Source: Mytilus galloprovincialis | Lineage: Eukaryota; Mollusca; Bivalvia; Mytilida; Mytilidae | DNA length: 64,000 nucleotides | NCBI RefSeq assembly: GCF_965363235.1 | Contig: NC_134849.1 | Location: 64,623,122-64,687,121, forward strand | Direction of reading: 5' to 3' | Shown: in pieces, positions 1 through 64,000 of the stretch | Numbering within the stretch: position 1 is the stretch's first letter | How the letters are laid out: each line of letters begins with the position of its first letter | Program-made: the position numbers and the translations under genes | Notes under the pieces: generated by a model | The model's database searches: none | Told to the model about the DNA's origin: nothing | What the model saw: only the letters and a program-made list of their open reading frames with translations

Positions 1-705
1 AAATATCAGAGATTCACATAGGTAAATTTATCAAAAACGAAACTTAAAATAAATAGCTTTGATTTCAAAAAATCATGTTATGATTTATAAGGTCACATAT
101 ACTGACGCCATTTTCAGAAATGAAACTAAAAAAAGAAATACACATCAACTATGAGAGAAAAACAGCGAAACAACAGAAAAACTGCTATAATACAACCACC
201 AACATACACAAGAAAAGGACTATTTGAAAACAACTGCCATATTCCTGACTGGTTCAGGACATTTAAGAAGTAGTGGTTGGTTGAACCTGATTGTGTGGCT
301 TGCCAAACCTCCCACTTACAAGACAATGTTGAAAATACCATCTAAAATGACATCATTATATGTACATAATGTACGTGTCAGGAATACAGTACAAATAAAC
401 ACAAGAACACTATGCATGCATGACATGGGTTATGTTTTTATATATTTCATGATGGTATGATACTAAACCACTAACGGGAGAAATTGTGATTGATATTCAT
501 ATGATTAAGACATAATTTTTCAATCGGTTTAATTTAGGTCTGGAATTGGCATGTCAGTAACTGCTAGTAGCACTTTGTTAATTTATTGATCATTGTCATT
601 TTGCTTATTTTCTTTTGTTACCCAGCGCCTTTTCTGACATCAGACTCTAACTTCTGTTTAACTGAGTTTTTCTGTGCGTATTGCCATTTGCTTATTTTTC
701 TATAT
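1..705. other. Intergenic, AT-rich; left copy of a short duplication
   Basis: No gene is supported; the short ORFs lack codon or domain signal. Bases 1-123 recur, diverged, at 1248-1376 (taggtaaatttatc, aaaataaata, catatatacgccattttcag blocks), flanking the family A repeat between them. Confidence 0.5.
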
Positions 706-1033
706 TAGTAAGAGGTATAGGGGAGAGTTGAGATCTCAAACAACATGTTTAACCCCGCCGCATTTTTCCTCTGTCCTTATTCAAGAGCCTCTGGTCTTTA
801 TTAGTCTTGTATGAGTTTTAATTTTAGTTCATTTATATGTTTAAAAGGATAAGAATGTCGACCATTTTCACTAAACTAGTATACATATTTTTTTTAGGGG
901 TCAACTGAAGCCCACCTCTGGCTGCGGGATTTTCCCGCTGTGTTGAAGACCCTTTGGTGGCCTTCAACCGTTTTCTGCTCTATGTACTAGTGGTGTCTTT
1001 TGACACATTCCCCATACCATTCTCAGTTAATAC
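706..1033 (+). repeat. Dispersed repeat family A, copy 1
   Basis: Shares blocks with 30,560-30,842 and 54,622-54,862 in the same order: gagcctctgg, agtcttgtatga, cactaaactagtatac, aggggtcaactgaag, attgaagaccctttggtgg-type and gacacattcccca. From memory this is a very common mussel interspersed repeat. No coding potential. Confidence 0.75.
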
Positions 1034-2289
1034 AAAAAAAAAATATTCATGTAAGATATTTCCCCCAAGAAAATGTATATAATGATAAGATACTCAGTTT
1101 TTGTAACTAATATCGAAAAGAATTATCTTACCATCATTGTCGGCGGCCATGTATTACTAAAATACCAATTTATGACTATAATCACTGATCCATAATTATG
1201 GTTATTTAAAAGTCAATGACACAATGCAATATTTGTATACATGTCCTAAAAATATCAAGATTGACATACTAGTAGGTAAATTTATCGAAAACGAATCTTA
1301 AAATAAATAACTTTTAAATTTTAAAAATCATGGTGTGATTGATGATGTCACATATATATACGCCATTTTCAGAAATGATTAAAATGTGAAAACAAGAATA
1401 AAAGTTAGCTTTTCATAACGCTCGCATATATATACGTGATTAAAGAAATAAGTTTCTTTTTATTTTGTAAGTTACTTATTGTCCCAATGTGTCGGGTGTA
1501 TTTTATTGTATATATAATATATTTGTATTTTTTTACTGTTGTTACACTTGTCACTACAATACAAACTTACTAACTAAGATTGGCATCTTTTAAAATCACT
1601 TAAAATTGATAACAATTAGCATGTTGTCTTTAAAACCTAGAATTGATATTGTGTCTTTAATTGGAAGTAAATTTTCAGTGGAGATACATGGGATATTACT
1701 AAAAATATGAAATCAACTCTTTTGAATTTCATACTGTCGAAGCGGTTTCCTTGATTTTCCATCACCAGGAACGCGTATTTTTGAAAGCCAAAGATGTATA
1801 GGCACCGAAAATGTTGAAGAACTATTTGACAAAAAGTTAAAAAAAATCTTAACGGTTTATTAAATATATTTTTTTTACCAAGAAAGTTAGTTTTATATAA
1901 TTTAAACAAAATATTAAGATATTTTACACTTTATTTATTTTATAAATAAAAAGCAAGACATATATCAGTTTAATTGAGATATATATGATTAAAACCCATA
2001 CACTTAAGTTATAGCCAATTATAAAAGGCATTCTTAAATGCAGCAAGACATGCGAGAAAAAAATTCCCCCTTTTAATATTAATTATTAAAAGAAGACCAT
2101 ATCTCTTGAACCTAACTATACCAGAAAAAAACGTCATTAAAAATTAAACAGACCTTAAGATTATAATAACAAAAAATTTTGTAAAGTAAAAAGCCAATCA
2201 GATAAGGCATTCTCCAAATATGTGAAAAAGCACCTTCCTTTTTTTTTAACTTATAAAAAAAATCCCATAGTCCTGGAACGAACAATCAT
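1034..2289. other. AT-rich intergenic sequence
   Basis: Contains the right copy (1248-1376) of the duplication seen at 1-123. Otherwise I see only low-complexity AT sequence and no credible exon. Confidence 0.45.
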
Positions 2290-3365
2290 TATTTCACCCA
2301 AACGTATACATATCGTTTGACTGTGCCTAATAACTGCTTACCGCATAACGCGCACGGATGAGTAACGGCTATCATCTCAATTTGTTAGTTTAAACAATTT
2401 ATTCGTGTCTGTTCATACCCGTCAAACTCCGTTCCTCGTCTGGTGTACCCGTTACTTGTCCGTTGACGCCCAGTGAAGTCCGTTCTGTCACAATGAAAAT
2501 TTTGAGCATGTTCCAAAACTTTGAAAGGTCGTGTAACGGATGGGTTGTCCATTGACTGCAGTGTCCAGTAGGTGTCAGTTTTGTACGGTACTCGTCCGTT
2601 CCTTCTCTGTTTCTTATCCGTTACTTGTCCGTTGTACCGAATTTACGAGCAGACTACTACCAGACTTAAAACGGATCAAACGAAATAACGGATGAAACTG
2701 ATGCGTACCGTTTGTTACCTGACGGATTAGAGGCACAATGAAAAATCACGGACGAATTATCAATTAACAAGGAACTTTGAATGCATTTGATAGATTTTAA
2801 GATGGATTTTAGAATAAGAGATGAACGAAGTCGTTATACCAGATTAACCCCATCTTAACGTTTGGTGGCATTTTGAGAGAATGAATTAGATATATGTTCA
2901 CACACTCATGACAGGTTCTTCAAAATTATTTATGCATTATCAATATTATTTTGTTTTGTTTTGCGCTATGCAAACTTCTTTCGTCGGTTTTATCCGGTAC
3001 TAGTCCGTTACATGTCCGTTATATCCGGTACTAAATTATCCGTTAATTTACATGCTTGTTTTATTCGGTATTCGTCTGTTGCATATTAGTTAGACGTCAA
3101 TTCTATCCGTTACACATACGTTTCGTATCATGTAGCCTTCATATCCGGTATGCATGTGCTATATATCAGTCATTATACCGACGGAGAGAAATTTGAGTCT
3201 GACTGGAGAAAATATGTCAGCGAACAACTTTTTTTCATCCGTTTGTCTCCCGTTCGCGCTATCTGTTAAGGTGTTACCAAAGCGTATATATAAACAACTG
3301 TGTTATAATATGTTTGAAGTCAACTACACGTCAAGTTTAGCCTATTAACGACGGACGGGTATACA
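2290..3365. repeat. Degenerate CCGTTA/TAACGG word array
   Basis: About 1.1 kb in which CCGTTA, CCGTTAC, TCCGTT and their complements (TAACGG, AACGGA) recur irregularly every 15-60 bp with changing spacers such as cttgtccgttg. Orientation is mixed: mostly CCGTTA at the two ends and TAACGG/AACGGAT in the middle. Clear terminal repeats were not found. Confidence 0.6.
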
Positions 3366-4113
3366 TTTGAAAATCATGATCCGTCTATTTTTTTAAGGGG
3401 AATATTTTATACGATAAAAACAAACTTTTTATTACACAACTTATAAATAGGCAACTATTTCTGTAAATCACTTTTTTATTAAGTTAAATACAGTCAAGTC
3501 AAAATTCAAGATACGTGATGTGTGAAATGAAAATTATAATCGCATGTTTTACAATATATATGCCAATCAATAAGTTAACATTTCCCGCGCGTGCCTTCTA
3601 CACACACGTCATTAACTGCAGTATCAAAACTTCAAGTACAAGAACAAATATTATTGATTATATACAAAAATAGATTTCGGTCATTATCAATCCTGAGTTC
3701 CAAAACATAGACATTTTTATATACATGTACAAGTCTGAGCAATCATGTACTATTTGATTGTCTTTTTTCTTTCTGATCTAGAGACAAATCTATATCATGA
3801 AATTTCAATTATATGTTCAAAAATTGTAATATCTGTAATATATTTTCTGTATTATATTTGTGAGGGTCTCAAGTAAATCAGTGAATGCTAATTGAGTCAC
3901 CTTCTTTGAGGGGCGTAAAGACTGGGCGGGGTGGGGAGTGGGGTGAGGGGAGTAGCTTTATATCTGAACGGAAGAATGTGAAATAAAATTGCCAAACAAA
4001 TAAATCAAACAAAAACAAGAAAGACTTTGTAATTAGTATCCTGCTCAACATGTCGAACTATAGCACAAAGCTGAGTTTATTCATCATGCATTCACATTTC
4101 CACATCATGAATA

Positions 4114-4156
<43 letters not shown>

Positions 4157-4690
4157 CGCTGTACGTTAAGCAGGGTCCATTCACTCACTCATTAATCTAA
4201 TATGATAGATCCAAATGAATTTAGAAACATGTACAACCGCAAGGTTATTATTTTGTGTTGCTTTTATTATAAGTAGATAATGAAGTAACTGTTATAAAAG
4301 TTTCAAACTTGTCGTGTTGCAATTGTGCAAGTACATAATACGTTCAAAATGTGAAAGAATAGTTACTCATTTATACCAGTCAACATATATAATAATTAAT
4401 TTTAAATTGAATCTTAGTTTACATGTAACAATAATCAAATTATTAATTTGTCAGACCAGTGTAACGTTGAAAAGATACAATTTAAAAATCAAATTAGAAA
4501 AATTCATGTCAAATATTTTCAAAAAAAGTAATGGCAATTAATGAACAGGAAAATTTAATAAAAAAAATGAAAAAGGAATTTGCTATTATTATAATAATCG
4601 TTTGTATTTATTTAAAGACTAACTGTTACTATTACTTAACCTATAGCTGTACAATGTAACCTATGGGAGTGCAACCCGAGTATAAATCTC
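3366..4690. other. AT-rich intergenic with a G-run cluster and an (AT)n microsatellite
   Basis: No gene seen. A G-rich stretch with five runs of three or four G lies at 3924-3950, and a pure (AT)n tract at 4117-4155. Confidence 0.5.
4117..4155. repeat. (AT)n microsatellite
   Basis: About 19 uninterrupted AT dinucleotides. Confidence 0.95.
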
Positions 4691-4697
4691 AATAATC

Positions 4698-4760
4698 AAA
4701 AATTATACCATAGCTATCCATGGTATAATTTTCACAATTATACCATGGTTTTGTTGTATA
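4698..4760. repeat. Small palindromes of the ATTATACCATAG word
   Basis: AAATTATACCATAG at 4699 is followed by its inverse (CATGGTATAATTTT), then a third copy. The same word forms the outer arms of the 103-bp hairpin at 6169-6271. Confidence 0.65.
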
Positions 4761-4889
4761 AGGTATTCAAAAGAAAAACGTTGTCAAGACCTAGCCGCGG
4801 CCGTCTGATTTTTTTTTTATGGAAACAACAAAGTCAGTGTGGGGCCTCTAAGCTAATTTGCCCGCTTTGCACCAGCTGAAATAAATGAT

Positions 4890-4935
4890 TGCTTAGGGTG
4901 GGAATCGAACCCACATACACCAACTCTGTTGTCTT
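4890..4935 (-). other. tRNA-like T-arm (box B) fragment
   Basis: On the minus strand GTGGGTTCGATTCCCAC forms a perfect T-stem/loop with a box B. No D-arm or box A is found at the expected distance, so this is a tRNA or SINE remnant rather than a gene. Confidence 0.4.
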
Positions 4936-5464
4936 ATATTTTAAATGAACCAAGATTCGCTCTCAGAACAAACAAATAAAGTTAAAAAATATGTTGATTT
5001 TCGGTTATTAAATGGTAAACTTTCTATAGGCTCCACTGTACAGCTACATTTACATGAATCACATCTAACCGTTTGTTTGGCAAGGCGGATTAGTTTTTAG
5101 GGGATGGAAGGGACAGGAAGCACGCCCCTTTTAAAGAACTTTAAATACGGTAAACAAATAACCTATTTAAAAGTATTTTCAAATGTTGGCTTGCTTTACC
5201 CCCACCCCCACTGTAAAAGTGTTTGATCCACACCCGGTTTATTAAACACTGCTGACATCTAAACTTTAATGATGCTACTCTATGTTTGACCGTTAAAATT
5301 AGATTGCGTTTTACTCTAAATAGGAATATATATATGTTAGATAAACTGTTCCCAGCTCTAAATGAGCTACATGTATTTTTTTTTTTTGTAAATTATATCG
5401 TCGCATTTCAATGAATTTAATCGTGAACATTTTGAAATCTCGTTTAATTAATGTACGCCATGGG

Positions 5465-5640
5465 CGAGGGGGGATAGGACCTTTATCGGGACTACGGGAT
5501 CGGGTGTTTTTAAACTCTGGATTTCGGGATTGACCCTTTCGGGATCCGGGAATTCTTTTTTCGAATTTCGGGACCTCGGGATTTCGTGTTTTTAAGCCCG
5601 GGATTGCGGGATGAGGACCCCTCCTACCCTCCCTCATGGG
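5465..5640 (+). repeat. CGGGA-rich dispersed minisatellite, copy 1
   Basis: Repeats of cgggat, tttcggga and gggacctcggga. A second copy at about 38,680-38,865 shares tcgtgtttttaa-cccggga and tcgggat-aggaccc blocks. Confidence 0.7.
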
Positions 5641-6168
5641 CTTCTGGTTTCAAGTTAAATGTGGAATAATTCATACAAACTCTCAGACAGATTCTTGTGA
5701 AATTAATTTCCTCAAAATCATAAACTAATATAAAAAAATTAAAACATTTCGAACATTTAGAAAACAAATATAATAAAATTAACAAAAACTACCCTATGCA
5801 GTTCAATTGTACATAAGTTTGGGATTGCAGCAATCTTCCAAAATATGAAATATCTGTACTAGAAGTTTCTTGTGTCCTTATCCAGAACATCTAAAACAGT
5901 TTTTTCGTCACCAATGTAAAGATGCATCCATCGCTGTCGAAAAATCTTTTCAAACTGATTACCCGCTGTTTCTGAAGCCCGTTCTAGTTTTAAAAAGTAG
6001 GCGGAGCCTTAAGTGTAAGGTCCGAAAAGGGTTATTTTACAGATTCTTATTAAAATAATTTCGAAGTAAACAAACAAAAATATATGAAATACACAATTTT
6101 AAACAGCGAAAGATGCAATAGGTTAAAACAGATATTTCATATTTTTTGGAAAGTTTTGTGTTGTTTCG
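5641..6168. other. Intergenic, nothing recognised
   Basis: AT-rich sequence with no supported exon. Confidence 0.4.
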
Positions 6169-6271
6169 TAAATTATACCATAGTTTTTGTTGAAACCCCT
6201 CGAGAACCTCACTCGACTTCGTCTCGTGAGGTTATTTCCGGGGGTTTCAACAAAAGCTATGGTATAATTTA
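6169..6271. repeat. 103-bp hairpin palindrome H1
   Basis: Left arm taaattataccatag..ttttgttgaaacccc pairs with ggggtttcaacaaaa..ctatggtataattta. The centre adds a nested stem (acctcac..gtgaggt) capped by cgacTTCGtc. Confidence 0.9.
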
Positions 6272-6904
6272 TAAAATGCTAGAATCCGTGTCTCGCCTTG
6301 CTATTTTATATTCCATAAATAATCCCTTCCAAATTATAGATATAAACTATATATACATATACATGGAGGTTTATGTCTACATGTTTGTCATATCAAACAA
6401 AACTGCAATACTTTATGGTGAATCAGTGTTGAATATATAAAAAAAGTTTAAATACGAATAATTGAGAATACTTTCTTTTCAAAGTTTTGCCAGAGATACT
6501 ATCTTTCAATCTTTAAAAAGCTTCTACTTAAGTTTCATGTAATTCTATATTTAGTTTTAACGCTAAACGGGTATTCGCTTTTTGTTTGAAATAACGTATT
6601 TTCTCTAGTTTTTAGAGAGTAAATAAAGGCAGGGAATAGAAACAGCGTAGGGGTGTATGATGGGAAGGTTATGAGGGTGGAAGTTAGAACCATAGACTTT
6701 CCAGAGTCGGTTTTAAACTAGTAAAAGCACAAAGATGAAATGAAAAGCAAACCCTCCTCTATAGCTTATGCCATGTACACATAAATAGATTTCTTTGTAA
6801 AAGAAGATGATATGGAGATAGTTATTAAATTTACATATCACAAAGAAAACAAATAGTAATTATTACAATAAAACTAAGTTTATAACATTAAAAAGAATAA
6901 TATT

Positions 6905-7050
6905 TCCCAATTCTGAATTCCCAATTCTGAATGCTGAATTCTGAATTATAGGTGAGCCTACGAAAGCCGAGAAGGATAATTCAGAATTCAAAATTCAGAA
7001 TTCAAAATTCAAATTTCAAAATTCAAAATTCAAAACTCAAAAATAAATAT
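6905..7050. repeat. GAATTC/AAATTC short-word array with a cgaaagccgagaagg core
   Basis: Tandem aattctgaat / aaaattcaaa words surround cctacgaaagccgagaagg. The same core with the same word type occurs in reverse orientation at 29,880-29,985. Confidence 0.7.
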
Positions 7051-7079
7051 TGCAAAATCATAACACGTGTTTCCGGTAT

Positions 7080-7690
7080 GAACAACTGTCATCCTGACAC
7101 CTTTTAGACAGTTTTACCCTAGAACAGTTTTAGACAGTTCTACCTAGAACTGACCAAAGTTTTAGACAGTTCTACGACTAGAACAAAACAGTTTAGAACT
7201 GATTTGGTCAGTGCTACTGCTAGAATTGATTTAGTCAGTTCTATTCATAGAAAAGTTTTAAGAACTCTTTGTCTTAACTATAGATAAGTCAAAAGAATAT
7301 AATATATTTTGCGTGTGGCTTTATCAACGATAGTTATAACACTGAATGGTGACCAGTGAGATGTCCTAACTGCAGTGACGTCATTTAGAACTGTTCTACA
7401 ATCCTGACAGGTTTGGTCAGTTCTACGGCTAGAACAGTTTTTGACAGTTCTGCTGACAGTTCTACGGTTAGAACTGATTTGGTAATTTCTGCTGACAGTT
7501 CTACGACTAGAACTGATTTTGGACATGCAGTTCTACCTACTAAGAACAGTTTTAGATAGTTCTACCCTAGAACTGATCCTGGCAGTTCTACTTATAACAG
7601 TTCTAGGGTAGAACTGTTCTAGGTAGATATGTTTTAGGACCAGTCTAGAACAGTTCTATGACAGATTATTCTGAGAGTTCTAATGAGAGG
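7080..7690. repeat. GAACTGTTCTA palindromic-word array
   Basis: Around thirty occurrences of agttcta, tagaactg and tttagacagttct, mostly paired as ctagaac/gttctag, so the strand can fold on itself repeatedly. Confidence 0.75.
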
Positions 7691-8151
7691 TTAGAAGTGA
7701 TCTCCACTGTACAAGGGCAATAACTTTAATAAACAAAAACACTTTTAATTTGTTCTTTAACACTTTTTATTAACATTTTGAAAGCTTCAGAGTAAAAGCT
7801 GATGACCAAATATTTACACAAAATAGACTGACACGACCGCAACATAAATTAGATTAAAGCTAGATTCACACTGCTGATCAGATCAATTCTATACCCGACT
7901 ACTCAAATTTCCACGATCAAGCGTAACCAATTTTTTGATCGGGACTGTTTGCATTTGGAGTTTCTACCCGACTGCTACCAGACCGCAAAAGACTCAAACT
8001 CGACCTTTAACGACTCCTTCACGACTTCTTCGCGACTGATCATAGAATCCAGCCACTAGTTCAATATCTTTTCGAAGATCCCGACCAATTTACGATCCTT
8101 ACATGATCTTTACTCGACTTTCTCGACTAAGTACCCGGCCACGTCCACTTG

Positions 8152-8575
8152 TATTTTTGTCCATCTGACGAGTTAAGCCTTTTTGATTGTTATAGTTCGT
8201 TCTTATGTTGTACTGTTATACCACTGACCAAGGTTAGGGGGAGGGTTGGATACCGCTATCATGTTTAACCCCGCCACATTATTTATGTATATGCCTGTCC
8301 CAAGTCAGGAGCCTGTAATTCAGTGGTTGTCGTTTGTTTATGTGTTACATATTTGTTTTTCGTTCATTTTTTTTTTTATAAATAAGGCCGTTAGTTTTCT
8401 CGTTTGAATTGTTTTACATTGTCATATCGGGGCCTTTTATAGCTGACTATGCGGTATGGGCTTTGGTTATTGTTGAAGGCCGTACGGTGACCTATAGTTC
8501 TTAAATTCTGTGTTATTTTGGTCTCTTGTGGACAGTTGTCTAATTGGCAATCATACCACATCGTCTTTTTTATAA
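8152..8575 (+). repeat. Dispersed repeat family B, copy 1
   Basis: Shares blocks with the minus-strand copy at 33,690-33,885 (ctgactatgcggtatggg, gaaggccgtacggtgacctat) and with fragments at 21,390-21,450 and 24,170-24,250. It interrupts the left CGATC array of the surrounding element and is therefore younger. Familiar mussel repeat from memory. Confidence 0.75.
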
Positions 8576-8824
8576 ATCAACAATACTCGATCTCAACACG
8601 ATCCTGACTAGACCAGATCGACATGATCATATAATAGTATTGGTCGCAGAAATAATCGGTATTGGTCGGTTGAGAACATATTCAGTATAAAACGTACAAT
8701 GAATAAAATGTCTTATTTTCGAGCCCCCGCCACTATAGAGGAGAAAATTAAGTGTTATCCTTGTCCGTCTCATCGCCCAACAGTCCATACGCTGTATAAC
8801 TCTAGTTTTCCCCAACCAATAGTA

Positions 8825-9285
8825 TATAAAAGAGGGACGATGGATACCAAAGGGACAGTCAAACTCATAAATCTAAAACAAACTGACAACGCCATGGCTA
8901 AAAATGAAAAAGACAAACAGAAAAACAATAGCACACACGACACAACATAGAAAACTAAAGAATAAACAACACGAACCCCACCAAAAACTAGGGGTGATCT
9001 CAGGTGCTCCGGAAGGGTAAGCAGATCCTGCTCCACATGTGGCACCCGTCGTGTTGCTTATGTGATTACAAATCCGGTAAATAGTCTAATTCGGTAGGTC
9101 ATATTCATGAAAGGGAAGGGGATATTGTAGTTACGGCGTAAGGAACATATCCGATATCATTTGTGAAACGGTTATTCCATAACGGTCAACCAACTCGTGA
9201 TGGCGTCCGTAAAATTTACGAAGGGATGATTTCAACTTCACCATTTGGAACTCTTGGTTTAATAGCTTCCTTGTAAAACTTATAT
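8825..9285 (+). repeat. Dispersed repeat family G
   Basis: Carries gataccaaagggacagtcaa, aactgacaacgccatggcta, ggggtgatctcaggtgctcc and taacggtcaaccaactcgtg. I recognise this from memory as an abundant mussel repeat. Minus-strand fragment at about 41,848-42,020. Its small frames are not genes. Confidence 0.75.
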
Positions 9286-10105
9286 GCAATACTTTGCACC
9301 ACAAAACACAGAAAAAATTAATCTGGGTTGTGTCAATTTTTCCGTTCTATCGTTATGCCCCTTTAGAAATGAAAAAAATGTCCGAATTTTTTGTTTCCAT
9401 TTTCTAAGTTATGTTTGCCTCGACAAAAAGTTATTAAAATTACAAATATATATATAACCCCAAAACTCAGATCAAGTTGAAATAGCGGGTCATCATACAT
9501 TTATGTGTCCCGTGGACTAAACTTGAATTGTGGCGAAGAAAATGAACATGAAGCAACGACGCCGAGAAATATGTGTGAGGCTTCAGTTAGCTGACACGTC
9601 GATTCTTGTTCGAGAGGCCTGAGAGACAGTTGCGGGATGTTTTTTTTCTGTTTCTTGTAGAACAAAAATGCCTTAATTTGGCAAAAGGGTCTAAGAGAAC
9701 TGAAAATTGTAATGCATGAAAATAAATTCTTCACAAAGCACAATATGAATGAAACAAGAGATTCTGAAGAGGTTGTGTCGCTTACCTTGTTTATTGTTTT
9801 GGAAATCATGTAAAATAAGGTGAAAATCACAACAAATAGTACAAGATACCCATTTAACGATTAAGACCAAGTGTAGTTTAATTTGGCCTAATAGTTAAAT
9901 TAATAGTAGGTCATTCCTGCAGTGTAGTCTTATATTAGTAACTGAAGACCACTTATCATTATTTAAATAAGTGTTCAAGATGTGACCATTTGAAATTGTT
10001 TTAACATTTTCCCATGGACTTCTTTACAGAAAACCCCTATGTTTATTTTCGTCCTGAACATGCATGAAATATTTGCCACTGGACGTTAATAATCAAATAA
10101 TCAAT
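9286..10105. other. Intergenic, nothing recognised
   Basis: Includes a 109-codon minus-strand frame (9501-9830) with no domain signature; not called. Confidence 0.4.
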
Positions 10106-10107
10106 CG

Positions 10108-10550
10108 ATTTTTAGCCATGGCGGCAATGTTGGTTGGATGGCAGGATCATCGGATACATCAAGATACCCTACTGAAAATGGTGGCTAAGTTTAATTCTAT
10201 GTGTTCCAGTTGATTCAGTGAAGAAGATTTTTTTGTAAAAGTTTACAAAATTTACAAAAAATTGTAAACAATTAAGTATAAAGGGCAATAACTCCTTAGG
10301 GGTCAATTGACCATTTTGGCTATGTTTGCCTATTTGTTGATCTTACTTTGCTGAGCATTATTGCTGTTTACAGTTTACATGTATCTCTATCTATAATCTT
10401 ATTCAAGATAAACCAATAACTGCAAATTGTCCTTACAATTACCAATTCAGGGACAGCAACCCAACTACGGGTTGTCTGATTTGTCTGGAAATTTCAGGGC
10501 AGATCTATCATAACCACATGAAATTTTGAAATACTAAGGCTTTTCTACCT
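10108..10550 (+). repeat. Dispersed repeat family E, copy 1
   Basis: Blocks catggcggcaatgttggttgg, taggggtcaattgaccatt, cattattgctgtttacagttt and aaatttcagggcagat recur at 12,108-12,310 and 12,625-12,790. Confidence 0.7.
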
Positions 10551-10552
10551 CA

Positions 10553-10672
10553 GGAATAGTTTACCTTAGCTGTGTTTGGCAAAACTTTTAGGAATTTTGG
10601 TCCTCAATGCTCTTCAACCTCGTACTTTATTTGGCCCTTTTAACTTTTTTGGATTCGAGCGTCACTGATGTA
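10553..10672 (-). repeat. Dispersed repeat family F, truncated minus-strand copy
   Basis: ttggtcctcaatgctcttca and gagcgtcactgatg are the inverse of the copy at 60,097-60,430. It breaks off where the GATCG array begins. Confidence 0.65.
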
Positions 10673-11184
10673 TACTCGTGTATGGTCGAGTAGAGATCGA
10701 ATAGTGATCGAATGTGGTCGCGTAGAGATCGGGTTTTGGTCGAGTTGGTCTGGGATGAAAAAAATATAGAAGTCGCAGTGATCATGCAGCGATCGGCATT
10801 GGTCGAGTTACTAGTAATCTTGACCACATATCTTACAGATTGACGTTGATCGAGAAATGATCGGATATTAGTCGAGCAAAGATCGAAATGATCGAGTACT
10901 GATCGGTAAACTATTTGTATTCCGACCTAACTCGATCTCTACACGATCCTTTCCCGATCAATTCGATCGCTACTCGACGAATTATTGATCTCTTCTCGAG
11001 TGACTGGCTTCTCGATCCTTACTCGAATGTTTTTGACATGTCAAAAACTCTCGAGTAGAAAGTCAGATCGATGACGACCCGAACATTCTTGTTGATTGAG
11101 ACGGACCAGACTCCCGATCGCTTAATTTGTCTTGATCGAGATTGATCGAGTTGGTCTGATCGGCAGTGTGAACCTAGCTTAAAA

Positions 11185-12100
11185 ATGCGCGATTCTAGTC
11201 GGAGAGATTGCGATACGATCTCAAAACGACGTTACTACGACCTCACAACGACCATCTCGTTCTCTCTGCGACCCAACAACGCTTCTTCTACGACTATACC
11301 ACGATTATACTACGATTTTCAAGACCTTAGTACGATTCTAGCACGCTCATGCAGTCCTCATCCTACGACCTGATTACGTTCATACTACAACCATTTCGAG
11401 TTCTAGTCATGCTCATTGTCATTGTCTTTAAAATACATAAAAGCTCCTCAGGTTTTGATTTTGTATCAGTACCACTATTACTTTATGAAATATCGTTATT
11501 TGATCTAGATGGATTAGCAATACGTTGATTCAGGTTGGATTGTTGATTCGACATCTCTACTGGATAAGGATTCGTACCAGAGGCCCATCTGACTCAACTA
11601 CTACCCCTACCACCACGCACACAAGTTCTGGTGGATGTTGGTGGCATGTCAGTGTTGTTTTCTGGAATTCTACTTATTAATGACAGTTGGAAGGAATGGA
11701 ACAGTATTAATATGGAATATGATGTGGATATTATTGATGAGAGCGTAATTGGATCGCGGTATGCACTTGCTAAGATCGTATAATGATCTTGATAAGAGAG
11801 TGCTATAATTGCAGAAGATGCGTGGTAAGATCGTTTTGAGGTCGGATTAATCGTGGTATGTCGTAGTGAGAACTTATTGAGCGTAGTAAGATCGCGATAA
11901 TCGTTTTTTGGTCGCAGAATAAGAGTGGTGAGAACGTGGTATAATCGTAGCGGGATCGTTGAATAGGCGTAATGAGAACATAGTAGCATCGTGGAAACAA
12001 CAAAAAATCCCATTTTCATGCCGCTCATACCGCGACCTCACCACGATCTGAATTTATCTTAAATCGTGGTGAGCGTAGTGCGATCGTGGTCTACTGTGAC
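11185..12100. repeat. CGAC/GTCG word arrays in opposed orientation
   Basis: 11,185-11,400 is rich in acgacc, cacgatt and tacgac. 11,745-12,100 is rich in the complements (gatcgt, aatcgta, ggtcg). About 340 bp of ordinary sequence separates them, giving a foldback-like layout. A 144-codon minus frame is produced by the array and is not called. Confidence 0.6.
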
Positions 12101-12104
12101 TGGG

Positions 12105-12800
12105 GAATTAGGGGTTCATTGACAATGGTCATTTGACTTATTTGTAGATCGTAGTTTTCTTAACATTATTGCTGCTTTCAGTTTATCTTTATCTATAATA
12201 ATATTCAAGATGATAACCAAAAACATCATAATTTCCTTAAAATTGCTAATTCATGGGTAGCTACCCAGCAACGGAATCTCTGATTCGTCTGAAAATTTCA
12301 GGGCAGATATATCTAAACCTGATGAACATTTTTATCTTGTCAAATTTACTCTAAATGCTTTAGTTTCAAAGATATTCTGAAATTTCATTTGTTTTCGATG
12401 GTATCAATTTTCGTGGATTAAGGAAAACTTGCATATTCGTGGATACTTACTTTCGTGGTTTTGTGGAAGTCTGCGTACACGCCTAACGCCTATATAAAAA
12501 TTGACATTCGTTGATCATCTAATTTCATGGTTCACTTGTACCAACGAAATCCACAAATATATGTATCCAACGAATAATAATGAATCTACAGTAAGCCAAA
12601 AAGCTGCATTTACCCCTACGTTGTATTTCTAGCAATGGCGGCCATGTTGGTTGGCAGGCGGGGTCGTCTGACACATTTTTTAAACTAGATACCCCAATGA
12701 TGATTGTGTCCAAGTTTGTTTTAAATTGGCACAGACGACGACGACAGATCCAAATGATGAGGAAAGCTCACTTGATCTTGACCTTTTAGGTCAAGTGAGC
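12105..12800 (+). repeat. Family E, copy 2, interrupted
   Basis: E sequence at 12,108-12,370 and 12,595-12,790 is split by about 220 bp (tcgtggat.., ..gtatccaacgaataataatg) that looks like a separate small insertion. It ends in a short inverted pair: gaaagctcacttgatc / gacctttt / aggtcaagtgagct. Confidence 0.65.
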
Positions 12801-13340
12801 TAAAATTGAATATCTTGATTAGATTGTTCTTAAACTAAATGCAATCAATATTGAACTCTACGCCAGGTCGACTGTTGACCTCAATTTACCTGAGAATGTA
12901 GACGCACATATTTTATTGCGCCGGCAACAAATTTGCTTGAAAGGTTAATCAATTTGAAATACGATCTAATAAGAAATAGTTGCGGCATGACAAGCTAGGG
13001 GATCTAGGATTTTGGAAAGGGGGCGAGGTATAATAAGATCTTTTTTAAACTTTTTTTTTGGCTAAAACAACATAAAATAAGTGTAAAATGCACTTTTGCA
13101 ACAGTTCCTGTATATCTTATAGTTAAAATGTAAGGGTTGAACATGTTTGATGCCGTATTCTCCCAATTACTTGTCTATAATAAAATTATTAAAACCTTTT
13201 TTTTGGCTAAAAAACCATAAAATTTGTCAGTAAAAATGTACATGGAAGATTTTCATTTGTTGTATGTTTAGGTAGCATAACCTCACAGACTTCTTGTTGT
13301 AAACTAGATATAAGCCGGGCTATTCAATGAAATTACTATA
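12801..13340. other. Intergenic, nothing recognised
   Basis: AT-rich with a weak direct repeat (ctttttttttggctaaaa.. at about 13,045 and 13,195). Confidence 0.4.
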
Positions 13341-13344
13341 ATAA

Positions 13345-13437
13345 AATTAAGAATGGAAATGGGGAATGTGTCAAAGAGACAACAATCCGACCATAGTGGA
13401 GACAACAGCTGTAGGCTACCAAAGGTTCTTCATTGTA
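13345..13437 (-). repeat. Family A fragment (minus strand)
   Basis: aatggaaatggggaatgtgtc, caacaatccgaccatag and ccaaaggttcttcattg are the inverse of family A's 3' end. The fragment is cut by the transposon beginning at 13438 and resumes at 15814. Confidence 0.7.
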
Positions 13438-15813
13438 CAGTCATTCCCAAAAAATGGGTACAAATCGAATGTAGACACTGTTAAAAAATAAATTTCAACT
13501 GAGCAGAGAGAGAGTGTTGTTTTCTTCTGTGTCTATATCTAGTCTGTCATTTTTTTAATTTTTACTTACACCATTTTAGTTGTTTTCTAGTTTTAGCATT
13601 TTTTGTAAGACAAGGTAAGTATGAACGTATCGGAGGTTAGTGTTGTATAAAGTCATCTTAAAAATTGCATTAGAGAAAAACACAAGATTTAAATCCAGGC
13701 TCATGTGAAATGGGTTACATTTACCACCATACCAAACTGATTTATACGTATTATTCTGTATATATTGAAAGCAAATACCAATTTTAAGGTCTGAATTAAT
13801 ATAGTGTTTAAAAAATAATTCAAATAAGTAGTTTTCACAACTTATTTAGTAATAAATTTAAACTAATGAAATGTTATGCTGTATAATATTTTAGTTTCAT
13901 AATACAGCTTTCCAGGAAAAACCCTATTATTTATGTTTTGAATCACTTGTATGTATTTTTTTATGCTTGTATTAATCCACACCCCCATCTTTGTTACGGA
14001 GGTTGATATCAAACCAGTATCTGAATGCTGATACATAGTAACACTTAACTCTTTAATGCTAGCTTTTCTAAACAATTTATTGACATTACAAACTAAAAAA
14101 CTGTTTTCTATCAAGTTATATGTTTCTTTTAGTCAACTGGACTTGTTCTTGTCAAAATCTCCGTAACGATTCATGAACTTTCACTCAAAAATATGTTTTA
14201 CCTAAACCGAATACTGTTCAACTTAATTTTATTAGCTCTATACAGATAATGTCATCTTCTTTAACACCATAATGTTTGTATTATACTCAACTATGAAGTT
14301 TTGGAGTCAAAATAGTTTCATTTCGAAAATTTCTATCCTCCGTAACGACATTTAAAACCTCCATAACGGACAATTCCAGTTCTTACCAACAGCAAACATA
14401 TAAATGAATGTAAATATTGAAATTAAATGACAAACAAGACAACAGAATTAAACATTTTTCTTAGTAAATCGTTATCTAAAAAGAGTAAAGTCCTGTTAGA
14501 GAAAAAAAAACTTTTTTTCCTTAAATTTATATCCTCCGTAACGTAAATCAATGATGTCGTCTATGATTGACATCACCTTTTGATTTTTATTAGTGATAAT
14601 TGATGAACTGATTTGGTATCTATAACAATGTACAAGAATTTCAATTGGTATGATCGTGTTTACATGCATCTTTAGATTTTTTTTATTTGCATAACCTCCG
14701 TTACATTGATGAGTCCTAAATAATCTTGAAAATGTTTGCCATAAACTGCTGTTAAAGTTATGATTGTCGTCGTAATTACACAAGTTGTGTTGTAGACTAT
14801 TTTAAATCTAAGAAAATGGCTGATATAACGTTTATTAAACGTTATAATGTTACTCACATAATAGGGAAAAAACAAGTTAACCTACCTTTCTCAAAACAAC
14901 ATTTTTTTTCTCCAAATCTGTATTTTGTTTGTCTGTTTTCTTTATAATAAATGATGTCTGCTACTAAAATGACTTTCGGCAGTGTCGGCAGCCGCTGATA
15001 CTGATAAAAAAGTCTGACAACTTAACTGTAAATAACTGCGTCACGGAGGTTATTTAAACGGAGGTTAGTTTTATTTACATTATACATGGAAATATGTAAC
15101 AATATTGTTGAGTTGCTTTCTCAAAACTGATTATTGAGAAGCTTTATGGGTGCTTTCAATGAAATAATCATCATTTTGATTTGTTCTTGGTTAGTGCGTT
15201 CCAAAATACGCGTTACGTAGGTTGGATTCTTATATGCGACAATCGAAAAAAAGAGAAAGAGAAGATTTTTTTTGATTTTTCGTTTCATTGCAATAAAAGT
15301 TAAAGGTAGGATTTTAAAATTTGATGTATCAACTTTGCTTCAAGTCACATTGGGCATGATTTCCAATCATATAAATATGTTTTGACTGTACCTAAAGATA
15401 CGTTACGGTAGGTTATACGTTTATCGGCGACATTGGTTTAATGGGTAAATCAAAGTGTATATTATAACTTTTGATTCTAAAATATTTTTGTGGATAAAAA
15501 TCCCTATAGTGTCAAGTAAAAAAAGCAAATCTAATCATGATTTAGATGAAATAAAGTATTTTAATTCACACCGATATTTGGAGTTTTTCTTGGCGACATT
15601 CGGAATTCGTGTGATTTCCGTATATTGAATCGAAAATCACACAAATATATTTACGATATACATCACAAAAGAATATAATTTTATTTTAGTATACATATTA
15701 ATCACTTAGAACACAAAAAAGATTATCTGTGACATATGTTAAGCTTGCATTTTGTGGTTATTTGCCGGCGACACTGAAATTTTGTAATTGTACCCATTTT
15801 TTGGGAATGACTG
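13438..15813. mobile_element. 2376-bp non-autonomous DNA transposon with perfect 26-bp TIRs
   Basis: The ends (13438-13463 and 15788-15813) are perfect 26-bp inverted repeats starting CAGTCATTCCCAAAAAATGG. TGTA flanks both sides (13434-13437 and 15814-15817). A related unfilled site, ttcattgtagtgagaa at 16190-16205, shows the target before insertion, so either a 4-bp TGTA duplication or a 2-bp GT duplication with TIRs one base longer is possible. No transposase frame is visible. The interior repeats CGTTACGGAGGTTA-like words (about 13,624 to 15,415) and a ggcgacatt word (15,234-15,770) every 150-350 bp. Confidence 0.85.
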
Positions 15814-16575
15814 TGTAGTGAGAATTAACTCCCGCACATGAGACAAGATAGACAAACAAGCAATGTTTATCCGACACGAGTTAAGAAAGACAAACAAGCA
15901 ATATTTATCCAAAAATGGTTGACACCCAACAAGGGAAGTGAGGGGTTCCAAAACAACCAAGGCTACGAATGAGTCTGAAATGACAACGAATTTATGAATG
16001 GCGGTCAACAAATGGAGACATAAAGGCCAAACCCAGCAGGCAGGTTGCAGTCGTGCCTTGAAAAAAGTATTCAATATATCAGTCCGGCGAAACAGACACT
16101 CTGGTCAGATATGGGATTTGCATTCGAACCGTGAAACAAGCCCCCCCCCCCCCCCCCCAACAAAATACGCCGATGTTTATTCATCAAAGGTTCTTCATTG
16201 TAGTGAGAATTAACTCCCGCACATGAGACAAGATAGACAAACAAGCAATGTTTATCCGACACGAGTTAAGAAAGACAAACAAGCAATATTTATCCAAAAA
16301 TGGTTGACACCCAACAAGGGAAGTGAGGGTTTCCAAAACAACCAAGGCTACGAATGAGTCTGAAATGACAACGAACTTATGAATGGCGGTCAACAAATGG
16401 ACACATAAAGGCCAAACCCAGCAGGCAGGTTGCAGTCGTGCCTTGAAAAAAGTATTCAATATATCAGTCCGGCGAAACAGACACTCTGGTCAGATATGGG
16501 ATTTGCATTCGAACCATGAAACAAGCCCCCCCCCCCCCCCCCCCCCCCCAACAAAATACGCCGATGTTTATTCAG
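15814..16575. repeat. 385-bp tandem duplication with poly-C tracts
   Basis: Unit 1 from about 15,814 and unit 2 from about 16,199 are nearly identical (agaattaactcccgcacatg.. through ..acgccgatgtttattca). Each contains a homopolymer C tract, at 16,140-16,158 and, longer, at 16,527-16,549. The Pro- and Gly-run frames here are artefacts of those tracts. The start resembles the inverse of family A (agcgagaatt-cccgcac). Confidence 0.85.
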
Positions 16576-16920
16576 ACGTAACGCGCGATGTTCGTACCGT
16601 TTACTTTTTTGTATGTATTGTGGGTAAAATTGCGCTGCAGATGCATTTTTATTGAAAGAAATACATTCAATATTGTAACGTGACCGAGGGGAGGAACGAC
16701 ACCGACACAGACGGACAGACATAATCATACTATGGCACAACAATACGACAATGTATCCTATGGTAATTCCCATGAACTAAATAATACGTTATCTGTTCAT
16801 TCACAAATTTACATTACTTCAGATGCATTGACAAACTACGTTACAAAGTTTTAACATATAAACTTTAAAAACCAAGTCCTTCAGTATCTATACTGATTAA
16901 AACAATCGTGACAGTACTAC
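16576..16920. other. Intergenic with fragment of a dispersed repeat
   Basis: gacaccgacacagacggacag near 16,698 looks like a mussel repeat fragment. No gene seen. Confidence 0.4.
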
Positions 16921-16923
16921 ACT

Positions 16924-17228
16924 TCTACACAGGAAAAATTGCAACATATGATTTTCATATGTTTTATAAAACATATGAAAAACATATGATTTTTATATGT
17001 TTTTCATATGTTTTGTTCAACATATGATAATCATATGTTTTAAAACATATGTTTTCTGTCTGTTTTGAAACATATGAAAAACATATTCATATGAAAAACA
17101 TATGTTTCATAAATCTTATGAAAAACATATGTTTTTCACGAAACATATGAAAAACAGCTGTTGAAAATCTTAGGAAAAACATATGTTTTTTATGAATCAT
17201 ATGATAAACATATGTTTTTCTTTATGTT
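16924..17228. repeat. CATATG palindrome array, copy 1
   Basis: About 300 bp of aaacatatgtttttcatatg words in both orientations, beginning with ctacacaggaaaaattgcaa. The same border occurs inverted at the end of the array at 29,107-29,370. Confidence 0.85.
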
Positions 17229-19930
17229 GAAAATTACGTGAAAAAGGTATTTTTGTGGTATTTGAAGAGCATATTTAGCCTATTATACTCCCAGATTCAG
17301 CATATTAATCTATAATCTAACACCATATATAAGTGATAAACCCTGATAGTTTTGTATGGTTCACAAATCTCATTAGTGATCTTAGATCGAAGATGTTGAA
17401 TAAATGTGTAAACATACATATGTTTTGCCTATGTATAACTATGATATTACAACAAATGCATAAGATAATGCATGAATCTTTAAAGAAATGATATATGCCA
17501 ATGCTAAGGAAAATGCATACTTAATATTATTAACTTAAAAGTACTTGTTTCAGTCACAATATAATCATAAACTTAAGTTATGAAAATATTGCAAAGTCAA
17601 TAAAGTCAATCAACAACGCATAGGGGTTGTAGTAAAAAATCTCCACAGAAATGAGATGTGCAGACGCTTATATAATAACATGTCAAATACCATAGACTTA
17701 CCATACATTAGGTGATCCCTCGTAAACCAATTCATCAGAAACTTTAACATGTAAGCTATAGAAAACTTCAAAGTCAATAGACCATGACTGAAGGGGCTTG
17801 GACCAAGTTATCTTCATTGAAATGATGAGTTTCAATACTATTATTTTCTAAAAGAAGTCATTTGTATGTATTTCCCATAGGGTCCTATGTTAAAGTAAGT
17901 CCCCTGCTGGTGGCCATTTTGGATGATGGCTACAAAGTAACAGCACTTCGTCAGCATCTCATAAGGAACATTTATGCTATGTTTGGTTAGCACCTCATAA
18001 GGAACATTCATGCTATGTTTGGTTTGATTCCATTCAGTGGTTCTCCAGAAGAAGTTCAAAATGTAAAAAGTTTACACCGCCTGATGCCAAGTGATGAGAA
18101 AAGCTCATTGGAAATGAGATGTGCCTACGTCAGAAACAGTATTCCTTAGTCCTGCTTTTTGATTCAAGGTGACACAAAAACCAGAAAAGAAGGATTTTCT
18201 TTTTTTTATATATTGATTAAACAAGACACCATTGTAATATGTATGATTAGACATGGTGAATGTGTCCAAGAAATAACAACATGAAATCTACACAATTCAA
18301 CTCAAGCATATGAAAGTGTAACTTGATAGAGTATATACGTTTCTGTCTCGTGGAATTGTGAAATAGAAGGCAATACATTCTTGCTCAATCCTGTGTCGCT
18401 TTTTTATCCATGTGTTTCTGTAATTTGAATTTCAAAATGACTGAGTGACGTTTTTACGGCGAACTGGTCAACTCCACTATAGCGAATCACACGACTTTAA
18501 CATAATCAGTAAATACCAGCAAAAAATTAACATCATTTAAGGTAAAGAATTGTCGTATGAAAAAAAAAATACACGGGAAATGGCAAAGTTCTCGAAGTCT
18601 TGTCTGATTAATCTGTTTACAAAAAAAAAATGTCCAAGCAAAGGGGGCGTATGCCCTTCTACGCCCCCCTTTTTTGCCCCCACCCTCTGGAACCGCCACT
18701 GACAGTGATACTCAAATTGCAGACTCTTATTAGTAATAACAAAAATCTGTGTTTTCTGTGACCTCATTTTGTAAAAAATATGTACATGATATTTTATTTA
18801 TTACACTCTAACTGTCTAACAGTTACATTTAATTATTCTCTGATTTAGAATAATTCTCGTTTGTCAATTTTCCAAACTTCACCATCATGCCCCCTTCAGC
18901 ACAGTTATTTAATAATGAATGGAACAAAATGTGAATGAGTTATAAATAATAGATAATTGATTGAATATCTGTTATTTAGTTTTTCTTTATTCTCATGATT
19001 CTGCCAGAGACACTATATATGCTCTGAGAATAATGATTCTTTATTCTATATTTTTGCTTTTTAACTAACTTTGTTGGTTTTTTTTCCTTATTTAATTCCC
19101 CATTCTCGATTCCAGACTAAGTTAACTCTCACATAAATGATATGATATTATACGTAAATGTACGAAAGCTTGGATCCTCGAATACGGAAAACCGGAAATC
19201 TTTTCACCGTGGTCGTTTTTGTGTAATATGACGCGAAAGGACGCTCGTCTGCTGATGTTTGAAATGGTCAGACGTTGACACAAAGAACTTTGGTTTTTCA
19301 AACAGATGGTTAAAAAAGCTATTGTAAACAGATATACTGAAATGGGTTACATTACCGATTAACTGGAAGAAACCGGAGAACGAAACATACATTTAAAAAA
19401 GTCATCGCAACAAAAGTGTATCCGGATAACTTTTTTGTACTTGTCCAATGAAAGGTAAATATAATCATGCACATTTTTAGGACGATGTTAGACTAGTTTT
19501 ATACTTTCATGAAAAAATATATAGTCACTTTATCCACGTCATGCATGTAAACCCCGAAAATCAGTCAAAAATTGACAAAAACGGAAGCAAGTAAGCTCGC
19601 CCCACTGGCACTGGTAAAACGCTAGCTGCGGAACCGTAGCTCTTAGGTCCTTATGTTATTTTTTGACTATTTGACAATGCAGGATAACATTTCCATCATA
19701 GCCCCCCCTAAACCCTTGAAATAAATATAATTTGAACTTCAGCTTTTTATCCGACAGCTTATATGTCGGATAAAAGCTCTACAGAGCTTAATTATGTTGT
19801 ATTGTTATATGTATAACTGACTTTAAATAAATCTTTTATGCTTTTATGCTCATACTTCAATCCCTAATTATACTCCTGCCAACAGTCATGACTGTGGCAA
19901 CTCACCTTACTTGGGAAAAATCTAAATGAA
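17229..19930. other. Intergenic, old repeat fragments
   Basis: 17,640-18,125 resembles a dispersed repeat with a 37-bp tandem duplication (catctcataaggaacat..ctatgtttggtt at 17,955 and 17,992). 18,640-18,710 holds a GGGGGCG-rich inverted remnant ending ggaaccgccactg. Otherwise AT-rich with no supported exon. Confidence 0.45.
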
Positions 19931-19954
19931 TACAACATCAATATACAGTGCTCC

Positions 19955-20560
19955 AGCTAGAAATCAAAAGGGGCAGGGTGCCAGTGGAGGGCAGGGCACT
20001 TTTTTATGATAGGAAAAGGCACTGCTCATTTCTTTCATTAACGTTTCTGTGTGTATTACAAGTTCATATTCTTTTTTTTTACTGTATACATGGTATATGT
20101 TGTCAATAAAGATGCATAAGGTCCGAGACCGCAATTGTCGTCCCTTGATTTTCGTTATTCACGAATATAGTCCCTAGTGTTGACAGTGGGTTACTTGCCA
20201 TTAATTTTTATTCCCCTTCCAAAACTATTTCTCCATGTTTAATGCCTCAAATTGCAAGAAAGGGGGTGAAATTATAGTGTAAAAAAATTTGGGTCCCTAA
20301 TTTTTTTTTAGGAAAGTAGAGTTTGGTCCAGCTGAAAAAGGTTAAAAATTACATTGGAAGCTGTCAAAAGATTTCAAGACGCCCTATATATAAAATTGTC
20401 CATATTTTGAGTTAGAGATGATGAAGTTTTCTATAATTTTGATATAATTTGTCCCAAAAGTAGTACAGCACACTGTAAAAATTTCATTGAGAAAGCGCAG
20501 GTGGGATTTTAAAAATTATATATATATGTTATAAAGGTTTGCCAACTAACCCTGCCCTAC
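19955..20560 (+). repeat. Dispersed repeat (gaccgcaattgtcgtccctt type)
   Basis: agaccgcaattgtcgtccct, ttcacgaatatagtccctag and gttgacagtgggttacttgc are familiar mussel repeat blocks (from memory). They are bracketed by ggcagggtgcc and ccctgccctac. Confidence 0.55.
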
Positions 20561-21514
20561 TTTAAAAAATGAAAACTTATCTACCCAGATTTTTAAAAAA
20601 ATGTGACTGTCACCAGTAAAACTGCATTTGCAACCGTCAAATCCACAATTGACGGTGACAACTCTTCAACTACAGTACTGGTATTCCGATTCTAATTCAT
20701 AACAAAAAGATATAATACGATGGAGTTTGAAAAAATGTATAAATTTGACATACAAAAAAAATCTGTGAAACTTCATGAATGATTTTCGCGCAAAGACGTC
20801 ATGGCTAAATATGACTTCATGCAAATAAAAACTGACAAATTGGAGGTTAATAAGTTGCCTCTTCGATTCAAATTTGGATAAAATCACTGTAAAACAGTGA
20901 ATTGGAGAAGGTGTTGTTCTATTAATGACAACATTGTAGTAAATCGAACCTTTGTTGATCCAATCAATTCAATATTGCGGCCCCCTCCTTAGTTTTGCCT
21001 TGTCAACTGGGGAAATGTATGTATTTATTAGAGAATACATTTATTTAACTACTCGTATATGCTTAATATTTTTAGTGATTTGCCAGATAATTGCAAAGAA
21101 AACTGTTAATTGTATCATAATATATCTTATAGGTTTTTTAGCCAACTCAAAATCATGCTTTTAGGACCCCCTTGTTGTACTGAGGAAGTGGACCGCTCAA
21201 GAAGATGAAAGGTAATGTAAATATAAAAATAAGAAAATGTAGTATGATTGCCAATAAGAAAAGAGAGGAATTTGTAAAAGTGAAAATTCACTTGTTTTCC
21301 AATCCTAATACTAATAAAAGTGTCATATTGTAATGTTTAAATTACCTAATTATTTAAAAAAAAAAAAATTGTTTACACTAATGAGAAAAGACAACTTTAA
21401 CAACTATAGGTCACCATACATCCTTCAACAATGAGCAAAGCCAATACATTATACCATATATACTGTAAATTCTGAAATATTGTGTGGATTTATTATTGCC
21501 ACCATTGCCATTTT
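20561..21514. other. Intergenic, nothing recognised
   Basis: AT-rich; a family B fragment on the minus strand lies at about 21,390-21,450. Confidence 0.4.
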
Positions 21515-21665
21515 CAGTGGCAGATCCAGAAATTTTCATAAGTGAGGGCCCACTGACTGCCTAAGAGGGGGCCTGCTCCAGTCATGATTCAGTGATTCCC
21601 TATATAATCAACCATAATTTTTCCCAGAAAAAGGGGGCCCTGGCCCCCACCTAAATCCGCCTCTG
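21515..21665. mobile_element. 151-bp hAT-like MITE remnant
   Basis: The ends cagtggcagatccag and (inverted) cagaggcggatttag form imperfect 15-bp TIRs of the widespread CAGNGGCGGATCC type. The interior is rich in ggggcc/ggcccc. The TSD is not clear. Confidence 0.6.
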
Positions 21666-21794
21666 ATTTTATCATTTAAGACTTAAATGCAAGTTTGATT
21701 TTTAGGATTTTGAGAAAAATCCTGTTAAATTCATAAAAAATATTTCAAAATGCGAGTTTAAATTATTGCCTTTACAACTAAACTCTGTCCCATT

Positions 21795-24100
21795 TTTGTC
21801 AAGCCTTTCGAAAAAGGCAAGACTAAGCAATCCTACATTCCGTCGTTGTCGGTGTCGTCAGCGGCGGCGTCCACACAAATATTCACTCTTGTGGTTAAAG
21901 TTTTTGAAATTTTAATAACTTTCTTAAACCATACTGGATTTCTACCAAACTTGACAGAAGCTTGTTTATGATCATAAGATAGTATCCAGAAGTAAATTTT
22001 GTGAAAATAAAATTCCATTTTTTTCCGTATTTTACCTATAAACATGATAAATGGACTTAGTTTTTCTGCGGGAAAACATTACATACACTCTGTGGTTAAT
22101 GTTTTTAAAATTTAAATAACTTTCTTAAACTATCCTGGATTTCTACCAAACTTGGACAGAAGCTTATTTATCATCATAAGATAGTATCCAGAAGTAAATT
22201 TTGTGAAAATAAAATTCAATTTTTTCCGTATTTTACTTATAAATGCACTTAGTTTTTCTGCGGAAAATATTACATCACTCTGTGGTTGTAGTTTTTAACC
22301 GGATTTTTGTGACAAAAATGTCGGTTATTGATTTGGGGATGTACGGCGGGCGGCCGGGCGGGCGGGCGGGCGGGCGGCAATCAAATGTTGTCCGTGCATT
22401 AACTCATGAACCGTTCAACCAAAGCTTTTAAAATTTTAATATGTTGTTACTGACAACTAAATGAAGGTCAAGTTCAATAATGGCGATTTTGACTTTTACC
22501 GTGCAGGAGTTATGGTTCTTGAAAGATTAAAAAATGGAGTTGTCCGTGCATTTACGCATGAACTGTTCTACCAAAGCTTCCCAAATTTTAATATGTTGTT
22601 ACTAATGAAAGAATGGAGGTCAAGTTCAATAATGACGAATTTGACTTTTACCGTTCAGGAGTTATGGTTCTTGAAAGATTGAAAAATGGAGTTTCCAGTA
22701 GTGTCCGTGCATTTATGCATGAACTATTCTACCAAAGCTTCCGAAATTTTAATATGCTGTTACTGATGACAAAATGGAGGTCAAGTTCAATAATGACGAT
22801 TTTGACTTTTACCGTTCAGGAGTTATGGTTCTTGAAAGATTGAAAAATGGAGTTGTCCGTGCATTTACGCATGAACTGTTCTACCAAAGCTTCCCAAATT
22901 TTAATATGTTGTTACTAATGAAAGAATGGAGGTCAAGTTCAATAATGACGAATTTGACTTTTACCGTTCAGGAGTTATGGTTCTTGAAAGATTGAAAAAT
23001 GGAGTTTCCAGTAGTGTCCGTGCATTTATGCATGAACTATTCTACCAAAGCTTCCGAAATTTTAATATGCTGTTACTGATGACAAATTGGAGGTCTAGTT
23101 CAATAATGACGATTTTGACTTTTACCGTTCAGGAGTTATGGTTCTTGAAAGATTGAAAAATGTTTTTTCCCGTCGTGTCCGTGCATTTTCTCATGAACCA
23201 TTCAACCAAAGCTTTTGAAATTTTAATATGTTGTTACTGATGACAAAATAGAGGTCAAGTTCAATAATGACGATTTTGACTTTTACCGTTCAGGAGTTAT
23301 GGTTCTTGAAAGATCGTAAAATGGCGTTTCCATTCAGGTTGTTGCATTTACTCATGAACCATTCAATCTAAGCTTTTCAAATTTTAATATGTTGATACTG
23401 ATGACAAAATGGAGGTCAAATTTGATATTGACGATTTTCACTTTCACCATTCATCAGTAATGGTTCTTGTGATATTGCCAGGACACAAATAAATGTTAAT
23501 AAATCCGGTTTGCTGTCGTTGTGACAGCCTCTTGTTTAAATTTTAATAACTCTCTTAAACTATCAATGGTTTGTACCAAACTTGGACAGAAGCTTGTTTA
23601 TGATCATAAGATAGTATCCAGAAGTAAATTTTGTAAAATGACAAATCCATTTTTTCCATATTTTACTTTAAATGGACTTTTTTTCTGCCAGGAAACAACA
23701 CATTCACTCTGGTTAAATTTTTAAAAATTTTAATAACTTTCTTATACTATTTTTTATTTGTACCAAACTAAGACAGAAGCTTGTTTATGATCAAAAGATA
23801 GTATCTAGAAGGAAATTTTGTTAATATTTTGTACCTGTGTATCTGTATTTTACTTATAAATGGACTTAGTTTTTCTTCCAGTTAACATTACATCCAGTCT
23901 GCAGTTAAAGTTTTTAAAACATTTATTAGATTCATAAACTATCCAGGATTTTTTACCAAACTTGGACAGAAGCTTCCTACAATCCAAATATGGTATCAAG
24001 CAGAATATTTTTATTGATTTTTTCCCTCATTTTTGTTGATCTTGCAATTTACAGCAAAAGTAGGCGAGACACTGGGTTCCACGGAATCCTTACTAATTTT
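21795..24100. repeat. Composite tandem-repeat block, about 200-bp unit
   Basis: Five diverged units of cttggacagaagcttgttta + tgatcataagatagtatcca + cttagtttttctgc, starting near 21,878, 22,087, 23,525, 23,705 and 23,890. The set is split by a second block at 22,295-23,525. Boundaries: cctttcgaaaaaggcaag on the left and ggcgagacactgggttcc on the right. Confidence 0.75.
22295..23525 (+). repeat. Nested tandem array with 152/161-bp alternating units
   Basis: The word gtccgtgcatt starts units at 22390, 22542, 22703, 22855, 23016 and 23177: steps of 152, 161, 152, 161 and 161 bp. Two neighbouring units form a nearly identical 313-bp higher-order unit. The overlapping 70-76 codon frames (KFNND.FDFYR.GVMVLERL) come from the repeat. 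Edges are aaccggatttttgtgac and aaatccggtttgctgtcg. A GC-rich (GGGC)n run lies at 22,345-22,378. Confidence 0.85.
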
Positions 24101-25295
24101 TAGCAATAATCATGCTAATAAAAACCTCACAACAATTTCTGAATTTACAGTAGTCTGGTATATAAAAAGACCCTAAATGAAAACGAAAAATTTGTAAAAC
24201 AATTCAAACTGAATTACAGGCTTCTGACATGGGACAGGCACATACTAATTGAAGGATGTGATGGGGCTATTGGGGGCTAGACTATATAGCTAGCAGTTTG
24301 TGGTGCCAAACCCACTTAACCTGGTACATGTATATTGATGTGAAAAGGGCTTAACTCACCAGATCTATATACAGTATACAAAAAAGAAATGCATCTAACA
24401 AAAACTCACACAAGACATGTTTTTTGACAGTAAATTTATTCACACATTGACATTGGCAAGATACATGTACATTGAAAGGTTGTTCTGTTTGTTAAATGCA
24501 TGAAGTACAAATTATAACACAAATGACAACAGGCCCGAGAACACAGTTCTTTCGTAGTGCATTAAATTCAAATTAAAAAAATCACACCTGCTCTTTCTCA
24601 AAAAGTTTTTTACAGTGTAGTGTACTACCAGTGAGACAAATAATATCAAAATTATAGAAACTTCTACCAGCTCTAATGTTCACGAGTTTAGTCTTTCCTA
24701 TATCAAAATGGTGTATTTTAACATGTTGGCCTATTAACTTAAAACAACAAAACAAAATCTAATAAACATCTGACAGTAATTAATGCCTAGAATGATTTTT
24801 TTAACTGTATACAGTAGAATAGATAAATTAAAACCAGAAAGTTCACACTGTACATATATTTATTAGCTAAGCTGTTGATCTTCTTTCTGTTGTTTGCTTA
24901 CATGTTCTTTGCATTCACTCAAAAGTAAAAGTACATATAGTTCTGTAAAGGTATAAAATAGTGAGCATCAGTTCAATATGTTCATACTAATTACTACATC
25001 TAGTTTTTGTCTGGACTTCATGGACTTCTTGATTAAATAATTTAGATTTTATTCAATTTTAGCTTGTTACCAAAAGAATAGAAAGTACAGTATTAAAACC
25101 ACTGGTGAACATGTACTGTACATGTAGGTGTGAATGGCCTGCAAAAAGAACTGATATCAAAGTATGTTCATCTCCAGAATTGCAGTAAATATAAATAATT
25201 TGATGCACTCTGTTCTCAAGTATAATTGTACATGTACACTTGCTTATTTTTCTCTCTTTCCAATGTCAAGTCGGGGGTTAAGAAATTTTGTTATA
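24101..25295. other. Intergenic with a family B fragment
   Basis: 24,170-24,250 is a minus-strand family B piece (aattacaggcttctgacatgg). No gene seen. Confidence 0.4.
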
Positions 25296-25299
25296 GCTC

Positions 25300-26170
25300 A
25301 CTAGACCAGGGCTAATTGGTAGCAGGATTTTACTAGCCCTGTTGGAAGAGCTGCTAGCCCAACAAAACTGACCTGCTGGCCCGAGTATGACTTACAAATT
25401 CAAAGTTTGCTGCAAAATACAATGAATTCTATAAACTTTACAATTTTTATCCGTTGTACAGTAATTTTTAGCTAATTGGATAATCAAAACTATGTCAGCA
25501 AAAAAATATCCCATTAGCAGATATATTCAATTCGTTGATACATGTGATAATTGAATATTCCTTGACTATTCTGTAATAATGAGTTGACCAAATCCCGATA
25601 TGGTTCAACTCTTGACCACTGCTATAGTATATTGGTATATAAAAGGATTGGGGTGATTTTTATCAAATACATCATTACGTTTGTGTATTAAAAAGAATTA
25701 TGAAATGCTCATATTTGTTTTCAGTTTTAAAAATTCTCTTTATTAAAATAAATCAAATGACCTCAAATATTTATGTGAATAAATATCACCATCCATAGTT
25801 TGTGTCTTTTATAATTGTTTTATAAAGGAAGTACAGTAATATTTATATATAAAACGTATACATTTATCACGGGTAAGCTAATTGTGGGCTATAAATTGAC
25901 TACAAACTGGGCATGAGTCTCTAAACTGAAATAGTATTTGTTAGAAATTTTATTTCTTTAAAATCGAATTCATTTGAATATCAATGAAGATAATCGCTAA
26001 GATAGAACATGTAGAATGGTGATGAGGGGATTTTCCACTTTCTATTTTGAAAACGCCAAGAATTTTTTGTTTCTAGTCCGTCGGGCATATTAAGTTACAA
26101 GTTTTGGTTGCCCGAGGCCCAAACGCTGTAGTCCCGGGCGTCGGGCTAGTGGATTTTTAAACCCCTGCAA
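25300..26170. repeat. Repeat edges rich in GCTAGCCC/GGGCTAG around AT-rich sequence
   Basis: ctagaccagggctaattgg, gctgctagcccaac (25,300-25,395) and ggcgtcgggctagtggattt (26,075-26,165) share words in opposite orientation around about 700 bp. Tentative single element. Confidence 0.4.
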
Positions 26171-26339
26171 GTATGCTTCAAGGCATCCTTACCCTGATCC
26201 CCTCCTGCTCCATACACACACACTCAGAAGTTCAATTGATCAGCATTTACATTGTATATTACAAACCTACCTAGTCAGACTGGCCTATACAATGTATATA
26301 TTATGAATTGACAAATTTTTTGTTCTTGTTTTGAATACA

Positions 26340-28025
26340 TAAAATATATGCCACTGGACATAGTTTCCGTACAATAACTTTAGTTTAAGTAAATGGATCT
26401 CTATCTCTATGAAATTTAAATACAAGGTTTGAACCCACAAAAGGAAGATTGGGATTGATTTTGGGGTTATGGTACCAACAGTTTAGGAACAAGGAGCCCA
26501 AAAGGGGTCAAAATAAGTATTTTCCTAGGTTCCAGACAATTACTTGTGTATAAGTGTATGGATCTTTCTGAAATTGTACCACAAGGACTTGAAGGTTCCA
26601 TACCAAAAAAAAAAGAAGGTTGGGATTGATTTTGGGGGTTATCATGGTTATGGCACAAACTGTTTATGAATTAGGGGCCAAAAACAATACTTCTTAAATA
26701 CTTTGTATAAGTTGCTTATTTCTAGACCAATTTCAATGGGGTTTTATTCTTGAATTCTTGGGGTTCTTTAATATGCTGAATCAAACCCTGTATTAAGTTT
26801 TTTTTAATTTGGTCCCCGTTTTTATAAATATTTGCGTTCTTATATTGGTATCACGTTGTCGGCTATATAAAATGTACAATATATACAATGCAATATTCAC
26901 TTAACTACCAACTGATAAATTAAAGCAATCTTCACCATTCAGTGATTACAAGCACTCTGATTACCATTCTAGGGTTATGCCCCTTTACAAGTGGAAAAAT
27001 TGAAGAATTTTTAAGTTTCTGTTCTCTTAACTTAAGTTTGTCTCAACTAAATTTAATGAAATGTGTGCTTATTACCTCTAAACTCAGTTTAAGTTTAATT
27101 TTTGGCAACTTCACTTTTACAGTTCTTGAGTTATGTCCCTTTATAACGTTATATGCTAGCAGGGGCATCATCTGTGTCCTTTTGGGCACATTCCCTATTT
27201 ATTTTTTTAGAAGTTACTATTAATTCTAACCATGACTGTATAAATAAATTTGGTGTATTTACTGTCTTCTGATTGGTTAAAATTATTAGTTTTATTTTCA
27301 ATGTTGTCTATTTTGATGGAGACACGCCCACTCTGGCGTTGTGTATTCATACGCCAACATATGTGTGTACGTTGTTATTGTTAATATATATAATTTAAAA
27401 AGTTCGTTGAGCCTTATTTTTGATAGAAATTTATTTATAATGAATGGCAATAACTTATTTTGATTTTATTGAACCATAAAACTAATTTTTGACTCTTGAC
27501 ATTTTACATAATGCGCTTCGCGGATTATTCAATGTGAAGAGTCAAAAATTAGTTTTATGGTTCAATAAATTCAAAATAAATAATAGCCATTCATTAAATG
27601 ACATTTTATATTTTAATATTTTATGATGTATTTAAATGAGTAGTTATTGTTGCAAACTCCATTAGAATTTTGAATTGAGATCATTTTTGGAATAAGAGAA
27701 AGGGGGACGTGGAAAAAAAATGGGGTGGGGGTCATTTTAGATTTCAGAATTTAAAAAGAAAATTTCTTCAAATATTTTTTCTTTGAGAGGATTAATATTC
27801 AACAGCAAAGTAAATTGCTCAAAAGCAAAAAAAAAAAAAAATTAAGTTCATTAGACCACATTTATTCTGTGTCAGAAACCTATGATGTGTCAACTGTTTA
27901 ATCACAATCCAAATTCAGAGCTGTATTCAGCTTGAATGTTGTGTCCATACTTGCCTCAACCTTCAGGGTTCGACCTCTGCAGTCGTATAAAGCTGCACCC
28001 TGTGGAGTATCTGGTTAAATTGGTC
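26340..28025 (+). repeat. Dispersed repeat family D, copy 1 (interrupted)
   Basis: aaaggaagattgggattga and ccaacagtttaggaac recur twice, followed by tttctgtgtcagaaacctatga and ttcagggttcgacctctgca. The same series occurs at 46,230-47,090 and 57,520-58,370. A hairpin (27,438-27,596) sits inside. The 93-codon frame at 26,942 is repeat-derived. Confidence 0.65.
27438..27596. repeat. 159-bp hairpin palindrome H2
   Basis: Arms of about 62 bp (taatgaatgg..ttgaaccataaaactaatttttgactctt and inverse) surround a smaller stem capped by gcgcTTCGcg. Confidence 0.9.
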
Positions 28026-29095
28026 GCCATTTAGGTCCAAATGCCATACATATTATATACACAGGCAATGTGTAGTACACATGCATGAATAGAGTTAGTT
28101 TTCATTATTTAAAAAAAGAGGAAAATATGTAGTATCATTGCCAATGAGACAACTATTCATCAGGTCAAAATGACTGAATGTTAGCAACTAAAGATACAAA
28201 AATAAACAGAGTTTTTCATTCATTTTATTAAAAGCATTCACATAAGTATATTTTTTTACATTTTCTATTATAGGTAATGAGATGTAGTAAAGAAGAAACA
28301 ATGAGATGGAGTTAAGGAATGAATTATAAAGAATGAACATGATGAAAGAAGGAACATAGCCAAAAAGATACTGAAATAAAAATAAATAAATACATTTGTT
28401 AATACATAAATTTGTATGTTTTTAATTAGATATGACATTTGATAGTGATATTAGATATTCACATTTAGGACATATAAGAAGATGTGCTATGAGTGCCAAT
28501 GAGACAACTCTCTATCCAAGTCACAATATAGTTCAAGATGCAGTCCTCAATACAAAGTGTAGAGTTATATAAGATAACTGGTACAGATGATTGCCAATGA
28601 TACAACTCAAGTGATTATTAGTAATTCTATGGCCTTGAAATGGGAGTAAAAACCAACTTATTAGCAAGCTATGATGGACCAGTTTATAGAATTTATAATT
28701 TCTTTCAACCTTATTAATCATTTTGTTATTCGACTTACAAGTTCAAGGTACATAGACAGCTAGATGTATTTCTTGCATGCTTGATTATAATTCTGTTGAT
28801 AATGATTTTGTGAGAAATTTTGCTTCTCAAAAGTTGCTTGGACATGGCTATGAGTAAGTCAAATTTAAGTCAGCTTTCAAGAAATTTCAAGGTCGCCATA
28901 ATGTCTGACAGTTAAAATGATTGTCAGTGCTTTAGAAATTATATCTCATATTTTCCATGTGTTGTTCAAGTACATGGCATGCTATATACAGTGTCTAAAA
29001 CTTAACTTGTACTTTAAAAGTATGCTTTCTATTGAATAGATATGTAATTTCATATTTACTCTCACATGAAATTCATATTTATATCATTATGAGTA
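28026..29095. other. Intergenic with short repeat tails
   Basis: gtagtatcattgccaatgagacaac (near 28,129) and ctatgagtgccaatgagacaac (near 28,486) are family B tail fragments. No gene seen. Confidence 0.45.
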
Positions 29096-29106
29096 TCAAA
29101 TTAGAA

Positions 29107-29370
29107 AAAAAAACCAACATATGGAAAACATATGTTGAGATCCTCATATGAAATCATATGATTTGATGGCATGAAAAACATATGTTTAACATATGTTTAT
29201 CATATGATTTTTTAAAAACATGTGTTTATCATATGTTAAACATATGTTTCTCATGTAGTAAAAACATATGTTTTTCATGAGTGGTTCTCAACATACGTTT
29301 GACATATGTTTTTGAACATATGAAAAACACATGAAAAACATATGAAAACATATGTTGCAATTTTTCATGT
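29107..29370. repeat. CATATG palindrome array, copy 2
   Basis: Same word type as 16,924-17,228, ending tgttgcaatttttcatgtgtag, which is the inverse of that array's start with one mismatch in the last 26 bp. Confidence 0.85.
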
Positions 29371-29875
29371 GTAGTATCTTGACCAACTGACCTTTATCAT
29401 AGAGTTTAATTACTTTCTCTTTAGACAAAACAAATAGGCATAACTAATTTTATTACCCTACACCCCAAAACATCGTTACTTGTCTTAATTAATCTGACAG
29501 TTCAACTTTAACTGCAGTTAATAAAACTAGCCATTTGTCAAATAAGCCTTGCGTCATTAATTTTCTATGTACACAAATAAACAGTTATAAAGCAAATGAG
29601 TAAGAGGTAAATATTTACAAAACATAAATATTTCAATACCGTTTTTCAAAGAGTCCTATTCATCCTATATTTGTTTTGGTGTAATTGCAACAAAATTGTT
29701 AGCTAATTTTCTTTAGCCTTTTTCTAATTATTATTCATTTAATTTACTTCAATTAATAAATTAGTATACCTTTCTAAACATATAATAAACACTATATAAC
29801 ATCTTAACCAGCAGCCATCCTTCACCGAGGTAAGTCGAGGCACAGAGACCACGTGACAAAGAAACGTCGGGAATC
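29371..29875. other. Intergenic, nothing recognised
   Basis: AT-rich; no supported exon. Confidence 0.4.
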
Positions 29876-29879
29876 GAAA

Positions 29880-29985
29880 TCGGAATTCTTTATGTTTTGA
29901 ATTATGAATTATGAATTTTGAATTTTGAATTTTGAATTTTGAATGATCCTTCTCGGCTTTCGTAGCCTTCTCGGCTTTCGTACAA
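29880..29985. repeat. GAATTTT tandem tract with cttctcggctttcgtagcc core
   Basis: Five to six gaattttgaat/gaattatgaat words are followed by ccttctcggctttcgtagcc and a partial second copy of the core. Reverse counterpart of 6905-7050. Confidence 0.75.
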
Positions 29986-30559
29986 TGCTGCATTCACACA
30001 TAATTCAAATTCAATTCGAAACGTTTAACATGTTTAATGTCCAAAAAAAATTCTACTTCAATACACATCAAAATCACTGTACTGTCCGAATGACGCTTAA
30101 TTTTTATCTCAATTAATAATATTCATGTGTTGTAACTGCTGGCAAGTTTATAATAATTCCTGTCAGAAAACTGAATCAAAACTTATCGTACTAGTCAACA
30201 TGATCAGCCTGGCATAAACAATCTTCAAAATTGATCATATATGTACAAGTAGATATAGGTATATGTAAATATCTTCATAACACCATGGTAGTCTAGAGTT
30301 TCATTGCTTTTGTGGAACTATTGTGGTGAATAGACAATCCAATTGCTACAGAGAATAATGCATTGTACATATATATGTATGCCTTGCCTTTTCTTGTATT
30401 AGCCATTGCCAAAGATTGGAATCAAGCTGAAATAAAAACAAATGCAGATAGGTATAATATTGCTTTAATATTTTGACATATACAATGTAGCAAAAAAGCT
30501 TCATACCTAAAATCTTTATGTATTAGTTTTGTCCATGTTCATTGAGGCCCTTATAATTA

Positions 30560-30842
30560 TTGCTTATATTCTCTAGGGTCCCAAGTCAGGATCCTCTGGC
30601 CTTTGTTAGTCTTGTGTGATTTTTAATTATAGATTCTTGTGTATAATTCTAACTAAGTTTAGTATGAAGTCCATAATCACTGAACTAGAATACATTTTTG
30701 TTTAGGGGTCAGTTGAAGCAAGCGTCCAGGTGTGGGAGTTTCACGCTGCATTGAAGACCATTTGGTGACCTTTTAATATTCTTTAGACTGCTCTTTTGTC
30801 GGGTTGTTGTCACTTGACTTTGGCACATTCCCCATTTTCATT
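30560..30842 (+). repeat. Dispersed repeat family A, copy 2
   Basis: Same block order as 706-1033 (ggcctttgttagtcttgtgtg, tcactgaactagaatacat, gacattgaag-type and ggcacattccccat blocks). Confidence 0.75.
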
Positions 30843-32335
30843 CCAATTTCATTTGAAATTGTTAGTGATTTAAAATATATTGATTACGGTTTCGCTGTGC
30901 TCCTTTGCCAATATCATAATAAAAGCATACATCAGTTCTTTTAATTATTCTTGTAGGAATTAAGGAAAAAAAATTGTAACTTGTTGAAAATGTCACTTCG
31001 TAAGGCACAACGTTACCTTGGACTTCTTTCGTATCATGCGTGTTCTTTTAACAGTATTTTCATAGAAAAGTGGTTTACCAGTACCAAGTTGCTGAAGAAA
31101 AAGCATAGAAATGATTCTTGAACACTTCACGAGTGTTTAGAAATGAAAAAATCACAAAAAGAAACATCGAAAAAAGATGCGTTTTCATTTCCGAAAAAAA
31201 TGAAAAGTGCTTGTTAATCAAAATCAATTACGGTGTGGGACGCGTCACAAATTCGTACTTAACATGTTGCAATAATATGAAGTGACATCATGCTGTCCTT
31301 TAGCAAATAATTGATAAAGCATTAATCTCAATATTGTTTGAAGCACCTTTGGATATACCAAAGCACACGTAGCAGTCTGTAACACCAATGCCTGAACTAA
31401 AAACACGAAAAAGGAAACCATCTTGAAATGACCTTGACATCGACAAAATCTATAAATACGTATTCAAATGAGGTCCCGATTGAAATTGCAAAGGCCTCGA
31501 TCGAGTATAATGTTTTGGGGTTTACACGATACGCAGGCCCGAGGCACGGTAACAAATAATAATAACATCAGCTTGCATTTAATGATTAAATACAATACAT
31601 AGCCGTTTACAATGTAGAAATAAAATAATCAAGTGTTCTTACAAATTCAAGACTTATACCAGAGAGGAAGTAATTGCTTTTAAATATTTACCTTTTATAT
31701 GATATTAGGATGGAATCCACCAGTCAACGGCGTCACTGATTAAAAATAGCCGCACAATAATATCCATGCGCCATTTGGCAAATTTTAATGACTTCATTAC
31801 AGAAATTTTCGGCGATGAAATTATTCTTACAATAGTTCACTTACATCTTCACCAAAAGCACAGACGACAAAAAGCTATGTTTAACTTTTAATTAGCACTT
31901 TTTTAAATGGGGAACATCAATGGTTTTGGGTGATTCGACGATCATTTAGGGTAATCTTCCACATATTTGTTGTTTTTCATAACAAAAAGTGTGAAAATAA
32001 TGTCTAATTAGTTATAAAGAATCTACCAGACCTGCCAGAACATAGCAATGGCACTTTTTAAAAAATTCCTAGAGGGGATACCAAATCCAGGATGCTCGCG
32101 GATCGTATAGGGCAGCTTAACTGCCTAAAAAGCAATTACAAATCATTATGTATACTAAAAAATTTGTGCGAAGGACGTATTTTCAAATGCGATAACTGAG
32201 CCTACGGTATGATGATTCAGTGATGGGAAAACCACGCGAAATGTTGATCCGATAAACGGACCAAGCCAGAAAAATCCCGAAATTTGTGGATAAGACAATA
32301 ACATGACTAGAATAACAAAAATCATAAAAAGAACG
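30843..32335. other. Intergenic, no repeat or gene recognised
   Basis: Less repetitive-looking than its surroundings, but no open frame with splice borders or domain signature was found. Confidence 0.4.
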
Positions 32336-32339
32336 GAAA

Positions 32340-32995
32340 CGAAAAATTCAGCATTGTTTGCATTCGTATAACATGTATAGAGCCTAACTCAATAAAGGTT
32401 AATGTACGCTATCCAAATTCAAACTTGATTTGATTTTGTGGTAATTAGCATCGTGTATAGTTTCATTAAATTTGGTTGAAGCAAACTATAGTCTGAGAAC
32501 AGACACCATGATTTTCGGGACGTACGGATGTACGGAAGGACGTGTAAACCAATCTAATTAAAAACCGATCTCTCATCGCTCCTGTTTCTGATATGTCGCG
32601 TGGGAGATCTAACGAAACCGGCTTTGAGGTCACATGTGAGTGAACTAAAAGTTATGAATATATAAAAATATGCAAATAAGTTGACGACCTATTAATAAGC
32701 CAATCAAAAAAGTTTATGAATTATTTTGACTGACGATTTCGTCGTAAATAAAATGAGTTACATCCCTTTGCCTTACGTTAAACTTCCAAGATCGTGGAAG
32801 ACTCAATTTCATTGGTCGAAAAAGACACACCTACGAGGTCACTCACATGTGACCTCAAAGCGGGTTTCGTTAGATCTCCCACGCGACATATCAGAAACAG
32901 GAGCGATGAGAGATCGGTTTTTAATTAGATTGCGTGTAAACGAACAAAGGTAAAACTTAATGCATCCTCCTTCTGACTTAAAGTATCAATTCTAA
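32340..32995. repeat. Older dispersed repeat interrupted by a MITE
   Basis: Sequence ending ggacgtacggatgtacggaagg before the MITE continues after it as gaacaaaggtaaaacttaatgc, matching a common mussel repeat end (from memory). Confidence 0.5.
32550..32932. mobile_element. 383-bp Mutator-like MITE with 94-bp TIRs and 9-bp TSD
   Basis: The TIRs start CAATCTAATTAAAAACCGAT and match over 94 bp with one clear mismatch in the body. The direct repeat CGTGTAAAC flanks both sides (32541-32549 and 32933-32941). A 9-bp TSD with long TIRs is typical of Mutator-like elements. No coding capacity; the 75-codon frame is TIR-derived. Confidence 0.9.
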
Positions 32996-32999
32996 ATTC

Positions 33000-33640
33000 T
33001 TCTTTTTTTTAATTTCACGTAGGTGTATCATTAAACAAGAAATTAAAACTATTAAACAAACCCTTGCCTCGGTAAAGCTATTATAGCTAGCATTGTAAGT
33101 CAGATATAATGTTACGTTTAAATTATTTATTAGATACTATAATTGCCCTAGAAACATTCGTTATTTTCTTAATTCTCGATTTCATCGATGTTGTGTGTGT
33201 GCATGGTGTGTGTATCTTTGAATTATCTTTTGAGTAAAGGGCTACATATATATTTTTAACAATAACGGATAAGCGTTTTATTTCATTCAATCCGGTTAAT
33301 TGAAAAAAAAAATTTGCTCAATTGATTAAAAACCCAGAAACCTAGAAATGTCGTCGATTTTAAAATTCTAATGCAGAGCGATTCAAAATGTTAATTCAAA
33401 ATTAGTCTAGAAATAATGCGGTTAAATTGCTCATCTTTTTCATTCTATTACTAATATTCTTTCCGCTGAAAGAAAAAAACTGCACGAATTTCAAATACAA
33501 TACAATGTACACAAAAACAACCATAACAATGTTTTTTCCTAAAATAAATTCTGATTCCAGTTTGACGAAATTTTTTTTTAGTCTAGCAGATGACAAAAAA
33601 AAAACATTCTGAATCCAGATATTCCCCATACCTTATAATG
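33000..33640. other. Intergenic, nothing recognised
   Basis: AT-rich; small overlapping frames on both strands are low complexity. Confidence 0.4.
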
Positions 33641-33689
33641 TTAAATTGACTGAGCCCCCTTTTTATTTGGAAGTTAAATTGTTGCTTCT

Positions 33690-33885
33690 CTATGATATAA
33701 GGTCTATAGGTCACTGTACGGCCTTCAACACTGAACAAAGCCCATACCGCATAGTCAGCTTTAAAAGGCCCCAAAATGACAAAATTAAAACGATAATTTT
33801 AACGGCCTATATTATGTACAAACAATATGAACGAAAAACAAATATGTCAACAAACTATCACCACTGAATAACAGGCTTCTCAGCC
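33690..33885 (-). repeat. Dispersed repeat family B, copy 2
   Basis: Inverse of 8,290-8,480 (ataggtcactgtacggccttc, cccataccgcatagtcagct, aacaggcttctcagcctg). Confidence 0.75.
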
Positions 33886-36320
33886 TGTGTTAAAGAGTTT
33901 TCATTTGGAATTCGAAAAACAAAAACCTAGTTTATCTTCACTTTGTAAGAAGAAAGGGAAATTGAAAAATACTTTAACCTGAGTCGAAGTTCCTTTGAGA
34001 AGCAGTTGTGATCCAATTCTTGTTAACTTATCTACACTATTAAACGAGAAGACCTCATTTTGTGTGTCGCTTCTCTTTCTCCCACAATAAATTAATCATC
34101 ATGTCTCTGTGTCCTATAGGTACCGTGCATAGTCACATTTGTCATCCATTCTTATGACTATTCAGTTTGAGTTATTTTGGGAGAAAAACGAAAATAAAGG
34201 CGTCCGGATATTGATTCCTTATTCAAACTGACTTTTAAGTCAGATATGACTTCCGTTTAAACATTGAGAACCAATCGTATGATAAATAACAAAAATGAAA
34301 AATAAATAAGCCAATCAGGGCGTTATCGATATCGTGGTTTTTAGATCGTGCGAACCACTACTATTATACCTCGGTTTAAACTTGCACATAATTTTCCTAA
34401 ATTCTCGGACGAGGACATGATAATTCTTTTCGCGTTTATCTGCATGTATACTATGATTGATATACTACTTTATCGGTAATTTGTACATTTTTCCTTTGAT
34501 GTGTACTCGCTGATAATGTCAGTATCAGTGGACTGGACGTGATATAAAAATTATTGGGTTAGTACGCAAATGACATGCGCGAATGCAACGCGTAAGAATC
34601 TACTTTCCCCTTTCATTCACAAAATTGCGCGTGATTTTTATCGCAGAAACGCACGAGATTTTTGGGGAATGAAACACTTGACATTGATTATAACTTTCAC
34701 AAAGTTAGTTTAGCCTTTTTTGTTGTGAAAATGTGAACAAAAAATGCATGAAAAAGCCGTCAGACTTAAAAAAAAACTGCGTTATCTATAATTGATATAT
34801 GAAGTACAACTAACACATCGTCCATGGTGTTCCATTCCGAGTTTTTATTCATACAATACCAATACATAGCCTGGTGCCGTTTCAAGTATTTTTCTTTTTC
34901 TGTTTCTTGAGAAGTATTTGTTTTACCTGTTCAGTCACTATAAAGTGTTACAATTCATATTTAAACGCAACACATAAATAGTGACCAAAAAGGTACCGCT
35001 ATCGCATGAGAGAAGCTAGAAAAAAAAATGAAATTTACGCATTTTCGACATTTTTGTGGGACCATCATATACAATTTTAAAAGAAGTGGTTTCATTGTCA
35101 ATTTAAAGACAGATATTCATAGAACAAAGAAGAAAAAAGTGAACTTATTCATATGCGACATATGCGAATCTAGGATAAATTTTAAAAAGGGGGTAACCGG
35201 GGCACCATCTATTAAAATGTTTGAAATAATTATGAAGTAGACAAGAAATGAGCTTGTTCAGATAATTTACAAATTACAGTCAGCTTTAAGTAAAATATAA
35301 TTATAACTTGAAGTCGTTGAACTTAAAAATGATGATCGATGAAAAATCTGCTGATTCTTATCGTATCATTCCAGGGATGATTCCACTATATAGTTTAGGG
35401 CCGCTTGGCGGCCCTAAAATCGGCCAGCGGCCCCAAAAAAATATTTGTCAATATAAATTCCAAATTCATGAAAATAAAATAAAAATCTGTTTTCCAGAAA
35501 AGATTAGGACTTTATTCGTAATAGGTTGAAAAATATAGGCAAAGTATAGATGTTTACAGTGTCCTATATTTTGACTTTAGTGGACGATTTAATTCTGTCA
35601 TAGATATCTATGATTATGTCAGCATTTGGTAAACAATTTTAGCAGCCAGATTCAATTGATTAAAATGGATTATTTGATCTCGTAAAAGTAGATCGCCTAG
35701 CAGGTTGATCAAAAACATGTTTGTCAAAATTGGTGTGAAAGCAGACCTCGGCTAAGAGCAAATTCAAATTTTGATATAATATTGATGAATCCATTTTAAT
35801 GGGCGCCGATCTCGTAAAAGCAGATCGCCCAGAAGAGCTGCATGGTTATATAATTCGATGAAAATACCGGTAAATTATTTTATATTTGGCTCTATTTCAC
35901 CAAAAGACAAAAGTTTGAGCGTTTTTGAATAATAATGTTGATGATTAGACCATTCATGAAATACGATATGTCACCATTTAATATGGATCTGTTTCAAAAG
36001 TTATGAAAATGATCCTTTTTTCTTCTTTAGAATACCATCAACTTTTGGGGAATTACTTTCCGGCGCATGCATAAATAGTTTTAAGTTAATTTCAAATATT
36101 CTTTTATTTATTTATGAAATTTACAATTTTTCCAAATAATTTTAAAGTTCACTGGTCAATTGCTTTAAATATCTTATATATTAAGTATATAAACTTTTGT
36201 AATTGTCTTTCTGAATACGACAATGGACCAGTTCAATTTGAAATCCATTTTAATCGAGGTAAACTTATAAAGATGACCTGTTGAAAAAAATACCAAATGG
36301 ATGATTTTTTTTTCATTGGT
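33886..36320. other. Intergenic with weak repeat traces
   Basis: aaacgagaagacctcatttt (near 34,045) looks like a dispersed repeat. 34,220-34,440 resembles 39,490-39,580. A small palindrome agggccgcttggcggccct sits at 35,397-35,415. No supported exon. Confidence 0.4.
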
Positions 36321-36638
36321 TTATATGGCAAGCCATTTTGCTATTTAATTAAATTTCAAGATATCTTATACACTTTATAAGATCTCTTGTATAGAAATAT
36401 TTTACAGATTATATAAGATATCTTATAAAGTTTATGAAATTTACAATTTTTAAAAAAATTTCATAAAATATAAAAGATGTCTTATAAACTATATGAGATA
36501 TCTTATTAACTATATAAGATATTTTATAAACTAAATTTATTGTTTATAAGATATCTTATATGAAAGATATTCATAAGATAAATTAATAACTTTAGGAGAT
36601 ATCTTTAAAAGTATATGAGATATCTATAAAATATATAG

Positions 36639-36810
36639 TTTATAAGATATCTTATATAAATTTCTTTATAAGATATCTTATATAAATTTCTTTATAAGAT
36701 ATCTTATATAAATTTCTTTATAAGATATCTTATATAAATTTCTTTATAAGATATCTTATATAAATTTCTTTATGAGATATCTTATATAAATTTCTTTATG
36801 AGATATCCCA
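36639..36810. repeat. 26-bp tandem satellite, about 6.5 copies
   Basis: The unit tttataagatatcttatata + aatttc is repeated head to tail. The last two units carry the same a-to-g change (tttatgag). Confidence 0.95.
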
Positions 36811-37223
36811 TAAACTATATAAGATATCTTATAAACTATATAAGATATCTTAAAGATATCTTATAAACTATCTTATAAACTCTTAAATATATCTTATAAA
36901 CTATACAAGATATCTAATCTGAAATATATTCATAAGAGATCTTTAAAACTTTAGGAGATATCTTATCAAGTATATAAGCTATCTTATAAAATAACTAGAT
37001 ATTTTGTTAGCTTAAAAAAAAAGAAAAAAAAAGCACTTTTAACTTAAGACTCATTAATATACTGGAGTTATTCCTCTTTAACTGAACATTGACTCTTTTT
37101 GGTTTATCAATACCAATATTTTTGTACTCTAAAAAACTATTTAATCATAGTCATGTCTTAGTCTGTAAAAAATATGTATAACAAATAAAACAAAATAAGA
37201 TACAGAAAAAAACCTTCAAGTAG

Positions 37224-37372
37224 TTGTCTGCTACTATAAAAACTATAGTTATCTATATATTTTATAAGAAAATTTTATAATATGAAAATTTTATTTTGTC
37301 TGCTACTATAAAAACTATAGTTATCTATATATTTTATAAGAAAATTTTATAATATGAAAATTTTATAATATG
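37224..37372. repeat. 72-bp direct tandem duplication
   Basis: ttgtctgctactataaaaac.. at 37,224 repeats at 37,296 with near identity through gaaaattttat. Confidence 0.85.
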
Positions 37373-37384
37373 AAAAGTTTTAAT

Positions 37385-37938
37385 GGGATTTATTTCCCTC
37401 TACTACTTGTAATTTGAACTTTATATTTTCTCCATAGTGAGTTCTAGAGCACCGTCCCTTGATGAATATTGTCCAGTAGCAATGTTAACCCTTGCTATTG
37501 TGCATTAGTCATGAGGAGAATCACTATTGGAGTAATCTCGTGTATCTGTAGCTAGTTCTGAAGGATCCCCCCTTGATGACCTTTGCATTGTTGTGATGAA
37601 GTCCCTCACTACTGTGCACTGGTCATGAGGAGAACTACTGCAGATTGAGATACTATATTCCCGGTTCTATTTTTGCTATTTTTTAGTTTCCGTATTTTAA
37701 AATAAAATTAATATCATATCCTTTTAATATTAAATCGGCCTCATTGCACTCAATGTCTCTTACTATAATTATATCCTACATTACTCATATTATCAATTTA
37801 TTATTTGTGTATTACTTATTGTGTATTTCACTAATGTTTATATAATCATTGTATTATGATGTTTTTGTATCTTGCCTGACAAGGGCCCATGATTGGAAAA
37901 ATAAAATAATGTCTAATGTCTAATAATGTCTAATGTCT
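37385..37938 (+). mobile_element. Possible non-LTR retroelement 3' end
   Basis: Non-palindromic block inside the ATATC element, ending ttgcctgacaagggcccatg + attggaaaaataaaat and then (aatgtct)n. A gggcccatgattggaaaaataaa-type end with short tandem tail resembles CR1/L2-like LINE 3' ends. It also holds two diverged 110-bp units (gcattagtcatgaggagaa / gcactggtcatgaggagaa). No reverse transcriptase frame is present. Confidence 0.5.
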
Positions 37939-38239
37939 ATAGTTTATAAGATATCTTATATAATTTTCTTTGTAAGATATCCCATAAACTATACAAGATA
38001 TCTTAGAAACTATATGAGATGTTTTATCAACTATATAAGATGTCTTGTAAATTATAAAAGATATCTTGTAAATTATAAAAGATATCTTGTAAATTATAAA
38101 AGATATTTATAAGATATCTCATATACTTGATGAGATCTCTAATAAACTTGACATTTGATTAAATAGTAAAACGGCTTGCCATAGATTTATGTAAGCTGGT
38201 ATATATGTTTATGTATATGTTATATGCCTAGATACTTTG

Positions 38240-38302
38240 AAGTAAGGCGTCAAAGAAAAAAAAATATAATAGCCTTTCAAGACGTCATAATTATTTGGAC
38301 TA
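38240..38302. repeat. Half of a GTCCA-type MITE
   Basis: aagacgtcataattatttggacta matches the right half of the MITE at 43,944-44,074. Confidence 0.55.
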
Positions 38303-38679
38303 GTGCATCATGTGCACTGATATTCATGTAATACAACTTCCCTAGTCATGCTAGTCTCAATCCAATAACTTTCAAGTAATCTGGTGAGCATATTTATGTG
38401 ATCAGAATAATATATATTATAATCAGTAGCCCATCTATAATTATTCAAAATGTTACAACTTCTTAAATCAGTGTAGAGGTTAAACTTAATATACAGTTCC
38501 GTTTTTACAGGAAAATGATCATGATGATATGATTTCGTCTTAGATTTTATGCATAAAAAAATCCCAATTGGAATAAAAATTCCCAATTCGATGTTCAAGG
38601 GACCTATTTCATTTGAAAACACCTGGAATCATCCCTGCATTCTATAGTATGTTCTGTCAGACTTACTATGCTCAAGGAG

Positions 38680-38865
38680 GATATGACCTTAATCGGGACT
38701 CCGGGGTCTGGTGTCTTCGAGAGAAGCTCTACTGTGATAGTCGACTTTGGTATATTTTTAACCCCTTATTGATAGGATTTCAAACGCCTGTGATTTAAAT
38801 TCGGGACCTCGTGATTTCGTGTTTTTAAACCCGGGATTTCGGGATCAGGACCCTCCCATCCTATA
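38680..38865 (+). repeat. CGGGA-rich dispersed minisatellite, copy 2
   Basis: gggacctcgtgatttcgtgt, aaacccgggatttcgggatc and aggaccctcccatcc match 5465-5640. Confidence 0.65.
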
Positions 38866-39171
38866 ATCCCCCTCTATGTTGATGCTTTGTGAAAAATAAA
38901 GAAATCCGACTTACCGGTAAGCTACCATTATATTTGCCATTGTTAGAGTCATGTCCAAAGCAGAATATTAATGAAACACATGCAATAATTCCTTTTCAAT
39001 ACTTTGTGCAAGAGAACGCCATGTTTACTGCACTGTGACAAAATTTCAAATGACGTAATGCAGCCTGTGACGTCAAGTGTGATTCGCCGTGATTCGACGC
39101 GAAAAAGAAGTTCGTTTGTTTTTTTCTCTATTATTGTAGTAATTTATATATTTTTTTAATTACCGATAAAC

Positions 39172-39295
39172 AGAATAAAGGACTTTTTGTTTTTGATACT
39201 GACTTTATCACAGAAAATATCAGGCTCGCCCTTCGGGCTCACCTGATATTTTACTGTGATAAAGTCAGTATCAAAAACAAAAAGTCCTTTATTCT
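39172..39295. repeat. 124-bp hairpin palindrome H3
   Basis: Arms of about 50 bp (agaataaaggactttttgtt.. and inverse), nearly perfect, around a nested stem gcccTTCGggc. Confidence 0.92.
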
Positions 39296-39302
39296 ATATA
39301 TA

Positions 39303-39905
39303 ATATATAGACTGTCTATATAATATTGTAGTGATCGCCATGGAGAAGAAACTTAGAATAAATAGCTAATAGAAAATTAAATACACTTTACTATTTATAA
39401 TATAGATACGTATGTATTTATTCTCCAGACATAAAATCTTTCACAAAAATTCATTCTAAAATAGTTAATACGCTTTCAACCAAGCTTAAAATGCCCGCGA
39501 TTTTGCTTTTAAGTCAAATTGGACTTCCGGATTTTAACTTGCACATAAATTTCATAAGGGTACTCGGGGACAGGACAATAATTATCATCAGTCGGTTGAT
39601 ATAGACTCTCTATATAATATAGCAGTGATCGCCTAGGAAAAGAAACTTGAATTTGATAGTTGATAGCAAATACACTTTAATTATAGTATATGTATGTTCA
39701 TAGTATACAGAAACGAGAAAATAATGGAATTTAACAGAAAAAAATAATAAGGGACTTGTGAAGTAAGAGAGAGGACTTAAACTGTTTCCAAGTACCTATG
39801 AATTATGATATCTTTTCTGAAATTCTCCAGACATGATTTTTTTACAGAAATTCTCCTTACAACAGTTCACATACTTTCAAACAAGCTCTAAATGCCTGCG
39901 ATTTT
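39303..39905. repeat. Diverged tandem duplication, third copy at 45,180
   Basis: atagactgtctatataatat.. at 39,307 and atagactctctatataatat.. at 39,599 begin two related segments that both reach aatgcc(c/t)gcgattttgc. A third partial copy lies at about 45,180-45,390. Confidence 0.6.
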
Positions 39906-41284
39906 GCGGGTGTGTTCTAGTTCATATGAAACATACTTCAAACAGGACCTTGTTTGGAACATTAACAATCTAGTATCATGTTTCCCTATAAAGATGATGC
40001 ATCCTCTCATGAAGTACGTTAGATAACTGAAAATAAACTGCATCCATCTTATTTGAGCATGTTATTTAAAATATAGTACATCAAAGATACAGTTAAATCT
40101 ACCTCATATATTGACTTGCATCTAGAAATTAACAATTCGGTTCGGCTGAAAACAAAACTTTACGACAAAAGGATTGATTTGAGCTTCCTAATTTGTGAAC
40201 TTTCAATTTCTATCTAGAAATATTCCAGCAGCGCCTGCATCTGTGCATATATATAGTATATATTATTCTGATTTACTTTGTTAACTTAAGAAAATAAAAC
40301 ATGTAAAATAGATGTAAAGGATACAACAATCTGTTACCTAAGTTCAGGTTTTGTAGACAAACTACATTACAAACTATGTCATTAACCTGTGTAACATGGA
40401 TGTCACTACACATGTATATACTAGTATATAAAATCAAGAATGGAAATGAGGAATATGTCAAATCGACAACAACCCGACCAAAGAACAGATAACAACCGAA
40501 GGCCACCAATGGGTCTTCAACGCAACGAGAAAATTCTCTTTTGAAATAAAGAGATTGCTATAAAAAAAAAAAGGGGGGGACGAAAGATACCAGAGGGAGA
40601 GTAGTCTCGATTATCCAGACGCTCCGTATGCATATATATGTAGTTATTGTTGGCTGTAAGAACGACAACTCTGGTGCATCGAGACTAGCGGGACTGTATC
40701 ACAGTCAAACTTATAGTTACGTATATACATGGTATAGATGCATACACAAGTTTCTCAAAGCAAATGTAGCGTGCATTTAAATTACTTATACGTAATGATA
40801 AAAACTGAGAATAGAAATGGGATTCGACTAGGATATAACACGGTATGGGGTTATCTCATGATAATCGAATATAGTTGGTTGACATGTAGCTGTTAACTTC
40901 ATTCTATATTCCATTGATAGAGAGTTGGTGTTTAACGAGGAAACTATTCAATCAAATAATCCGAGGGTAAAGTGGGAAGAAACTCTTCGGAAGTGTTACG
41001 GACTCCTCCATGATTTGATTGATCATTAATTGGAATATCTGTGTCTCAGATGACCATGCACTGAATTTGACATGTAGAATCCGCAATACCGTTCTCCTTT
41101 CCTAGCCATTTTAATTCATGGAATAAGCACAATAGTTCAAAAGGGAGAAGGGGATCGTCCCTTGCTCGCTTTAAGTTTTAAAAAAATCATGTTCTTTCGA
41201 TATATACTAATTTGATTTTCAATAATCGGGAATTACCTCTTTAGACATCTCCGGATCCACCCATGAAAAGGGACCTTAGGATGA

Positions 41285-41530
41285 AATTTGAAAAAAATAG
41301 GCAGGACAGGAGTTCTGAGTAAAAAAAAAAAGGCAGGATGAGACACTTTGCAAAAAAAAAAAGGCAGGATAACAATTTATGAAAAAAAGTCAGGACAAAC
41401 TAATAAAAAAAAAGGCAGGACCGAATAGAGTGAAAAATAAAAAGGCAGGACAGAGATTACAACTAAAAAAAAATGCAGGACAAAATTTTTCATCCTAGCC
41501 CCCCCCCCCCCCCCCCCCATAAAAATCAAA
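41285..41530. repeat. aaaaaaaggcagga minisatellite ending in a poly-C tract
   Basis: Seven or so diverged units of a(n)ggcaggac, then catcctagcc and about 20 C at 41,498-41,518. The glycine-run frame is an artefact. Familiar mussel repeat. Confidence 0.8.
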
Positions 41531-43943
41531 TGGTAGCTCCCTTATAAGATCACATAGAAGAAAAGTAAAACACTGTATTTGCTGATAATACCCAGCTATT
41601 TCATCCTTCGGCATTCGAAAAATTAATATAACAAGTTGTAAAACGGAAAGTTCGATGATCCCAAATGTTACTTTATACATTTTTTGCTTTGAATTTGATC
41701 AATTAAGGTTGTAAAATTATAAGATATAAAGTTGGATAAAATGAGAAATCAAATCTCAAAATGTTGTTACATTCTTTTTTAGAACAAACAATTTAGAATG
41801 AAGTGAAGTTTTAAAATGGACGAAAAAATAATTCCGTAGCACCTGAGATCACTCCAGATTTTGGTAGGGTTCGTCTTTCTTAGTCTTTAGTTGTCTATGT
41901 TGTGTCTTCTGTTCTATTGTTTGTCTGTTTGTATTTTATTTTTGGCCATGACGTTGTCAGTTTCCTTTCAATCTATGAGTTTGACTTTCCCTCTGGTATC
42001 TTCCTTCCCTCTCTTTTAAGCGTTTACAAGGCAAAATAAATAAATAATTATATCCAATTTACCTATTAGTATTTGCTTACATGTTAAAAGTATTGTAAAC
42101 GAAGCTGTAGTAGTTGTAAAATTGTAAAATTATATATATATATATGATGCTAAGCGCCATCAAAATTGGTTGTAGTGAAATACATTTCAGTGACCTACCT
42201 CTTCAAATATATTTTCCTGATACATGTGTCAAAATTCATTACTAAAATTACTTAGTGTATTGAAGCATCAACATAATCAGTTTTTTCCTTATTTTGTAAA
42301 TTTTAGATACCAAAAATCAGCATCGAAAATTTTGTATGAATTTATATCATATTGAATTTTAAGGTTAGGCTAAGGCAGTGGGCGACAGTGGGCGACTGTT
42401 TCTGGTTGGGTTAAATTTTAACGAAAAAGTAAGAGCTTTTTCAATAGAAAAGTACTTAATTATAATTTTAAATGAGACGTTTCCTTTGCTAATTATTTCA
42501 AACAGAAATGTATATACATAATATATATCTATACTACTTAGTTTCAACAAAATTGATATTTTTTACGATAATTGAAAATTATTTGTCGGAAATACGATTA
42601 AATCAATTTAATTAATAGTGATCTTTGATCTTATATTTTTGATTTTTCACGTTTTAATTTTTCAGAATTTATATATGCACACCTTTATAATATATATATA
42701 TATAAACGTGTGTTACACAATGTACAAGGTATATCCAAAATAAGTTAACCGATAAATCCCCGATCTATTTATAAGTTTTCCGAAAAAAGAAATTCTGCGT
42801 TAGCAATCTATAAATGTAGATACATTATTTTATCGACTTGTATATGTATCGATAGACAACTTAAGTGTGTAAAAGGTAGGTTAAGATTAGATCAAAACTG
42901 ATGCAATATATGGTAATGAGATATAATACGGTGAAAACGTGTACAAATAGCGCGTTTCCAATATTTCATTCAATATCAAAATGGTTTCGAATTGAAGTTG
43001 AATTTTTTTTGGTCTCAATCATTCAATAACAAATTTTCTGATTTTAATGAATTTTATTTCAATTTATTTTGTTAATAATCATTTTAATAATAGTTAGCGT
43101 GGAAACGAAAACAACCAGGAAAAAAAATAAACAATCTCCGACTGTTATGGAACGACTATTTAACTTTAAAATTAAAGATTTTTTTCTTTGGTATAATCAT
43201 ACTGTGATCCCCGATTTGAAAAAAAAAAATAGTGTGGTCAAGCTGTAACAAAAAAATATAAAATAATATTCCGATTCTATTTTTTCCTTTACCTCATAGT
43301 GTTATAATATAATAATGTATTGTAAATTACTATTCCAATGTTATTCTTAGACATTCATGGTCTATATAGATTTCTAAAACGGACCCATTGTTTTCAAAAG
43401 GGGTGGGCCGGAATGTGGAGTATTTTTTGGGGGGGAGGGGGTCGATAATGATATATTTACGAACACAACCCGATTAACTGTTTATCGTTGTATTACTGGT
43501 ATTTTTCCATCCCTACCATACAATATTTAGGGAAAAAATGTTTGGAGAATCAGTTGGCCAGCAAGTGTTGTTGATGATAATAATGATGATATAAAAACAA
43601 CAATAAAAGTGGGGAGACGTGAAAATACAGAAAATCTTATTAGAAGATTTTATACAAACAAATAACTGTTTTTTTCAATCAAGGGGTGGAGAAGTTGGGT
43701 TGGGAAAGGGGTTGATAGTACGCCCCGCTCTGCGCTTTCCAATGAAGCCGCCACTTTATGCAATGATTTGTATGCACGAACTAAAATATACAAGACAAAG
43801 TATTCATAATTTATAATGTACATGTATGAAGTTATATTTTTCTATTTGTTTCATTAATAAAATAATCTTTCAATCAAGAGTCTGATTGTACTATATTTGT
43901 ATATGTTATTGTAATTTTTCCATATTGCCCCTTGTGTGCCCTA

Positions 43944-44074
43944 GTCCAGATAATCTTGACGTGGGCTGTGGTTATTTTTCGATTTTGACTTTGTTTGATC
44001 CCACATTGACGTCGCAGGAAGGCGTCCCAGAAAGAAAATAAAATAGCCTTGCCCGACGTCATAATTAATTGGAC
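43944..44074. mobile_element. 131-bp TA-flanked MITE in duplication copy 1 only
   Basis: The ends GTCCAGATAATCTTGACGT and (inverted) GTCCAATTAATTATGACGT are imperfect TIRs flanked by TA. Copy 2 reads tgtgcccattgatttg straight across the site (near 61,970), so it is empty there. Confidence 0.75.
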
Positions 44075-44129
44075 TATATGTATTGATTTGAATTTTTTTT
44101 TTTAACTAATACAGTTTAATGTAATTCCT

Positions 44130-44257
44130 AATATGTTCTATCCTATGCTATTCAAATCTCTTCTTTTTTTATCCTATCATCTATTATTTTTTTCTTTTAT
44201 ATCCTATTATTTTCTATCCTGTTCTTTTCAATCTATCATATTCTAATCTATTCTAGA
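44130..44257 (+). repeat. Pyrimidine-rich TTCTATCCTAT minisatellite
   Basis: Diverged tatcctat/ttctatcct words; counterpart at 62,020-62,150 in duplication copy 2. Lies immediately before the candidate promoter in both copies. Confidence 0.7.
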
Positions 44258-44338
44258 ATGAACCAATCAGATTACGTATTTATGACACACAACCACGTGC
44301 GTCGTTGTTTGTAAACAAACAGCGTATATTCAGTAAAC
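44258..44338 (+). promoter_or_regulatory. Candidate promoter upstream of the IAP gene
   Basis: In 80 bp there is a CCAAT box (44263-44267), an E-box CACGTG (44294-44299) and overlapping forkhead-type motifs (TGTTTGT at 44306, GTAAACA at 44311, ACAAACA at 44315), directly before the ATG at 44339. The same three motifs in the same order survive in the diverged duplicate at 62,156-62,214. This suggests selection or recent common origin. Function is inferred, not shown. Confidence 0.4.
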
Positions 44339-44369
44339 ATGGCAACGTTTTCATCTTACTTAAAACTGT
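44339..44369 (+). CDS. Candidate short first coding exon of the IAP gene
   Basis: An ATG followed by ten codons (M-A-T-F-S-S-Y-L-K-L) and one extra base ends at a donor-like GTAAGA (GT at 44370-44371). Leaving with one base, it fits in phase with the exon at 47313, giving a Tyr codon and then F-S-A-M-M-C. The intron would be 2.9 kb. Support is the phase match, the CCAAT/E-box/forkhead-like cluster just upstream, and a diverged duplicate at 62230 that keeps an ATG, the S-S-Y-L codons, an aligned donor and the same phase. Against it: the peptide is short, and no transcript data are available here. Confidence 0.35.
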
Positions 44370-45560
44370 GTAAGAAAATCTTACGTTAATATTGTATATT
44401 AGACCAGATATTTAAACGTTAATATTGTGCAGAAGACATTACGGTTGTTTAAAATTCATAATTATTCTTATAAACAAAACCAATACAAACATAAACTACG
44501 ATGCGCGTCATGTGATTATGATTCGTCATTCTAAAAATACTTTTTTTTTTTTTTTTTTTATCTTAAAATAGATCTTCAGTGTTATATATATTTAAATCGG
44601 CATATGACTCACTATATATATGTTAGGGATACTGTAAGGTAAGCATGCAATACATTTTCTGAACTTTATCTTTACAAATTTTGTTATCTATTATAATTTT
44701 CAAAAAATGTATATATAATCTGATAAAAACAGTTTTATAAGTCTATGTTATATCATTTTTTTTTTAATTTTCTTATCAAATATGTATGTTGTTGCGATTT
44801 TGTACATGTTATATAACATTTACAAAACATATTGTACATGTTGTAAATTGTACAATGCAAAATTACAAGTTATAACATGTACAAAAGTACCTCATACATG
44901 CTATAACTTGTAGAAAATATCTTAACTAAAAATAGTTTAACTTGTACAACAGTTAAAAATAAAATAGGTGTTTCTTAGTATTACCTTTTTTTCTGTACGA
45001 TTGACTGTAACAATAAAATAACTTGATAAGAATATGTTAAGTTCTAACATTTTGGTTGGGATTAGGTACTTAGGGATAGGGCAATTGTTTTAGCCCGCCC
45101 CTTTTTTTTCTCAAAATCCGTTTTTTTCTTCTGTTAATTTCTTATTTTCTAGTTTTTATGTATAATAAAAATTTATTAGAGACTCTCTTAGTCTGTTCAG
45201 TGACCGCTGCATGAATATTAAATTTGGAATTGATAGTAAATAGCAAATACAAGTAAGTTATAGTAAATTTATGTTCTAATGATACAGAAAAATGCGAAAA
45301 TAATTCGAAATAATAGAAAACGAAAAATACCGGAGTTTGAAAAAGGGGGAGGAACAAAAAAGTGTCCTGTCCCAATGAACCTATGGTTGGGAAACCGAAA
45401 TGTAAGACAAAAAATAAAACCCAATTTAATATGAAACAAATTATTGATAATGGTTACATGTAATTGATACGGAATTTTATTTAGGATTTTGAAAAATCTT
45501 AATATTTGGCGGGTCAGGCGAGTGAATTTCTTTTTTCGCTTATATCTAATTACAGATACT

Positions 45561-46229
45561 TGACATACATCCAAGTTTGTATTGTTCGTGTTTGATCTTT
45601 AAAAATAAGCTTTAATTTTAGTATCTTTCTTTAAAGATCGTTGCGCAACGTTTCGATTACAAAATTATTTTTTGATATGAGGTAATGTAACAATTTTCAT
45701 CATTCAATAAAATTGAGAATGGAAATGGGGAATGTATATATTAAGTAACTTTAGTGTAAAAGTTATGGATTCATTCAACAGAACCTCATCGATAATGTAA
45801 GTCTCCCACCAAATACTATTTCATTCAGAAAACACATTTTTAACGAAATTTTAAGTAGAAAATCAATAACAGGTTTAAGACATGACATTTAACTTAAGAC
45901 ATGAATATGTGCATACGAAGCAAATTTCATAGATCACCTTCATCAGCATTGAAGGACCTTTAAGACGAAGCGCTCGGTTGATGGGCCCCAGCTTCTTTTT
46001 CCTTTTAAGTGTGTATGTGTGGGGGTGGGCAGGGGGGCAGAAAGGGGGGGGGGGAGTTATTTGTTGTCAGAAATATTCTTTAATTTTTAAACATTTTTTT
46101 CATCCTGCCTTAGACAAAGTTATTATTGTTAAATCTTAAAAATACATTGTTTCAATGATAAAAGACATTTAAGACATTTTGGATATATATATATATTATT
46201 TTCTGTGGTTAATTATTTGCTAATTAGAT
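45561..46229. other. IAP upstream sequence with a G-quadruplex-type tract
   Basis: If the candidate first exon is real, this is intron. G runs (ggggg, ggg, gggggg, eleven G) lie within 46,021-46,055. Nothing else recognised. Confidence 0.45.
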
Positions 46230-47090
46230 AAAACACATTGAGGTCCAAGGGGTCCTAAACCAAAATTTTGTTTAATTTCACAAAAAAAATCCTGATATTC
46301 TCATTCTAACATATCATTTTATCTATTTTAATTCAAAAATAGATATAACATCTTATCTTATTTTAGAGCACTATTTATTTTGTTAAACCATATATAATTT
46401 TAGGGCACATTTTTTTGGGTTAAATTATATCTAATTTTATGGCACATTTTTTTTGGTTAAATTATTTCTAATTTTAGAAAACTATTTGTATATTATTTCT
46501 TCTGTTTAAGTTATTTCCCTTTGAACAGAAAATTAATTAGGATATGGATAAAACTAAACTGTGTTTCACTTCAAAATAAGTTCAGTATATATAGGGTTCT
46601 TTCACATGTTGAATCTAAACCTGTTTTTGAATATTGGATTTTTGGGCCCAGTTTTCAAAATCAGGGTCCAATATTAAACTTTATATGTTTCAACAAAAAT
46701 GAATAAATGGGGTTCCAAGTTTGAAGTGATGAATCTAGTCAGATTGGGTTATAAACTCTCTTATCAAATTGGTCCACATTAAGGTTCACAGGGTTCCAAA
46801 TTAAACTTTTGTTTGATTTCATCAAACATTTAATTCTTCGGTGATTCTGACCATGTACTTAGATTTTGAATATTGGACAATAATAGGTAAATATACAATT
46901 TCAAAATGTTCAGTTCTTTCACCACCATATTTTGTGAAACAAATCTATGCTTTGATCAATATTCAATCATAATCCAAATTCAGAGAGTTTTTTTTTTAGC
47001 TTAACAGTAGTGTCCATACTTACTCAACTGTTCAGGGTTCGACCTCTGCAGAAATTTCGATTTGCTGTCACTGTGACAGCCTAATGTTAA
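46230..47090 (+). repeat. Dispersed repeat family D, copy 2
   Basis: aggtccaaggggtcctaaac, ggttcacagggttccaaatt, ataatccaaattcagag and ttcagggttcgacctctgca, then ttgctgtcactgtgacagcct, a motif also closing the array near 23,510. Ends about 230 bp before the IAP large exon. Confidence 0.65.
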
Positions 47091-47312
47091 ACATACACTT
47101 TATATTATCTCTATACAGTAAACTTCAATGGTATGAAAAGTGGTTAAATATATTTGTAAATAAAACCATTAAAACACAGACGAGATTGGATCGAGCAGCT
47201 AGTTTTGGTTATTTTTTCTTTCATAATGGTAACAGACAGGCATTATAGCTAGTTCACTTTTATTGACATTATGATGCATTTTACTACTTAAATTGTCATG
47301 TTTGTTTTCTAG

Positions 47313-48877
47313 ATTTTTCTGCAATGATGTGTTGTACAGAAACTTCAGAGATTGTTCTACAAGGAAAACACCAAACCAGAGCCATTGATTCAAGAATGTG
47401 CGAACCAAGAGTATTCCAAAGATCATTTAGTGATACTGGACAAGGGCCTCTCATGCTTTCTCGTTCTGTACAAACTGACCTAACACCAGAAAGCACGTGT
47501 TTACAAGATACTGACGACACGCATAGAATTGATATGACAAGTGACACAGAGGATGATAAAGGATATGAAAAAGTTTGCAGTGACCTGCAAGAACTTAAAG
47601 ATAAAGTCCAGCAACTGACTTCAGCAATAAACCTTTCGGGTCCAGCGCAAATACCAGAAATTATAAATAGACTGAAAACATTTGCCAAAATTAAAGAAAA
47701 TTCAACAAATTTAAGACTGACCATAGAAAGACTAGAAACAATGGTTGAAAAAACAATGTCTTCGGATGTCGAACACATTATAAACCATCAGGAGTTTACG
47801 GCAATACGCTATGGTACTGCTTTTAACAATATTGACACCGTCAGTAAAGTTCAAAATGAATCAAGCTTACAAAAAAATAAAGAAAGCTACAACGTACTTG
47901 GCGATTTATTGCGAGTACACATTTTCCCACAGTCTAAATCACAATTTTGTCCACTCAGTTTAAGAACTTATTTTGAGAGTTTTTCAAGTGACACGCCAGT
48001 ATCTCACGTCGATTCAATGTCAAATGAACTTCTGAGAGTGTCATCGTATAGCAATTTCCCACGAGACATTAGTATAAATCTAATTAAAATGGCTAAGACT
48101 GGTTTTTACTACATTGATGGAAGAAAAACAAAGTGCTTTTCCTGTGGAATTATATATGACAGATGGAAATCGGGTGACGATCCTGTTGTTATACATAAAA
48201 TGCTGTCACCATCATGTGCACTCCTAGCCGAACCCAGATTCTCATCGTCTGCAAATCAAGAAGAACAGACAACGGTTGTTCCGAATAATACTGATTCTAC
48301 TGTTGACACAACAACTGTTACAAGTCAAGGTTTGAATCAGTCAGAAAATGCTTCATCAAGACCTGAACCTAGATTACAAATAAGTTCATCTTACAATGGT
48401 ACCAGCAACAATGTACAGGAAAGACCAGGAAACCAAATACGTTCACCATCTAATAGGGACAGAACTAGCTCTGCAACGGGGAACGAGAATAGTCAAGAAA
48501 CACAGACATCCAATGAAAACAATAATGCTACTGAAACCAGTTCATGCCAGCATAACACCGAATTCGAATCACTTGGAATACACCTAGAAAAGCCTAAGTA
48601 TCCTAACTATGCCTGCTTGACTGTTAGAATCAGTTCCTTTGAAGGCTGGCCGTCATATTTAGACCAATCACCACGTCAGATGGCTTTGGCTGGTTTTCTG
48701 TTTGCTGGTTACCATGATTACACAAGATGCTTTTTCTGTGGTGGAGGACTGCGAAACTGGGAAGCAGGTGACGATCCATGGGTTGAACATGCCAGATGGT
48801 TTCCGAAATGTACTTTTCTGAAACAAAACAAGGGAGAAAAGTTCATTCATGCCGTTCAGAAAAGACAAGCTGAAATA
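47313..48877 (+). CDS. IAP large exon: N-terminal region and both BIR domains
   Basis: The exon follows a good acceptor (pyrimidine-rich, AG at 47311-47312) and ends at the donor GTAAGT at 48878. The first 11 nt before the ATG at 47324 have no stop and enter with phase 1, so coding could continue from an upstream exon. From the ATG it holds 518 codons exactly (phase 0 exit). It encodes the helical N-terminus, BIR1, the low-complexity linker and BIR2. Putting both BIRs in one long exon and UBA and RING in separate small exons is a compact arrangement. Reading through the donor stays open for 45 more codons to a TGA at 49013-49015. That tail has no domain, so splicing is preferred over read-through. 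Confidence 0.9.
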
Positions 48878-50669
48878 GTAAGTAAAAATGTTAAACAAAA
48901 TGCAATTAACCCAAATCTACATTGCTATGCAAATCATAAAACAAAATTATGGAAAAAAAATCCCGTTTATAATGATATCAATGATAAAAATGATAGCAAT
49001 GAAACTACAACTTGACAAACATGAAGATAATTTCAATGAAAAAACGAAACTCTTATCCGTTTACATGCAAAACATGAAACCCCATCCCTGAAAAAAAAAA
49101 ACCAACATCGGAATTATTTTTTGTAATCAGGGACTTCTTATGGAGTGCAATGCTATTTGATGTGTGGTAGATAAATTGTACATTCCGATGGTGTTTTGTT
49201 TGGATCAATTACATGGATGGTTGCTGTTCTTTTGAGTAACAGTATGCAACATGCCGTTAGATTGTTTTTCAAAGAACACAAAAGATCAGTATACCAGTTT
49301 GCTACATGATTTATTTTAATTCATGAGTTCCTAAATTTTAGTCATTAACATTTTTAAAATGGACTTTTTACCTGTTTCAGGACCGAGAAACCAATGCAAC
49401 AAATGAAAATACACAAGAGACAACATCGAGAGCTCAAACTTCCTCAACTGCTGTAAATACCAGAACTACTAGAACAACACACAATGACATATTACAAACA
49501 GTTGCAGCTAGAAGTGTCATTGAAATGGGATATACAGATCAACAGGTTATAAATGCTTTTCATCATCTAACGACTTCCGGAAAAGGTATGAACTCTTGCA
49601 ATTTTATAAGATGTGTAAAATGACATGATACGAATGATATATAAGAAGACAAAAGCATTTTAGATTTGCAGCCTTACGCATTAGCACAAAACTTCACAAT
49701 TAATAAAATGAAATCAATATTAGTTAAAAGAAATGAAAAAAATAACAAGTTTATATTTAACCTTTATGAATCAAAAACAGATGTTTATAGAATTGGTGAA
49801 ATTCACAGCTGCTGCGCAATACTTCTTGTTTTGATCGCTTACATGAAATATGCAATATCATATATTTATTCATAATCATTTCAGATATGAACAGCATATC
49901 AGCAACAGACGTTATGCACATTTTACTAGATGATGAAGCTCATCCTCAACAGCAAGGAGCCACATCAGACGTGAGTCAACATGAAAATAATACGAACACG
50001 GCAGGTGACCACAAATCAGATAGTACCAGTACTCAGTGCAATGGCTTAGACAAGACAGTAAATGAGCAAAATTTACTGTTTGATGGTATGCTTCCTATTT
50101 ATTTTCTTAATTTTGTAAACAATTAAAATGCGAAAAGCAAGGATATATACAAAATTAAACTATAACAGATATTTCAGATTTTTAGGTAATACCTTTCAAC
50201 AAGTAAGTTCAAAACTATAAAATGAAGAATTTCTGAAATGACATTGAGAAGTTATTGAACTTTATTCTTTCAAATAGCGACGGGCGTATTATGGGCTCAT
50301 GTCGCAGCTGTTTATTGATATAGTAAAATAAGCTAAATATTAAGAGTTTGCAATTTGACATTAGTACTGACTTTCTTCTTTTTTCTTGGATAAAATAGTA
50401 TGAACTAGCAATTAAACAAGAACAAGAGAGCATTTTACATAAATACAAAAACTCTATTTTCTCTTATTTCAGATACAGAAAATCTGATAGAGGAAAACAG
50501 ACAATTGAGGGACCAGCGACTCTGTAAAGTGTGTTTAGATCTAGAGGCATCCATTGCATTTCTACCATGCGGACATATTGTGTGTTGTATTGACTGCGCT
50601 CCTGCCATGAGAAAATGTCCCGTATGTAGGACGTATGTGAAAGGAACTGTAAAAACTTATCTTGCATAA
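47324..50669 (+). CDS. IAP-family E3 ubiquitin ligase (BIR-BIR-UBA-RING), four coding exons
   Basis: Join 47324-48877, 49381-49585, 49885-50085 and 50473-50669: 2157 nt, 718 residues plus TAA. Domains: a charged, possibly coiled-coil region at about residues 78-145; BIR1 at about 234-300 with zinc ligands C271, C274, H291, C298; a Ser/Thr/Asn/Gln-rich linker at about 303-415; BIR2 at about 432-500 with C469, C472, H489, C496; UBA at about 555-603 with an MGY loop (567-569); RING at 671-705 (C671, C674, C686, H688, C692, C695, C702, C705) and a short dimerising-type tail ending YLA. Family knowledge: IAPs ubiquitinate partners and themselves through the RING, bind ubiquitin with the UBA, and bind caspases or IBM peptides with type II BIRs, in the cytosol. 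BIR2 resembles the last BIR of cIAP1/2; BIR1 has lost the groove tryptophan before its last cysteine. The architecture is BIRC2/3-like without a CARD, so no orthologue symbol is given. The frame is open upstream of this ATG to the acceptor at 47312, so the true start may lie in an earlier exon. Confidence 0.93.
49381..49585 (+). CDS. IAP exon: linker and first half of UBA domain
   Basis: The acceptor is a polypyrimidine run ending CAG at 49378-49380; the donor is GTATG at 49586. It is 205 nt, enters in phase 0 and leaves with one base of a split Asp codon (residue 587). It encodes residues 519-586: a Thr/Asn-rich linker, then a helix with V-I-E-M-G-Y (residues 564-569), the conserved MGF/MGY loop of UBA domains, and Q-Q-V-I-N-A-F, typical of UBA helix 2. 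The intron upstream is 503 bp. The exon was identified by the open frame, splice borders and UBA signature. Confidence 0.88.
49885..50085 (+). CDS. IAP exon: end of UBA domain and linker to RING
   Basis: The acceptor is ATTTCAG ending at 49884; the donor is GTATG at 50086. It is 201 nt, entering and leaving in phase 1. It begins with the last two bases of Asp587 and continues D-M-N-S-I-S-A-T-D-V-M-H-I-L-L-D, which fits UBA helix 3 as in cIAP and XIAP proteins. The rest (about residues 604-653) is a polar Ser/Thr/Asn-rich linker with no recognisable domain. The upstream intron is 299 bp and the downstream intron 387 bp. Confidence 0.87.
50473..50669 (+). CDS. IAP terminal exon: C3HC4 RING finger
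   Basis: The acceptor is TTATTTCAG ending at 50472; the stop TAA is at 50667-50669. It is 197 nt and completes the Asp654 codon. A short acidic/Gln-Arg helix precedes the RING. The RING pattern is C-x2-C, then P-C-G-H-x3-C-x2-C, then C-P-V-C, with all eight ligands present, followed by the R-x-Y/F-V-K-G-T-V-K-T-Y-L-A type tail needed for RING dimerisation in cIAPs. Known role of the family domain: recruits E2-ubiquitin and supports auto-ubiquitination and substrate ubiquitination. No disruption is visible, so the ligase is predicted active. Confidence 0.92.
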
Positions 50670-50722
50670 GTTACTTTTCAGCGATTCTATAAAGAAAATG
50701 AAAACGATGACTACCAAATCAA

Positions 50723-50850
50723 CCTGCAATTAGAAAATGTCCCGTATGTAAGAGATACGAAACAGGAAACGTAAAAACGTACCTCGCATAAGTTATTACT
50801 TTGTGGATCCATATGAAAAATGATTCAAATGACCACCAAATCATGTGCCA
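50723..50850 (+). pseudogene. Tandem partial duplicate of the IAP RING exon end plus 3' UTR
   Basis: Sequence from 50601 (end of the RING exon through the stop and the first 53 bp of 3' flank) is repeated 122 bp downstream. Translated from 50729 the copy reads I-R-K-C-P-V-C-K-R-Y-E-T-G-N-V-K-T-Y-L-A-stop, against M-R-K-C-P-V-C-R-T-Y-V-K-G-T-V-K-T-Y-L-A-stop in the gene. Similarity continues after both stops (accaaatca). It lies behind the gene's stop codon and lacks a convincing splice acceptor, so it is read as an untranslated relic of unequal exchange. Divergence is moderate, so it is not a recent copy. Confidence 0.82.
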
Positions 50851-51779
50851 AAATCAATGTTAAAAAGTAAAATTTATTTACTATTATTGAAATTTATATT
50901 TTGTGAAATTCTATTGTATTGTTGTTATAATTGAATATATGCATTTATTGTAATATTGTACTTCTGTATTTAAAGTTTTGATGGTTCGATCCAAAATGGG
51001 ATGATTTACAATGTTTATTAATACAATATAATATATTAGTAATGTAATATGTTTCAAATACTAATATAACTATTTTTGACGATGCAGATCTTAAATAGTC
51101 TTAACTGTTTGATTGCACATTTGAGTCTTTCATAGCTTCTGTTCAAATACTTCATACCTTTCATCGACTAATCGTTGTAATACAGAGCTTTGTATATTAT
51201 TTATTCATGTGTCTATCCGCCAACTCATTTCCTCTCGATTTCCTTCATACTTAATGATAACTATTTTTCGAAATTTTTAAGAATGTGATAGAAAAAAAGC
51301 ACTTAAATAAACTCATCATTGATACCAGGACTAAATTTAGTATATACGCCAGACGCGCGTTACGTCTACAAAAGACTCATCAGTGACGCTCCAATCCAGA
51401 AAAGTTAAAAAGAGTTTCAACATACAAAAATAACCTTAAAGAAATATCAGTGTATATCTATCATATTAGTCAAGTATATAGGATAGCTTTTGTTAACAAT
51501 CACAGTTCATCAATTTCGGATGTTCTAGATATAGGTTTATATGTGTAATTTTCTGAATATAGATTAATTATGTCATGAATGACGCATTCACACTGCAAAA
51601 GCAGTCAGACATTTATGATATATGTACCAAATCTACATCTTCAAAGTGGGGATGAGACATATACACATGTAAAGTAGATGTCAGTTATTTGGGAAGTAAC
51701 TTGATTTTAAAACGATTTCCTCATAGGCTAGGACACTATTTCATCAATGTTAATATTTTGTGCTCTGAAAATGATCAGT
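50851..51779. other. IAP 3' flank with a family F fragment
   Basis: 51,325-51,420 carries cgccagacgcgcgttacgtc and gactcatcagtgacgctcc (family F). No further exon seen. Confidence 0.5.
51306..51311 (+). terminator. Possible poly(A) signal of the IAP gene
   Basis: An AATAAA hexamer 637 bp after the stop codon, just upstream of a dispersed repeat starting near 51,325. It is the first canonical hexamer I noticed in the 3' flank. AT-rich sequence makes chance matches common, so this is weak. Confidence 0.25.
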
Positions 51780-53560
51780 TTTTCAGAATTTTTGTTTTAA
51801 TCTTTTATTTTTTTTTGTTAAATGCGTACCATGTTATCATGTTTACCTAAATTAGGTTTACTTTTGTTATTGTTTTTCTAAAGGTTGATTGTTTATGTAT
51901 CTTGCTAGGGCATATTATTATAATATTTAAAAATGTTTTAAGACTTTTAATACTTTTGTTGGTTATAACATGTCTAACTCAGGTAAGACACACTCATATT
52001 TTTTGTTTATTTATTACTTGTGATTCACTGTATACATGGTCACCTGACGTAACTGCACGAGAAAAATGCACGTGCTATTGTTTATGAAGACAATTTTTTA
52101 ACCATTGTTTTATATCAATATTTGTTAATATTGTAACTTCTTTCAGTATTTTTGTCATTGTTCATATTTTAATATCAAATTGCAAATATTTGTTATTTTT
52201 TTATTGCTGTTATTTTTATTAAAAAGATTTGCTATTGTGTTCACCAACTTGAATTACTCCTTTGTTAATGAAACATTAAAAATATATTATTCAGAAGATT
52301 CAATTTTCAATTAGTTCAATCAAAAGGATTGACCAAGATAATTTTGAATATCCCTGTAGTTCTTCTGTCGGTTGGAACATGTTTAACTTTTGCGAAAGTA
52401 GATTGTCTAAAAGGCTGATATGTTAAATTCACAGGCACGTCCGGTCGTAATTGGTACGTTGAATTCAATACTTCATAACGGAAGAATGCCATATACTCTG
52501 TATGTCAAAGGAACCTTTGGGATAACGCATAAGTTTTCTGTAGGTTGCTTCATATTTGAATGCCTTCCGCTTTTTAGTACCTCTTTTTCGGTAAGGTCAA
52601 AATGTTACGCTCTCGTCTTATCGACCTACCTAATAGATATTACGATGTTCCTATTGAGTTAATTGATAATCCATCTTCTTCTTGTATATATATAAACTAA
52701 TTGCAAATGGATTACTACCTCTATCAAATTCAATTTCATTTTTATGTGGGCGTTTTTGCAGTACCGACGTATCATATTGATATTTATTATTTAAATGATT
52801 ATTCACGAAACATTTGCACTGGGCATTGATTAAATATGTTTCGTTGTTATTCTGAAATCCATTGTTCATTCGCACTACCGAATTCTTAACTTTGATATAC
52901 TTATAGAATGTTTTATGAATAAGTGTGATGCGCTCTGAAATCTAAGCCAAGCGTCGTATATATGTCGACTTAAAAAAAAAGTTCTTATATTGAACTGATA
53001 TTCATTATCCGGTGTGTTCTTATATTGTGAGTACATGTAGTTAATATATTTGGTATTATCACTACTATTCATGCATGTAGTTCATCGATTTGTTATTATG
53101 GTTTAGACACAGTTTAACGATTTTTTATTATCGTTAATACACAGTTGATAAATATTTTTTTATTATTGTTAGTTCATATTTGATATGGTTGTTTATTATT
53201 CTTCCTTTATCACATACTACATGTTACCTCAGATAAACCATGCGTTGTGCTATTGAACTATTCGTGATATCTGTTCAAATTGTCTTATAATTAAAAGCAT
53301 TTTTGTTATACATGTATATGTTTTTATTATATTTTCCGAATGTAAATTGTACATTTCAATTTCTCCAAGGAAGAGTCATGAGCTGGCATCACTCACTTAC
53401 ATGGATTAATTTTGTCCTTGCTCAGAAGAGGGTTATTTTGAACATCTATCAACCTGTACTTCGTCTATCCATTTAGCAGTCAATTTGTTCCTCTATCTAT
53501 AGTCATTGTAGACTAGTCCGATAGTGTTCTTACATTTCAAGACGTTCGTCTGTCACATGA
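51780..53560. repeat. Second duplicated segment, copy 1
   Basis: Diverged match to 55,740-56,720: gggcatattat.a.., ctcaggtaaga.acac, gcaggcacgtcc.g, tttagtacctctt.ttcg and aaggtcaaaat blocks in order. An 80-codon frame (52,420-52,662) is interrupted by stops in the other copy, so it is not called as a gene. Confidence 0.7.
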
Positions 53561-54324
53561 ATACCGCACCGGTAAAGTAAAAATATATCAAATTTATTCT
53601 ATAGGGCTGCAAAGTAGGATCGTTAATATCCCGTCCGATTAGAAAGGTGTAGGTAGAATACTGTGTTTGCACAGTAATTGACTTTTGTATGGTCCGTGGT
53701 TGTTCTGTCTCTATCCAATATAATTTCCCTTTCAGTGGCATCGGAATTCTTCCCGCCCTTTATCCCTTTCGAATCCTTTGACTGTACTTCTCTATTGGTC
53801 TATGTCAAATTGTTCTCTTCATGTACATGCATTGCCATTAAAACGTAAAGCAAACAAAAACCAATCAATTAATCAATCGTATACACTCATTGGGCAGTAC
53901 TACAAATAAAAGCTTACTGATATTTGGTGTTAGGCTTTTTATAGAAAACTGTCATTTACCTTGATCTTATATTCATGCAGATGCAACAAACAATTTAGAA
54001 AAATAATTTTGTCGATATCTTTTTTTGTTACGAAGGAGATGTACAGTGAATATGTTCCTTTGTTCTGCGGTTTGTATGATCTGCCGACAATTATATTGTT
54101 TGATTGCGAGTTTCTCTAGATCTGAAATGACTACTATTGCTTGTTTTTTAGCTGTATTTCTGTCACAAAGTGTTTTATCGGCATTCATCTATCATTGTAA
54201 AGATGCCGAAGGTTTCGCATGCCATTTACGCAGGTTCAACCCACCATTGGTTTTTTGAAATGTCCTGTACCTAGTCAGGAATATTAAAGCTGTTATCAAA
54301 ATTTTATCAAATAGTTCGTTTCTA

Positions 54325-54600
54325 TAATTGTTGTCGTTTGTGTTTTGTTGCACTTCGGTGTTCCTGTTGTTCGTTTGTTTTCCTATAATAAGTAATGGAT
54401 TTCCCTTGATTTTTGGTTTGGAACTCGGATTTGTTTTTACTCAACCGATTTATGACTTTTGAACACCAGTATACTACTGCTGCCTTCAATTGACATGTTT
54501 CTGCAATAGTCAAAGACGCAACAACTGTTTGAATTGTTTTGATATCCGCATTTTGTTTGTGTGTTATTTTCCACTGGTTTGATTTGATCAATGCTGTAAA
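54325..54600 (+). repeat. Dispersed repeat family H, copy 1
   Basis: gttgtcgtttgtgttttgttgc, actcggatttgtttttactc and atgacttttgaacaccagta; copy 2 at 55,505-55,700. Confidence 0.65.
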
Positions 54601-54621
54601 AAAGAGGAAGAAGATAAGGTG

Positions 54622-54862
54622 TTAGGAGCCTCTGGCCTTGGTTCGTCTTGTATGATTTTTAATTTTAGTTTCTTGTGTATAATTCGGAGTTTAGTATGAC
54701 GTCCATTATCACTGTACTAGTATACATATTTTTTAGGGACCAGCTGAAGGATACCTAAGGGTGCAGGAATTCTCGCTACATTGAAGACCCATTGGTGGCA
54801 TTCGGCTGTTGTCTGCTCTATGTAGCTTTGACACATTCCCCATTTCCTTTTCCAATTTTATG
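54622..54862 (+). repeat. Dispersed repeat family A, copy 3
   Basis: gttaggagcctctggccttg, tatcactgtactagtatac, gaagacccattggtggcatt and gacacattccccatttcc. Confidence 0.8.
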
Positions 54863-55504
54863 TGTTAAAATAGTATTAATATACAATGGAACACCCATGG
54901 AATTTTATAATTAGGGTCTAAATAGGGTTTACAGTTGAACAATGGGACAAATCCACGTTAAAGTTGTAAAAAACATAAAGAATAGAGACAAACATAGATC
55001 ATTCATAAAAAAAAATAACATCAATGGGGAGCTATTGCAATGTAAATAAAGAAAAAAGAATAATAATACAATTTTTATAATGGAGAAAAACTACTTCTGA
55101 CATTAAAGAAAAAAGAAAAGAAGAATCCACATCTAGCACCTCGAGAACTTGTCAATTTAATATAGTTATCCAGCTATTTTAATTTGTTTAGATATATTTA
55201 TGTTTCATTGAACTTATTCACTTCGTTTTTATTTCCTTATTGAAATGTTTGTAGGCGTTTGCCAATCATTTAACATCATTAATATATATGTGTATATCAC
55301 GCCTATCATTTTAAGTGTATTCATCATCCATTGAGACGGTACAATATTTAGTTCAATTGAAATGATGAATGAGTCAACAACAAAATTTATTGAGCAAGTG
55401 TTTAATTATAAATTTAAACCTTGGATGGTACTATTTCTGTGAAAAATATCAAGTTTGATGATTTCACACTAATTAGTTAAACTTACTGTACCAAGTCAGG
55501 AAAA
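54863..55504. other. Intergenic, nothing recognised
   Basis: AT-rich, A-run rich; no supported exon. Confidence 0.4.
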
Positions 55505-55700
55505 TATCTTATATCCGGTGTGTGTTGCATTGTCGTTTGGTTTTTAGTGCCCTTCAGTGTTATAGTTCCATGTATTTCGTAGTTTTCCTCTGATAGTTGA
55601 TGTGTTTCCCTCGGGTTTACTTTGTAACCTGGATTTGTTTTCACTCAATCGAATTATGACTTTCGAACAGCGTTTTACTACTGTTGCCTTTATTTCCTCA
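55505..55700 (+). repeat. Dispersed repeat family H, copy 2
   Basis: cctggatttgttttcactca, cgaattatgactttcgaaca and gcgttttactactgttgcct; a short third piece at about 57,010-57,055. Confidence 0.65.
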
Positions 55701-55739
55701 TAGACCTTGACGCTATTTATCTAGTGTTTCTCTTTTATG

Positions 55740-56720
55740 GACAAAATATAGTCAAATCAGAACTTTGATATAATTAGTGTTTTTGTTTGTTGAATGTGTT
55801 TACTTCTGTTATTGATACTCTTTAGGTTCACAGGGCATATTATCATGTTCTTTGATAATGTAATTGTTTAGGACTTCTGTTTGTTATAACTCAGGTAAGA
55901 TACACAGTATCAATTTTTTTTTTATAATTTCATAACTTGTGATTCGCTTTATATTTGTTATACATGGTAACTCGACAAAACTGCACGAGAACAATGTACG
56001 TGCTGAGTTTTAGCCATTGTCTTATATTCACATACGTTGATACTTTATTTTCTGCAAAAATATTTTTATTGTTATTAATATCCAGATGCTAATATTTTTT
56101 ATAACTATTATTTTACTTGCTGTTACATACAGTTGCAACTTTGTTTACCAAATTGCATGACTCTTTTGTTAATGAAGCATAGTTGTCTAAGATACTTGTA
56201 AACATTCCTGGATATCTGCCGTCCAGTGGAACATGTTTAACTATTGCTATAGTGGAATTTGGCTATGCAGATGGTTAAATAAGCAGGCACGTCCCGCTGT
56301 AATTAGTAAGTTGAATTCGATACTCCATAAAGGAAGAATTCTATGAACTCTTTATGTTGAAGGAACCCTTACAATAACTCATAAGGGTTCCGGAGGTTGC
56401 TATATTATATTCGAATCTTTTCCCTTTCTTTAGTACCTCTTATTCGATTAGGTCAAAATATTCAGCGCCTCAAGTGTTTTTATATTATTTTCGAATGTCA
56501 ATGTCATGATTGTATATGCCAATTTCTTTAAGCATGAGTCCTTGGTTATCATCACTGGCTTAAATAGTAGAATTACGCACTTGTTCCAAAGGTGTATTTA
56601 ACAACCTCTTTCCACATTCCATCGTTTGTCTATCAACCGGTCGATTTGTCTTTCTATCTCCTGACTTTGAGCCTTTCTATTAATGTTCATCCATTTGACC
56701 CTTAGTCCGTCTTAATTTCT
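55740..56720. repeat. Second duplicated segment, copy 2
   Basis: Counterpart of 51,780-53,560, same orientation, shorter. Confidence 0.7.
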
Positions 56721-57515
56721 GACATATTGTTAGCAAGATGTCTGATCTTTTTGAACATGTGGTACCAAGCTTGTTATTTATAAGCGATGCTACAGGAATT
56801 TGACAAGTATAATGACCAAGAACTTATTAACTTTATGTTTACCGCATACATATAAGCATTGCCACGAACTATTCTGAATCTTCACCAACCATCTGTAAAA
56901 AAAAAAAAACATAATTTATACCAATTATTAAATATTTGGGTTGTCCTCCCTATGTTTTAAGTCAAGGCAAGCACCCTTACCACGTGAACACCAGGGCGCG
57001 TTTTACACATTTTATTTCGATTTCTATCGAACAGCGGTATACTACTATTGCAGATATATATATTGCATATGTTAATTCTTGTGCATATTCTCCATTACTT
57101 TTTTCACATACAATCTTAAGGGGTAAAATTACTTGCTAGTCAATAACATTTTCAGAATAACTTACGTCCAATGTTTTTCGTAACATATATTATAAGTAAT
57201 GACTGAAGTATAATGAGTTTTACTTATTTCTGAATATTTACTCCTTAAACGTTGCACTGTAACTGATTACATTGTGTATTTTCCATATGTGCAATTTGCG
57301 CACCCAATGTGCTTAACAGCATTATCATACTACGTGTACGTAGAAAAAAAAATGTTTTTTTTACATTTTTAATGTCATTGAAATACCGAGGAGCAATTTG
57401 CCTTTTGTAGATTTGAAAAATTGTTTATCTTTTAGTCTACATTTTCTGAGATTCAGATAATAATGTTTAAAATTTCAAACGGTCGTATATTGGTATGACG
57501 TTGGCGTGGTCGTCG
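56721..57515. other. Intergenic, nothing recognised
   Basis: AT-rich apart from the small family H piece. Confidence 0.4.
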
Positions 57516-57519
57516 TCGT

Positions 57520-58375
57520 CGTCGTTCGAAGGCATTTGATTTTCGCATTATAACTTTAGTATAAGTAAATAGAAATCTATAAAATTGAAACACAAGGTGT
57601 ATGGCCATAAAAGGAAGGTTGGGATTGATTTAAAGAGTTTTGGTTCCAACAGTTTAGGAATCAGGGGCCTCAAAAGGCCCCAAATATGCATTTTTTCTTG
57701 GTTTTCGCACAATAACGTTAGTATAAGTAAACATAAATCGATGAAATTTTAACATAAGGTTTATGACCACAAAAGGAAGGTTGGAATTGATTTTGGGAGT
57801 TTTGGTCCCAACAGTTTAGGAATTAGGGTCCAAAAAAAGTCTAAAATAAGCATTTTTCTTAGTTTTTGCACAATAAGTTTAGTATTAGTAAATAGAAATC
57901 TAGGGAATTTTAACAATAGGTTTATGTCTACAAAAGGAAGGTTAGGATTGATTTTGGGAGTTTTGGTCCCAACAGTGTAGGAATTAGGGTCTAAAAGGGT
58001 TCAAAATTAAACTTTTTTGATTTCATCAAAAATTGAACTATTGGGGTTCTTTGATATGCCAAATCTAACCGGGTATTTAGATTCTTAATTTTTGGTCTAC
58101 ATTAAGGTCCAAAGGGTCCTAGGAATTAGGGTCCAAAAGGGTTCAAAATTGAACATTATTTGATTTCACCAAAAATTGAATTCTTACCATGTATTTAGAT
58201 TTTGGATATTGGACCATAATAGGTAAATGTCCAATTTAAAACTTTTAAGTTTAAGTTTAAGTTCTTAGACCACATTCATTCTGTGTCAGAAACCTATGTT
58301 GTGTCAACTAATTAAATCCAACTTTGCCCATTCTGTTCAAGGTTCGACTTCTGCGGTTTTTTAGTTAATTAGTCC
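57520..58375 (+). repeat. Dispersed repeat family D, copy 3 with internal tandem units
   Basis: Three units of about 170 bp (gtataagtaa.., aaaggaaggttgg.attga, ccaacagtttaggaat) start near 57,555, 57,717 and 57,880. Then ctgtgtcagaaacctatgtt and caaggttcgacttctgcgg. A gtcgtcgtcgtcgtcg run sits at 57,509-57,525. Confidence 0.75.
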
Positions 58376-58846
58376 ATATAGTTCATTTAAACAGATCAGT
58401 AGATGTCTTCTCGATAAGCTTGCCTTCACGATTCTGTACCAAATCTTTCATTATCTAATCGCAACATTTGACCTCCGTTAGGTTTTCCATCGCAATTTGT
58501 TTTTTGATATACAGAATGACATATAGGATCGTGAAGGAAGTCGTTGATTCTAATGATTCTTACAATTATTTTGTGTGAGCATAACTAAAATTTTGGCAAA
58601 AAAAAAAAAACTTGACAAAAATTAACGGATTTTGGAAGCCAAGGCAAGGTTAACAAAATGTTCTGTCTTTAAGTGCGTATAATATTTATTTAATAAGCTA
58701 TTGGTTTCACCGTTTTGACTTACAACTACAACTTTTTAACTCTCCGTATAAATATTCAGTTTGTCAATCGCCTTTATCCAGATTTACTTTATGTTAACAA
58801 AATAAAACATGTACAATAAATGTGAATGATACAGTAATCTCTTACC

Positions 58847-59144
58847 CACGGGGGGGTCTCTTCCTATATAAAGGTATATACATATGTGCCGCTGGAATGG
58901 GTCCCTTTTTTGATCCGTCAAATATATCAATGGGGTGCAATTTTACCGAGGAAATATATCAATAGGTAGTAATTGACCGATTGTGATATATCAATGGGTG
59001 ATAAATATATGAATGGGTTATGATTTCGCTGTGAAATATATGTATAGGTAGGGATTTCACAATTATTCAATATATGAATGGGGGTGTTTTTAAAATCCCA
59101 GCTGCACACCTGTACCCAAAATCCCATGTTGAGACCCCCCCGTG
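58847..59144. mobile_element. 298-bp MITE, 14-bp TIR, 8-bp TSD (hAT-like)
   Basis: TIR CACGGGGGGGTCTC is perfect at both ends, with direct repeats CTCTTACC at 58839-58846 and 59145-59152. Copy 1 of the duplication reads ctgttacctaag with no insertion. The interior has about five aatatatcaatgggt-like units. Confidence 0.88.
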
Positions 59145-59440
59145 CTCTTACCCAAGTTACAAACTAGGTCATTCACCTGTGTAACATGTATGTACAGATA
59201 TATTTATATTATACTAGTATAAAATAGAAAAACGAAATGTGGGACACAGCCCGAACAAAGCGCAGATAACTGCCGAAGTCCACTAATGTGTTTTCAACGA
59301 ATCGATATAATCCTCTTTTGAAATAAAGAGGTTGTATTAAAGAGGCTGCTTATTTGTAATTACGCCATATACATGGTATAGATGCGCAATTTTACCCAAA
59401 GCAAGTGTAGCGTGCATTTAAAATTTCTAATACGTAATAA

Positions 59441-59879
59441 AGGGAAAACGGTACTATTTATTCTTCCATAGGCGACAATACTAGCATTTTTTAAATTTAC
59501 CAGTTTTTATAATAAAAACCTGGATAAAACAGTTATGTGTGGTGTTAGTACTTTATTACTGTATTCTAAAAATTGAATCCGAATAGTATCATGACCAATT
59601 TCTAACGGAGCTTGTTTATGTTATCCATGCCCACCGTCATTTTGCACCAAATTTATGAAATTATGAAAGCCTTTTCGAATAATTCTCTAGAAAATATTTA
59701 AATGGGTTTTAAAATTTATATTTTAAATTTACACACTACAGTTATTCATAGATAAATAAAATAAATATATTGTACCTTTACATCCAATCACAGCTCTCCT
59801 AAGTTGACTTCCTTCGCCTGTCTTGGGTACACAAAAGGCAAACCTTATGCTGGGGAAATGTAATACTACCGTTTTCCCT
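59441..59879. mobile_element. 439-bp MITE with AGGGAAAACGGTA termini
   Basis: AGGGAAAACGGTACTATT at left and inverted AGGGAAAACGGTAGTATT at right (17/18). ATAA flanks both sides (59437-59440, 59880-59883). No equivalent insertion in copy 1 (near 40,795). Confidence 0.82.
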
Positions 59880-60096
59880 ATAACAAGGATGCAAGACATG
59901 GGTTTTTGTCATGATGAAGATGCACATAGTTGTTGACATGTAGCCGTCAACTTCATTTTATATTCGTAGGATATATGCGCTTTTTATCACGACAACCTTT
60001 CAAGATAGAGAGTTCGTGATTAACGAGGAATCTATTCAATAAAAGTGTAACAGGATAAAGTTGGAATCAACTCCTCTGAAGTGTAAATAGTTATCA

Positions 60097-60430
60097 AAGG
60101 TACCAGGATTAGAATTTAGTACGCCAGACGCGCGTTTCGTCTACATAAGACTCATCAGTGACGCTCATATCAAAATATTTATAAAGCCAAATAAGTACAA
60201 AGTTGAAGAGCATTGAGGATCCAAAATTCCAAAAATTTGTGCCAAATACATCTAAGGTAATCTATGCCTGGGATAAGAGAATCCTTAGTTTTTCGAAAAA
60301 TTCAAAGTTTTGTAAACAGGAAATTTATAAAAATGACCACATTAATGATATTCATGTCAACACCAAAGTGTTGACTACTGGGCTGGTGATACCCTCGGGG
60401 ACGAAACGTCCACCAGCAGTGGCATCGACC
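60097..60430 (+). repeat. Dispersed repeat family F inserted in duplication copy 2
   Basis: gtacgccagacgcgcgtttc, aagactcatcagtgacgctc, gaagagcattgaggatcc and cctcggggacgaaacgtcc. The 94-codon frame across it is repeat-derived. A short minus-strand piece lies at 60,800-60,850. Familiar mussel repeat. Confidence 0.75.
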
Positions 60431-62150
60431 CAGTGGTGTAACAGACTCATCATCCATGATTTGATTGATAACACATTAGAACCTTAGATTAGAACATCTG
60501 TGTCTTTTGTTAAAAGTAAATTCCTGTAAAATAAAAAGAAAAAAGAAAAAAAACCTTATTTTGAATTCGTTATTAACCATTACTTAGTTTTAAATGACGA
60601 AAATTCTAATCTTAGCAAATTAGAAAAAAAAAGAGTTAGAATTAAATTCCCACCACTACCCTTAAATATTAAATATATTGATTTTTAAAAAAATGTTAAA
60701 ATTTCGTTTTGATTTTGCAATAGTCTGAAAATTCTAAGATTATCAAAAGTTTGAATTTAAGAATAGCTAATTAGCTGTTTTTTGGGCGAAATTTTACAGA
60801 ATTTTGAAACCTCAATGCTCTTCAATTTCGTTAGTTATTTGGCCTTTTTCCATGCTAAGTCTGATTGAATACTTGACTATCTGGGTAAAGTCTGAATGTT
60901 ATCTGGAAATATGCTCGACGTGGTTAATTCTGGTTTTGAATAGTATTCTTGAATTGCTGTCAAGCATCTTTTTATTAAAAAATTATGAGTGATATCACCA
61001 CAATTATAAAGTATCTGACGGTCGTTTTCCTGGAAAAATAGTTTTCGTTTAATCATTCATATGATAATATAAGCAAGAGCAGTTGCTGGGACAAAACTAA
61101 TGTAGAAATGATCTAGACAACGATGGAACGACCATTTAACTTCAAAATTTTTTTTTTTTTCTTTACCAAAAAATATTGTGATCCCCCAATTTGGAGATAG
61201 TATATATTGTGATTAAACAGATGACAAAACAAGAAAAAAAAAAAACTGAATCCAAATTTCCCCATACCTTATATATATAGTGTTAAATTTAATTCTATTT
61301 CTATTCCAATGTTATTTTTAAACAATCATGGTCTATATAGATTTCTAAAACGAACCAATTATTTTCAAAAGGGATAGGCCGGGGTTGGAGGAAGGGAGGA
61401 GGGACTGGCCGATTACGATATATTTATACAAATAAAACCCGATTAACTTTTGATCGATCTTTTACTGGTCTTTTCCCTCCTCCCGAAACATACAATATGT
61501 AGGGGATTTTTTTTTTTGAGAATCAGTTGTCTAGCACATGTTGTTAATTATTATAAAAATAATGATAACAAACGACAATAAATGTCCCACAAAATGTACA
61601 ATAAATGCTATATACCTGAAATGAAGCGGATTTCTTTTAAAGTAGAGAGACATAGGTGCAGAAAATTTTATTAGAAGATTTTCTTCCAAAAATAACTGAT
61701 TTTTACAATCAAGGGGTAGATGTGTTGGGTTGTGGAAGAGGTTGATAGTACGCGCTTTCCAATGGAGCCGTCACTTTAAACACGTGTATTCAATGATCTA
61801 TAAGCACGATCTAAAATATTCAAGATAAAGTTTTCAAAATTAATAATGTACATGTATGAAGTTATATTTTCCTATTTGTTTCATTTATGAAATAATCATT
61901 CAATCAAGAGTCTGGTTGTTCTTCGATAATTGTATATATGTTATTATAATTTTTCCATATTCCCCATGTGTGCCCATTGATTTGAAAAGAAGTTTATAAC
62001 TAGTATAATGTTATTCCTAATATATTCTATCCTATTCTATTAAAATCTGTTTTTTTTTATATCCTATCATCTATTCTTTTCGGTTCTTTTATATCCTATC
62101 ATTTTCTATCCTGTTCTTTTCCATTCTATTATATTCTAATCTATTCTAGT

Positions 62151-62229
62151 TATAACCAATCATATTACGTCTAGATGACACACAAACACGTGGGACGTTG
62201 TTTGTAAACAAACAGCATTATTCTGTAAT
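62151..62229 (+). promoter_or_regulatory. Duplicate of the candidate IAP promoter
   Basis: CCAAT (62156-62160), CACGTG (62187-62192) and the forkhead-type cluster (62199-62214) recur in the order and spacing of 44,263-44,321 while the surrounding sequence has diverged. It lies 1.7 kb before the candidate exon at the right edge. Confidence 0.38.
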
Positions 62230-62266
62230 ATGACCACGAATTCATCTTACTTAATAATTATATTGC
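62230..62266 (+). CDS. Candidate first coding exon of a second, downstream gene
   Basis: This is the duplicate of the short exon at 44339. It reads M-T-T-N-S-S-Y-L-I-I-I-L plus one base, ending at GTATAAG (GT at 62267-62268), which aligns with the donor of the first copy. Phase 1 fits the only open frame of the candidate exon starting at 63955. It is hypothetical: the peptide is short and the donor is non-ideal. Confidence 0.33.
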
Positions 62267-62859
62267 GTATAAGACAATCTTAAGTTAAGATCTTACAATA
62301 ATATTGTGTACAAGACACACGACGTTAAGCTATATTACAATTCGGATTTCAAAAAACAAATAAAAGCATGAACTTCGACGAGTTTTAACATACTTCTTCG
62401 CGATATTGTCATAAGATATAATGAGTCATTTTCTAAAAATAGACATTCAGTGTTGCATATATATATAACACTTCTTATGAATCAACTATATATATGTAAA
62501 TTGGACACTGCAAAGTAAGCTTTTTCTTGATAATATAAAAGTTTTAATATTTTTCAACAAATTTATATCATCTGATAACAGTTTATCTATAATATTATCT
62601 TTTATGCCCTGTGTTTTTACCTTAATTGTTAACTATAAACGTACAGTGTGCAACGACTAAACAACTTGATTGGAATATGTTAACATGGTTAAGGTCTTAT
62701 CACTTTTTTAGTTTGGATACCAGAAATGTAAAAATAAAAAAAATTAGATAAACCGAAATTCAATATAAATCAAATTACTAATCATAGTTCATTGATACGG
62801 GATTCAATTAGTTATTTTGTAAAATCTTAATATTTTGGAGGTTGCATTTATAATCTGTT

Positions 62860-63954
62860 GTCTTGCATACCAGTTCTAACAGGGGTGATCTGAGCCGGAT
62901 CACCCTAGTTTGAGTGTCTTTGTTATGCATGCTTTCCTTTGTTCTGTAACATTTTGGCGGGAATGGCAAATCCACTATAAAACTTATAATTAAATATACA
63001 ATTATACGGAAAAGACTATCTATCAAAATTAACGTAGAAAACATCCAGTGTATATGCTAGGATTCGAACTCAAGACCTTTAGCATATCAAGCCACAACAC
63101 AACCACTACACCATGACGACTGGATATGGACTATCAGTAATTTAACATACTTAAAGGAAGCAAGATGTTTTTATAAGTGGGGCTAGTTGGCAGACCTTTA
63201 TTCAGTGAGGTTTAAACCCCTTTCGTTAATAAGTGAGTTGTCAGTGAAAAGTAAAATCACAAAAATACTGAACTCAGAGGAAAATCAATTCGGAATTGTT
63301 CAGTTTGATTTTACACTTTTTTAAAAGTGGGGCGAGTCGGTAAACAAGAGTGGGCGATTTTTTTTTCTTCAAAAAGTGGCGAGTTGACATTGTTTAATAT
63401 CTACTTATCGTGTTCGGGGGTCAAACAGGGTATAAATCATAAAGTAATGTATAAAGTATATTATAATGGTTGTGTGGCGTTCTAAACTAGATTTTATGAA
63501 TTGTAAATGGTTTTTCGTTTAATCTTAATTTTAATATTCAAGATAAAAAAGTGACCTTATCATACGTTGTCTTTTACCATTTTTTGGGTGTATGTTTCTC
63601 TTTGATCTTTGATGCTATCATAGACTTCTACTCATTGATGTATTTCAGATACACAGAGAGGATCATACTTTAGAAGGAAGATCTATTCTTATTGTTTTAA
63701 TTGCTGATTCATGGACATCACTTTTAAATTCATATTATGCAAAATTCCATTTCTTTGAGTACGCACGAACATAAAACTGTTGGTAATTTAAGTATGTCCA
63801 TTAGAGACTTATGTTAAGGACAAGACTTTAATTGTGTAATTTAGCTCTTTTTTGACGTTATATATGTATAATGATTCAAGACTTGGTACTTTTTTGATAT
63901 ATTGTTATATTGTGTCATTTCCAATCAGCTTAACTAACTTTAAATTCTTTTCAG
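62860..63954. other. Intergenic or intron sequence before the edge exon
   Basis: Contains the tRNA-like piece and a dispersed repeat at about 63,170-63,410 (aaaatcacaaaaatactgaac, gtggggcgagtcgg). Confidence 0.45.
63045..63128 (-). other. tRNA-like sequence (possible SINE head or tRNA pseudogene)
   Basis: On the minus strand TGGTGTAGTGG (box A) and GAGTTCGAATCC (box B) stand about 30 bp apart, typical of tRNA. Possible anticodon loop TTGATAT. The T-stem and acceptor pairing are poor, so a functional tRNA is unlikely. Confidence 0.5.
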
Positions 63955-64000
63955 AACAAGCTTATAGCCGCTTACAAGATGTTCCGTCAGATGCTGTAAT
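63955..64000 (+). CDS. Candidate exon cut by the window edge
   Basis: It is preceded by a good acceptor context (CTAAC branch-like motif, TTCTTTTCAG ending at 63954). Of the three frames only one is open: after two bases it reads Q-A-Y-S-R-L-Q-D-V-P-S-D-A-V. That frame needs a one-base carry-over, which the short exon ending at 62266 supplies. No similarity to the IAP large exon is seen in the 46 bases available, and the product is unknown. Confidence 0.38.

Follow-up and report, generated by a model that had tools for sequence, protein, structure and literature searches.

A recently spread nonautonomous DNA transposon of Mytilus galloprovincialis, its likely autonomous partner and a set of conserved internal sites

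Among DNA transposons, Ac and En/Spm carry subterminal transposase-binding repeats, and the enzymes of the CMCT clade (EnSpm, Mirage, Chapaev, Transib and Plavaka) carry a large insert before the catalytic E. Members of this clade are described as having CA..TG termini and target duplications of 2–5 bp (PMC12730594). The Sola2 elements of amoebozoa, in the account of PMC3627910, encode a transposase of 888 residues, have TIRs of 12–21 bp and make AT-rich 4-bp duplications, with AWWT as the target on record. In bivalves, Sola1 elements average 5,445 bp and Academ elements 5,565 bp (PMC10294476). Ginger elements are reported with TGTNR termini and a Gypsy-like integrase, and Ginger2 with a 4-bp duplication at the target RTATAY (PMC2836005). 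For the PHIS groups (Harbinger, ISL2EU, Pangu and Nuwa), one account gives duplications of 2–3 bp, namely AT, ANT, TNA and CWG (PMC4482050), while another gives none or 1–4 bp (PMC10045372). KolobokP, which occurs in Mytilus, has solo long terminal direct repeats (LTDRs) that are bounded by short TIRs and 3–5-bp duplications; these LTDRs are ~450 or 660 bp long, their ends have the form 5'-RR..YY-3' and their TIRs do not exceed 18 bp (PMC9587614).

Here we analyze a transposon of 2,376 bp within a 64,000-nucleotide stretch of M. galloprovincialis DNA, referred to below as the window. We consider it highly probable that this element belongs, as a nonautonomous internal-deletion form, to a cut-and-paste family, that it is moved by a DDE enzyme of the type encoded by a longer copy (L072) in the same genome, and that it carries ten predicted cis-acting sites.

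The window element and its genomic family

The whole element occupies positions 13438..15813 (plus strand), and is delimited by its TIRs, a target duplication, an empty site and the genomic pairing of its ends. The sequence CAGTCATTCCCAAAAAATGGGTACAA at 13438–13463 has a perfect reverse complement at 15788–15813, giving the 26-bp TIR. In the family as a whole the TIR has a 28-bp form, CAGTCATTCCCAAAAAATGGGTACAATT, which ends in AATT; on this scale the left TIR covers 13438..13465 (plus strand) and the right TIR 15786..15813 (minus strand), and the left TIR of the window copy departs from the family form by an A instead of a T at position 27. The unstranded duplication TGTA stands at 13434..13437 on the left and at 15814..15817 on the right, which confirms the claim, made in an earlier sequence-only reading of the window, of perfect 26-bp TIRs with ends exact to the base. 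Apart from the element's own ends, the first 11 bases of the TIR have one extra match in the window, at 21590, with one mismatch; three or more matches to these 11 bases were reached in 3 of 100 shuffles of the window.

The empty site sits in the neighboring unit of a 385-bp tandem repeat. The left flank together with TGTA (13420–13437) recurs identically at 16185..16202 (plus strand), the right flank, which starts at 15814, matches the sequence beginning at 16199 over 300 bp at 99%, and the two matches overlap by exactly TGTA (16199–16202). The unfilled target that had been proposed at 16,190–16,205 is therefore real. The tandem repeat itself, at 15814–16574 of the window, has a unit of 385 bp containing a tract of 18 C, with 99% identity to the next unit over 300 bp. 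Frames of at least 50 codons that lie wholly within the element have just 55–95 codons, and none of the three longest has a Pfam match above the cut-off (best E 0.015), in agreement with the earlier statement that this copy has no transposase.

A search of the host assembly (1.38 Gb, 331 contigs) found the exact 26-mer TIR at 194 places, compared with 0 for the reversed control, so the TIR is not a chance repeat. A side could be assigned to 189 of these 194 ends (93 of left type and 96 of right type). They give 75 pairs separated by under 25 kb, of which 59 have a span of 2,357–2,397 bp, and leave 18 left-type and 21 right-type ends without an exact mate. The first 163 bases are 99–100% identical in all 40 copies scored (40 of 122 candidates). 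When 13 full-length copies are compared with their majority sequence, 12 differ by 0.8–1.3% and one by 2.9%, and this low divergence argues for a recent spread of the family. The window element is thus confirmed as a real, recently spread nonautonomous DNA transposon. The genome search that the sequence-only reading had proposed as its test yielded other copies with the same ends and of similar span, which supports the interpretation as a TIR transposon, and the description "new-looking" is fair at the level of the family. No published account of the family was found among the papers listed by a literature search, judged by titles and abstract openings, with Repbase and most subscription journals outside its coverage. 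The first 11 bases of the TIR, searched as text, retrieved only papers unrelated by title. A search for the same ends with a different interior (the first 15 bases together with a base other than A at position 31) gave 13 hits, compared with 3 for the reversed control, and no new family; six of the 13 loci were inspected and seven were judged from 31 bases, and interiors with A at position 31 fall outside this pattern.

The longer end pairs were considered as candidate autonomous copies, and were rejected with the exception of L072, the sole pair with a long gene. The pairs of 10.9 and 10.7 kb and L043–L047 have foreign DNA inside, with a longest stop-to-stop frame of 170 codons (in L045; the insert of L048 lies outside this count), and the frames of L073–L076 reach at most 159 codons.

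Several individual copies have unusual structures. In L044, L045 and L046, inserts of 2.0–2.7 kb lie at one spot, within a base or two of element position ~659, which is possibly an insertion hotspot; two of these inserts start alike (ATCAAAGAGCTG), and the third differs. An insert of ~8.6 kb interrupts the copy at C3:14295716-14306647 (L039/L040); the insert has the ends CCCAG...CTGGG and is flanked by TA at either end, and the longest stop-to-stop frame of the joined stretch is 120 codons. At L071:1501-1617 (C14:42036186-42036302) there is a miniature copy of 117 bp, consisting of both TIRs and little else, whose flanks have no 4-bp duplication. In a short form of 1,203 bp (L064, C6:69691799-69693001), the TIR at the far end is reduced to roughly its first 17 bases.

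Target duplication and target site

Both flanks were read at 46 of the 75 end pairs, including the window site. An exact 4-bp duplication is present at 36 of these 46 sites, compared with 1.8% of 2,070 mispaired flanks, while of the other ten sites two have a 5-bp match, five a 3-bp match and three neither. Comparison across copies, the way in which the sequence-only reading had suggested that the duplication length be fixed, therefore bears out its preferred value of 4 bp. The same reading had also allowed a duplication of 2 bp (GT), in which case the ends of the element would be ACAGTC...GACTGT. The window site taken alone permits this, but the A...T that it requires is found at only 13 of 46 sites, and the 36 exact 4-bp duplications abut CAG...CTG; on these counts we reject the 2-bp duplication, to which we give practically no credence.

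The 36 exact duplications represent 27 different 4-mers. TTAA occurs just once among them, which excludes piggyBac and Kolobok under the TTAA rule as given in PMC9587614. The PHIS groups as defined in PMC4482050 were also rejected, since the duplication here is of 4 bp and of varied sequence, although the broader account of PMC10045372 allows up to 4 bp.

Beyond the duplication, the target follows a loosely palindromic pattern, (C)RY|WNNW|RY(G). RY-N4-RY fits 22 of 36 target sites, compared with 61 of 936 windows taken as background; counted by half-site, 58 of 72 conform. The outer positions of the duplication are A or T in 62 of 72 cases, while the outer C or G of the pattern, as in (C)...(G), is found at 32 of 72 positions. 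The window site, CAT|TGTA|GTG, fits this palindrome. Insertion would take place at a 4-bp staggered cut within such a target, the repair of which would give rise to the 4-bp duplication.

The autonomous partner and its candidate transposase

L072:98-5376 (C10:58301947-58307225) is 5,279 bp long, with the same 28-bp ends as the window element and a TATA duplication. On its minus strand there is a long open frame of 891 codons from stop to stop, or 877 residues from the first ATG. We take the protein as the 845 residues that begin with MPFSNAERQRRYREK (L072:1154-3688), since this start corresponds to that of the closest complete relative. As a copy whose 28-bp ends are identical and whose gene has 845 open codons, L072 answers the earlier suggestion that an autonomous copy sharing these ends be sought, and on sequence grounds it is likely to be the autonomous partner of the window-type copies. 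The TIRs of the two forms are identical at 56 of 56 positions, and outside the TIRs and the internal sites the forms agree at only 1823 of 2143 positions (85%), as would be expected if one transposase still reads both. A transposase of the L072 type would recognize the 28-bp TIRs common to long and short forms and would excise both, mobilizing the short form in trans.

The short form aligns to L072 throughout, save for two stretches of 379 and 2,533 columns that are missing from it. Between the two deleted stretches there is a 30-bp remnant of the transposase gene (14233..14262 of the window, minus strand), which aligns with the codons KEDDIIWIKL of the autonomous copy and is identical to it at 24 of 30 bases; the majority of short copies reads KEDDIICIEL here. 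These observations indicate that the short form is an internal-deletion derivative. Its divergence from L072 is 13.5%, which suggests that L072 is a sister of the parent of the short form rather than the parent itself. Of the three gene-bearing copies seen, L072 alone has an open frame, the other two containing stops: the second copy (C11:71215868-71221110) has ~98% identity to L072 over the 970 bases read, an AGTA duplication and a broken frame, while the third, whose left end lies at C9:74715142, has decayed further. With L072, a hitherto unexplained repeat that lacks a gene has one particular candidate driver within its own genome, so that both halves of the system could enter a transposition assay.

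The L072 protein matches no Pfam family above the cut-off and no entry of NCBIfam or PHROGs. Searched against PDB sequences it gave no hit below E 0.06, and against BFVD nothing at E ≤0.001; no relatives were found in IMG/VR, GTDB genomes or phage records, and six of its core peptide strings are absent from the literature by text search. Its own genome contains at least 52 matches (51 of 582 candidates scored), including relatives at 29–42% identity, several of which have no internal stops, such as those with frames of 850, 868, 891 and 867 codons. Two 850-codon relatives without stops, at C9:29560787-29563270 (in L125) and C9:29773622-29776105, have equal scores and lie ~213 kb apart in opposite orientation; they may reflect a recent duplication or, alternatively, a young autonomous family.

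In an alignment of the L072 protein with six relatives, one of them nearly whole and five represented by their cores, the residues D465, E468, D548, E580, H583, K585 and D589 are invariant in all seven proteins, and E580 stands 32 residues after D548. In the structural model of the core (pTM 0.73, mean pLDDT 71), the strands follow one another as in an RNase H-like fold, and the three acidic residues are where such a core would have them: D465 comes after strand 1, D548 ends strand 4 and E580 precedes the last helix. The model of the full-length protein is poor (mean pLDDT 55). The best Foldseek hits of the core are all RNase H-like nucleases, namely a terminase nuclease (E 8e-5), Piwi (0.013), endonuclease V (0.02) and RNase H (0.1). 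These hits are weak, at TM ~0.3, and the 50 listed include no solved transposase. Conserved residues and modeled fold together suggest that the protein likely has an RNase H-like DDE core with D465, D548 and E580.

The last 110 residues of the protein are conserved in four relatives. Seven of nine PDB sequence hits to this C-terminus are PHF20/PHF20L1 (E 0.06–0.45), its fold hits include the PHF19/PHF1 Tudor domain (probability 0.77–0.93, E 0.29–0.45), and there is one Pfam hit to a MORC2 chromo-like domain (E 0.002, below the cut-off). The same stretch also weakly hits unrelated kinds of domains (GH97_C, phage baseplate and MutS2 SH3), so that a Tudor-like character is weakly supported by these comparisons. 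If confirmed, a Tudor-like domain in a DNA transposase would be of note: a Gypsy retrotransposon with a Tudor domain has been termed, to its authors' knowledge, the first reported TE to carry one (PMC12477816, 2025).

The family has the class features of a DDE cut-and-paste transposon, namely TIRs and a fixed 4-bp duplication at many loci, together with the predicted DDE core in the enzyme of the partner, the window copy itself having no enzyme. Our best guess as to its superfamily is Sola (Sola1 or Sola2), an assignment drawn from published descriptions of Sola elements, to which we give an even chance. Like Sola1 and Sola2, with their AT-rich 4-bp duplication, short TIRs, transposase of ~850–890 residues and element length of ~5.4 kb, the present family has AT-rich 4-bp duplications, 28-bp TIRs, a protein of 845 residues and a long form of 5,279 bp. 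However, the TIR is longer here, the AWWT of Sola2 is only loosely like WNNW, and the element length fits the bivalve Academ elements as well.

Membership of the CMCT clade appears improbable. The ends CAG..CTG and the 4-bp duplication agree with the CA..TG termini and the duplication range of that clade (EnSpm, Chapaev and Transib among its members), but the L072 protein lacks any Pfam family above the cut-off, and its E580 follows D548 by only 32 residues, a close spacing compared with the large insert before E in CMCT enzymes. The probability that is left after Sola and CMCT falls to Academ, to other lineages or to a new one. Ginger, which had been among the superfamilies first suggested, resembles the family in the 4-bp duplication at an AT-rich palindromic target, RTATAY in Ginger2. 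Both Ginger1 and Ginger2 were nevertheless rejected on the termini and targets recorded in PMC2836005, because the ends here are CAGTC and not TGTNR, and the L072 protein has no Pfam integrase match.

It could also be asked whether the window element is a solo LTDR of KolobokP, given that such LTDRs likewise combine short TIRs with short duplications. We rejected this reading on length, termini and structure, and its probability is negligible: the length of 2,376 bp, the CA..TG ends and the 28-bp TIR do not fit the recorded LTDRs, and L072 is not flanked by direct copies of the element.

Conserved internal sites and their possible role

The short form contains ten 13-mers with at most three mismatches from the motif AACCTCCGTAACG, which was picked by eye from the element itself. 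The sites lie in both orientations: in the window, those at 13626..13638, 13992..14004, 15039..15051, 15211..15223 and 15401..15413 (sites 1, 2, 8, 9 and 10) are on the minus strand, while those at 14156..14168, 14335..14347, 14356..14368, 14531..14543 and 14693..14705 (sites 3 to 7) are on the plus strand. In 100 first-order resampled sequences, the mean number of such 13-mers was 0.3 and the maximum 2.

All 130 bases of the ten sites are the same in the short form and the autonomous copy, including each site's own deviations from the motif. Random sets of ten 13-mers reached at most 127 of 130 in all 20,000 draws, and the site set, circularly shifted in 2,197 ways, gave 129 at best. A count independent of the motif gave a similar picture: of 64 7-mers with at least four copies, eight are fully conserved between the forms, and all eight derive from the 13-bp motif, one of them extending a base past it. 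Also intact between the short form and L072 are three GGCGACA repeats near the right end (repeat family D4), at 15426..15432, 15592..15598 and 15767..15773 of the window, all on the plus strand.

The sites vary little among the short copies as well. In 36 such copies (38 loci, two copies being split across two loci each), the sites depart from the majority sequence at 28 of 4,342 bases, about half the rate of the 1,034 of 71,763 bases elsewhere in the same copies; gaps were counted as mismatches, and matches below 93% identity or 100 bp were dropped. As the copies share ancestry, the Fisher p of 2.6e-6 for this difference is only a guide. Among the controls, 3 of 2,197 circular shifts had variation as low as that of the sites, as did 7 of 20,000 randomly drawn sets, and the lower variation holds both at CpG and at other bases. 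The low variation of the TIRs among copies is a biased figure, since the copies were mostly found by exact TIR match.

These patterns of conservation suggest that the ten sites have been kept intact by selection, and thus that they are probably needed for movement. Together with the GGCGACA repeats, they would be cis-acting sites that a copy must keep in order to move. Since they stay unaltered even where a copy has no gene for them to regulate, we infer that, on the simplest view, they bind the transposase or a host cofactor. A live rival, which we rate as unlikely yet well worth weighing, is that they serve the transposase gene as promoter or enhancer elements, were inherited by a short form that lost this gene recently, and are dispensable for transposition. 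In the autonomous copy, most sites do precede the gene: of the 12 matches listed, 8 are found at 3806–4878, on the upstream side of the start codon (element position ~3591). However, some sites are downstream of the gene, and a promoter function does not readily account for the reduced variation of the sites among the 36 gene-less copies.

If they are indeed required for movement, the conserved sites amount to a concrete prediction of the DNA that a hitchhiking element must keep, a point that we judge to be open for most animal nonautonomous elements. The arrangement recalls the transposase-binding repeats of Ac and En/Spm in that several copies of a short motif lie, in both orientations, inside a DNA transposon. 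In Ac and En/Spm, however, the repeats are close to the ends, whereas the putative sites of the present family are spread over positions 189 to 1974 of its 2,376 bp.
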